DNA from: Chlorobiaceae bacterium
Lineage (GTDB): Bacteria; Bacteroidota; Chlorobiia; Chlorobiales; Chlorobiaceae
Assembly (NCBI GenBank): GCA_013334925.1
Contig: JAAXWP010000015.1
Location: 1 to 46,619 of the forward strand
Reading direction: 5' to 3'
Length of the DNA: 46,619 nt
Positions 1 through 46,619 of this stretch are shown piece after piece. Below the pieces are notes generated by a model. It saw nothing but the letters and a program-made list of their open reading frames with translations, was not told where the DNA came from and did not search any database. The translations under genes and the position numbers were made by a program. Each line of letters opens with the position of its first letter. The stretch's first letter is position 1.

Positions 1-126
1 ACATCGCCAAGAAATGGACCATGCCGATTCGAGACTGGGGCTCGGTGATCAACCAGCTTTCCATTAAATTCGAGGGCAGGGTTCAATTGTGAGTATGGTC
101 GTTTACACAGTTTTCTGAACAGACCC
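1..126 (+). mobile_element. Right end of an IS256-type insertion sequence (cut by window edge)
   Basis: The window opens inside an insertion sequence. The last codons of a Mutator/IS256-type transposase run to a TGA at 90-92. About 8 bases later comes a segment at 101-126 (GTTTACACAG...CTGAACAGACCC) that resembles the terminal inverted repeat of IS256-family elements, which often carry GTTTACACAG-type ends. The left end is outside the window, so the repeat pairing and target duplication cannot be confirmed. A 9-bp duplication would be expected to begin at about 127. Family assignment is from recalled motif resemblance. Confidence 0.65.
3..92 (+). CDS. IS256-family transposase, C-terminal fragment
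   Basis: Only the last 29 codons are present, because the gene runs in from the left of the window. The translated end contains KWTMPIRDWG followed by NQLSIKFEGRV. This matches the conserved C-terminal W-x-x-P-I-R-x-W...NQ...I.FE.R pattern of IS256/Mutator transposases. The DDE catalytic residues lie upstream and cannot be seen, so whether the element is active cannot be judged. Confidence 0.7.
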   Translation: MAKKWTMPIRDWGSVINQLSIKFEGRVQL

Positions 127-147
127 AATCAACAACGTCCCTGAGTT

Positions 148-789
148 TTGGATCTACTTCCGCCTTGGCCACTGTTCACCGCATTCCTGGTTGCTGGTTT
201 TGTGCTGGCTGTTACACCAGGACCCGGTGTGCTCTTCATCGTTACCCGCAGTCTTGTTCAGGGACGCCGTTTCGGGCTGGCGTCGGCTGCCGGGGTCGCT
301 CTCGGGAATCTCAGCAACGCTTTTGCTGCTTCTGTTGGTCTCGCCGTGTTGTTTGAGGTTTCATCCCTTGCTTTTTCCGTGGTCAAGTATGTTGGAGCGT
401 TCTACCTGGTATTTCTTGGCGTACGTATGTTTCTTTCCACTCCTGATGAAAGTTCGGCGTTTGTTCCAGTTGCGGCTTCACTCGCACGCGTTTTCCGAGA
501 TGGGTTTATTGTTGCTCTTTTCAATCCTAAGACCACCATCTTTTTTGCTGCGTTTCTGCCACAATTCCTGAGTGTCAATGCTTCGCCCATGTTTCAGAGC
601 ATGGCGCTTGCCTCGCTTTTCGTAGCAATCGCCGCTGTAACCGACAGCGCCTACGCTCTGTTGGTTGGTGCGGTTGCGCCGGTTTTGCGCGGGCGTTTTG
701 TCCCCCGGTTTGGTCGACGTCTTGGTGGCGGCGTGTTCATCGGCCTTGGAATCTTTACAGCTCTGGCCGGGTCGCGTGGTGCCAGATAG
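148..789 (+). CDS. LysE/RhtB-family amino-acid exporter
   Basis: This 213-residue integral membrane protein has the usual length of the LysE/RhtB translocator family, which exports amino acids and related small molecules across the inner membrane. The N-terminal helix carries the family's PGP signature at residues 24-26. Later hydrophobic segments include FNPKTTIFFAAFLPQF near residue 130, another typical LysE feature, and about six membrane helices are expected. The start is TTG at 148; an in-frame TGA at 142-144 rules out a longer protein, and no Shine-Dalgarno is evident. The IS end at 126 lies only 21 bp upstream, so the native promoter and perhaps the native start were probably separated from the gene. 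The substrate cannot be predicted. Confidence 0.75.
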   Translation: MDLLPPWPLFTAFLVAGFVLAVTPGPGVLFIVTRSLVQGRRFGLASAAGVALGNLSNAFAASVGLAVLFEVSSLAFSVVKYVGAFYLVFLGVRMFLSTPDESSAFVPVAASLARVFRDGFIVALFNPKTTIFFAAFLPQFLSVNASPMFQSMALASLFVAIAAVTDSAYALLVGAVAPVLRGRFVPRFGRRLGGGVFIGLGIFTALAGSRGAR

Positions 790-863
790 GTCCATGTCGG
801 TCGAGCGGTCCTGAGGGAAATGGTGCGCGCGCCTTTGACTTCGATGGTAAACGAGTAAAACAG

Positions 864-887
864 AAAAGCCGGGAAAACCCGGCTTTT
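864..887 (-). terminator. Intrinsic terminator downstream of frr, probably bidirectional
   Basis: A perfect 10-bp stem (AAAAGCCGGG / CCCGGCTTTT) encloses a 4-base loop and ends in a T run on either strand. It lies 32 bp past the frr stop on the minus strand and 74 bp past the LysE-type gene on the plus strand, so it can serve both convergent genes. Confidence 0.8.
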
Positions 888-919
888 GCTGCTACTGAAT
901 ATCGAAGAGAGACTTGGTC

Positions 920-1480
920 TCAGACCGACATGATCTCCTTTTCCTTCTGGGCGATCAGTTCGACGATCTGCTTCTCGTATTTATGCAGAAGGTCGTCGGC
1001 ATCTTTCTTGCCACGGTTCTTTTCGTCTTCGGCGATCTGCTTGTCCTTTTCCATCTTTTCAACTTCGTGGATCAGGTCGCGGCGGAGGTTGCGGAGCGAG
1101 ACTTTGGAGTCCTCACCGAACTTCTTGGTCAGCTTCACGTACTCCTTGCGGCGCTCTTCGGTGAGCGGCGGAATGCTTACTCGGATGGTCTGGCCGTCGG
1201 CAGACGGGTTGAGACCGAGGTTGGCATCACGGATCGCTTTTTCGGTAGCCGATACCATCGACTTGTCCCAGACCTGTACGGTGAGGGTGTGCACGTCGAG
1301 CACGCCGACGTTGCCGACCTGCTTGAGTGGCATCTGCTGTCCGTAAGCTTCCACCTTGACGCGATCGAGCAGCGCGGTGGTTGCCTTTCCGGTTCTGATC
1401 GCGGCGAGTTCATGCTGGAAGGCCTCGATGGTCTTCTTCATCCTCGGCTCGAATTTCTGTAAAACGTCCCTTACAGTCAT
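920..1480 (-). CDS. frr: Ribosome recycling factor
   Basis: The 186-residue protein has the standard length and sequence of ribosome recycling factor, which with EF-G splits the post-termination ribosome in the cytoplasm. Recognisable blocks are the N-terminal helix with ELAAIRTGKAT, the beta-rich hinge domain (VGNVGVLDVHTL, SIPPLTEERRKEYVK) and the C-terminal basic/acidic helix (LRRDLIHEVEKMEKDKQ). It lies 33 bp downstream of rpmE on the same strand, so the two probably form an rpmE-frr operon of translation genes. Transcription then meets the hairpin at 864-887. No Shine-Dalgarno precedes the ATG. Confidence 0.97.
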   Translation of the reverse strand: MTVRDVLQKFEPRMKKTIEAFQHELAAIRTGKATTALLDRVKVEAYGQQMPLKQVGNVGVLDVHTLTVQVWDKSMVSATEKAIRDANLGLNPSADGQTIRVSIPPLTEERRKEYVKLTKKFGEDSKVSLRNLRRDLIHEVEKMEKDKQIAEDEKNRGKKDADDLLHKYEKQIVELIAQKEKEIMSV

Positions 1481-1513
1481 AGCGGTATCAGGTTTGATTC
1501 GCGGTTAGGGCGC

Positions 1514-1738
1514 TTACTGGGCGTTGGTCTTCGGTGCTGCTTTGGCGAAGCGCTTGTTGAAGCGTTCGACACGGCCGGCGGTGTCGACGAGAACCTGCTT
1601 GCCGGTGTAGAACGGGTGGCAGTTGCTGCAGATATCGACCTTGATGGTGTTCCTGGTGGACCTGGTTTCGAAGGCAGTGCCGCAGTTGGCGCAGTTGACC
1701 GTAACTTTCGTATACTTTGGATGAATCTCTGGTTTCAT
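1514..1738 (-). CDS. rpmE: 50S ribosomal protein L31 (zinc-binding type)
   Basis: L31 is a small protein of the large ribosomal subunit that bridges to the 30S head. The ATG at 1738 gives 74 residues starting MKPEIHPKY, the normal L31 start; a longer reading frame to 1822 adds 28 residues not typical of the family. Two Cys pairs, CANC and CSNC (the latter in [15 protein letters not shown]), form the zinc ribbon, so this is the C+ type rather than the zinc-independent form induced on zinc limitation. It is divergent from recG across 116 bp that contain a palindrome and a consensus-like promoter. Confidence 0.95.
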
Positions 1739-1762
1739 GACCTTTGGAATTTCGTTGCCCGA

Positions 1763-1797
1763 TTGACAATAAACAGTTGACCTGAAATAAACTGTTT
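1763..1797 (+). promoter_or_regulatory. Putative recG promoter with overlapping inverted repeat
   Basis: TTGACA at 1763-1768 is a perfect -35 hexamer; 17 bp later AATAAA at 1786-1791 is a moderate -10, directed at recG (1855). An 8-bp perfect inverted repeat, AAACAGTT at 1771-1778 and AACTGTTT at 1790-1797, has 19 bp between arm centres and covers the spacer and -10. Such spacing suits a dimeric DNA-binding protein occluding RNA polymerase, but it might also be a chance hairpin. It lies in the shared rpmE/recG divergent region. Confidence 0.4.
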
Positions 1798-1854
1798 TTT
1801 CTGCTAATAAACAAGCAAACACTCGGTGAACGGCAAATATCTGTGGCGTAACGT

Positions 1855-3975
1855 ATGGCGGCGATCTCTTCAGTACAGGGCATCAAGGGGGTAGGACCAA
1901 AACGGGCGGCGGTGCTGGCGGAAGCCGGAATCCGCACCCTGGGCGACCTGTACGACTGCTTTCCCCGACGCTACCTCGACCGCACCAGGATCAGGAAAAT
2001 CGGGGAGCTGAGGGACGGCGAGACCGTGACGGTCGTCGGGACCGTTTCCGACACCAGGCTCGAAAAAGGGGGCCGCGGTGGTTCGAGGTTCAGGGCAACG
2101 GTGGTTGACGGATCCGGGCAGCTCGATCTGACCTGGTTTCGCGGCGTGCACTACTTTTCGAAAAGCATCGAGTCGGGTGACACCGTGGCGGTCCATGGCA
2201 AGGTGAGCTTTTTCGGGCGCAGGCCGGGTATGCAGCATCCGGATTACGATCGGCTTGGACGCCAGGGTGATGACGAACGGCGTGAGGGGCCGGGGGACGA
2301 CGAGCTGTATCGGACCGGTGCGATCATTCCGATCTATCCCACTACCGAGGCGATGAAGCAGGCCGGTCTCAACTCCGGGGCGCTTCGTACAATCGTGCAC
2401 CGGGCGTTCCGCGATCTGCCGCCGGCGTTCGAGGAGCATCTCGACCGGGAGACGCTTCAGTCGAATGGCCTTATGCCCATCGACGAGGCCTATCGCCAGA
2501 TCCATTTTCCCGATTCTGCCGATGCGCTCGAAAGGGCCCGTTACCGGATGAAGTGGAGTGAGCTGTTTTTCTATCAGCTGTTCTTTGCCCTGCGTCGTGC
2601 CGAGGAGCGTCGAGGTCCTGCATCGGTGCGATTCGACCACTCCGGGGCAATGACCGCAAGCCTGCATGAGCGTCTGCCCTTTGCGATGACCGGCGCACAG
2701 AAACAAGCCGTGCGTGAAATTTACCGGGATCTCAGAAGCGGTCGGCAGATGAACCGGTTGCTGCAGGGCGATGTCGGTTCCGGCAAGACGCTGGTCGCTC
2801 AGTTCGCCATGGCGCTTGCTGCGGATAATGGCGTGCAAGCAGCGTTCATGGCGCCGACGGAGATTCTGGCTTTCCAGCACTATCTCGGCATGAAGCGTTC
2901 GCTCGAACCGCTCGGCCTCAGGGTTGCGCTCCTGACCGGCAAACAGGGAAAAAAGGAGCGACAGGCTCTGCTGGATAGCATCGGAAGCGGGGCGGTGCAG
3001 ATTGTGGTCGGTACCCATGCGATCATCGAGGGGGCGGTGCAGTTTCACAACCTTGGCCTGGCGGTAATCGACGAACAGCACCGGTTCGGGGTACTGCAAC
3101 GCAAGGCGCTCCAGGACAAGGCCGGAAACCCGCACGTGTTGCTGATGACGGCGACGCCCATTCCGCGGACCCTGACCATGGGCGTCTATGGCGATCTCGA
3201 CGTGTCGGTGCTCGACGAGATGCCGGCCGGCCGGACCCCAATCAGGACAAGACTCTGTCGGGAAGAGGATAAGCAGCGGTTGTACGGGGTGCTTCGCGAC
3301 GAAGTCAGCCAGGGGCGTCAGGCTTACATTGTCTATCCGCTTGTCGAGGAGTCCGAGAAGCTGGATCTGAAAGCGGCTGCAGAGAGCTATGAACAGCTCC
3401 AGGCGGAGGTGTTTCCCGATCTCCGGCTCGGGCTGATCCACGGCCAGCTGGCAGCGGCTGACAAGGAGAGCGTCATGGACGCGTTCCGCCGGGGTGAGAT
3501 TGATATTCTCGTTGGGACGACCGTGATCGAGGTTGGCGTCGATGTACCGAATGCCACCGTGATGGTGATCGAACATGCCGAGCGGTTCGGCATTTCGCAG
3601 TTGCACCAGCTGCGGGGCCGGGTAGGCCGGGGCGTGCACAGGTCTTCCTGTTTTCTCGTATATTCAAAGCTTTCGGGTGACGCCCGGGAACGGCTCCAGG
3701 CCATCGAATCGACGACCGACGGATTCCGTCTTTCGGAGATCGACCTGCGCATCCGGGGTGCGGGAAATCTGCTCGGCCGCGAGCAGTCGGGAACGGTCAG
3801 CGGCCTGAGGATTGCTGATCTGCTTGCCGATGCCGGGATCATGCGATCGGCCCGTCAGGCGGCCTTCGATCTGGTCAGGCGCGACGGCAGGCTCGAAGAG
3901 CCAGCGCACGCCAGGATCAGGGCTTACTATTACGGGCATTTCAGGAGGAGGGTGGAACTGGCGGAGGTAGGATAG
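1855..3975 (+). CDS. recG: ATP-dependent DNA helicase RecG
   Basis: RecG remodels stalled replication forks and branch-migrates Holliday junctions. The 706-residue protein matches the family (about 690-700). The N-terminal part ([20 protein letters not shown], an HhH-like/wedge region, then an OB-like DNA-binding fold) is followed by a superfamily-2 helicase core: Walker A GDVGSGKT with Lys311, the DEQH box at 406-409, motif [12 protein letters not shown], and the RGRVGRG motif VI. All motifs are intact. The start is the ATG at 1855, without a Shine-Dalgarno. It is divergent from rpmE. The region behind it holds heptamer and nonamer repeats before rsgA. Confidence 0.97.
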
Positions 3976-3982
3976 TGTATCA

Positions 3983-4003
3983 GTGACGAGTGACAAGTGA
4001 CGA
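3983..4003 (+). repeat. Three-unit GTGACRA heptamer repeat behind recG
   Basis: Three perfect 7-bp units (GTGACGA, GTGACAA, GTGACGA) begin 7 bp after the recG stop codon. The 24 bases at 3981-4004 are identical to the first 24 bases of the 40-unit array behind ftsK (46051-46074). Confidence 0.9.
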
Positions 4004-4033
4004 GGAAGAGTTGCCATGATGGTTACAGCCGGT

Positions 4034-4141
4034 CCATAGGTCTTATAGGTCAGATGGGTCGGATAAGTAGGATAGTTTCAATAGGACCCATAGGACCCAT
4101 AGGACTCATAGGTCCCAGAAGACCCAACAGACCCATGAACC
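4034..4141 (+). repeat. Nonamer tandem repeat in two opposed arms
   Basis: Twelve consecutive 9-bp units fill the recG-rsgA gap. Units from about 4034 to 4078 read CCATAGGTC, TTATAGGTC, AGATGGGTC and then decay. Units from 4079 to 4141 read mostly CCATAGGAC, whose complement (GTCCTATGG) contains the TATGGGTC-like pattern of the first arm. The two halves are therefore in roughly opposite orientation and could fold together. Units at the outer edges are degenerate. Confidence 0.75.
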
Positions 4142-4195
4142 CGTGAAAAGAGATTCAGAAGGGATGCCGATCCCGGAAAATAACGAACGGCATAC

Positions 4196-5131
4196 ATGAA
4201 AGAGCAGTTGAAAGGGGTGGTCGTCCGGACGGGCGGGGCCTCATATATTGTCGAGTGCGATGATGGCCGCCTGGTCAGGTGCAGGACCGTGTCCGGCACC
4301 GTGAGCGAAAACGAGGGGGCAAGCCTGGTGGCTGTCGGCGACCGGGTGACCTTCAGGCCCAAGAGCTCCGGGACCGATATGCCTGAAGGAGTCATCGACC
4401 ATGTCGAGCATCGTACCAGTGCGCTTGTCAGGCGTCGTGACGTGCGCCGCAACCGCAGCAAGGAGCAGGAGCAGGTTATCGCCGGCAATATCGACCAGCT
4501 CGTGGTCGTCTCATCTGCCGACGATCCTCCGCTGAACCGTCGTCTGATCGACCGGTACCTCGCCTTTGCGGAATCGGAACATCTGCCGATGCTGCTTGTG
4601 GTAAACAAGACCGATCTTGCCGACCAGGCAAAGCTCGATGAGGAGCTGGAAACGTATCGTCAGCTCGGTTGCACGATCTGCTGCGTCAGCGCGGCGAGAC
4701 GCACCGGTCTCGATGAGCTTCGTGAACAGCTCAGGGGCAAGGTTTCGGCCTTCAGCGGCCATTCAGGTGTAGGTAAATCGACCCTGATCAACCTGATAGT
4801 TGGCCGGCGTGAACTGAAGACGGCCAGGATCAGCTGGAAGACCGGCAAGGGTGTTCATACGACCAGCAGTGCGACCATGCTCAGACTTCCGGAGGGCGGT
4901 TATGTCATCGACACCCCCGGTATCCGCGAGTTCAACCTGTCCGGCATCACCCGCGAGAATCTGCGGTTCTATTTCACGGAGTTCCTGGGGTTCATGCCCG
5001 AATGCAGTTTTTCTTCGTGCACGCATACGGTCGAGCCAGGGTGTGCTGTCTTGCATGCAGCGGAAACCGGAGCGATCGATCCTGAGCGTTACGAAAGCTA
5101 TCTGACTCTGTACGATACCCTTGAAGGCTGA
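4196..5131 (+). CDS. rsgA: Ribosome small-subunit maturation GTPase RsgA
   Basis: RsgA (YjeQ/YloQ) is a circularly permuted GTPase that checks late 30S assembly. The 311 residues show an N-terminal OB-fold, then the permuted GTPase motif order: G4 NKTD at 137-140 comes before the P-loop GHSGVGKS at 188-195, followed by the G3 DTPG. A C-terminal zinc-binding module has Cys270, Cys275, His277 and Cys283 (C-x4-C-x-H-x5-C). All diagnostic residues are present. It follows recG by 220 bp of repeats, so it probably has its own promoter; an ATG start without an obvious Shine-Dalgarno was chosen because the OB-fold begins immediately. Confidence 0.96.
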   Translation: MKEQLKGVVVRTGGASYIVECDDGRLVRCRTVSGTVSENEGASLVAVGDRVTFRPKSSGTDMPEGVIDHVEHRTSALVRRRDVRRNRSKEQEQVIAGNIDQLVVVSSADDPPLNRRLIDRYLAFAESEHLPMLLVVNKTDLADQAKLDEELETYRQLGCTICCVSAARRTGLDELREQLRGKVSAFSGHSGVGKSTLINLIVGRRELKTARISWKTGKGVHTTSSATMLRLPEGGYVIDTPGIREFNLSGITRENLRFYFTEFLGFMPECSFSSCTHTVEPGCAVLHAAETGAIDPERYESYLTLYDTLEG

Positions 5132-5182
5132 CACCGATGAAGGCCGTCAAGCTGTCATGTCCATCAAAAACTGATTACTGAA

Positions 5183-6556
5183 ATGATCGTTACCATCAAT
5201 CCGGCGACGGGGGAGACCCTTGCCGAATATCAGGTGATGAGCTCGGGTGAGCTCGACCGCGTGCTGCGCCAGGTGGATCTTGATTTCCGGATCTGGAGAG
5301 CGACGGCAATGCAGGAGCGTCAACGTCTCATGAAACGGCTTGGCGAACTGCTCAGGGAGCGGCAGGCCGAGCATGCACGCCTGATCAGCCTCGAGATGGG
5401 CAAGCCTCTGGCCCAGGCCGCAGGCGAGGTGAACAAGTGCGCCTGGGTGTGCGACTACTTCGCCGAACATGCCGAGTCGTTCCTGCAGCCGGAAGAGAGC
5501 CTGCTCGACGGGGCCAGGGGGCTGGTGAAGTTCGAGCCGCTCGGTGTCATTCTCGGGGTGATGCCCTGGAATTTCCCGTACTGGCAGGTGATCCGTTTCG
5601 CGGCACCGGCGATCATGGCGGGCAACGGCATTGTCGTCAAGCATGCCCCCAACGTGACCGGTTGTTCCATCGCCATCGAAGAGCTCTTCAGGGATGCCGG
5701 ATTTCCCGAACATCTCTATCGTGCCGTCCACGTGGGGCTCGAGGATGTCGACCGGATGACCGGTTTCATGATCGACCATCCGGCCATCAAGGCGGTCTCC
5801 GTGACGGGCAGTACCGGAGCGGGACGCGCGGTGGCTTCGAAAGCCGGCAGGGCCATCAAGCGGAGCGTGCTTGAGCTTGGCGGAAGTGATCCCTATATCG
5901 TGCTTGACGATGCCGACATCGCCCAGGCGGTGTCCGTGTGCGTCGCCGGCAGACTGCTCAACACCGGTCAGAGCTGCATCGCGGCTAAGCGTTTTATCGT
6001 GCATTCGAAGGTGATCGGGGAGTTCACCGACCTCCTGGTGCCAAAGATGCGCAACGCCGTCATGGGCGATCCGTTTTCGGAAGGCGTTGAGCTCGGGCCG
6101 ATCGCCCGGGCCGATTTGCGCGACCTTGTTCATGCGCAGGTGACCAGGTCTGTTGAAGCCGGTGCGGAGTTGCTGTGTGGCGGCTTTGTGCCGGATGGGC
6201 CCGGCTATTTCTATCCGCCGACGGTGCTTGCCGGCGTTCGCAAAGGTATGGCCGCCTGGGAGGAGGAGATCTTCGGCCCGGTGGCTACGGTCATCGAAGT
6301 ACGTGACGACGACGAAGCGGTGGAGGTGGCCAACGACAGCGAGTACGGGCTTGGTTCGGCGGTCTTTTCACGCGACCAGGAACGGGCTCTGGCGGTTGCC
6401 GACCGGCTCGAGGCGGGCAATTGCTTCATCAACTCCATGGTCAAGTCCGATCCGCGTCTGCCGTTCGGCGGCGTCAAGCTCTCCGGTTACGGACGCGAGC
6501 TGTCGCATCACGGTATTCGCGAGTTCGTCAACATCAAGACGCTCTATATCGCCTGA
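5183..6556 (+). CDS. NAD(P)-dependent aldehyde dehydrogenase, succinate-semialdehyde type
   Basis: The 457-residue enzyme belongs to the aldehyde dehydrogenase superfamily and oxidises an aldehyde to its acid in the cytoplasm. The general base Glu231 lies in LELGGSDPY and the nucleophile Cys265 in NTGQSCIAAKRF. Also visible are MPWNFPYWQ near residue 125, the VTGSTGAG dinucleotide loop and EEIFGPVATV near the C-terminus. Start sequence (MIVTINPATGE) and length fit the short succinate-semialdehyde dehydrogenases of the Sad/YneI group. The physiological substrate is an inference from resemblance; no gene for a partner pathway step is adjacent. It starts 51 bp behind rsgA and converges on a regulator gene across a terminator-like hairpin. 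Confidence 0.85.
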   Translation: MIVTINPATGETLAEYQVMSSGELDRVLRQVDLDFRIWRATAMQERQRLMKRLGELLRERQAEHARLISLEMGKPLAQAAGEVNKCAWVCDYFAEHAESFLQPEESLLDGARGLVKFEPLGVILGVMPWNFPYWQVIRFAAPAIMAGNGIVVKHAPNVTGCSIAIEELFRDAGFPEHLYRAVHVGLEDVDRMTGFMIDHPAIKAVSVTGSTGAGRAVASKAGRAIKRSVLELGGSDPYIVLDDADIAQAVSVCVAGRLLNTGQSCIAAKRFIVHSKVIGEFTDLLVPKMRNAVMGDPFSEGVELGPIARADLRDLVHAQVTRSVEAGAELLCGGFVPDGPGYFYPPTVLAGVRKGMAAWEEEIFGPVATVIEVRDDDEAVEVANDSEYGLGSAVFSRDQERALAVADRLEAGNCFINSMVKSDPRLPFGGVKLSGYGRELSHHGIREFVNIKTLYIA

Positions 6557-6601
6557 CATTTTGCCGTTATATGGTGGTATTCAGGTAAGAGGCAATAACG
6601 C

Positions 6602-6628
6602 CGATCCCCGTTTTCGTGACGGGGATCG
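6602..6628. terminator. Perfect stem-loop between convergent genes
   Basis: CGATCCCCGT and ACGGGGATCG form a perfect 10-bp stem with a 7-base loop, 45 bp past the aldehyde dehydrogenase stop and 16 bp past the regulator's stop on the other strand. There is no T tract on either side, so it may block convergent transcription or protect 3' ends rather than act as a classical intrinsic terminator. Confidence 0.55.
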
Positions 6629-6644
6629 ACGGATAGGCTGACGG

Positions 6645-7865
6645 TTACTGCTCCGTGGCGAGCTCGGAGAGGTAGGTCTTGATCGACTTGTGTTTGTCCA
6701 GATTCAGCTTTTTGTGCATGCGGTAGCGGATACTCTCCATGCCTCGGGTCGAAATGCCGATGGCTCGCGCGATCTCCCTGGTGTCGTAATTAAGCTTGAC
6801 CATCAGGCCGACGCGCAGTTCCCGCTGGTTGAGGTTCGGATGCTTCTTCTGGAGCTTGGAGAGGAACTCGGAATCACCCGCCGTAAGCTCGGTCTTCAGG
6901 CGTTTTTCGGTCAGCTCGGTTTCGAGCATGCTCTGGCACTGTTCAGCCATGCGCTGTCGGACCTGCTGGTCGATATCCAGAGATTTGATCTGCTCGTGGA
7001 GCTGGTGCAAAGCAGAGGTCTTTTCGCCGATAGCCGTCGAAATCCGCGTCAGCTCCATCTCCTGTGCCGAAATTCTCGATTTCAGTGATGCACGTTCCTG
7101 TTCGTGCTGCAGCAGCTCTTTCCGGTTCAGTTCGATCTGGGCGTTGAGCAGGATGATCTTCTGGGTCAGGCGCTGTTCACACTCGTTCTTCAGGCGCTGC
7201 ACCTCCTGTTCATGGAGCTCTTCCCTGGCCTGCAGGTCGTTCTGCATGTGGTCAAGAGCCTTGAAGTAGGGGTAGAAGCTGCTGTTCTCGGGCGGCAGGG
7301 CGATTTTGTGGTTGAGCATGTTCAGCCACGAAATTCTCGCGACAGCAGCCAGGAACTCCCGTCTCAGTTCACTCTCTTCGTTCGCTGCAGCAGCGTTCAC
7401 CTCATCGGGCAACGCTTTGCCTGACCTGAAATCCATGACGCATTCAATGGCTTCACGGTAATTCTCCCGCAGCAGGACGGTCATGTTGTTGGGGACGATG
7501 GCGGCGAAAGACTCGAGAATGATCCGGCAGGATGGGTCGATGTTGTAGAACACGACAGCGGTAAATGCCGGTCCCCAGTGATAGATGAGGTCGCTGATGC
7601 CCTGCTTGTACTCGTACGAGACATCATTGATGTTGTTCATGTCCCAGACGAGGTAAAGCGGCTTGTCCGGGATTCCGCTCTCCCTGAGTACGGTTTTGAC
7701 GAGATTGTTGCTCAGGGTGTGCAGGCTTACCGGATGCCTTGCTTCGATGAAGGCATGAAGGATGTCGTCACCAATGAGTTCGAGACGCTTGATGTAGCCG
7801 GGTTGTTCTTCTTTCCAGTGCGGCTTCGCCGTCACCGGCAGGCCGGAGAATGGGCAGGTTTTCAT
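6645..7865 (-). CDS. Coiled-coil regulator with C-terminal LuxR-type HTH and STAS-like N-terminus
   Basis: The gene is not recognised by name. The ATG at 7865 (MKTCPFSGLP) gives 406 residues; the frame extends 37 codons further into AT-rich DNA that does not look coding. Residues about 20-135 form an alpha/beta unit with YLVWDMNNI and FTAVVFYNI strands, resembling STAS-like domains (inference). Residues about 200-325 are a long charged heptad region, probably a coiled coil. Residues about 330-390 are a helix-turn-helix of the LuxR/GerE type (KHPNLNQREL...TREIARAIGISTRGMESIRYR), as in Bacteroidota regulators. There is no receiver or membrane segment, so it is likely a cytoplasmic dimer sensing a protein or small ligand. 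An unusual repeat pair lies just upstream and may be its own operator. Confidence 0.7.
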   Translation of the reverse strand: MKTCPFSGLPVTAKPHWKEEQPGYIKRLELIGDDILHAFIEARHPVSLHTLSNNLVKTVLRESGIPDKPLYLVWDMNNINDVSYEYKQGISDLIYHWGPAFTAVVFYNIDPSCRIILESFAAIVPNNMTVLLRENYREAIECVMDFRSGKALPDEVNAAAANEESELRREFLAAVARISWLNMLNHKIALPPENSSFYPYFKALDHMQNDLQAREELHEQEVQRLKNECEQRLTQKIILLNAQIELNRKELLQHEQERASLKSRISAQEMELTRISTAIGEKTSALHQLHEQIKSLDIDQQVRQRMAEQCQSMLETELTEKRLKTELTAGDSEFLSKLQKKHPNLNQRELRVGLMVKLNYDTREIARAIGISTRGMESIRYRMHKKLNLDKHKSIKTYLSELATEQ

Positions 7866-7893
7866 AGCGGTGTTCCATATCGTTTTTCTGTAT

Positions 7894-7940
7894 ATGATAC
7901 ACCTGTCATGCAGTGTTCTTAGACGTAATGATACAGGTGT
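7894..7940 (-). promoter_or_regulatory. Possible operator: paired repeats upstream of the HTH regulator
   Basis: ATGATACA occurs at 7894-7901 and again at 7928-7935, exactly 34 bp apart. Overlapping these, ACACCTGT (7899-7906) and ACAGGTGT (7933-7940) form a perfect inverted repeat. The pair starts 29 bp upstream of the regulator's ATG, where an autoregulatory site would be expected. Binding is inferred, not shown. Confidence 0.35.
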
Positions 7941-8133
7941 TGAATTATGATAACCATTGTTATGCATAAAACCCAAAGATTTTACTTATATGGGGTACCC
8001 TTTTTATATATTCATTATGGGAGCGTATTTCAGTTATGTATAAGCGTCACGTTATGCGTATTGTTGCTATATGGGGTGAACTACGCTGAATAACGTACTT
8101 TACGGCTGAGCGATGTTGTCATTCGATCTCTCG

Positions 8134-8295
8134 TCATCCTGCATTTAAGACTCCTGCGAGTTCGTCGGCGGTAACGGCACCGATCACCACGATTTTTTTT
8201 GTATCCTCTTTTTGCCAGCATACAGGTTTCCGTCGAAAGAGTCGCGGAACACTGGATGCCGGATGGCCGGAGTCGTTTGACCGGCCGTAATGCAT
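8134..8295 (-). CDS. Possible small gene or gene remnant (53 codons), unknown
   Basis: A minus-strand frame runs from ATG at 8295 to TGA at 8134-8136. Its second half (KKIVVIGAVTADELAGVLNA) reads like a real beta-alpha segment with the GC-rich third positions of neighbouring genes. The first half is Arg/Ser/Pro-rich and less protein-like. Eight T bases at 8193-8200 on the plus strand lie within it and could mark a frameshift. No Shine-Dalgarno and no recognised family. It may be a small protein, a decayed gene or chance. Confidence 0.2.
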   Translation of the reverse strand: MHYGRSNDSGHPASSVPRLFRRKPVCWQKEDTKKIVVIGAVTADELAGVLNAG

Positions 8296-8337
8296 GGATT
8301 CGTGTTCAGGACTTCTCAGTTTTTATTCATCAACGAC

Positions 8338-8883
8338 ATGCCAGTCAGGATTCTTTTCGTCTGCTATGAGAACATCTGCCGGTCGCCAATGGCCGAAGGT
8401 GTATTCCGGCATCTGTCAGACATGCACGGTGTCGCAGGTCATTTCGAGGTGATGTCAGCCGGGACGGTCTGCTATCAGTCAGGCTCATATCCCGATCCGA
8501 GAGCGATCAGGGCTGCCGCTCGTTATGGATTCGATATTTCGGAGAACAGGGCACAGTGCATTCATGATCTCGATTTATCCGGTTTCGACCGGGTATTCGT
8601 CATGGACTGCGAGAACTACCATGATGTCCTTGAAACGCTCGGAGTTGAGGGTACGCCGGTACATATGATGACCGATTTTGCCGATGCTGTTGCCGGTATC
8701 GAAATCGAGGATCCCTATTATGGCCCGGAAGAGGGGTTTGACAGTACGCTCTCGATGCTTGCCCACTGTGTCGATGGCATCCTGCGACATATGCGGGAGA
8801 TGCATGGTATCGTGCCTGAAGATGCCGGTGCGGTGATTTCATCTGAAACCGTTCAAGCTGCCGGGAATGATTCGGGACGATAG
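8338..8883 (+). CDS. Low-molecular-weight protein-tyrosine phosphatase
   Basis: The family dephosphorylates phosphotyrosine (or phosphoarginine in some members). Starting at ATG 8338 (MPVRILFVCYENICRSPMAEG) gives 181 residues; a frame from 8290 would add 16 residues ahead of the first beta strand. The P-loop C-x5-R-S is complete with Cys9 and Arg15, and the general acid Asp125 lies in the DPYYG motif. The usual Gly after the Cys-x position is Glu here (CYENICRS). The C-terminus is about 25 residues longer than the common 150-160. Its last 17 bp overlap the next gene, a lipid kinase, implying translational coupling. Confidence 0.9.
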   Translation: MPVRILFVCYENICRSPMAEGVFRHLSDMHGVAGHFEVMSAGTVCYQSGSYPDPRAIRAAARYGFDISENRAQCIHDLDLSGFDRVFVMDCENYHDVLETLGVEGTPVHMMTDFADAVAGIEIEDPYYGPEEGFDSTLSMLAHCVDGILRHMREMHGIVPEDAGAVISSETVQAAGNDSGR

Positions 8884-9781
8884 TTACACCTTCATTTTCA
8901 ATCCGGCCGCCGACAAGGGCCGTGCCGCCGGCAAGGCGGGTATGCTCCGCCGTTCGCTCGAGTCGTTCGGTCAGGCCTCGCTCGAGGTCACCCGTTTTGC
9001 CGGTCATGCCGGAGAACTTGCCCGCAATGCTGCATTGACCAGTTCGACGCTCATCGCCTGTGGCGGTGATGGCACCCTCAACGAAGTGATCAACGCTGTT
9101 GTCGGTGCGCCGGTCAGGGTCGGTATTTTCCCGGCAGGATCGGCAAACGACTTTCTGAAGACGTTGCGTCCATCCAAAAGAAGCCTCGAAGAGATTCTCC
9201 GGCGGCTGGCTGGTTCCGGAAGCCGGCTGATCGACCTTGGACATGTTGATTTCGGGCAGGGCAACTCCCGCTATTTCGTGAATTCGATAGGCATTGGCCT
9301 GACGGGGCGAATCGCGCGTGAAGTCAAGGCGGTTCCCTGGTTCAGGGGGGAGCTGTCGTACGCGTATGCCCTCATCAGCGTGCTTTTAGGTTATGCACCG
9401 GTAAAAATGCATATTGAAATCGAAACTCCGGGAGGCACTGTAGAGCTGCAGGAACCGGTGTTCGCCTTTTCCGTTTCCAACGGTGCTGTCGAAGGCGGGA
9501 AGTTCAGGATCGCTCCTTCCGCAGATCCGGGCGACGGACTCCTCGATGTATGCATTCTCAAGGCGATACCGAAGTGGCGATTTCCCGGATACGTACTGAA
9601 GTACATCAGGGGAACGCAGATCGACGATCCGAAAGTCCTGTATTGCAAGGCGTCATCCATCAGGGTGTTCATGCCTGAGTCCGATGCGATGCATATGGAT
9701 GGCGAAGTCTTCGAGCGGGTTGGTGGTTCACTGAAGATCGCTGCCGTACCTCGCGTCGTTGAAATGCTGTGCGATCCCTGA
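8867..9781 (+). CDS. Diacylglycerol kinase family lipid kinase (DagK/YegS type)
   Basis: The protein of 304 residues matches the DAGK/YegS/BmrU family, which phosphorylates diacylglycerol or related lipids with ATP at the cytoplasmic face of the membrane. Motifs visible are FIFNPAADKGRA at the N-terminus (nucleotide-loop region), the GGDGT signature at 66-70 in IACGGDGTLNE, the FPAGSANDFLK block, and the C-terminal domain with SVSNGAVEGGKF and DPGDGLLDVCI. All family hallmarks are intact. It overlaps the upstream phosphatase by 17 bp and precedes the GlmU-like gene by 28 bp. The exact lipid is unknown. Confidence 0.92.
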   Translation: MIRDDSYTFIFNPAADKGRAAGKAGMLRRSLESFGQASLEVTRFAGHAGELARNAALTSSTLIACGGDGTLNEVINAVVGAPVRVGIFPAGSANDFLKTLRPSKRSLEEILRRLAGSGSRLIDLGHVDFGQGNSRYFVNSIGIGLTGRIAREVKAVPWFRGELSYAYALISVLLGYAPVKMHIEIETPGGTVELQEPVFAFSVSNGAVEGGKFRIAPSADPGDGLLDVCILKAIPKWRFPGYVLKYIRGTQIDDPKVLYCKASSIRVFMPESDAMHMDGEVFERVGGSLKIAAVPRVVEMLCDP

Positions 9782-9809
9782 GTTGTGCGCCAATCATTCG
9801 TCGGGTTTT

Positions 9810-11051
9810 ATGCAGGTAATCATATTCGAAGATGAAAAGGTCTCCCGTTTTCTGCCTCTTGCCGGCCTCAAACCGGTCTATGGGCTCATTTCGGGATGCA
9901 TGTCTCTCCGGGAGCGCTTTGAAACAGCAGCCGGCGACCGTGACCGGCTGAGCTGGCACATGCGAGGCCATATTGCGGCCTGGTTCAGGGAGACCACACC
10001 CGATTCCGCGGTCAACGAGATCATCGAGGATGATCTGCTGCTGATCAACGGGCGTCTGGTCTGTGATGAACGGGTCATGAAGCTGATGGCTGGTGTCGAC
10101 CTGTTTCCGGGTTCCGGTATCGTACAGGATGGCAGCCTGGTCGCCTGCCGGTTGCATGTCGCAGATCTTCTTCCCGCCGGCGGCGATCTTCCCGATCTGA
10201 TCGATGGAGTCTCTCTTGCCGGTTCACTCTCCTGTGAAGAGGTCTCTGGTTATACCCTCTTTGAAAACATCTGGGATCCGGTCGCCATGCATCCCGAACT
10301 GCTGCAGCGAGACAAGTCGATGCTTCCACTCGGGTATATCGAGGGGGAGGTGCATCCGTCAGCGGTTCTGGTGAATCCTGCGGCCATCTCCATCGCCAAA
10401 GGAGCCACGGTCATGGCCGGTGTGGTGCTCGATGCGTCGGAAGGATATATCCATATCGGTGAGGGCGCGGTCGTCGAACCACAGGCCGTGCTCATGCAGA
10501 ATGTGGTACTTGCACCGGGGGCGAGAGCCAAAATCGGGGCCAAGATCTACAGCAATGTCTATATAGGCCGATCGTCCAAAGCTGGAGGCGAGATCGAAGA
10601 TTCGATCATGGAGCCATATTCCAACAAGCAGCACGACGGGTTTCTCGGTCATTCCTATATTTCGTCCTGGTGCAATCTCGGAGCGGCAACCAACAACTCG
10701 GATCTGAAGAACAACTACAGCAAGGTGAGTCTTGTGGTCGGCGGGCAGCAGTTGCAGACCGGCCTGCAGTTTCTCGGTCTGCTCATGGGCGAGCATTCCA
10801 AATGCGCTATCGGCACGCTGTTCAATACCGGAACGGTCGTTGGTACGTCGGCGAACGTCTTCGGCAGCGGTATGCCTCCGAAGTATGTGCCTTCGTTCTC
10901 CTGGGGCAATGGACAGCCCGCTTTCGAGGCGTGCAGGATCGAAAATGCCATGGAGACGGCCAGGCGGGTCATGGCTCGTCGCCGCATCGTCATGAGCGAG
11001 GCTTATGAGGAGATGTTCCGGACAGCGTGCCGTCTCGAGCCGATGCCGTAA
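9810..11051 (+). CDS. GlmU-like putative sugar nucleotidyltransferase with left-handed beta-helix
   Basis: ATG 9810 (MQVIIFEDEKVSRFLPLAGLKPV) yields 413 residues. The N-terminus resembles the GlmU-related family of Bacteroidota/Chlorobiota that begins with ILFDDE...LLPLT.TRP. The C-terminal half (about 180-400) shows hexapeptide-type repeats (HPSAVLVNPAAISIAKGATVMAGVVLD; GARAKIGAKIYSNVYIG) of a left-handed beta-helix acyl/nucleotidyl-transferase fold. The usual GlmU G-x-G-T-R-M loop is not seen, so catalytic activity as a nucleotidyltransferase is uncertain. It is probably involved in cell-envelope sugar metabolism (inference). It sits 28 bp behind the lipid kinase and 35 bp ahead of trpG. 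Confidence 0.75.
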   Translation: MQVIIFEDEKVSRFLPLAGLKPVYGLISGCMSLRERFETAAGDRDRLSWHMRGHIAAWFRETTPDSAVNEIIEDDLLLINGRLVCDERVMKLMAGVDLFPGSGIVQDGSLVACRLHVADLLPAGGDLPDLIDGVSLAGSLSCEEVSGYTLFENIWDPVAMHPELLQRDKSMLPLGYIEGEVHPSAVLVNPAAISIAKGATVMAGVVLDASEGYIHIGEGAVVEPQAVLMQNVVLAPGARAKIGAKIYSNVYIGRSSKAGGEIEDSIMEPYSNKQHDGFLGHSYISSWCNLGAATNNSDLKNNYSKVSLVVGGQQLQTGLQFLGLLMGEHSKCAIGTLFNTGTVVGTSANVFGSGMPPKYVPSFSWGNGQPAFEACRIENAMETARRVMARRRIVMSEAYEEMFRTACRLEPMP

Positions 11052-11086
11052 ACAACTTGGTAAACATTATTCAGTAAGGTATTCGC

Positions 11087-11650
11087 ATGATTCTTGTCGT
11101 TGACAATTACGATTCGTTCACCTATAACCTGGTCCAGTATATCGGAGAGCTCGGCGCCGAAACGGTGGTCTACCGCAATGACGAACTGACCGTCGATGAA
11201 GTGCTCGCGCTCGCTCCGGAAAAGATCGTGATCTCTCCCGGGCCAGGTACCCCGGCGGATGCCGGCATTTCTGTACCGCTCATCAAGGCTGTGAGCGGTA
11301 AAATTCCGCTTTTTGGCGTCTGTCTGGGTCATCAGGCTATCGGCGAGGCGCTGGGTGGCCGGGTCATCCGGGCAGACAAAATCATGCATGGCAAGATTTC
11401 GCTCGTCTACCATGACAATCAGGGGGTTTTCCATGGCCTCGAAAACCCGTTTCCGGCCACCCGTTACCACTCCCTGGTCGTGGAGCGAGAAACCCTTCCT
11501 GAAGCGCTTCAGGTCAGGGCATGGACCGAAGATGGTGTCATCATGGGTATGGATGCTCCCGAGCTTCTTCTTTATGGCGTTCAGTTCCATCCGGAATCGA
11601 TCATGACTTCGGAGGGACACAAGCTCATCAGGAATTTTCTCGAACTCTGA
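11087..11650 (+). CDS. trpG: Anthranilate/aminodeoxychorismate synthase glutamine amidotransferase subunit
   Basis: This 187-residue class I amidotransferase supplies ammonia from glutamine to chorismate-using synthases. The triad is complete: Cys79 in [13 protein letters not shown], His168 and Glu170 in VQFHPESI. The N-terminus ([18 protein letters not shown]) and the oxyanion region SPGPGTP are textbook for TrpG/PabA. TrpG and PabA are hard to tell apart by sequence; no trpE or pabB is next to it, so one subunit may serve both tryptophan and folate pathways. TAAGG 8 bp upstream of the ATG is a weak Shine-Dalgarno. Confidence 0.93.
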
Positions 11651-11656
11651 CCTGTC

Positions 11657-12406
11657 ATGACAGGCATTGAAAACACCCCTCCGGGACAGGAGGGAGCCCA
11701 TGCGGAGAAGCCCTCCGGGCTTCCGTCGCAACAGTTTCCGGGGATGCCTGGCAGCGAATTCATGGCGGACGGATGGCGTGTTTTCAAGATCATGGCCGAA
11801 TTCGTCAACGGGTTCGAGACCATGTCTTCGATCGGGCCTGCCGTCTCGGTGTTCGGTTCGACCAGGGTCAGGGAGTCAGATCCTGAATACCAGCTTGCCG
11901 AAACCATGGGGCGACTGCTGGCCAAAGCCGGTTTCGCTGTCGTGACCGGAGGTGGTCCGGGGGCCATGGAAGCGGCCAACAGGGGTGCTCAGAGCGCGGG
12001 CGGCGTATCTGTCGGGTTCAACATCAAACTGCCCAACCAGCAGGAGCCGAATCCCTATATCGATCCGGACAAGCTGGTTACCTTTCAGTACTTTTTTATC
12101 CGGAAGGTCATGTTCCTGAAGTACTCCCAGGCATTTGTCGTGCTGCCGGGGGGGCTCGGAACGCTCGATGAATTCGCCGAAGCCGTGAACCTCATCCAGA
12201 CGAGGAAAAGTCAGAAGTTTCCGGTCATCATGATGGGCTCTGACTACTGGGGCGAGTTTTATGGATGGATCAGGAAGCGCATGCTTGCCGAAAAAGGGTT
12301 CATCGACGAAACGGATCTTGATTTCATTTTTCTCGAAGACGACCCGGAGAAGGTCGTCACCATCATCAGGGAGTTCTATCCGGGCGGTTACGCGCTGAAT
12401 TTTTAA
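11657..12406 (+). CDS. LOG-family (TIGR00730) Rossmann-fold protein
   Basis: The protein has the two signatures of LOG-type proteins: GGGPGAMEAANRGA near residue 97 and PGGLGTLDEF near 165. Related enzymes cleave cytokinin or purine-nucleoside 5'-monophosphates to free base and ribose 5-phosphate. The 249 residues include about 60 extra N-terminal residues, low in complexity and Pro/Gly-rich to begin with (ENTPPGQEGAHAEKPSG). It starts 6 bp behind trpG and so is likely co-transcribed. Its 3' end overlaps a convergent gene by 41 bp. The substrate here is unknown. Confidence 0.88.
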   Translation: MTGIENTPPGQEGAHAEKPSGLPSQQFPGMPGSEFMADGWRVFKIMAEFVNGFETMSSIGPAVSVFGSTRVRESDPEYQLAETMGRLLAKAGFAVVTGGGPGAMEAANRGAQSAGGVSVGFNIKLPNQQEPNPYIDPDKLVTFQYFFIRKVMFLKYSQAFVVLPGGLGTLDEFAEAVNLIQTRKSQKFPVIMMGSDYWGEFYGWIRKRMLAEKGFIDETDLDFIFLEDDPEKVVTIIREFYPGGYALNF

Positions 12407-12851
12407 GTGACTGTGGCTGTTCTGTTTCCGGTGAAGATGACCATTCGAGCAGTGTTTTCCGTTCATCAGCGGTCAGATACGGGCGATTGAAACCCGGTAT
12501 GGTTGCGTGTTTCGAAAGATCTGCTGAAACGAGCAGACGCTGAAGCTCTTTTTTCCACAACAGTTCACCGCTGCCGGTTGTGTTGCCTGGCTGAGACAGG
12601 TTCATGTTCTGCCGTGCGAGCTGCACCTTGTGAACGACATACCAGGAGAGCGGCGCGATGTAGGCTGTTTTTGGCCATCGGGTGCTGTTGGAGTGGCATT
12701 GATCGCACTGGTTCTCGAGAATGCCCCGAACCTCAGGAGGAACCTGGGCAGGATTTATGGCTGGTGGGTTCACCCGGTCGAGGGGAACGAACTGACAGAG
12801 CATCAGGATGATGACAAGCCAGCCGGCGACGGTACTTCTTCGTGACTCCAT
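12366..12851 (-). CDS. Membrane-anchored haem-binding (c-type) protein
   Basis: The 161-residue protein has an N-terminal hydrophobic segment (WLVIILMLCQFVPL) that acts as a signal anchor or uncleaved export signal, followed by a single C-x-x-C-H haem c attachment site at Cys49-Cys52-His53 (ENQCDQCHSNSTRWP). The CHSN...WP...P.SW pattern matches the Haem_bd domain family. It is likely exported to the periplasm as a low-complexity electron carrier or sensor. The neighbouring ResB/CcsA genes, 0.5 kb away on the other strand, make c-type cytochromes, so it is a plausible client. The C-terminal 13 codons overlap the end of the LOG gene. Confidence 0.8.
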   Translation of the reverse strand: MESRRSTVAGWLVIILMLCQFVPLDRVNPPAINPAQVPPEVRGILENQCDQCHSNSTRWPKTAYIAPLSWYVVHKVQLARQNMNLSQPGNTTGSGELLWKKELQRLLVSADLSKHATIPGFNRPYLTADERKTLLEWSSSPETEQPQSLKNSARNRPDRTP

Positions 12852-12875
12852 GTTATTTTCGTGAGCACCTGTATG

Positions 12876-12903
12876 GTGACATTGTTCCGGAAATTCATAT
12901 AAT
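12876..12903 (+). promoter_or_regulatory. Putative promoter for the HTH-ResB-CcsA genes
   Basis: GTGACA at 12876-12881 and a perfect TATAAT at 12898-12903 are 16 bp apart and point at the HTH gene starting at 13039. The leader would be about 130 bp. It lies in the divergent gap with the haem-binding protein gene. Confidence 0.45.
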
Positions 12904-13038
12904 TAAGTGAATCAGGGCGGAGAGCCCAAAGGATTCGTATTGTCTTGCCGTTATTAACAATTGTTGCCCCTCCCGGTCCCTTCTATTCCGGTTGTCGATG
13001 CAATAAACTTATTACTTTAAACCCCATTAACTCTATCG

Positions 13039-13365
13039 ATGATTTTTCCCTGCGAAAAAGCCGTCTGGTATTATCTCCCGCAAATCCGGGCCGATCTTGC
13101 CAAAGAGCTGGTCAAGACCGGTATGACCCAGTCACGTGCTGCCAAACTCCTGGGGGTGACTCCAGCTGCGGTCTCCCAGTATCTCCACAAGAAAAGGGGT
13201 GGACAGAATATCAAAAGCCGGGATTATCGCCACGAGATAAAAAATGCCGTTGAAAAGATCTGCAGCGGCGCGGCTGAAAGCGAACTGCACAGTATCGTCT
13301 GCCGTTGCTGTTCGATCCTCAAGAAGGACGATGTTGAAGTGAGCGGAGCCTGCACGGACAAGTAA
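13039..13365 (+). CDS. XRE-like HTH regulator with C-terminal cysteine cluster
   Basis: The 108-residue protein has a helix-turn-helix at about residues 28-52 (MTQSRAAKLLGVTPAAVSQYLH), similar to COG2522-type predicted regulators. The C-terminal part carries Cys75, Cys88, Cys90, Cys91 and Cys105 (HSIVCRCCSILKK), with Cys5 near the N-terminus, a pattern that could bind a metal, Fe-S cluster or respond to redox (inference). It starts the HTH-resB-ccsA unit with only 9 bp before resB, so it probably regulates these cytochrome c maturation genes or itself. The ATG at 13039 lacks a Shine-Dalgarno. Confidence 0.75.
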   Translation: MIFPCEKAVWYYLPQIRADLAKELVKTGMTQSRAAKLLGVTPAAVSQYLHKKRGGQNIKSRDYRHEIKNAVEKICSGAAESELHSIVCRCCSILKKDDVEVSGACTDK

Positions 13366-13374
13366 CCCATCATT

Positions 13375-14622
13375 ATGCCAAGCATTACAAAAAGTACAAA
13401 TACCGTCGGGGCTCCTGAGGGCTTCAGGGAAGCTGCGCTGTTCACGGTAGGTTCCATCGTTGCCGGGTTTGCCATCGAGCTGCTGACCGGTGGTTCGGGC
13501 ATTTCAATACCCGGGTGGCCGGCGAACTTTCTCTTTCTTGCCGCTTTTGCCACGGTGATTGCCGTTACCGGGCTTGGCATGAGGAATCATCCTGCTGTTG
13601 CCTGGCTTGGAGGCATTCCGGTAGGACTGAGTCTGATTATCGGCCTTGCCCTGCTCTCTCTCATTGGCGGTGTTTTACCTCAGGATCCCGCTCCTGCAGG
13701 TTCGATTGTCGCCAGGCTACGGCTCAATGGTGTGTTTTCGGGCTGGCCGTTCGCTTTCGTGGCACTGCTGTTCCTTTTCAACCTGGGTCTTTCCCTGATC
13801 TGGAAAGCCATTCCGTTCAGGCCTGCAAATCTGCAGTTTATCCTGTTTCATGGTGGATTCTGGCTCGCGCTCTCCTGTGGTCTGCTCGGCAGTTCCGATC
13901 TGCAGCGTCTGGTGATCCCGCTGTATGAGGGGAAAGAGAGCGACGTCGCCTATGAGATGCCGAGCGAACGACCGATACGCCTGCCCTATGCCATTTATCT
14001 GAAGGATTTCCAGATTGACGAGTACGTGCCTCAGTTTGCGCTGTACGATCCGTCGGCAGACCGGGTGATTGAAGAGAAATCCAGAATGGTGCCTGAGGTT
14101 CGCAAGGGTGCTCTTGCGGTGTGGACTGGTATCGCTTCGGCAACCGTCGTTGACTTCATGCCTGATGCACTTCCCGGCAAGGATGGAAATCCTGTGCTTG
14201 CGGAGGGGCGCAAAGGGGTCCCGTTCGCGCGTATCCGCGTGGAGGTTGCAGGACAACCGCCAGTGGAGCACTGGATCAACGGCGGCGGTCCGGAGATAAA
14301 TCCGCAGTTTTTCCCGGTTGGCAACTACTTCATCGTGATCGCATCGGGACCGCCCAAGGCCTTCCGCTCGCATGTCATGCTTCGCGGCAATGACGGTCAG
14401 CGCAGGATCGAGACACTCGAAGTCAACAAACCGGTTGATTTCATGGGTTGGAAGCTCTATCAGATGGGATATGACGAAAAAGCCGGAAAGTGGTCGACGA
14501 TGAGTCTTGTCGAGGCGGTCAACGACCCGTGGCTGCCGGCGGTGTATCTCGGATTTTTCATGATCATGGGAGGAAACCTGCTCTATTTCTGGAAAGGTGT
14601 TAAAAAAATGGAGGCGGTATGA
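13375..14622 (+). CDS. resB: ResB-like cytochrome c biogenesis protein
   Basis: ResB (Ccs1/CcsB) works with CcsA/ResC in system II cytochrome c maturation: haem export and ligation to apocytochrome outside the cytoplasmic membrane. The 415-residue protein has four N-terminal hydrophobic segments (residues about 20-190), a large soluble periplasmic domain with KDFQIDEY and KPVDFMGWKLYQMGYD, typical of ResB, and one C-terminal helix (YLGFFMIMGGNLLYFW). It starts 9 bp after the HTH gene and its last 4 bp overlap the CcsA start (ATGA), so the pair is translationally coupled. Confidence 0.88.
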   Translation: MPSITKSTNTVGAPEGFREAALFTVGSIVAGFAIELLTGGSGISIPGWPANFLFLAAFATVIAVTGLGMRNHPAVAWLGGIPVGLSLIIGLALLSLIGGVLPQDPAPAGSIVARLRLNGVFSGWPFAFVALLFLFNLGLSLIWKAIPFRPANLQFILFHGGFWLALSCGLLGSSDLQRLVIPLYEGKESDVAYEMPSERPIRLPYAIYLKDFQIDEYVPQFALYDPSADRVIEEKSRMVPEVRKGALAVWTGIASATVVDFMPDALPGKDGNPVLAEGRKGVPFARIRVEVAGQPPVEHWINGGGPEINPQFFPVGNYFIVIASGPPKAFRSHVMLRGNDGQRRIETLEVNKPVDFMGWKLYQMGYDEKAGKWSTMSLVEAVNDPWLPAVYLGFFMIMGGNLLYFWKGVKKMEAV

Positions 14623-15416
14623 CCCTGGTTGATTTTCCGGCAATCGCCATATCGGCTGCCGCCTGCTGGGGTCTTGGCAGTCTGTTGCAGATTCCTGCCC
14701 GTAAATTGAAGCCCGCCTCGATCGCTTCGTGGTTGCTGATGTTCGGAGGTACCGGATTGCTCATCTGGTTTCTTGCTTCATACTGGATCGCTCTGGAGCG
14801 CCCGCCGCTCAGAACGCTTGGCGAGACCCGTCTCTGGTATGCGACCCTGATTCCGATCGTCGGTTTTCTGGTCGAGTATCGCTGGTCGATCCGTTGGCTG
14901 AAATATTACTGTATGGGACTGGCTGCGCTGTTTCTCGGCATCAACCTGATGCATCCGGACGTGTTCCAGAAGGCGCTCATGCCTGCCCTGCAGAGCGTCT
15001 GGTTCATTCCGCACGTCGTGGTCTATCTCGTCGCCTATGTGCTGCTTGCGGCATCATCGGTGGCCGGCTGGCACAACCTGTGGCTCAGGTTCCGTTCGAA
15101 AAGCACTCCGGTTTCCGAATCGATGTCCCATTATCTCGCCCTGCTCGGGTTTGTGCTGCTGACGTTCGGCCTCGTTTTCGGTGCGCTCTGGGCAAAGGAG
15201 GCCTGGGGGCATTACTGGACCTGGGATCCGAAGGAGACCTGGGCGTTCATCTCGTGGCTGGCTTACCTCGGCTACCTGCATCTGGTGGCCCGCAAGACGA
15301 ACGTCACCACCCTGCAGTGGTATCTCGGGCTTGCATTCCTGGTGCTGCTGGTCTGCTGGTTCGGAGTCAACTACCTGCCCTCCGCCCAGAACAGCGTCCA
15401 CACCTACTCAGGTTGA
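14619..15416 (+). CDS. ccsA: Cytochrome c biogenesis protein CcsA/ResC
   Basis: The 265-residue polytopic membrane protein carries the tryptophan-rich haem-handling motif WGHYWTWDPKETWAFISW near residues 190-210, the hallmark of CcsA/ResC. Conserved histidines flank it (HVVVYLVAY near 130, and HTYSG at the C-terminus). It handles haem for system II cytochrome c maturation together with the ResB-like protein encoded just upstream. The ATG overlaps the resB stop. An inverted repeat 5 bp past its stop separates it from the convergent bshC. Confidence 0.93.
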   Translation: MTLVDFPAIAISAAACWGLGSLLQIPARKLKPASIASWLLMFGGTGLLIWFLASYWIALERPPLRTLGETRLWYATLIPIVGFLVEYRWSIRWLKYYCMGLAALFLGINLMHPDVFQKALMPALQSVWFIPHVVVYLVAYVLLAASSVAGWHNLWLRFRSKSTPVSESMSHYLALLGFVLLTFGLVFGALWAKEAWGHYWTWDPKETWAFISWLAYLGYLHLVARKTNVTTLQWYLGLAFLVLLVCWFGVNYLPSAQNSVHTYSG

Positions 15417-15420
15417 ACTA

Positions 15421-15467
15421 CTGGGGTCAGGCCTTTGTGATGCAACTTTTGCAAGGCCTGACCCCAG
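15421..15467. repeat. REP-like inverted repeat between convergent ccsA and bshC
   Basis: Two perfect 15-bp arms, CTGGGGTCAGGCCTT at 15421-15435 and its complement at 15453-15467, enclose a 17-base loop. It begins 5 bp past the ccsA stop and ends 10 bp before the bshC stop. The GGGGTCAGGCCTTG core resembles palindromes found near REP-associated tyrosine transposases in other bacteria (recalled), and the hairpin could also terminate both transcripts. No transposase is nearby. Confidence 0.7.
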
Positions 15468-15476
15468 GGTTGCGTT

Positions 15477-17168
15477 TTACAGTTCGACGATGAGGTGCGA
15501 TTCGGTCGAATATCCCTGCAGCACCTTCTTCAGATCGCCGATAAGCCCCGGTCCATACTTGTTGAGGTAATAGAATACGTTGATGACCCTTTCCTGAGGC
15601 TTGCTTTCGGGAAAGAGGTTCAGCTCCGCCTTGTCGAGCTGCTGCAGCAATTCTTCGTGCTTTCTCCGGCCGGCTCGGTAGGTCTTCTCCCTGATACCGC
15701 CAATGATCTTCGAGATCTGTCCTGATGCAGCGGCAAGGACAGGTTGCAGGGTCGGGTCCATCTTGACGAGCATCGGTTCGAGTGCCGAAAGCGCTTTTGC
15801 GACATCGGTCTCGCTCTGTTCGAACAGCTGGTCGATATCGTGGTTTTCTGCTCCCGATACCATCGATTTGCGAAGCTGCTGCAGATCCTGAAAGGTGGCG
15901 TCATAGATCTGCTTTCTCGAAAAACTGGGCCGTCCCGTCACCTTGAGCACCTTGTCCATGGTACGCGTCACCTTCGATTCGACCAGGGTGAAGCTCCCTC
16001 TCGGCATGACGAACGGCATGACCAGTCCGAAATGCTCGTAGGCTTTGCGGTACTGGGCAAGGTAACTGACCTCGCCTGGTCCGGCGATGTAGGCGAATGT
16101 CGGCAGGACGGTGTCCTGGACGATCGGCCGCAGGATCACGTTGGGACTGAACCGCTCGGGATGGTCCTGGCAGGTCTCGATAAGCTGGGAACGGGTCAGT
16201 TTCTGACGATCGGGCAGGATGAGGAAGTTGTCCGGCGACGGTTGCTCGATTTTCAGGCGCTGGCCGAGCTGGTTCAGGTAGAATGCGTTGACGGGGCGTG
16301 GTTTCGACTGGGCGGAGTAACCCATCGATTCGACGATGGAGCTCTGGGCGACGACGTCGTACGATGATGCCGGACAGGTTGCGATCTCTTTGCAGAACAC
16401 CTCTCCGGCAAGCTTTTTGAACTCCGGGTCATGGGTCGATAGCAGGATGAGGGGCTGGTCCCTGAAGATCTGCATCAGGGTGCAGGCGAAGGCGCTTTCG
16501 AAGCTGGCCTCAGGTTCGTAGCAAGCTTTGAGAATCCCGGCGATACCTGGCTTGAAGTCGGTGTCGGGCAGGAGGTCGAGGAATTTTTCGACGGTCTCAC
16601 GTATGCCGTTGCCGAGGGGAGTCGGGCCGACCATCTGGTCCGCAAGACGGTGGGTGGCTTCAGCGGTCACGGTTTCAAGTCCGCCCCCGGCGAAAAGGGT
16701 TGTCGAGGCAGCTTCGTCAAAGTCGTGATCTTCGCTTTCCAGCCAGAAGATCGGTACGAAGTCATACTCCGGAAACAGCTCTTTCTGCTTTTCGGCCATG
16801 ACGATGGCTGTCAGGGCCTTGTAGACGGTGTAGAGTGGTCCGGTGAAGAGGCCTGTCTGCTGTCCGGTCACGATGGCCATGCACCGTGGCGAATTGAGCT
16901 TTTCGATCTCCTGGAGCTGGCGCTCAGTGCAACCGAACATGCGGTTCTGACGAGTCAGCAGCGAGGTGAGTTCATGCCGACGGAAATTTCTCGAGGCAAG
17001 AATTCCCAGGTGCCGGTAATAGTCGGCATCCTTATGGTAGTCGAGGTGGAAACAGTTCGAGACGAGCTTTGTCCGGGCATCGCCATCGGTGGTGTAGTCG
17101 CAGAACAGGCGGGAGAATCCCCTTTTCGGAGTCTGGATCCGCGGATAGTCGATCTGGAAAGTGTTCAC
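15477..17168 (-). CDS. bshC: Bacillithiol biosynthesis cysteine-adding enzyme BshC
   Basis: BshC joins cysteine to glucosaminyl-malate, the last step of bacillithiol synthesis. At 563 residues it is slightly longer than Bacillus BshC (about 540). Diagnostic features are the N-terminal [31 protein letters not shown] near residue 115, [13 protein letters not shown] with the EDHD cluster, and [28 protein letters not shown] in the centre; the C-terminus is a helical coiled coil. Green sulfur bacteria are known to use N-methyl-bacillithiol. The start is GTG at 17168, only 4 bp after the surE stop, so it is the last gene of a patatin-surE-bshC unit. Confidence 0.92.
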
Positions 17169-17172
17169 GGGT

Positions 17173-17964
17173 TTACTTACGGTTTAGGAGGTCCCAGGTC
17201 ATGAGTTCTTTACGGAAACCATGGGCGGTGAAATCGCACGAAATGGGCGTGACGGCCACATAGTTCTGCCGTACGGCGTATTCGTCACAGCCGAGATCAT
17301 GGTCATGCAGCTGCAGGGTGCCGCTCAGCCAGTAGTAGGGGTTTCCGTACATGTCGTTTCGTTCGATGGCAGACTCTTCCCATCTCGACCGGCCTTGTGA
17401 GGTGACCAGTACCCCCTTGATCTCCTGTTCCGGGACGTTCGGAATGTTGACCGACAGGATCGTATCCGGAGGCAGTCCCCGACTCAGGACTTCGCGTGCG
17501 AGCGTTCTTGCGAATTTCGCGGCGTAGGTGAAATCGGCGTTTTCGTAGGTCGTCAGGGAGAACGCCAGGGAGGTGATGCCTTGCAGCACCCCTTCGAGCG
17601 CGGCAGCCACCGTTCCCGAATAGAGGGTGTTCATGGCGGTGTTGCTCCCATAGTTGATACCTGACACGATAAGGTCCGGTTTCCGCTCGAGAATATGACT
17701 CAGAGCCACCTTCACGCAATCAACCGGGGTGCCGGAGACGGTGTGGCCGAAAAACCGGTTGTTTCTGGAGTACTCCCTGATGCGCAAGGGTTCGCCGAGG
17801 GTCATGGCATGGCTCATCCCGCTCTGGGGTTCGGCGGGCGCCACGACCGTCACGGTGCCGATTTTTTTCATGGATGCGGCCAGGGCGTGCAAACCGGGCC
17901 CTTCTATGCCGTCGTCGTTGCAGACCAGGATATGCGGTCTTTGCGGTTTACTGCTTGCTGTCAA
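17173..17964 (-). CDS. surE: 5'/3'-nucleotidase SurE
   Basis: SurE is a metal-dependent phosphatase acting on nucleoside 5'- and 3'-monophosphates, with roles in stationary-phase survival. The 263-residue protein has the metal-binding NDDG motif in [14 protein letters not shown], the [13 protein letters not shown] block and the [26 protein letters not shown] region with metal- and substrate-binding Asn/Ser residues. The start codon is TTG at 17964; a TAG lies five codons upstream in frame and no ATG is available before the first strand. It sits 30 bp after the patatin gene and 4 bp before bshC, probably one operon. Confidence 0.93.
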
Positions 17965-17994
17965 GAGGTGATGATCCTAAGGTTCGTTTATTGA

Positions 17995-20838
17995 TCAGAA
18001 ATCGTGACCGAGACTGAAATAGAAGATCGTTTTCGAAAAATCGAGCTGGGCGTCGTGCTTCACATCTTCGCTCTCGAAAGCGAATGCTCGGGCGGCGGTC
18101 ATTCGCGCCGGACCAATGGGGGTTTCCCACACAACGCCTGCACCGATACCCTGCACCAGCCGGGATAGTGACATCTCCTGGCGCTCCTGCCAGACGTTGC
18201 CGACGTTGTAGGCAATGATAAACGACGTCGGGAAAACGAGCTGAACCGGCGGCTTGTATCTGAGCTGGGCTCCGGCAACCGCGATGTTGTTGCCGATCAG
18301 GTCGTTTTCTTTCAGGCCGATGAACCGGTAGCTGTAGGCGTTACCTGTGCCACCGAGGAAAAATTTTTCGCTGAACGGAATGGTGGGGTTGCTCAGTCCT
18401 CCGACAGCGGTGAGCTGCAGGGCGGTACCATGGCCGAGATCAATGTTTTCCTCATGGGTGCCGACCAGTTGCCAGAAGTCATGATTGTCGTTCAGTACGC
18501 CTGGGGTCGACGTATATCTGATATTGATATAGCGCCCTTCGGACGGCAGGAATGAACTGTTCCTCGTATCGAGCGTGAACTGGCCGCCAAAGGAGATCAG
18601 GTTCAGATTTCCGGTGACCGGCTCGTCATTCCGGTTCTTGTCCCTGGTATAGGACTGGGCATTCTGCAGGGTCACGTCTGAGACTATGCGCACATTTTTG
18701 CCGATTCTTGCGCCGAACGCCGTGGTTATTCCATAGCGCTGGATACCGAAGGTCCGGCTATCGGTGATGGTATACGGGTCCTGATCGGCAAGCAGGTCTC
18801 TCTGGCGCGTTTCCAGATCCCGCTGGTCGAAGAAGGCTTTGGTGTACATCGTCAGTGGTGTGCGTCCGATGCGGGGAATGCTGAATTCAAGGTTGACCCG
18901 ATTGTTCTTTTCACTCAGTTTGGCCCAACCCCCAAGAGAGTTGGTGGTTCCTCTCAGGTTTTCGTTCCTGAAATCGACAAGCAGCTGGGCGTTCGAAGTT
19001 TCATCGTAGCGCAATCCCAGCCTGAGTACGGACGCAGGTTTTTCATCGAGCCGGACACTGAGGTGACGGGGCTGGTTGGAGATTGCCGGGTCAGGTGATT
19101 CCACACTCAGCGACACACGGTTGAATACCCCGGTACCGTACAGGTTGTCGATCGATTGTTCGGCGTCTTTCAGGTTGAAGGTGCTTGTGGTATCGACAGC
19201 AAGCTCCCGCTTGATGGGAGTTTCGCGGGTGATGTTCCTGTCCTGGGTGATGCTGATCCCGTCGATTTTTCCGGACGAAAGCATGACCTGGAGACGACCG
19301 TTTTCGAGAGAGGTTTTTTCGATGCCGACGAGGCTGTATCCATGGTTGCGGTAGCGCCTGACGAGTTCCTCAAGCGCTCTGGTACCCATGGCATTCGTAT
19401 AGATCGTGCCGGTAACCGGGCGGAATGCCTCGTCGATCTCTTTCTGCGGCAAGGCTCCAGCGGCAGCCCCGGAGAGTATGACCCGTTCGATTCGAGGCAG
19501 CGGGGTGATGACGAAGGTCACGGTTCGCTGCTTTTCGTCGACGTCTGCGTGTGCCCGTGTGAACAGGTCGGTAGCCAACAGATCGCGCAAGGCGGCTTTG
19601 ATGTGTGTCGCGTTGCGCACGATACTCCTGGCGGTGCTCATCTGCTCGAGATTGCCTGGTGTATCGGGAATTCCGCGGATGGACCTTGCATAGCCTCTGA
19701 TGGCCAGATCACGCTCGGGGACGATCTGGATGCTCCGGCCGATGATCGGGGCCAGCAGTTTGCCCCTCGCGTAACCGGCATCGATGAGGTATCGGAGGTC
19801 TGAGGTGTCGGTGGCTTTGTGATCGCCGATTTCAGGCGAAATGACGATATCCGCACGGTCGAGCTGCACCGGATATTGCACCTGCGTCAGGATGGTCATC
19901 GCCTGGTCGGCTGCTTTCCATGGTGCATCGATCTGTTCGCTCTCCGAGTACATGCCACCATGTGAGTCCACGGCAACTTTGTAGCCGGCATCGGCTGCAT
20001 CCAGTTCATCGACCGGAAGATTCGCGACCAGTCCGCCGTCCACGAGTTTCAGGCCGTTCCTGGAGATCGGCTGGAACAGCAGCGGGATAGTGCTGCTGGC
20101 TCGCATGGCTTCAGAAAGCGGGCCGGAGGTAAGGGTAACCCGTCTGCCGGTTACCAGGTCGGTGGTTACCGCCCTGAAATTGACGGGCAGTTCCGAATAG
20201 CTGTGTGATGTATGGTAGGGTGCATTCAGGATGAGCAGATCTATGGTCCTGGTAAGTGGCTGTGCGGAACTGAGCGACCTGGGCATGACGAGCTTGAAAT
20301 TGTCGAATCGTATGGCGAGGGTGGCACGGTCACGGATATTTTTCTGCTCGAGGTAGCTGCTGGTTCTCGGTGCTTCGTTGTCGAGTGAGAGGAGCTTCTG
20401 CAGGGGGAGCGATAATGCGATCGATTCGAGATCGGAAGCGGTGTAGCCGGAACTGTAAAGCCCACCCACGATCGAACCGATGCTGGTGCCGGCGATGATG
20501 TCGACAGGGACCTTCTCCTCTTCGAGCGCCTTGAGCACGCCGATCTGGGTAAAGCCGTTCGCTCCGCCACCCGAGAGGGCGAGCCCGACCGTTTTCCTCA
20601 GCGGACGCATCGCAGGAGTGATGGTGTAACGATGGTTCGTAACGTTCAGGGTGTCCGGGAAGACCTTTGTTATTGCTCCGGCCTCAGGTGTGATGCCGGC
20701 AAGCAGGCCTGCGATCGTGATCAGCACGGCCAGCAGATTGTTGGGGATAAGCCTTGACAAGGGTAGTTGACGTTTGCGGTTGCGGATCGCCGAACCCTGA
20801 ACCCGAAGCCTGTTTTTGAGTTCTCGTGCTGAGTTCAT
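17995..20838 (-). CDS. Patatin-like phospholipase fused to a BamA-type outer-membrane barrel
   Basis: The 947-residue protein combines three parts. An N-terminal basic/hydrophobic segment (about 30-55) is an export signal. A patatin phospholipase domain (about 80-330) has the oxyanion hole GGGANG at 90-95, nucleophile Ser119 in GTSIGS, and the catalytic Asp in VDGG. A C-terminal half has POTRA-like stretches (about 410-600) and a beta-barrel (about 610-947) ending in ...FYFSLGHDF with a terminal Phe, as in surface-antigen/BamA-type barrels. Type Vd (PlpD-like) autotransporters have the same order but are shorter. The enzyme is therefore expected at or outside the outer membrane (inference). 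It heads the patatin-surE-bshC unit; accD diverges 41 bp away. Confidence 0.88.
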   Translation of the reverse strand: MNSARELKNRLRVQGSAIRNRKRQLPLSRLIPNNLLAVLITIAGLLAGITPEAGAITKVFPDTLNVTNHRYTITPAMRPLRKTVGLALSGGGANGFTQIGVLKALEEEKVPVDIIAGTSIGSIVGGLYSSGYTASDLESIALSLPLQKLLSLDNEAPRTSSYLEQKNIRDRATLAIRFDNFKLVMPRSLSSAQPLTRTIDLLILNAPYHTSHSYSELPVNFRAVTTDLVTGRRVTLTSGPLSEAMRASSTIPLLFQPISRNGLKLVDGGLVANLPVDELDAADAGYKVAVDSHGGMYSESEQIDAPWKAADQAMTILTQVQYPVQLDRADIVISPEIGDHKATDTSDLRYLIDAGYARGKLLAPIIGRSIQIVPERDLAIRGYARSIRGIPDTPGNLEQMSTARSIVRNATHIKAALRDLLATDLFTRAHADVDEKQRTVTFVITPLPRIERVILSGAAAGALPQKEIDEAFRPVTGTIYTNAMGTRALEELVRRYRNHGYSLVGIEKTSLENGRLQVMLSSGKIDGISITQDRNITRETPIKRELAVDTTSTFNLKDAEQSIDNLYGTGVFNRVSLSVESPDPAISNQPRHLSVRLDEKPASVLRLGLRYDETSNAQLLVDFRNENLRGTTNSLGGWAKLSEKNNRVNLEFSIPRIGRTPLTMYTKAFFDQRDLETRQRDLLADQDPYTITDSRTFGIQRYGITTAFGARIGKNVRIVSDVTLQNAQSYTRDKNRNDEPVTGNLNLISFGGQFTLDTRNSSFLPSEGRYINIRYTSTPGVLNDNHDFWQLVGTHEENIDLGHGTALQLTAVGGLSNPTIPFSEKFFLGGTGNAYSYRFIGLKENDLIGNNIAVAGAQLRYKPPVQLVFPTSFIIAYNVGNVWQERQEMSLSRLVQGIGAGVVWETPIGPARMTAARAFAFESEDVKHDAQLDFSKTIFYFSLGHDF

Positions 20839-20879
20839 ATCTTGTGGGCAATGTAAACTCTTTAGTCGTAATATAAAAA

Positions 20880-21719
20880 ATGGTCTGGTTCAAACGGGCG
20901 AAGCCCTCAATCCGCACGACGGATAAACGTGATACTCCTGAAGGGCTCTGGACGAAGTGCGACGAATGCGGTGCGGCACTTCATAAAAAACAGCTCGAGG
21001 ATCACCAGTACACCTGTCCCGAATGCGGTCACCATTTCCGCATCTCGCCGCTCGAATACTTTTCCATTCTTTTCGATGGCGGAGTCTACGAGGAGTTCGA
21101 TACCGGACTTCGCGCCGCCGATCCGCTCAATTTCACCGATACGAAGAACTATCCCGACCGTGTTCGTGAAACCATGTCCAAGACCGGAAAAACCGAGGCC
21201 TGCAGGAATGCTGTTGGCAACATGGATGAGCATCCCGTCGTTGTTTCCGCTATGGATTTCGGGTTCATCGGTGGTTCGATGGGTTCCGTTGTCGGCGAGA
21301 AAATTGCCCGGGCTGCCGACAGGAGCCTCGAACTCAATGCTCCTCTCGTTGTCATTTCACAGTCAGGTGGCGCCCGCATGATGGAAGGTGCATTCAGTCT
21401 GATGCAGATGGCCAAGACAGCGGCACGACTCACCAGGCTGGGCGAGAAGGGGATTCCGTTCATTTCGCTCATGACCGATCCGACCATGGGTGGCATCAGC
21501 GCCTCGTTCGCCATGCTTGGCGACATCAATATCAGCGAACCGAAAGCCCTGATCGGCTTTGCCGGTCCCCGCGTCATCCGCGATACCATCAAGCGCGATC
21601 TTCCGGAAGGGTTCCAGCGTGCCGAGTTTCTTCAGGAGCACGGTTTCGTTGACCTGATCGTTCACCGCAAGGATCTTCGTGATCAGCTGATAAGGTTGTT
21701 CGGCCACATGCAGGGGTGA
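20880..21719 (+). CDS. accD: Acetyl-CoA carboxylase carboxyltransferase subunit beta
   Basis: AccD with AccA transfers the carboxyl group from biotin to acetyl-CoA, giving malonyl-CoA for fatty-acid synthesis. The 279 residues begin with a zinc ribbon of four Cys (CDEC...CPEC, near residues 23-45) and continue into the crotonase-like carboxyltransferase domain with [28 protein letters not shown] and [12 protein letters not shown]. All signature blocks are present and length is normal. It is divergent from the patatin gene with 41 bp between start codons, so promoters overlap. The gene ends ahead of a large inverted nonamer repeat facing thyX. Confidence 0.97.
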
Positions 21720-21726
21720 GAACAGC

Positions 21727-21864
21727 GTGGACTATATGGAAGAAATGGACTGAATGGACGGGATGGACCTGATGGACTGAAAAGAGCGTTTCGTCAAAGC
21801 TCTTCTTACATTGTCCATTATGTCCATTTCCTGCATTCGTCAATTGAGTCCATCACGTCCATTT
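21727..21864. repeat. Inverted pair of nonamer arrays between convergent accD and thyX
   Basis: Six 9-bp units of ATGGACNNN type occupy 21727-21780. Six units of the complementary sense (such as TTGTCCATT, ATGTCCATT) occupy 21811-21864. The 30-bp centre contains its own small hairpin, AAGAGC at 21782-21787 with GCTCTT at 21799-21804. The whole block can fold into one long imperfect hairpin in the 154 bp between two stop codons, suiting a bidirectional 3'-end structure. Several units are degenerate. Confidence 0.8.
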
Positions 21865-21873
21865 CCTCTTCTC

Positions 21874-22560
21874 CTACTTCCATCCCATCGCACTGCTCGT
21901 CACCGGGAACTGTTCGATGAATAGCTTCATGACCGCTTCGGCGATGTCGCGGTGCTCCTTCTGGGTGCTCGGGTCGGTGCGCACCTCCAGGTAGTGGAGC
22001 CAGCTCCTTACCGAGCCCTTCATATAGAGCTTGGTCTGTGTGCCGAGTGGCAGCAGGGTGCGGGCACACTCTTTCGCGATCCCTTTCTCGAGAGCCTCCT
22101 CGTATTTCTCCATGGTCAGCTTCGCCACGTGTTCCTGGGCTTCGTCAAACCAGCTGACGGTCGCAGCATCGAGGTCTTCCAGCGAGTTCTGGCGGTTTTT
22201 CACATCCTGCCTTCTCGGCTGGTACTTCTCGATAGCTTGCGCTTTGGCATATCTCATGGAAAATTCCTGAAAGCAGAACGACCTGTGCCTGAGAATCTGC
22301 GGTGAGATGGCGCGGGAGGTGACGATCTCCACGGTCATGTCAACCATCTCGAAGACGCTCCAGTGCTTGTGCGTGATGCAGTAGGAGAGCAGCTTCGCGT
22401 AGTCGGGCGTTTCCTGGTGCGGGCTCGATACCCGGGCGCAGTAGGCGATGAGCCCTTCCGGGGTGAGCTGGCGGTTGTCGATCTCGATGAGAGGGTTCGT
22501 GACGGAGATGAGGCGTACCTGCATGCTGGGTGACGGGATGGTTGGAGGTGCTTCAGACAT
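21874..22560 (-). CDS. thyX: FAD-dependent thymidylate synthase ThyX
   Basis: ThyX makes dTMP from dUMP using methylenetetrahydrofolate, with FAD and a reduced pyridine nucleotide. The 228-residue protein holds the diagnostic RHR-x7-S motif exactly (Arg91-His92-Arg93...Ser101 in [15 protein letters not shown]). Other conserved parts are [10 protein letters not shown] near residue 42 and [11 protein letters not shown] near 61-71. It is minus strand, convergent with accD across the nonamer inverted repeat and divergent from clpP. Confidence 0.97.
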
Positions 22561-22755
22561 TCAATATGTGTATCTGCTCCAGTTCACACAAGCCAGAATT
22601 ATTTATTATTTAAGGAAAGAGGAACCGGATTTCTGGAATTCTTGTTCACACTCTGTATTTTAGGGGTTAATTTTCACGCATCACGCACTGTCGGCGTTTC
22701 TGTTCCTTTTAGGGGTCCCGACAGCGGCAGCAACCAATCAAAACGCTTCGCGATC

Positions 22756-23433
22756 ATGGCAAATATCAATTTCGGGTTTGAACACCACGCCAAAAAGCTC
22801 TATTCCGGGGCGATCGAACAGAGCATCAACAGCCAGCTCGTTCCGATGGTCATCGAGACTTCGGGCCGTGGCGAACGCGCTTTCGACATCTTTTCCCGCC
22901 TCCTGCGCGAGCGCATCATCTTCCTCGGCTCCGGTATCGACGAGCATGTGGCCGGCCTGGTGATGGCCCAGCTGATCTTCCTCGAATCCGAAGATCCCGA
23001 GCGCGACATCTACATCTACATCAACTCGCCCGGCGGCAGCGTTTCGGCCGGTCTCGGCATCTATGACACGATGCAGTACATCCGTCCTGATATCGCCACG
23101 GTCTGCGTGGGCATGGCCGCCAGCATGGGCGCATTCCTGCTCGCCAGCGGTACTGCCGGTAAGCGTGCTTCGCTGCCTCACTCCCGCATCATGATCCACC
23201 AGCCTTCCGGAGGGGCACAGGGGCAGGAGACCGACATCCTGATCCAGGCCCGTGAGATCGAGAAGATCCGCCGCCTGCTTGAAGAGATTCTTGCAAAGCA
23301 TACCGGCCAGGATGTGCAGCGTGTTCGTGAGGACTCCGAGCGCGACCGCTGGATGAATGCTCTCGAAGCCAAGGAGTACGGCATCATCGACCAGATCTTC
23401 GAAAAGCGTCCGGCTCCGGCCAAGGTCGACTGA
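22756..23433 (+). CDS. clpP: ATP-dependent Clp protease proteolytic subunit
   Basis: ClpP forms the tetradecameric serine protease chamber for Clp ATPases. Starting at ATG 22756 ([14 protein letters not shown]) gives 225 residues, with roughly 20 more N-terminal residues than E. coli mature ClpP. The triad is complete: Ser123 in [14 protein letters not shown], His148 in [10 protein letters not shown] and Asp197 in the SERDRWM segment. An upstream frame to 22642 reads through leader-like DNA and is not used. clpX is not adjacent. The 195-bp gap to divergent thyX holds a short inverted repeat (CTGTCGG/CCGACAG, 22688-22724). Confidence 0.97.
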
Positions 23434-23555
23434 GGCAGCGTACCGGTTAAACGGCTAAAAAGAAAAAATTGTCATATTGCAGGGCAGTGCGGCGGCCGAC
23501 GCGGGTTGCGGCACTGCCCGCCAAACGTAAACATCAGCAGTAGAAGAGAAGACCC

Positions 23556-26267
23556 ATGAGTGACCATTCCACCGCGCAGCATCTCGAGAAAACCTATAAT
23601 CCCCACGAAGTCGAAGATCGCTGGAGAAGCGCGCACTGGGAGGCGCTCGGAGCATTCCATGCCGAAAGTTCGAGGGTCCGTGAAGATGGACGTACTCCCT
23701 ATACCGTCCTGATGCCTCCGCCGAATGTCACCGGCAGCCTTACCCTCGGTCACGTCCTGAACCATACGCTGCAGGACATTTTCATCCGCTATGCCCGCAT
23801 GACCGGTCATGAGGCCCTTTGGCTTCCCGGCACCGACCATGCAGGTATCGCCACGCAGACGGTGGTCGAACGCAAGCTTCGAAATGAGGGGGTCACCCGG
23901 CACGACCTTGGCAGAAAGGATTTTCTCTCGAAGGTATGGGAGTGGCGCGACGAATACGGCGGGCTCATCCTCAAGCAGCTGCGCAAGCTCGGCATCTCCT
24001 GCGACTGGCGCCGCAACCTCTTCACGATGGACGAACGCGCATCGGAAGCGGTCATCAATTCATTCGTCGCCCTCTACCGCGAGGGGCTGATCTATCGCGG
24101 CACCCGCATCATCAACTGGTGCCCGGTTTCCCAGACGGCGCTCTCCGATGAAGAGGTTATCATGAAGAGCCGCCGCGACCAGCTCGTCTATGTCAGCTAT
24201 CCGCTGGCCAAGGACCCGTCGCGCTCGATCACGATCGCCACGGTCCGTCCCGAGACCATTCTCGCCGACGTGGCCATCGCGGTCAATCCGAATGACCCCC
24301 GCTACAGCGACCTCATCGGTGAACTGGTTGTCGTGCCGGTCGCAGGGCGTCACGTGCCGGTCATCGCCGATGACTATGTCGATATCGAGTTCGGTACTGG
24401 CGCGCTGAAGATCACTCCGGCCCACGATCCGAACGACTACGAGGTGGCCAAACGCCACAATCTGCCGGCTTTCTCGGTGGTTGGCAGGGACGGCCGCATG
24501 ACCGACGAGTACGGTTATGCCGGCATGGACCGGTTCGAGGCGAGAACGAAGATCATCGCCGACCTCGAGGAGCTCGGCCATCTGGTGAAGGTCGAGGAGT
24601 ACGAGCACAACGTCGGATATTCCGAGCGTGCCGACGTGGTTGTCGAACCGTACCTCTCCGAGCAGTGGTTCGTGAAGATGAAGCCGCTGGCCGAGCCTGC
24701 CCTGAAGGCGGTCAACGACGGCGAGATCCGGTTCCATCCCGAGCACTGGATCAACACCTACCGCCACTGGATGGAGAACATCCAGGACTGGTGCATTTCA
24801 CGCCAGCTCTGGTGGGGTCACCGCATTCCGGCATGGTACGATGAAAAGGGCAACGTCTGGGTGGCCTCTTCCTACGATGAGGCGTGCCACCTGGCCGGCA
24901 CCGACAAGCTCGTGCAGGACGAGGATGTGCTCGATACCTGGTTCTCGTCGTGGCTCTGGCCGCTGACGACCCTCGGCTGGACCGGCCTGCACAGCGACAA
25001 CGATGACCTGAAGGCGTTCTACCCGACCAACACCCTCGTGACCGGGCCCGACATCATCTTCTTCTGGGTGGCCAGGATGATCATGGCCGGCCTCCACTTC
25101 AGGGGCGACGTTCCGTTCCGCGACGTCTACTTCACCAGCATCATCAGGGACATGAAGGGCAGGAAGCTCTCGAAGTCCCTCGGCAACTCGCCCGATCCGC
25201 TCAAGGTGATCGAAACCTACGGCACCGACGCGCTGCGTTTCACCATCGTCTATATCGCGCCGCTCGGCCAGGATGTGCTTTTTGGCGAGGAGAAGTGCGA
25301 GCTGGGAAGGAACTTCGCCACGAAGATCTGGAACGCGGCCCGATTCGTGTTCATGCAGCGCGACCGGCACTTCGAAACGCCAGAAGCGTTCGCAGAGGCC
25401 TACGCAGCATACGTTCCGGATCGCGGAGAGCTTTCGGATTCGGGCCGCTGGCTCATGGCCCGTTACCAGGCAATGCTCGAACGTTACCACAACGCCATGG
25501 CCCAGTTCAAGGTCAATGACCTGGTCAAGATCGCCCATGAATTCTTCTGGGGTGATTACTGTGACTGGTTCCTTGAGGCCCTGAAGAGCGAACTGGCCGG
25601 GGAGGTCGATCCCGAACAGGCAAAAAACTCGGTCTGCCTGGCGGTGAAGGTGCTCGAGGGGACGCTGCAGACGCTCCATCCGGTCATGCCGTTCATTACC
25701 GACGAGATCTGGCATGCGATCGCTCCTCGCGGTACCGACGAGAGCATTGCGCTGACCTCCATGCCGAAATCGGATTCCTCCTGGGGAGAGGCTGATGCCG
25801 CGCCGTTCGATCTCGTACGCAATATGGTGTCGGAGATCCGCAGTCTCCGTTCGGCCTTCAACGTGCCGCACGACCTGCGTGCCGAGGCGGTCGTCAAGGT
25901 CTCTTCGGATGCTGCAGAAGAGGCCCTTTCGGCTTCGAAGGCTATTTTCCCGGCCTTGACCAGGTGCGAAGTCAGGCTTGCAAGGGAGATCGAAAGGCCC
26001 GATCATGCGGCCGGTTCGGTGGTCGACGGCAATGAACTTTTTATTCAGCTCGAAGGGTTGATATCGTTCGAAAAGGAGCAGCAGCGCCTGCAGAAAGAGA
26101 TGTCAAAAGTGTCCGGCTATATCCAGTCGCTCGAGAAGAAGCTGTCGAATCAGGCTTTTCTGGCGAATGCGCCGGCAGATGTCGTTGGTAAGGAACAGGA
26201 AAAACTTGAAGAAGCCCGATCGCTCATCGGAAAACTCCAGGAGAACCTGGAAGTGCTTTCAAAGTGA
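23556..26267 (+). CDS. valS: Valyl-tRNA synthetase
   Basis: The 903-residue class I synthetase charges tRNA-Val. The HIGH-type signature appears as TLGH at 63-66 in [20 protein letters not shown], and the KMSKS loop as KLSKS at 537-541. The connective-peptide editing domain lies between (about 200-370: [32 protein letters not shown]). The anticodon-binding domain and a C-terminal tRNA-binding coiled coil (about 835-903, [19 protein letters not shown]) are complete. A purine-rich AGAAGAGAAGA precedes the ATG and may aid initiation. It stands 122 bp after clpP. Confidence 0.97.
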
Positions 26268-26275
26268 TATGTGAA

Positions 26276-26304
26276 ATTTTTATTCTGAAAAATCTGTTTT
26301 TTTT
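26276..26304 (+). terminator. Weak terminator-like hairpin after valS
   Basis: ATTTTT (26276-26281) and AAAAAT (26288-26293) form a short AT stem with a 6-base loop, followed by eight T bases at 26297-26304, just past the valS stop. The stem is weak, so it may be only partly effective. Confidence 0.3.
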
Positions 26305-26424
26305 CGGATATTCCCAGCTTGAAGCCGTGCGACCTCTGGTTTCCGCTTTTGTTCCCTGATGGGAGCGGTTCCGTGAAGTGCTGTATTCCTGCAAGTATAG
26401 TGAAGTTCGAAAGAGGACCCATCA

Positions 26425-27324
26425 ATGAGGCAATTGAAAATCAGTAAGCAGATAACCAACAGGGAGAGTCTTTCCCTAGACCGTTACCTTCAGGAAATTG
26501 GTAAGTACGAGCTGCTCACGGCAGAAGACGAAGTGAAACTCACCAGGGCGATCAAGGAAGGCTATGACATGCCGGTCGATACGCCCGAATACAAAAGAGC
26601 CAAGCGTGCACTGGACAAACTGATCAAGGGAAACCTGAGGTTCGTCGTGTCGGTGGCCAAGCAGTACCAGAACCAGGGTCTTACCCTTGGCGACCTGATC
26701 AACGAAGGCAACCTTGGCCTGATCAAGGCAGCCAAGCGATTTGACGAAACCCGCGGATTCAAGTTCATCTCCTACGCTGTCTGGTGGATCCGGCAGTCGA
26801 TCCTGCAGGCGCTCGCCGAGCAGTCCCGTATCGTTCGTCTTCCTCTGAACCGCGTCGGTACCCTGAACAAGATCAGCAAAGCCTACAGCCAGCTTGAACA
26901 GGAGTACGAGCGCGATCCGAACACCAAGGAGCTCGCCAACCTGCTCGACATGGACTCCCAGGATGTGGCCGACACCCTCAAGATCGCCGGTAGGCACGTC
27001 TCCGTCGACGCCCCGTTCGCGCAGGGTGACGACAACCGCCTGCTCGACGTGCTGCAGAACGACGGTCATATGCCCGATCATGGTCTGAACCGCGATTCGC
27101 TCACGCTCGAGGTCGAACGTTCGCTTTCCGTGCTCGCTCCGAGGGAAGCCGACGTCATCCGCTCCTACTTCGGTATCGGCATGGACAATCCGCTGACCCT
27201 CGAGGAGATCGGCGAGAAGTTCAAGCTCACCCGCGAGCGTGTCCGCCAGATCAAGGAGAAGGCCATCCGCCGCCTCCGCCAGTCGGCTTACAACAAGGTG
27301 CTCAAGGAGTATATCGGCAGCTGA
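26425..27324 (+). CDS. sigA: Primary sigma factor (short SigA/RpoD)
   Basis: Sigma-70-type factor directing RNA polymerase to housekeeping promoters. The 299 residues start with region 1.2 ([21 protein letters not shown]), then region 2 with the melting and -10 recognition helices ([32 protein letters not shown]), region 3 ([13 protein letters not shown]...) and region 4 ([28 protein letters not shown]) for the -35. There is no region 1.1 and no long non-conserved insert, the short layout common in Bacteroidota and relatives. AGAGGA lies 10 bp before the ATG. It is followed at once by a strong terminator, so it is monocistronic or the end of a unit. Confidence 0.95.
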
Positions 27325-27353
27325 CGCTTCGCTAATACGCCACATTAAAATTC

Positions 27354-27392
27354 AAAAAGCCGCGCAGTCCATGTTGGGAGTCGCGGCTTTTT
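27354..27392. terminator. Strong bidirectional terminator after sigA
   Basis: AAAAAGCCGCG (27354-27364) pairs perfectly with CGCGGCTTTTT (27382-27392); on the plus strand seven T bases follow the GC stem, and on the minus strand five. It lies 30 bp past sigA and 55 bp past the convergent secreted-protein gene. Confidence 0.85.
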
Positions 27393-27446
27393 TTATGCTT
27401 TGAAACAGGGGGCGCCGATCACCCCGGCAAATCGAATCACGACTGT

Positions 27447-27914
27447 TCAGGGCCAGATCACCTCATCCGGCCTTGGACGCGGGCCGGGGAAGTTTTCGTA
27501 TTCGAGCCACGCCTCATGCTCTTTCCTGAATTTTTCTTCCCAGAACCTCCGGTCGTGTTTCCTGTACTCGGTTTCACGCGCTTCAGTTATCTCCAGCCAG
27601 CTGTGTTTCCTGATGGCCGACGGCAGCCTGTTTTCATCGATGCGTTTCCATGGACCTCTGTAATCTGCGGCCCGATACCATTGGTCAGCCTGATGCAGGA
27701 AGTAGTTGTTGTCGAGGTGGATGACGTCGTATGGTGCACCCCAGGAGACCTGGAACCCGTAGCTGTCCAGAAAGATGAAGTCCGGACGGCGTTCGATGCG
27801 TATATCGCTGCCGGATCGAACGGCCATCGCCAGCGTCGGGGCGGCGTGCGTATCCGATTGTGGCGCCAGCAGCAGCATGATGGACATGCTCATGAATAAC
27901 GCTCGCTTCTTCAT
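27447..27914 (-). CDS. Secreted protein of unknown function, paralogue 1
   Basis: The ATG at 27914 gives 155 residues with a clean signal peptide (MKKRALFMSMSIMLLLAPQSDTHA). The mature part is rich in Tyr, Trp, Arg and acidic residues: RPDFIFLDSYGFQVSWGAPYDVI, then WYRAADYRGPWKRI and a charged helix TEYRKHDRRFWEEKF. It shares these blocks in the same order with the gene at 28300-29148, so the two are a tandem duplication. It ends soon after the charged helix and lacks the long Arg/Asp tail of the paralogue. No family name is recalled with confidence; it is likely periplasmic or envelope-located. It is 385 bp downstream of the paralogue. Confidence 0.7.
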   Translation of the reverse strand: MKKRALFMSMSIMLLLAPQSDTHAAPTLAMAVRSGSDIRIERRPDFIFLDSYGFQVSWGAPYDVIHLDNNYFLHQADQWYRAADYRGPWKRIDENRLPSAIRKHSWLEITEARETEYRKHDRRFWEEKFRKEHEAWLEYENFPGPRPRPDEVIWP

Positions 27915-28020
27915 CGTATGTTCGTTTTCAGGATTGAGGCAGACGGTAAAGCGTGACACAGCACGGAAAAGTCTTGTTACATCGGCAACAACAAGTCGCA
28001 GATGAGTACGGTTCCTGTGC

Positions 28021-28107
28021 TGTCATCCTGAATCAGGTGAAGGATCAGTCTTATGTAAGACAAAAGGTTATTGCTATTTCTCCCGACAGGTCAGGATCAG
28101 AATGACA
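28021..28107. repeat. Inverted-repeat element between paralogous genes
   Basis: The 385-bp gap 27915-28299 has no gene. It holds TGTCATCCTGA at 28021-28031 facing TCAGAATGACA at 28097-28107, complementary at 10 of 11 positions, around a GAAGGATC-containing interior. Elements of the form TGTCATyCTGA...GAAGGATC are commonly scattered in bacterial genomes (recalled). The rest of the gap contains a terminator-like hairpin near 28219-28249 and otherwise nothing recognised. Confidence 0.55.
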
Positions 28108-28218
28108 AGATGGTCTATCAGGAACAGAGCCCCTGACTCACCCGGGCAATAAGAGGTGTAACAACAACCAGCGGTCAGGAGTTCTTTCGCTTTGCACCTC
28201 GCGCGGAGAAGCCGAAAC

Positions 28219-28249
28219 ATCGCAGGGCGCCGGACCGGCTCCCTGCGAT
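28219..28249 (-). terminator. Hairpin downstream of secreted paralogue 2
   Basis: ATCGCAGGG (28219-28227) pairs perfectly with CCCTGCGAT (28241-28249), with CCGG-A-CCGG pairing inside the 13-base loop. It lies about 50 bp past the stop of the 28300-29148 gene on the minus strand. No strong T run follows. Confidence 0.5.
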
Positions 28250-28299
28250 ATTTCAGTGGATAGTGCTATTTGGTGGCGTTGTCTTCTGATGAGACCGGC

Positions 28300-29148
28300 T
28301 CAGCGGCGATCGTAACGGTCATCACGATTGTCCCTGTCGCCCTGATGCTGCCGGCTGTCCCGGTTATCTCGACGCTCCTGATCATCGCGTCTTCTCTGCT
28401 CTTGCGGTCGGGCCTGAGGCGCCTGCTGCTGATTCGGTATTACCGTGCGACCAGCGGGAGCGGGCTGCGCTGAGGGCAGTTGCTGGGGACGTGCAGCGGG
28501 CTGGAACGTCCCTGGCTGCGGGCGGCCACTGTGTCCAACCTCCTCAGAAGGAATCTGTCCGCCTCTCGGACCGCCCTGGAATGCCGGCGGTTGTGGCGCT
28601 GATGGGCCACGGCGCTCATCCGGTCTGCGGCGATCGTCATCATCACGCCGATCATCGAAGCTCCGTCGGTCATCCGGCCCGCGACGGTCATCGAAGCGCT
28701 GCCGGTCGTCCTGCCTGCGACGATTGTCAGGCCCCTGCCAGTGCTCACGATCCCTTCTGAAGCGCTCCTCCCAGAAGTTGCGATCGTGTCTGCGGTACTC
28801 GATATCCCTTCTTCTTCTGATGTCGTCCCAGTGATGCCTTCTGATAACTGGCGGCAGGTCATAGTCTCCGACCCTTCCCCAGGGGCCACGGTAGTCATAA
28901 GCGCGGTACCAGTACCCGTCCTGGAAAATGAAATAGGCGTCTCCGAAATAGACGACATCATATGGTCCGCCCCAGGAGATGGAAAAACCGTAATCATCCA
29001 GGTAGATGAAGTCGGGTCGGCTTTCAAAATAGAATCGGGGCCCGCTGGGTATGCTGATGGCAAGCCGGATGTCGGCATGCAGATCGGTCAGCGGGGAACA
29101 GGACACCGCCCCAACGACTCCCAGGGCAATCAAAAGCTGCTTTTTCAT
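28300..29148 (-). CDS. Secreted protein of unknown function with Arg/Asp-rich tail, paralogue 2
   Basis: Starting at ATG 29148 gives 282 residues (MKKQLLIALGVVGAVSCSP). The signal peptide could be cleaved after HADI or possibly at Cys17 as a weak lipobox (AVSC). The folded part (about 25-135) is homologous to the 27447-27914 protein: RPDFIYLDDYGFSISWGGPYDVVYF, WYRAYDYRGPWGRV, IEYRRHDRNFWEERF. From about residue 140 on, sequence is low complexity: DDRR-type repeats, then a Pro/Gln/Ala-rich stretch, then another Arg/Asp-rich end (RDNRDDRYDRR). The tail is probably disordered. Function unknown; an envelope location is inferred from the signal peptide. Confidence 0.7.
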   Translation of the reverse strand: MKKQLLIALGVVGAVSCSPLTDLHADIRLAISIPSGPRFYFESRPDFIYLDDYGFSISWGGPYDVVYFGDAYFIFQDGYWYRAYDYRGPWGRVGDYDLPPVIRRHHWDDIRRRRDIEYRRHDRNFWEERFRRDREHWQGPDNRRRQDDRQRFDDRRGPDDRRSFDDRRDDDDRRRPDERRGPSAPQPPAFQGGPRGGQIPSEEVGHSGRPQPGTFQPAARPQQLPSAQPAPAGRTVIPNQQQAPQARPQEQRRRDDQERRDNRDSRQHQGDRDNRDDRYDRR

Positions 29149-29285
29149 GGCTGCGACTGTTTGTGTGAAAAGATCAGAACCGTTCATGAAGCAACCGGCG
29201 GGGGGCGTTTACTGCATGTTCTACTGAAGTAGACGTTGTTTTAGCGTCCAACCTTCGTGGCTTGCAGATAATTCGTGAAAAAAGG

Positions 29286-29310
29286 AAAAAACCGCAGTTT
29301 TCGCTGACGG
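29286..29310 (-). terminator. Intrinsic terminator after the SAM hydrolase gene
   Basis: On the minus strand, CCG-T-CAG pairs with CTGCGG around a 6-base loop with one bulged T, followed by six T bases and then another T run. It lies 11 bp past the stop of the 29322-30122 gene and probably ends the M16-LptF/G-SAM hydrolase transcript. Confidence 0.6.
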
Positions 29311-29321
29311 TCGTGGAGCGG

Positions 29322-30122
29322 TTACTGTTCGACGAAGAACAGGATCGGGGTGTCGTCTGCTATCTGCAGCTCATTGCTGGCGTTGCCGTTGCGCACGGCG
29401 ATTTCGATCATACCGCTGCTGCCGACATAGGCAAGCGGCTTGCCAGGTGCGACATCACCATATGTTCTGACCAGCGGCAGATCGGTCGCATTTCCTGCCG
29501 ATACAGAACATGTTCCCTTCGGAGGAAGAATCGATGCATCGAAAGAGGTGATGACGTTACCGAAGTGGTCGATGGAGATGACCTCACCTTGCCAGCCAGT
29601 GCCATCGTTCAGGGGCTCTGGACGGTAAAGCGGGATTTTCGCGCAGGATGAAATGTCAACCGCAGGACCTGTTTTATCCATCGGCACTCCTGTAGCAAGA
29701 TGCGCGGCTACCGGTGAGAAGATATCCCTGCCGTGAAAGGTTGCGCTGGTGGACGGGAGGTGATAGCAGGGTTCGCTCAACAGATGGCAGCGTGCGTCGG
29801 GAAAGCGCTCGAAGACCGGGGTGAGCAGCCCGTTATCCGGCGCCACGAAACGGAAGCGGCCGGTATCGACACCTATGGGACGTCTCGACGTTCCGACTCC
29901 GGGATCAACGACGCAGACAAAAATGGTACCCGCCGGGAAGAAGTTGAGCGAACGTTCGAGGTGAAAGGCTCCTTCACGTACCTGTTGCGGGGTAATGGCA
30001 TGTGTCAGGTCGATAACGTGCGCGTTCCGGCAGATTGACGCGATCACCCCTTTCATGACACCGATGAAGGTATCGGCGGTGCCGAAGTCGGTCAGGAGAA
30101 CGATCAGTGGCTGGTGAGACAT
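29322..30122 (-). CDS. SAM hydrolase / SAM hydroxide adenosyltransferase (DUF62 family)
   Basis: The 266-residue protein belongs to the DUF62/fluorinase-like family, whose prokaryotic members split S-adenosylmethionine with water into adenosine and methionine. Visible blocks are the N-terminal LIVLLTDFGTADTFIGVMKG, VVDPGVGT near residue 72, FVAPDNGLLTPV near 93, TFHGRDIFSPVAAHL near 127 and the C-terminal-domain motif SIDHFGNVITS. Length is normal. It starts 4 bp after the stop of the LptF/LptG-type gene, so it is translationally linked to it. Why a SAM hydrolase sits with an envelope permease is not clear. Confidence 0.9.
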   Translation of the reverse strand: MSHQPLIVLLTDFGTADTFIGVMKGVIASICRNAHVIDLTHAITPQQVREGAFHLERSLNFFPAGTIFVCVVDPGVGTSRRPIGVDTGRFRFVAPDNGLLTPVFERFPDARCHLLSEPCYHLPSTSATFHGRDIFSPVAAHLATGVPMDKTGPAVDISSCAKIPLYRPEPLNDGTGWQGEVISIDHFGNVITSFDASILPPKGTCSVSAGNATDLPLVRTYGDVAPGKPLAYVGSSGMIEIAVRNGNASNELQIADDTPILFFVEQ

Positions 30123-30126
30123 GGTT

Positions 30127-31200
30127 TCATTCGTTTGCTGACCTGAACAGGGCGGCTCCTGCTCCGATAAAGATCAGGTTCGGCAGCCATGCTGCCAGTA
30201 CCGGCGGCAGCAGCCCATTGTAGCCGATACTGCTCAGGGCTTTGAGCATACCCAGATAGAGGAATCCCACGATCAGGCTGATGCTCGCTTCGAGAGCCAG
30301 GCCACTGCGCTTTTTTCTTGTGGACAGCGGGACGCCGATCATGACGATGATGACGCTCGCAAAGGGAAGCGCGATCTTGGTATTGAATTTGACCTTCGCT
30401 TTCTCCGTTCCGGAGATGCCGGCCTTTTCCTGTTGACGGATAAACATGTACAGCTGGCCCACGTTCATCTGGTCCGGGTCGGCGTTGAGCATCCTGAAGG
30501 TATTCTTCGACAGGGCGATGGGAATGATTTCGATACCCTTTCGGCCAGCAAATCTTTCAGCGCCATTTTCGAAGTAGCGGTGTCGGACGTTGTAGAACAC
30601 CCATCGTTTTTTATTGTCGATTCTGACCGAATCCGCGTCGATGCGGGAGGTCAGGTGTGTGCCGTCGAACTCTTCGAGAGAAATCGATGCTCCGCTCTGC
30701 AGATCGCTGCCGACTCTTCCGATGGTCAGGATCCGGTTTTTCGATTCCCTGATATGGACCGAGCCTTCGCCCTCCTGTTTCCTGCTTTTCAGGTATCGTT
30801 TTTCGAACCCACGAGACCAGTCATAGGTCGCCGGGACGATCCAGCAGGAGTTGACCAGGTTGACCAATGTCACCATTGAGGCCACGAGCAGAAACGGTCT
30901 CAGCAAACGGCCGAGGCTGACACCCGCCGATTTCAGCGCGGGAAGCTCGCTTTGCATGGAGAGTTTTCCGGTGACGAAAAGGGCTGCGAGCAGGACGCTC
31001 AGCGGAGTGGTCATGAGGAACGTCTCCGGAAGCCCGCTCAGATAAAACAGGATGATTCTTCCGGTGGAGATATTGTGGTCGATGAAATCGTCAAGGTTTT
31101 CGACCAGGTTGATCAGGACGAACAACGCCGCGAAACTTGCAGCAGAAAACAGGAAGGTGACCAGAAACTGCCTGGAGATGTAACGGTCGATCAACTTCAT
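30127..31200 (-). CDS. LptF/LptG-family permease (YjgP/YjgQ)
   Basis: LptF and LptG are the membrane permeases of the LptB2FGC transporter that lifts lipopolysaccharide from the inner membrane. ATG 31200 (MKLIDRYISRQFLVTFLFSAASF) gives 357 residues; the frame continues upstream but the family starts at this M-[KR]-[IL]-[IL]-D-R-Y motif. There are membrane helices near residues 15-35, 55-80 and 100-120, a central periplasmic beta domain (about 140-260), and three helices at the C-terminus. LptF versus LptG cannot be decided and no partner is in the window. It is 97 bp downstream of the M16 peptidase and 4 bp upstream of the SAM hydrolase. Confidence 0.88.
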   Translation of the reverse strand: MKLIDRYISRQFLVTFLFSAASFAALFVLINLVENLDDFIDHNISTGRIILFYLSGLPETFLMTTPLSVLLAALFVTGKLSMQSELPALKSAGVSLGRLLRPFLLVASMVTLVNLVNSCWIVPATYDWSRGFEKRYLKSRKQEGEGSVHIRESKNRILTIGRVGSDLQSGASISLEEFDGTHLTSRIDADSVRIDNKKRWVFYNVRHRYFENGAERFAGRKGIEIIPIALSKNTFRMLNADPDQMNVGQLYMFIRQQEKAGISGTEKAKVKFNTKIALPFASVIIVMIGVPLSTRKKRSGLALEASISLIVGFLYLGMLKALSSIGYNGLLPPVLAAWLPNLIFIGAGAALFRSANE

Positions 31201-31297
31201 AGCCGTTGACCTCCGTCCGGGCAGGGATTTCCCGAAGCCGTTCGAACCGGCTCCGGGGAATCGCAAGGTGTAACAGATACCGATACCATGAGCATGC

Positions 31298-34243
31298 TCA
31301 GTAACCGAATAACTCCTCGAGAGTCAGGAACTTCACCTCGCCATACTTTCCGAGGGTCTCCAGGTCGAGATCGTTTTTCTTTCCGAGCACGAGCATGAGC
31401 TGCTTTTTATCCCTGAATCTGGATGCATGGAACTGTTCGATATCCCTGAAGGTCATCGATGGTGTTTTTTCGTAGACATCTTTCCTGATGTCGTAGTCGA
31501 GCCCGAGTCTTCGGGCCTCTTCCCAGGCGAACAGGATTTCGCTTCTGGTCAGGTGTTCGGTACGGATCTTCTGTTCGATGCCCGCCTTTGCCGAGGCGAA
31601 CAGTTCCGGCGATTCCGGGAGCTTCCGCATCAGGCCTTCGAATCCCTGGAGCGCTTCGGGCAGCTTGTCTGCCTGGGTTCCTATGTAGCTGAATACATAG
31701 TTGTGCCGGCTCTTGTCCTTTGGCATCCGGTAGACCGAGAAGACCGAGTAGGCCAGAGCCTTGGCCTCGCGCATCTCCTGAAAGACCACTGAAGACATGC
31801 CGCCGCCGTAGTACTCGTTGAACAGCGTGATGAGCGGGACCTTGGCCGGTTCGTATGCTTCACCCCTGGAGAGCATGATGATTTCAGCCTGGTTCATGTC
31901 GTAGTCGACCACGTACACCTGGTTTTTATCGGTGTCGAGCTCCTTGAAGGGCTGCGCCTCGTTGACCGGTCTGAACTCCTGTCCGAAATGTTTCATGCCG
32001 TTCAGGCCCGTGAGCAGATCCTCTGCCTTTTCAGGCCCGTAATAGAGCACCCGGTGACGGAAACCCATGAGGTTCCTGATCTCGTCCAGAAGCTCCTGCG
32101 GCTGGAGCTGTTCGATCTCCTTGTCGCTCAGGACGTTGGTGAATGGCGATTTCGGGCCGTACTTGCCGTAGTTGACCATGGCCTCGAACAGAATCTTGCG
32201 CTTCGACAGCTTGTCGTCGGCCCGCTCCTTGCGGATACCATCCTTGAGCTTTTCGAGTGCGCCAGCATCCGGTTTGGCGTCGTCGAGCAACTCGTCGAGC
32301 AGGGCGAGGGCCTTGGGGAAGTTCTCCCTGAGGCCGGTCAGTTTCAGGTATACGTAGTCTTCCGAAGTGAAGACCGAAAAACCTGCGCCAAGCTTGTAGA
32401 GCTCCTGACTGAACTCTGCCGGAGTGAGCTTCGAGGTGCCGAGGTAGGAGAGGTAATCGAGCGCCGTATCGATCTTGCGGCTCTGGTTCAGACCGGTATC
32501 GAAGATGAAATAGAGGCTGTAGAGGTCGTTTTCGTGGTTCGGCACGTAGTGCAGCCTGATATCCGGCCTGACATCGTAGTAGGCGATATCCTTCCGGAAA
32601 TCGACGAACGACGGTTTCACGTCAGCGGTCTTCTTCGAGAGCAGCTCTTCAGCGAAGACGGAGGAGCGGTCGCGGTTAACCTTGATCGGGGTGATCTGCG
32701 GCTTCTGGATCTTGGCTTCACTTTTCCGCTTGCCGTTTTTCTTGTAGACGGCCACGTAGTTATCGCCATAATGTTTACGCGCAAACTCGATGACATCCTG
32801 TTTCGTGATCTTTTCGAGACGCTCGAACCGATGCACATGGCTGTTCCAGTCCATGCCCCAGATGAATGCGTCCACATAGGCTTCGGCACGTCCGCGGTTC
32901 GATTCGTAGAGCTTGAGCTCCTCGAGTTTCAGGTCGTTGATCACTGCCGCGATAAGCCAGTCGGGGAACTTGCCCTCCTTGAGCTGCTCGAGCTGATCCA
33001 GCAGGAGCTTCCTGACATCGTCGAGGCTCTGCCCCTCTCTCGGCTTCGCGCTCAGGATATGGGTCGAGTAGTCCTTCATCATCACCGGCATCGAACCCGC
33101 ATCCAGCACCTTCTGCTGCTGGTTGAGATTCAGGTCGATCAGTCCGGCCGTCTGGTTGAACAGGATCTTGTCGACGATGGTCAGTATGTCGGCATCGGCC
33201 GAATTGACGCCGCCGAACCTGAAGCCGATCACCAGCTCCTCCGCTTCGGGACCGGTTACGGTCTTGACCACCGGTTTTGTGATTGGCTCCTCGACCGGCG
33301 GATGGAACTCGGGGACCTCCTTGGCCGGAAGGGCAGAGAACTTGCGGTCGATCATGGCAATGGCCTCGTCGGGATTGAAATCGCCCGAGATGCAGATGGC
33401 CATGTTGTTCGGCACGTAATACTCGCGGTAGTAGTTCATGACGTTCCTGATCGACGGCTTCTTCAGGTGTTCAGCCTTGCCGATGGTGGTCTGGGTGCCA
33501 TAGGTATGCTTCCGGAAGAGGCCGCTGTAGAGCTCTTCCCACAGCTTTCGGCTGTCGCTGTCCATGGTCATGTTCTTCTCTTCGTACACCGTCTCCAGCT
33601 CGGTGTGGAAAAGGCGCATCACCGGATTGCGGAACCGTTCGGCCTCGATGGTGAGCCAGCGGTCCAGTTCGTTCGATGGAATGTCGTTGATGTATACGGT
33701 CTGCTCGACCCAGGTATAGGCGTTGGTGCCACGTGCACCGATGGAGTTGAGCAGCTTGTCGTATTCGTTCGGGACCGTGTATTGCGCGGCCACGTTCGAG
33801 ATGCTGTCGATGTCGCGGTAGATGGCTGCGCGGCGCTCGGGATCGGTGGTCGTGCGGTACTTTTCATAGAGCTCGATGATCTTCTCCAGCTCCACGTGCT
33901 CCTTTTCGTAATCGAGAGATCCGATCGAATCGGTGCCCTTGAAGAGCATGTGCTCGAGGTAGTGGGCAAGGCCGGTGGTTTCGGCAGGATCGTTCTTGCT
34001 GCCCGCCCTGACGGCGATGGAGGTGTAAATCCTCGGCTCGTCGTGATAGGGGCTCATGAATACGGTCAGGCCGTTCTTCAGCCTGTAGATTCTCGTATGC
34101 AGGGAATCCCCCTGGACGGTGGTGTATGGGTAGTGTGCTTGTTCGGTTGTCATGGATTTACAGGAGATGAGATGGAGCAGCAGAATACCGAGTACGAGCG
34201 CAGCGCTCACTCTGCGAGCAGGCCTGGGAATGGGTCCGGTCAT
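31298..34243 (-). CDS. M16-family zinc peptidase lipoprotein (pitrilysin type)
   Basis: The 981-residue protein begins with a lipoprotein signal (hydrophobic [13 protein letters not shown], lipobox LISC, Cys28), so it is expected to be anchored in the envelope facing the periplasm. The M16 zinc site H-x-x-E-H is intact at His94, Glu97, His98 ([11 protein letters not shown]), with a downstream Glu in [12 protein letters not shown] as probable third ligand. The layout fits two tandem M16 halves: an active N-terminal half and a C-terminal half without the zinc motif but with the R/Y-type substrate-binding region ([16 protein letters not shown]). M16 peptidases cut short peptides. It heads a likely unit with LptF/G and SAM hydrolase. 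Confidence 0.92.
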
Positions 34244-34558
34244 GGTGTGTAATCATGGTCAAAATCGTGTTCATCGCCGCCTCTTGCAGAACATGCAAAG
34301 TCGTACATTACGAAAAATCCCGCAAACCGGCAGCATAAAAGCAGAAAACGCATGCCCTGATAGGGTTGACAGCCTCAAGAACTAACAGGAGAGCTTATTC
34401 GTTCTTCTTCCGGGACGAAGAACGCCCGGCACGTAACCTGAAAAAAGTCGCAGGTGATCGGTCTCGTGTTACGTGTCACGAGACGCACCATTGATTCGAC
34501 AGTGGATCTTAACCCGTTACGCGTCACGTGTTGCGCGTCACGATCATTTCAATCTATT
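34244..34558. other. 315-bp divergent gap between M16 and uvrB with hairpin and imperfect heptamers
   Basis: No gene is seen. TTGACA occurs at 34366-34371 without a matching -10. CGTTCTTC (34400-34407) and GAAGAACG (34417-34424) form a perfect hairpin. Imperfect 7-bp units follow: GTCTCGT, GTTACGT, GTCACGA in phase at 34461-34481, and GTTACGC, GTCACGT, GTTGCGC, GTCACGA at 34516-34543, ending 15 bp before the uvrB start. These resemble but do not match the GTGACRA heptamers elsewhere. Confidence 0.6.
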
Positions 34559-36610
34559 ATGTACCCAAACAGAGGCGGTGGTGAGTTCAGGCTGGTGAGC
34601 CCTTATGGCCCGACCGGCGACCAGCCCGCGGCGATAAAGGCGCTGACCGAAGGAGTTCTGGCCGGAGAGCGCTGGCAGACCCTTCTCGGTGTGACCGGTT
34701 CAGGCAAGACCTTTACGGCTTCGAACGTCATAGCCGCAGTCAATAAACCGACACTGGTGCTGAGTCACAACAAGACGCTTGCAGCACAGCTCTATGGTGA
34801 GCTCTGCCAGTTTTTTCCTGACAACGCGGTCGAGTACTTCATCAGCTATTACGATTTCTATCAGCCAGAGGCCTATATCCCCTCGGTCGACAAGTACATC
34901 GCCAAGGATCTCAAGATCAACGACGAGATCGAGAGGCTTCGGCTCAGAGCCACCAGCGCGCTGCTCAGCGGTCGGAATGATGTCATCGTGGTCAGTTCCG
35001 TCAGTTGCATTTATGGCCTGGGCTCTCCGGAGGACTGGCTCGCACAGGTCGTCGAACTTCGCCGGGGCATGGAGATGGATCGCGACGAGTTTCTGCAGAA
35101 GCTGGTTTCGCTGCACTATTTCCGCGATGATGTGGATCTGTCGCCGGGACGTTTCCGCGTGCGGGGTGACGTCATCGACCTGATTCCCGGACACGAGGAG
35201 CTTGCTCTCCGTGTCGAGTTTTTCGGAAACGAGATCGACAGCCTCCAGACCTTCGACCCGAAAAGCGGTGAGATCGTCGGAGATGAGGGATATGCCTTCA
35301 TCTACCCGGCCAGGCAGTTCGTGGCCGACGAGGAGAAGCTTCAGCGGGCCATGCTCGATATCGAGAACGAACTGGCGTGGCGACTGAACGTGCTTCGCGG
35401 TGAGGACAAGCTGGTCGAGGCGCAGCGGCTCGAGGAGCGAACCCGGTACGATCTCGAGATGATGAAGGAGCTCGGATACTGTTCGGGCATCGAGAACTAC
35501 GCCCGCCACCTTGCCGGTCGTCAGCCCGGAGATCGCCCGTGGTGCCTGCTCGACTACTTCCCGGAAGATTACCTGGTGATCGTGGATGAGTCCCATGTCA
35601 CCCTGCCACAGATTCGTGGCATGTATGGCGGGGACCGTTCGAGGAAGACCATTCTGGTCGAGCACGGTTTCCGGCTTCCTTCGGCACTGGACAACCGTCC
35701 ATTGCGTTTCGAGGAGTTCGAGGAGATGGTCCCGCAGCTGATCTGCGTCAGCGCGACGCCCGGCGAATACGAGCTCAGACGCTCCGGCGGCGTGGTGGTC
35801 GAGCAGCTCGTGCGCCCGACCGGTCTGCTCGATCCGCTCATCGAGCTGCATCCTGTCGCCGGCCAGATCGACCACCTGCTCGCCCGCGTACGCGCCTGCA
35901 TGTCGAAGGGGCACAAGTCGCTGGTCATGACCCTGACCAAGCGCATGGCCGAAGATCTTCACGCCTATTTCAGGAAGGTGGGGCTCCGTTCGCAGTACCT
36001 CCATTCGGAGATCAAGAGCCTGGAGCGCATACAGATCCTCAGGGAGCTGCGAACCGGCGAGATCGATGTGCTTGTCGGGGTCAACCTCTTGCGTGAGGGA
36101 CTCGATCTGCCCGAGGTGGCGCTCGTGGCGATTCTTGACGCCGACAAGGAGGGGTTCCTTCGAGATGCCAAATCGCTGATGCAGATCGCCGGCAGGGCGG
36201 CGCGCAACGTCGAGGGCACGGTGCTCTTCTATGCCGACAGGATCACCGATTCGATGCGCAAGGTGCTCGACGAGAGTGCCCGCCGCCGGGGGATCCAGGA
36301 GGAGTACAACCGGGTGCATGGCATCGAGCCCCGTTCGATCGTCAAGTCGGTCGACCAGGTGCTGAACACCACCAGTGTGGCCGATGCCGAAGAGCGATAC
36401 CGCCGCAAGCGCCTTGGTCTGCAGAAACGTCCCGAGCTCGAGCTGCACAGCCTGCTCGAAAACATGAGCCGCGAGGAGATGGTGGAGATGGTGGCCGAGC
36501 TGAGCGCGGAGATGCAGGCAGCTGCGGAAGATACCGACTATGAAAAGGCCGCGTATCTGCGGGACGAAATATTCATGCTGCAGGAGAAGATCACGCAGTA
36601 TACCGAATGA
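34559..36610 (+). CDS. uvrB: Excinuclease ABC subunit B
   Basis: UvrB is the damage-verifying helicase-like core of UvrABC nucleotide excision repair. ATG 34559 ([23 protein letters not shown]) gives 683 residues, the usual size; a longer frame runs through heptamer DNA and is not favoured. Walker A GVTGSGKT has Lys50, the beta-hairpin region is [12 protein letters not shown], the DESH box is at 343-346, and helicase motifs V and VI are present ([20 protein letters not shown]). The C-terminal UVR motif ([28 protein letters not shown]) is intact. uvrA and uvrC are not in the window. No Shine-Dalgarno is visible. Confidence 0.97.
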
Positions 36611-36616
36611 CGGGCA

Positions 36617-36645
36617 TTGACCATTGATGTCGATTTGCCTATATA
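36617..36645 (+). promoter_or_regulatory. Consensus-like promoter for rel
   Basis: TTGACC (36617-36622) and TATATA (36640-36645) are separated by exactly 17 bp, in the 107-bp uvrB-rel gap, pointing at rel (36718). This is the best sigma-70-like match in the window. Confidence 0.6.
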
Positions 36646-36717
36646 TCAGTATACCCCACAAGTCTGCGTGAGGCGAGAGGACCTCGACAACATTTTGATT
36701 CGGAGTACCCTACATAC

Positions 36718-38913
36718 ATGCTGGCCCAGATAGAACAGGAACATTACCAGAAGCTTCACGAGATTCTGAGGCTCTGCCGCGCAAATCTCAAGAACTACGA
36801 CGAGTCGCTCATCACCAGGGCGTTCTTCATGTGCTACCGGGCGCACGAAGGGGAAAAACGTGCTTCAGGCGAGCCATTCTTCTACCACCCGGTCGAGGTT
36901 GCCAAGCTGCTCGTCACCGAACTGCCGCTCGACGGGGTGTCGGTAGCGGCTGCCCTTCTGCATGACGTGATCGAGGACAGCGGGTATACGTATGAGGACA
37001 TCGCCGCGGAACTCGGCACCGAGGTGGCGGACATCGTCGAAGGGCTGACCAAGATTTCGGAGATCATGGTCAACCGGGAGACCACCGAGGCCGAGGGTTT
37101 CAGGAAGATGCTGCTCTCCATGGTCAAGGACATCAGGGTTATCCTCATCAAGTTCTGCGACCGTCTGCATAACATGAGGACGCTCGATTCGCTGCCGGAG
37201 CACCGTCGCGTGCGTATGGCCCTCGAGACCCGTGACATCTATGCACCGCTGGCTCACCGGTTCGGTCTTGGAAAGATGAAGGTCGATCTTGAGAACCTGG
37301 CGCTCCGCTACATCGACCCCGAGATGTACGATTTTCTGCTCAAGAGGGTGCGTCTGAGCAGGAACGAGCGCATCGCCTATCTGAACAAGATGATCGTGCC
37401 GATCAAGAACGATCTCGAAAAGCAGGGGTTCCAGGTCGAGGTACAGGGGAGGGCCAAGCACCTCTACTCGATCTACAACAAGATGCGGCAGAAGAACAAG
37501 GAGTTCGAGGATATCCATGATCTTTACGGTATCCGGGTGATCATCGACACCGACAAGATCTCGGACTGCTTTGCCGTCTACGGGTACATCACCCAGAAGT
37601 ATCCGCCTATCCCGAGGCACTTCAAGGATTACATTTCCATCCCCAAGCACAACGGGTATCAGTCGCTCCATTCAGCCATCATCGGCCCCAAGGGGTATGT
37701 GATCGAACTGCAGATCAGGACCAGGAGAATGCACGAGTTCGCGGAGCTCGGTGTCGCGGCGCACTGGCGTTACAAGGAGAAGATCTCCAAAAACGACGCT
37801 GCGGTCGATTCGTTCCTCAAGTGGGCGAGGGAGCTGATCAAGGATGCCGACTCGGCGGCGGCCTTCATGGAGGGCTTCAAGCTCAACCTCTATCACGACG
37901 AGATCTACGTATTCACCCCGAAGGGCGACATGAAGATTCTTCCGGCCGGGGCTACGCCGATCGACTTCGCCTACGCCATCCACACCGAGATCGGCAACAG
38001 CTGCATCGGCGCCAAGGTGAACGGCAAGATCGTGCGACTGAATGCGGAGCTGAAGTCGGGTGACCGCTGCGAGGTGATCACCTCGAAAAACCAGAAGCCC
38101 AAGGCTGACTGGCTGAAGATCGTGGTGACCCATCGTGCCAAGCTCAAGATCAGGACAGCCATCAACGAGGAGCGTCGGCAGGAGATCGAGAAGGGGCGCG
38201 GGATGTGGGAAAAGATGCTGTCGGGCACCAAGAAGCTCTTCACCGAGAATGACGCCATCCGTTCGATCAGGAAGCACGGCATCAAGACACCGTCCGACCT
38301 GTTCAGTGCGCTTGCCAACCAGCAGATCAGCAGCGAAGAGGTGATGGAGAGTATCACCAGGCCGCATCGTGGCGCCGAGGGGTCAGAAAAGCCGGTGCAG
38401 GCCAAATCTCTGACGAAGGATTTCGCAGAGATTGCCAGGGATCTCCAGGAGCGCCCGTCCGATCACAAGGACGAGGTGATCATTTCCGGACTCAACAACA
38501 TCGCCTATGCTTACGCCAAGTGCTGCAATCCGGTGCCGGGCGACGACATCATCGGTTTCGTCACGACCGAGGGATCGGTCAAGATCCATCGCAAGAACTG
38601 TGTCAACGTCACCAACGAGAACCTGGTCAAGAGCGAACGTATCGTGTCGGTGGCGTGGAACCGCAAGCTCGATACCGAGTTCCTCGCGGGTATACGGATC
38701 GTCGGCGAGGACAAGATCGGCATGACCAACCAGATCACGGGTGTCATCTCCAAGTTCGACACCAACATCCGGAGCATCGCACTGAACGCCAAGGATGGCA
38801 TCTTCGTCTGCAACCTGATGATCTTCGTGCGGAACACCGACAAGCTCACCACGCTCATGGACAAGCTCAGGAAGGTGCAGGGGGTCTTCACCGTCGAGCG
38901 TCTGAGCAGCTGA
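36718..38913 (+). CDS. rel: Bifunctional (p)ppGpp synthetase/hydrolase (RelA/SpoT homologue)
   Basis: This 731-residue protein makes and degrades the alarmone (p)ppGpp. The hydrolase HD domain is intact: His57, His82-Asp83 in HDVIEDSGY, and the KFCDRLHNMRT stretch. The synthetase domain follows (about 240-350, with YGIRVIID and HNGYQSLHSAI), then TGS (about 390-455, FTPKGDMKILPAGATPIDFAYAIH), a helical/Cys-rich region (CCNPVPGDDIIGF) and a C-terminal ACT domain (about 650-731). With both domains complete it is likely the single long RSH of the organism (inference). It follows uvrB by 107 bp with its own promoter. Confidence 0.96.
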   Translation: MLAQIEQEHYQKLHEILRLCRANLKNYDESLITRAFFMCYRAHEGEKRASGEPFFYHPVEVAKLLVTELPLDGVSVAAALLHDVIEDSGYTYEDIAAELGTEVADIVEGLTKISEIMVNRETTEAEGFRKMLLSMVKDIRVILIKFCDRLHNMRTLDSLPEHRRVRMALETRDIYAPLAHRFGLGKMKVDLENLALRYIDPEMYDFLLKRVRLSRNERIAYLNKMIVPIKNDLEKQGFQVEVQGRAKHLYSIYNKMRQKNKEFEDIHDLYGIRVIIDTDKISDCFAVYGYITQKYPPIPRHFKDYISIPKHNGYQSLHSAIIGPKGYVIELQIRTRRMHEFAELGVAAHWRYKEKISKNDAAVDSFLKWARELIKDADSAAAFMEGFKLNLYHDEIYVFTPKGDMKILPAGATPIDFAYAIHTEIGNSCIGAKVNGKIVRLNAELKSGDRCEVITSKNQKPKADWLKIVVTHRAKLKIRTAINEERRQEIEKGRGMWEKMLSGTKKLFTENDAIRSIRKHGIKTPSDLFSALANQQISSEEVMESITRPHRGAEGSEKPVQAKSLTKDFAEIARDLQERPSDHKDEVIISGLNNIAYAYAKCCNPVPGDDIIGFVTTEGSVKIHRKNCVNVTNENLVKSERIVSVAWNRKLDTEFLAGIRIVGEDKIGMTNQITGVISKFDTNIRSIALNAKDGIFVCNLMIFVRNTDKLTTLMDKLRKVQGVFTVERLSS

Positions 38914-38979
38914 TCCAGTGGTTTGACTCTGCTACGCGACTCGCTGGCGGCGTTGGGCGGTGCTCGAAATCCTCACGGC

Positions 38980-39046
38980 CCCCGGGTTAAAACCCGGGGC
39001 TAGATGAATGTAAGAGTATCAAATGTCCGCAGGGTTAAAACCCTGC
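38980..39046. repeat. Double-hairpin dispersed repeat behind rel
   Basis: CCCCGGGTT-AA-AACCCGGGG at 38980-38999 and GCAGGGTT-AA-AACCCTGC at 39029-39046 are two near-perfect palindromes with 2-base loops, 29 bases apart. The same plan recurs at 46516-46584 with changed stems but similar linker (GAATG...AATGTCCG). It occupies part of the 234-bp gap between rel and a convergent gene. Confidence 0.75.
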
Positions 39047-39147
39047 TGAAGAATTCCGGTTTCTGTGCTCCGTCCGCCTTGACATCGAGTCGCTCACGAC
39101 GAATCAAACCACTGGAAGCTTTCGCATGAGCTGGTTCATACCATAGG

Positions 39148-39972
39148 TTATAACGTCGCTTCAAGGCCGAACGAGGCGGTCGTGCCGAGGTCGATATTGC
39201 GGCTGACGGCTGCCTTGGCCCGAACCGGCCCGAAGCTGTACGATCCACCCGCAGAAATTACCGAGGGATTGGTGCCCAGTCCTGTCATCACGACGAGATG
39301 TTTCATCACATTGAATTCACCAGCGGCAAGCAGGCGGGCCGATCGTCCTGATGCGGTGAGCACGTTCGCCGTCAGCAGGTTGCCGCTTTTCAGCAGGCAG
39401 GAGAACCCCGCAAGCGTGAGCCGAGGCAATTTCGTGTCGCTGCTGCCGATCGTCGGTGCGTTAAGGTTGAACGAGCTGAAGCCGAGCGCGACACCCCTGC
39501 CGAGGTTTGCCTGAAGTCCGGCATTCACTCCCATAGCCGTGTCATCGTTTTCCCCTGTTCCCTGAGTCAGGTTCGAGAATGACACGCCGGCGTGAACGCC
39601 AGCCAGCAGTTCATGCGAATAACCTGCCGAAACAGTCTGCTCATGCCACTTCTCCGATCCATAGTGCTTCATGGCGACCGAAAAGGTGCCGTTTCGGTCA
39701 AACGACGGCCTGTGCCAGTTCACTCCTCCGGCGAGTGTTCTGAGGTCGGCATCGCCGTAAGGGATGGTACAGGCAAAGCCTGCAGCCGAGCTGCCTGCTC
39801 TGGAAGGCGAGGCCGGATTGTACAGGATGCCGAACGCATCGCCGGCAACTGCGGTCATCGCTCCAGCCATGCCGAGGCCTTCAGGGTCGGCGGGGAGGTA
39901 GTCGAACGATGCATGCAAGGGGGTGGCACGAATGAACGCGCACAGGGCGAGCACAAGGGGAATTTTGCGCAT
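39148..39972 (-). CDS. Outer-membrane beta-barrel protein (PorV/UPF0164-like), function unknown
   Basis: The ATG at 39972 gives 274 residues with a signal peptide (MRKIPLVLALCAFIRATPLHA). The mature start PADPEGLGMAGAMTAVAGDAFGILYNPASPS fits the conserved N-terminal block (G-x-GGA-x-A-x-A-DA...NPA) of PorV/FadL/UPF0164-type outer-membrane proteins. The rest is alternating hydrophobic strands rich in Gly and Ser (GVNAGLQANLGRGVALGFSSF), consistent with a barrel. Length is somewhat short for FadL (about 400). Role unknown; a transport or secretion-linked barrel is plausible. It faces rel on the other strand and is divergent from lemA. Confidence 0.75.
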   Translation of the reverse strand: MRKIPLVLALCAFIRATPLHASFDYLPADPEGLGMAGAMTAVAGDAFGILYNPASPSRAGSSAAGFACTIPYGDADLRTLAGGVNWHRPSFDRNGTFSVAMKHYGSEKWHEQTVSAGYSHELLAGVHAGVSFSNLTQGTGENDDTAMGVNAGLQANLGRGVALGFSSFNLNAPTIGSSDTKLPRLTLAGFSCLLKSGNLLTANVLTASGRSARLLAAGEFNVMKHLVVMTGLGTNPSVISAGGSYSFGPVRAKAAVSRNIDLGTTASFGLEATL

Positions 39973-40179
39973 GGGGGGACTGGTTTGGGGGTTACCATGT
40001 CGTCGCTTCATGACAATGTAACAACAGGAAAGCAGATTTTGCAGTGAAAGTCAGCCAACCCCTGTTTTGGACGGATGGTTGTGAGTAGTATATTTTTGCT
40101 GTGTACCATGTTAACGGATTCTTCCCGGCTTGTTCGTTCAGGGGCTGAATCCAGGGAATCAACCATGAAGGAGAGAGAC

Positions 40180-40767
40180 ATGTTTCGTTACCTTTCGAGA
40201 ATTTTTCCGTTTCTGATCGCGCTGGTCATGCTCGGCGGTTGCGGCTACAATACCATGCAGCAGAACGAGGAGACGGTCAACCGTGCGTGGGGTGACCTCG
40301 AGTCACAGCTTCAGCGCCGTGCAGATCTTGTGCCTAACCTGGTGGCAACGGTCAAGGGGGCTGCAAATTTCGAGAAACAGACACTGCAGGCGGTGATTGA
40401 AGCAAGGGCGAAGGCCACCTCTATCCAGCTTACCCCCGAGATGCTCAGCGACCCCGCTGCCATGCAGAAGTTCCAGGCTGCCCAGGGCGAACTCGCATCA
40501 TCACTTTCGAGACTCATGGTTACCATCGAGCGCTATCCCGAGCTGAAGGCCACCCAGAGCTTCAGGGATCTTCAGGTGCAGCTCGAAGGTACCGAGAACC
40601 GGATCAGCGTTGCCCGTCAGCGATATAACGAAGCTGTTCAGGTCTACAACTTCTCGATCCGAAAGTTCCCGAACTCGATGACCAACAGTGTCCTGCTCAA
40701 GCTGAAGCCGAAAGAGTACTTCAAGGCGGACGCAGCCGCTCGCGCCGTGCCACAGGTGCAATTCTGA
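40180..40767 (+). CDS. lemA: LemA-family lipoprotein
   Basis: LemA proteins have a short membrane anchor and a four-helix periplasmic or exposed domain; their exact role is unclear. Start chosen at ATG 40180 because AAGGAG lies at 40168-40173, 6 bp upstream, the best Shine-Dalgarno in the window; an in-frame ATG at 40165 would overlap it. The 195-residue protein has a lipobox LGGC followed by [34 protein letters not shown], the family's signature, and ends with [13 protein letters not shown]. It is followed after 11 bp by a TPM-domain gene and then another, a common lemA-TPM arrangement. Confidence 0.94.
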
Positions 40768-40778
40768 TCTTTCCGGCA

Positions 40779-41549
40779 ATGGTCCGCAGATCTGTTTTCA
40801 GATGGCTGGCACAGGCGCTCATCCTGTTGTTCACCCTTTTTGGCGCATCTCGGCTCGATGCGGCGGTTCAGCAGGTGCCTGCGCTGACGGCAAGAGTGAA
40901 CGATTACGCCGCCATGATCTCTCCGCAGGCAAAGCAGGAGATCGAGAGCAAGCTCGCAGCACTTGAAGCGGAAGAGTCTACCCAGGTGGCCATCCTGACC
41001 GTGCCGTCCCTTCAGGGCGAACCGATCGAAGAGTTTTCGATCAGGGTAGCGGAAGCATGGAAGGTCGGGCAGAAGGGGAGAGATAATGGTATTCTGCTCA
41101 TTGTGTCGAAAGGGGACCGAAAGGTGAGAATCGAGGTCGGGTATGGTCTTGAAGGGCGACTCACCGACCTGCAGTCTGGCCGGATCATCGACGAGATTAT
41201 CAAGCCGGCGTTTGCCCGCGGGGATTTCGATGCGGGGTTCATTGGGGCGACCGATGCGCTGATCGCATCGGTCAAGGGGGAGTTCAAGGCTGAACCTGCC
41301 AAAAAGAAGCAGGAGGAGAAAGGTCCTTCGATACCGATCGTCTTTATCATCCTCCTGGTTCTGTTCATCTATCTGCGGATGCATGGCGGACGTCGTGGCG
41401 GTGGTCCCTTCATTTTCGGAGGCCTGCCCGGCAGTCCCGGCGGATTTTCGTCCGGCGGCGGTTTCGGTGATTCCGGTTTCGGAGGTGGTGGTGGATTCAG
41501 CGGCGGCGGAGGCGGTTTCGGAGGTGGCGGCGCTTCTGGCGACTGGTAG
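40779..41549 (+). CDS. TPM-domain (YgcG-like) membrane protein with Gly-rich C-terminus
   Basis: The 256-residue protein has an N-terminal signal (WLAQALILLFTLFGASRLDA), a TPM domain at about 35-165 with VNDYAAMISPQAKQEIESKL, ESTQVAILTVPSL, KGRDNGILLIVS and VEVGYGLEGRLTD-like motifs, then a membrane segment (IVFIILLVLFIYL) and a tail of Gly/Ser/Phe repeats ending GASGDW. This is the standard YgcG layout, typically partnered with LemA and found in envelope stress or membrane protein quality-control contexts (known association; mechanism unclear). It lies between lemA and a second TPM gene, probably one operon. Confidence 0.9.
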   Translation: MVRRSVFRWLAQALILLFTLFGASRLDAAVQQVPALTARVNDYAAMISPQAKQEIESKLAALEAEESTQVAILTVPSLQGEPIEEFSIRVAEAWKVGQKGRDNGILLIVSKGDRKVRIEVGYGLEGRLTDLQSGRIIDEIIKPAFARGDFDAGFIGATDALIASVKGEFKAEPAKKKQEEKGPSIPIVFIILLVLFIYLRMHGGRRGGGPFIFGGLPGSPGGFSSGGGFGDSGFGGGGGFSGGGGGFGGGGASGDW

Positions 41550-41583
41550 CGGTAACTGAAAGCAACATCCGAAAAGAAACGGC

Positions 41584-42231
41584 ATGAAAGACAGGGTACA
41601 GAAATTCCTGACTGCAGCGGAAAGGCTGGCGATCGAAAGGAAAGTCAAAGAGGCCGAGTCATCGACTTCCGGAGAGATCGTGGTTCTGGCGGTCGGTGCA
41701 AGCAGCCACTATCCGGCAGCGGCCCTGGTCGGCAGCGGAACCATCGCGCTCGCTTTCGGTGTCGTCGGCATGCTGTTGCTGAGGAGTGAGAACCTGTGGC
41801 TGTTTCTGTTGCTTTTTGCGATGCTTTTCATGGTCTCCCATGAACTTCTCAAACGTATTCCGACTCTGAAACGCTTGTTCGTGAACCGAAGGGAGATGGT
41901 CGAAGAGGTGGAAGAGGCGGCAATCCGTTCGTTCTATCGCCATAAGGTGCACGAGACTTCGCAGCGCACCGGTATCCTCATCTATATTTCACTGTTTGAA
42001 CACAGTGTTCGAGTGCTTGCCGATTCGGGCATCGACGCAAAAGTCGGCAGGACCGGGTGGACGGATATCGTCAGCATGATCACGAAGGGGATTCTCGACG
42101 GCCGGCAGGGGGAGGCTATCTGCCAGGCGATCGACCGCTGTGGCAGCATGCTGCAGAGTCATTTTCCCCGGCGGTCGGATGACCGGAACGAACTTGCCGA
42201 TGTGATGATCATCGGCTCTCCGGACAATTGA
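41584..42231 (+). CDS. Second TPM-domain membrane protein
   Basis: This protein of 215 residues lacks a cleavable signal and has two hydrophobic segments (about 43-95, VGSGTIALAFGVVGMLLL and LWLFLLLFAMLFMV) inserted in a TPM-type fold. Recognisable TPM blocks are AERLAIERKVKEAESSTSGEIVVLAV at the start and FYRHKVHETSQRTGILIYISLFEHSVRVLAD later. The layout matches the YgcG-related small TPM proteins encoded beside lemA in other bacteria. It sits 34 bp after the first TPM gene. The last 20 residues are acidic and unmatched. Confidence 0.85.
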   Translation: MKDRVQKFLTAAERLAIERKVKEAESSTSGEIVVLAVGASSHYPAAALVGSGTIALAFGVVGMLLLRSENLWLFLLLFAMLFMVSHELLKRIPTLKRLFVNRREMVEEVEEAAIRSFYRHKVHETSQRTGILIYISLFEHSVRVLADSGIDAKVGRTGWTDIVSMITKGILDGRQGEAICQAIDRCGSMLQSHFPRRSDDRNELADVMIIGSPDN

Positions 42232-42327
42232 CCCGGCTGACCGGAATATTGGCCGGAAATCCGTATCGTTGTGGGTGTCGTCAATGCTGTCGCAGCAGGC
42301 CGGGCTCTCTCTAACCTATTGTGTGGC

Positions 42328-42356
42328 TTGCGAAAAAAAGCTTTGATGTTTATACC
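42328..42356 (+). promoter_or_regulatory. Possible promoter for gcvT-ftsK
   Basis: TTGCGA (42328-42333), a 17-bp spacer and TATACC (42351-42356) match 4 of 6 consensus bases each and lie 106 bp upstream of gcvT. The 231-bp gap has no sign of a glycine riboswitch. Confidence 0.3.
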
Positions 42357-42462
42357 GAAATGTTTTTTTACGTAAAGCATCATCATTGCCTGCCGGCAAT
42401 CCGGGTGCATATCGTTTTTCTGTCGTGTCCCGATAATTCCAACGCAGCATAAAAGAACTTCA

Positions 42463-43560
42463 ATGAAAACAACAGCGCTGTACTCCTGGCATGAACAGGC
42501 CGGGGCCAAAATCATCGATTTCGGCGGTTATCTCATGCCCGTCCAGTATGCCGGTATTATCGCCGAGCACCGGGCCGTACGTGAAGCCGCAGGCCTGTTC
42601 GATGTTTCCCACATGGGTAACTTCTATGTCAGGGGTGCGCGTGCCGCAGAGTTCCTCCAATATCTGACGACCAACGACGTCAGCAAGGTCGTCGATGGTC
42701 AGGCACAGTACACGCTTATGCTGTATCCGGATGGCGGCATTGTCGATGACCTGATCATCTACCGTATCGACGAGCAGAACTGGTTTATCATCGTCAACGC
42801 AAGCAATTGCGAAAAGGATTTCAACTGGATGACCGAACATCTCGGTGAGTTCGAAGGCGTCACGCTCGAGAACAGGACCGACGAACTCTCACTGATCGCC
42901 CTTCAGGGACCCAAAGCCATGGGGATTCTGGAACGTGTTTTCCCGGGTGCCGGTCTTGGTAACCTCCGCTCGTTCCATTTCGCCACGGTAACCTTTGACG
43001 GTTCCGATGCTTTGGTCGCACGAACCGGCTATACCGGTGAAGAGGGCGTTGAGATCTGCCTGCCGAACGGAAAAGCCGTCGCCCTCTGGACAGCGCTCAT
43101 GGAAGCCGGACGTGAAGAGGGTATCCAGCCGATCGGGCTTGGCGCCCGCGATACGCTTCGTCTCGAAATGGGCTATTCGCTTTATGGCCACGAAATCGAG
43201 CGCGACGTCAATCCGCTTGAAGCGCGACTGCGGTGGGTGGTCAGGATGAACAAGCAGAACTTTATCGGCAAGCAGGCCTGCGAGCAGGTGCAGATCGACC
43301 GTCGGCGCGATGTCGTGGGCTTCGCCATGGAAGGGCGTGCGATTCCTCGCCAGGGTTTCAAGGTGTTCAACAGCGATCGCCAGGAGATCGGTCAGGTCTG
43401 CAGTGGAACCATGTCGCCGACTCTTCAGGAACCGATCGGCACGGCGAGTGTCCTCATCGACTATGCAGCTGCAGGAACGCCGCTCTTTGTCGAGATTCGT
43501 GGTACGCTGCAGCCCGGCTCGGTGCGCCCGTTGCCATTCGTTCACGCTGAAAGACCGTGA
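42463..43560 (+). CDS. gcvT: Glycine cleavage system T protein (aminomethyltransferase)
   Basis: GcvT transfers the aminomethyl carbon of glycine from lipoylated H protein to tetrahydrofolate, releasing ammonia. The 365-residue protein begins MKTTALYSWHEQAGAKIIDFGGYLMPVQY and continues with the signature AGLFDVSHMGNFYVRG near residue 45, LIALQGPKAMGILE near 145, RTGYTGEEGVEICLP near 187 and ARDTLRLEMGYSLYGHEI near 227. These are the folate- and lipoate-arm-binding regions. gcvH and gcvP are not in the window. Its stop overlaps the GTG start of ftsK (GTGA, 43557-43560), so translation is probably coupled. Confidence 0.96.
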   Translation: MKTTALYSWHEQAGAKIIDFGGYLMPVQYAGIIAEHRAVREAAGLFDVSHMGNFYVRGARAAEFLQYLTTNDVSKVVDGQAQYTLMLYPDGGIVDDLIIYRIDEQNWFIIVNASNCEKDFNWMTEHLGEFEGVTLENRTDELSLIALQGPKAMGILERVFPGAGLGNLRSFHFATVTFDGSDALVARTGYTGEEGVEICLPNGKAVALWTALMEAGREEGIQPIGLGARDTLRLEMGYSLYGHEIERDVNPLEARLRWVVRMNKQNFIGKQACEQVQIDRRRDVVGFAMEGRAIPRQGFKVFNSDRQEIGQVCSGTMSPTLQEPIGTASVLIDYAAAGTPLFVEIRGTLQPGSVRPLPFVHAERP

Positions 43561-46049
43561 CCCGACCACTCCGTATGCCCCTGGTGAAGATCATGTCGGG
43601 TCTGAAGGCTCTCCGCAAGGAGAGTCTGGTCAAGGAGGTGGGAGGTATAGCCCTGATGCTGCTCTCGCTTTACCTGACCGCATCGGTTCTTTCCTATCAT
43701 CCGGGTGACGAGGCGGTCATCACAACACTTCCCTGGCATGAGGTGTTCAGTGACGCAGCAAAAGCCGTAGCTTCGACGATTCATAATCCGTTCGGGATTT
43801 TCGGTGCGAGGGTATCGGTATTTTTCATCCGGGTCATGTTCGGCTATCCATCGATCATTCCCTTTTCCGCTCTGCTGGTTGCCGGCTGGCAGCTTATGAG
43901 GCAGCGATCGTTGAGACCTGCAGGATTGTATGCGATCTATGCGCTGCTGATTTCGATCGACCTGTCGACCATGTTCGGTCTCACGACGGCCTCTTTCGGG
44001 GATGTCATGGCGGGTGCCATCGGTCGCATGCTGGCCTCTTTCCTGTCGACCGTGATCGGTATGGCAGGAGCGTGGACGCTCGTGTCGGTCGCCGGCGTCG
44101 CGCTGACCTTTCTCATGGGGAGAGGCGTCCTGTCCCAGACAGCGGCCACTGTTTCCGGGTTCATGGGAAAGGTCTCCCGTTCGATGGCGGCCCTGAGGGT
44201 CGAGAAGGCGAGACAGCGACAGGAGAAAGAGGCGCAAAGGCTTCAGCGCATTGCAGAAAGGGATGCCAGATCGCTCGCAAAGAGGGAGGAGAAGGCGCAG
44301 AAGCAGCAGCAGAAACCAGCCAAACCGGCGCAGGCAGCCCCGGCGGTCAGAACGCCATCGAAGCGGATTGTTGTCGAAGTCGAGTCTCCGGTCGCTCAGC
44401 CAGCGGTTGACGTCTCCATGCCGGAACCGCCACCATTTGTCATGTCCGGGCAGAAGCCTGATAGCGCTGACACCGGGCATCAGCTTGTGGACGATGGCGA
44501 TGGTCCGGAGATGATCATCAAGGCCGGCGTACACGAGCAGGAAGCCGACCTCGACGAGCGCAGCCTCAAAGTGAAGACCCGTACACGGGTTCCGTACCGT
44601 TTTCCGTCGATCGACCTGCTTCAGAAATCGAAGGATGATGACGAGACCTATGACGAACGTCATCTTGCCGAGAGCAAGAACCGCCTGCTCGAAAAACTGA
44701 ACATCTACAAGATCGATGTGGTGAAGATTTCGACGACCGTCGGACCGCGCGTCACCCTTTTCGAGCTCGAACTGGCTCCCGATGTGAAGATCAGCAGGGT
44801 CAAGACGCTCGAGAACGATCTTGCCATGGCGCTTGCCGCTCGGGGCATCAGGATCATCGCACCCATACCTGGCAAGAATGCCATCGGTGTCGAGATTCCG
44901 AACAACAAGCCCAGGAACGTACTCATGCGTTCGGTGCTGCAGGTCGAGAAGTTCAAGAATACGAACATGGCACTGCCGATCGTCCTTGGCAAGACCATCT
45001 CGAACGAGGTGCTGATCGAAGACCTGGCAACCATGCCTCATCTGCTGATCGCAGGCGCCACGGGTGCCGGCAAGTCGGTGGCGATCAACGTCATCCTGAC
45101 GAGCCTGCTCTACGCGAAACGGCCCGACGAGCTCAAATTCGTACTCGTCGATCCCAAGCGTGTCGAGCTGTCGCAGTACCAGAAGCTCAAGAACCATTTC
45201 CTGCCGAAGATCAGGGGACTGGAGGACCAGATCATCGTCACCGATCCAAAGAAGGCCTCCGGTGCCCTGCAGTCGGTGGTTCGCGAGATGGAGCGGCGAT
45301 ACGAGCTGCTCGAGAAGAGCGGCGTTCGCAACATCGGCGAGTACAACCGGAAAATGCCGGAAGAGACGATGTTCTACCTCGTTGTGGTGATCGACGAGCT
45401 TGCAGACCTGATGATCACGGCCGGCCGTGAGGTCGAAGAACCCATTGCAAGGCTTGCCCAGATGGCCCGGGCTGTGGGTATCCACCTCATCGTGGCCACC
45501 CAGCGCCCTTCGGTGGATATCATCACCGGTGTCATCAAGGCGAACTTTCCGTCGCGTATCGCTTTCCAGGTTGCCAGCAAGGTCGATTCCCGCACCATTC
45601 TCGATGTATCCGGTGCGGATCAGCTGCTCGGCAACGGCGACATGCTGTTCCAGTCGGCAAGGATGCCCAAGCCCGACCGGGTGCAGTGCCCTTACGTATC
45701 GTCCGAGGAGGTCGAGGCGATCACCTCGTTCATCGGTTCCCAGCCGGAGCAGAAGGACGATTACGCTCTTCCTGAAGCGCCGGTCAAAGGTGAGGCTTCG
45801 GGATCGGGTCAGGATCGCGAAGGGCGCGACAGCATGTTCGAGGAGGCTGCCAGGCTGGTTGTCATGCATCAGCAGGCGAGCGTGTCGCTGCTGCAGCGAC
45901 GACTGCGGCTCGGTTTCAGCCGTGCCGGCAGGGTGATGGACCAGTTGCACGACTGCGGTATCGTCAGCGCAGGTGACGGCAGCAAACCTCGTGATGTGCT
46001 CATCAAGAACGAAGACTCCCTTGAACTGCTGCTGAGGAATCTGGATTGA
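43557..46049 (+). CDS. ftsK: DNA translocase FtsK
   Basis: FtsK pumps DNA at the septum to finish chromosome segregation. The GTG at 43557 overlaps the gcvT stop; ATG at 43575 is an alternative start. The 830 residues show four hydrophobic N-terminal segments (about 25-200), a charged Gln/Lys/Ala-rich linker (about 205-320), then the alpha/beta motor with Walker A GATGAGKS (Lys506) and Walker B VVVIDELADLM, and a C-terminal winged-helix gamma domain (SLLQRRLRLGFSRAGRVMDQL) that reads KOPS-type sites. The linker is short compared with E. coli. The 40-unit heptamer array starts 3 bp after the stop codon. Confidence 0.97.
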   Translation: MTRPLRMPLVKIMSGLKALRKESLVKEVGGIALMLLSLYLTASVLSYHPGDEAVITTLPWHEVFSDAAKAVASTIHNPFGIFGARVSVFFIRVMFGYPSIIPFSALLVAGWQLMRQRSLRPAGLYAIYALLISIDLSTMFGLTTASFGDVMAGAIGRMLASFLSTVIGMAGAWTLVSVAGVALTFLMGRGVLSQTAATVSGFMGKVSRSMAALRVEKARQRQEKEAQRLQRIAERDARSLAKREEKAQKQQQKPAKPAQAAPAVRTPSKRIVVEVESPVAQPAVDVSMPEPPPFVMSGQKPDSADTGHQLVDDGDGPEMIIKAGVHEQEADLDERSLKVKTRTRVPYRFPSIDLLQKSKDDDETYDERHLAESKNRLLEKLNIYKIDVVKISTTVGPRVTLFELELAPDVKISRVKTLENDLAMALAARGIRIIAPIPGKNAIGVEIPNNKPRNVLMRSVLQVEKFKNTNMALPIVLGKTISNEVLIEDLATMPHLLIAGATGAGKSVAINVILTSLLYAKRPDELKFVLVDPKRVELSQYQKLKNHFLPKIRGLEDQIIVTDPKKASGALQSVVREMERRYELLEKSGVRNIGEYNRKMPEETMFYLVVVIDELADLMITAGREVEEPIARLAQMARAVGIHLIVATQRPSVDIITGVIKANFPSRIAFQVASKVDSRTILDVSGADQLLGNGDMLFQSARMPKPDRVQCPYVSSEEVEAITSFIGSQPEQKDDYALPEAPVKGEASGSGQDREGRDSMFEEAARLVVMHQQASVSLLQRRLRLGFSRAGRVMDQLHDCGIVSAGDGSKPRDVLIKNEDSLELLLRNLD

Positions 46050-46052
46050 GCA

Positions 46053-46332
46053 GTGACGAGTGACAAGTGACGAGTGACGAGTGACAAGTGACGAGTGACG
46101 AGTGACGAGTGACGAGTGACGAGTGACGAGTGACAAGTGACAAGTGACGAGTGACAAGTGACAAGTGACAAGTGACGAGTGACAAGTGACAAGTGACGAG
46201 TGACGAGTGACAAGTGACGAGTGACGAGTGACAAGTGACAAGTGACGAGTGACAAGTGACAAGTGACAAGTGACAAGTGACAAGTGACAAGTGACAAGTG
46301 ACAAGTGACAAGTGACAAGTGACAAGTGACGA
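46053..46332 (+). repeat. 40-copy GTGACRA heptanucleotide array with two-state variable base
   Basis: Exactly 40 contiguous units of 7 bp, all GTGACGA or GTGACAA, with no other change (280 bp). By hand count 17 units carry G and 23 carry A at position 6. From the left the pattern is GAGGAGGGGGGAAGAAAGAA, then GGAGGAAGAA followed by nine A and one G. The array starts 3 bp past the ftsK stop and ends in GTTTCTGG. Because 7 is not a multiple of 3, every frame gives a 7-residue protein repeat (such as LVTCHLS on the minus strand), which makes spurious reading frames. It resembles the short tandem heptamers of cyanobacteria in kind, not sequence. Confidence 0.95.
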
Positions 46333-46390
46333 GTTTCTGGTAGGGGCACGGTGTGTCGTTCCTCTGTTTGTAACTGATTTTCTTCAATAG

Positions 46391-46418
46391 CCCCGTCCCG
46401 AAAGCTTTCGGGACGGGG
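46391..46418. repeat. Perfect 28-bp palindrome
   Basis: CCCCGTCCCGAAAG is followed immediately by its exact complement at 46405-46418, with no loop base. It lies in the gene-free end region 46050-46619 and could form a hairpin or cruciform, or act as a terminator for the ftsK transcript. Confidence 0.8.
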
Positions 46419-46457
46419 TACACTGACAGCTCCCCCACGCCAATCTCATTTATCTGG

Positions 46458-46488
46458 TTGTCATGCTTCGCTCCGCTCAGCATGACAA
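46458..46488. repeat. Inverted repeat with 10-bp arms
   Basis: TTGTCATGCT (46458-46467) pairs perfectly with AGCATGACAA (46479-46488) around TCGCTCCGCTC. TGTCATyCT-ended repeats of this sort are widely scattered in bacterial genomes (recalled); the copy at 28021-28107 has similar TGTCAT ends. Confidence 0.65.
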
Positions 46489-46515
46489 GAGAGGGGATAT
46501 TTTTTTCTATCTCCT

Positions 46516-46619
46516 CCCCGGGCTGAAGCCCGGGGCAATTGAATGAAAAGAAGAGGATACTCAATGTCCGTCGGGATAAATCCCTCCTGAATGCAAGAGC
46601 CTGAAGCCCGGGGCTACAC
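46516..46619. repeat. Second copy of the double-hairpin dispersed repeat
   Basis: CCCCGGGCT-GA-AGCCCGGGG (46516-46535) and GGGAT-AA-ATCCC (46573-46584) repeat the plan of the element at 38980-39046, with the shared linker words GAATG and AATGTCCG. A further CCTGAAGCCCGGGGCTAC at 46600-46617 looks like the start of another copy, cut off by the window end. Confidence 0.75.

Follow-up and report, generated by a model that had tools for sequence, protein, structure and literature searches.

Inward-facing RTGGACNNN arrays behind stop codons form a dispersed repeat family in a Chlorobiaceae genome

Two opposed arrays in the accD–thyX gap

We analyzed a 46,619-nt stretch of DNA from a Chlorobiaceae bacterium (the window; assembly GCA_013334925.1, contig JAAXWP010000015.1), in which the genes for the acetyl-CoA carboxylase carboxyltransferase beta subunit (accD, 20,880–21,719, plus strand) and a flavin-dependent thymidylate synthase (thyX, 21,874–22,560, minus strand) converge. 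Both gene names proposed by the first-pass annotation agree with their Pfam domains (PF01039, Carboxyl_trans, and PF17848, Zn_ribbon_ACC, in accD; PF02511, Thy1, in thyX). The gap between them (21,720–21,873) holds two opposed arrays of short units, identified from the sequence and by pattern search, which begin 7 nt from the accD stop codon and 11 nt from the thyX stop codon.

The left arm (21,727–21,777, plus strand) has six units at period 9, namely GTGGAC, ATGGAA and four exact ATGGAC hexamers starting at 21,745, 21,754, 21,763 and 21,772, separated by the spacer triplets TAT, GAA, TGA, GGG and CTG in that order. The right arm (21,813–21,862, minus strand) contains four exact ATGGAC units and one ATTGAC, seen on the forward strand as GTCCAT at 21,813, 21,822, 21,848 and 21,857 and as GTCAAT at 21,839. 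An 11-nt insert (TTCCTGCATTC) between its units 2 and 3 breaks the register with a single 17-nt step. The gap had been described as six units facing six with period 9 kept on both sides, which holds for the left arm throughout, but the right arm has five units and its period is interrupted once. Between the arms, the sequence and its fold show the expected central inverted repeat (21,782–21,804), with AAGAGC (21,782–21,787) and GCTCTT (21,799–21,804) enclosing an 11-nt loop and flanked by A-rich and T/C-rich tracts. Next to it lies an accessory motif, CTTACATT (21,805–21,812; AATGTAAG on the minus strand, where it is read), which adjoins many arms of the array family when their inner flanks are listed.

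Within the window, ATGGACNNNATGGAC is matched seven times when up to one mismatch is allowed, compared to 0.22 expected, which is not chance. No Rfam family matches the window at gathering scores. The RNA from 21,700 to 21,890 has a minimum free energy of −67 kcal/mol, which not one of 200 shuffled sequences matched (z = −4.2), and a separate folding run of the two strands gave z-scores of −4.8 and −4.5. The proposal that the whole gap forms one long hairpin is therefore supported on both strands, with a stability above the shuffled background of about 4 to 5 standard deviations.

A dispersed family with a fixed core and free triplets

A look for the same nonamer at other convergent junctions had been suggested, and it is abundant there. 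The host genome (G000) has 166 matches to ATGGACNNNATGGAC and two to the reversed pattern, this reversal rather than other hexamers being the sole control for RTGGAC abundance, and we counted 36 arrays in convergent gaps across stretches of two genomes, G000 and its congener G020. The G000 stretches hold about 31 arrays, most of them inward-facing pairs with a spacer of about 40 nt. Three of its loci (L302, L303 and L312) have irregular arrays with extra or interrupted units and unequal arms, and are possibly intermediate or decaying copies. Within the genus, which is probably Chlorobaculum, 19 of 21 genomes carry TGGAC arrays at period 9, the congeners G003 and G004 being without them; none were found in the family's other genus or in those further members of the order and phylum that were searched.

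We quantified unit conservation using only middle units with two perfect neighbors, so that the middle unit itself was unconditioned. Core positions carry 1.6 to 2.0 bits each and triplet positions 0.04 to 0.7 bits. Conservation of the core reaches 96% or more at every position except the first (A or G); the three spacer bases vary almost freely, although their make-up is non-random, with G, T and A preferred and C rare. The suggestion that the ATGGAC core is the conserved part while the triplets drift is thus supported. Pairing of triplets across arms is no better than in draws from each genome's own pool (mean z of 0.2 and −0.25), and full-stem pairing was rejected on this ground. In G020, 47 of 48 middle units in arms that have no partner keep an intact core. 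As the core is kept without a partner array and the triplets are unpaired, it is the hexamer sequence, and not base pairing, that is maintained.

Genomes differ in their version of the core. The ratio of ATGGAC to GTGGAC is 230:19 in G000, and that of GTGGAC to ATGGAC is 162:15 in G020. With the exception of G019, the genomes that use GTGGAC fall into one well supported clade. The G007 genome is mixed (62 of 117 triples are pure ATGGAC), and G001, G008 and G010 have ATGGAC arrays at period 10 as well. Some junctions carry arrays in both G000 and G020, about six of them matched on both sides and roughly another five on one side. The arrays there cannot be aligned, and each is written in the dialect of its own genome. 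The accD–thyX gap itself contains ATGGAC arrays in G000, G007, G008 and G010 and on one side in G013, and GTGGAC arrays in G006, G012, G014 and G020. The remaining genomes of the genus have plain hairpins, heptamer arrays or other palindromes there, or, in G005, G021 and G022, hardly any gap. These varied contents indicate that the gap is a slot filled by different modules. Among the orthologous gaps, which are strongly diverged, no clean empty site with a target duplication was seen.

The pattern also occurs far outside the genus. Among the matches listed, pattern-matching contigs bear labels from at least the Chlamydiae, Lentisphaerae, Hydrogenedentota, Sumerlaeota/BRC1, Cloacimonadota, Planctomycetales, Opitutaceae and Desulfomicrobium, with more besides. 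When the triple TGGAC pattern is counted over whole genomes, with the reversed control in brackets, the totals are 495 (0) in a Chlamydiae metagenome-assembled genome (MAG), 647 (0) in Lentisphaerae, 577 (7) in Hydrogenedentes, 590 (40) in Oligosphaera ethanolica DSM 24202, 437 (2) in Sumerlaeota and 292 (0) in BRC1. Contamination is no explanation, even though several of these genomes are MAGs, since G020 is complete and the Oligosphaera genome belongs to a named strain. Loci in these phyla show the same core and triplet statistics and an inward polarity of 18:1, in a set that includes two Chlorobiales loci. In the Chlamydiae MAG (G061; for example, C3:56402–56497), ATGGAC and YTGGAC dialects coexist, apparently unmixed within an array. 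A viral origin was rejected, as the core is weakly conserved in pattern loci on viral contigs and these loci appear to be mostly coding. From the patchy occurrence alone, we infer that the arrays have spread horizontally between phyla. A tentative extension is to treat the inward RTGGACNNN arrays of several phyla as one class of prokaryotic repeat that has spread horizontally, with a putative dedicated factor for recognition or amplification whose specificity would set the genome-wide dialects (ATGGAC, GTGGAC and YTGGAC, at period 9 or 10).

Position behind stop codons and alternative explanations

Gaps between convergent genes hold 36 of the 64 classifiable arrays of G000 and G020, and tandem gaps hold the other 28, so that no array lies in a divergent gap (P = 10^−13 for the convergent excess and 3 × 10^−5 for the divergent absence), with gene calls made by a simple codon-usage caller and not a standard annotation. 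Outside these 64, one G020 array lies inside a called gene and five lie at contig or stretch edges. The scored paired loci are RTGGAC-first, and so inward-facing, in 34 cases to none (25:0 and 9:0). Because the tandem gaps of G000 mostly hold pairs too, the inverted layout is not just a by-product of convergent genes.

This placement would fit a 3′-end signal selected by the host, in which RTGGAC hexamers are putative mRNA or DNA sites past the stop codon for a host factor that controls termination, processing or stability, the dialects reflecting its co-evolution. The first unit is often found 3–22 nt past a stop codon, in the same orientation as the gene just ended. Of 20 single arms located in convergent gaps, 16 are nearest the gene that shares their sense (P = 0.012), the core is kept in the absence of a partner arm and the dialect is genome-wide. 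However, the signal would have to be dispensable, since G003 and G004 have no arrays and the accD–thyX gap of some species is array-free or nearly absent. Moreover, the arrays of other phyla are intergenic yet not limited to 3′ ends (by crude gene calls), which argues that the 3′-end habit is owed more to the host genome than to the element. The genus also lacks CsrA (0 of 14 genomes examined), which removes CsrA sites, with their GGA motifs, as an identity for the arrays. We consider a host-selected signal a serious but unlikely explanation.

Less probable still is that the arms are merely the stem of a plain bidirectional intrinsic terminator with A-rich and T-rich shoulders. The arrays resemble such terminators in their convergent gaps, shouldered layout and stable two-strand hairpins, and nearly all paired loci of the family fold strongly on both strands. 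A T-rich 3′ shoulder (at least 4 T in 8 nt) is found at 30 of 61 sites in G000 compared to 5 of 40 controls, and the array-less accD–thyX gaps of congeners often hold another hairpin, several of them terminator-like. The T enrichment is nevertheless weak in G020 (17 of 50 versus 7 of 35), a T/C-rich shoulder is present at only part of the array loci, and a scan of 21,650–21,950 found no canonical terminator (a GC-rich stem followed by a U-tract). The array stem, unlike that of an intrinsic terminator, is periodically interrupted by 3 × 3 internal loops where triplets stay unpaired. Pairing alone also needs no single fixed hexamer throughout a genome, and single arms are conserved equally well. 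The first-pass suggestion of a bidirectional 3′-end signal consequently stands in part: the arrays do lie at gene 3′ ends, but the terminator scan, the intact cores of partnerless arms and the other locations of arrays in other genera (crude gene calls) count against a termination signal. A terminator function of the arrays is plausible.

Ordinary microsatellite-like slippage, with a core that nothing recognizes, is very improbable. Some G000 arrays have clearly slipped recently (TTG five times and GAC five times in succession; 15 identical neighboring triplets versus 4 expected), but slippage would mutate all nine positions alike, in contrast to a core conserved at 96% or more (bar the A/G of position 1) beside nearly random triplets, and it does not account for fixed polarity, genome-wide dialects or a hexamer common to distant phyla. 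Hardly credible is a coding Met-Asp-X repeat, or an uptake-sequence system. The unit ATGGACNNN does make up three codons, and uptake sequences, too, form paired terminators and differ in dialect (PMC3630211, PMC2267715). However, in-frame TGA is the commonest G000 triplet (17 of 163), period-10 arrays coexist in three genomes, and cores elsewhere than in arrays number about 79 where 87 are expected, without the enrichment of uptake sequences.

Known repeat systems and a proposed explanation

REP/BIME elements are dispersed, extragenic and palindromic, and often lie 1–20 nt past a stop codon (PMC12306157). Together with their RAYTs, they resemble the arrays in their dispersal, their extragenic location near gene 3′ ends and their palindromic layout. 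A REP, however, is a fixed palindrome of 20–40 nt, whereas the arrays conserve only a hexamer at period 9; and a RAYT gene is flanked by its own repeats, whereas the RAYT genes of this genus are flanked by palindromes that are not arrays. We therefore rejected RAYT/IS200 (PF01797) as the mobilizer: the RAYT-like genes (L339 of G000, L333 of G020 and L336 of G015) have no TGGAC arrays and are flanked by a different palindrome family, of the CCCGGGCTGAAGCCCGGG type and GGGCTGAAGCCC / CCCCGGGCTGAAGCCCGGGG. The class of RAYT-like gene is weakly associated with array number (P = 0.026, kinship ignored). The flanking palindromes are evidently the genes' own REP family, and similar ones occur in the window at 38,914–39,147 and 46,480–46,619. 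A motif, AATGTAAGAG / CTCTTACATT (at 21,805–21,812 and in many arms), recurs both in TGGAC arrays and beside RAYT-type palindromes, linking otherwise different repeat families.

The nearest short tandem systems are the STRR heptanucleotide arrays of cyanobacteria and the TAACTGA repeats of Beggiatoaceae (PMC4679880), which similarly have short tandem units, are mostly intergenic, abundant, dispersed and patchy across phyla, and have no established mechanism. Their unit is 7 nt, compared to a period of 9 (163 and 111 steps in the stretches of two genomes) or 10 with six fixed and three free bases, and they lack the paired inward layout and strict polarity of the arrays; TAACTGA repeats are mostly upstream of start codons and almost never inverted (PMC4679880). 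Heptamers are also found in the material studied here. About 40 copies of AGTGACR fill 46,052–46,334 of the window, beginning a few bases past a stop codon; heptamers of this type form opposed GTGAC/GTCAC arms in the accD–thyX gap of G019; and a tandem gap at 3,982–4,126 combines them with a second nonamer family, ATAGGACCC, that resembles the ATRGGACG nonamers of congeners.

The uptake sequences of Neisseriaceae and Pasteurellaceae share inverted pairs at gene ends and species dialects with the arrays (PMC3630211), and uptake-sequence terminators are mentioned in PMC2267715. Unlike the arrays, which are tandem, occur in several phyla and have cores at or below uniform expectation elsewhere in the genome, uptake sequences show a genome-wide excess of single copies, also within genes. 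Each of these systems shares traits with the arrays, but for each at least one defining feature is missing here. Our literature search found no description of a nonamer array family, the nearest accounts being PMC4679880 and PMC12306157. The arrays are short dispersed intergenic repeats, similar to REP and STRR, and may be a distinct class.

The reading we prefer, with a probability of roughly 0.45, is that the gap array is one copy of a dispersed RTGGACNNN family whose hexamer is recognized, which turns over fast, is shared between phyla and persists at 3′ ends. The hexamer would be kept fixed by a putative sequence-specific factor or by a machinery that copies units, while the triplet drifts. 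Adjoining triplets of G020 resemble each other less than expected by chance (0.238 versus 0.364; P = 0.0002), as if identical neighbors were purged, which counts against simple unit copying because copying does not predict such unlikeness. Our search among RAYTs, CsrA and reverse transcriptases yielded no machinery for the arrays, the last being missing from the array-rich genomes G000, G018, G061, G062, G063 and G065. Arrays would turn over rapidly, be rebuilt in whichever dialect the genome uses (ATGGAC or GTGGAC) and be exchanged between phyla. In the compact genomes of what is probably Chlorobaculum, they would persist at 3′ ends with RTGGAC in the sense of the gene just ended, and two arrays between convergent genes would make a symmetric hairpin and a possible two-way 3′-end element. 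Candidate host roles include termination, protection of transcript ends or a damping of translation as for REPs near stop codons.

If this reading is correct, a very abundant intergenic repeat system, present in several phyla at tens to hundreds of arrays in each genome, has apparently gone undescribed so far. Its fixed core, free triplets, strict polarity and species dialects would allow a direct search for a trans-acting factor or a copying enzyme. Its position immediately behind stop codons would provide a testable model for the making and remaking of 3′ ends in bacteria that are otherwise difficult to study.
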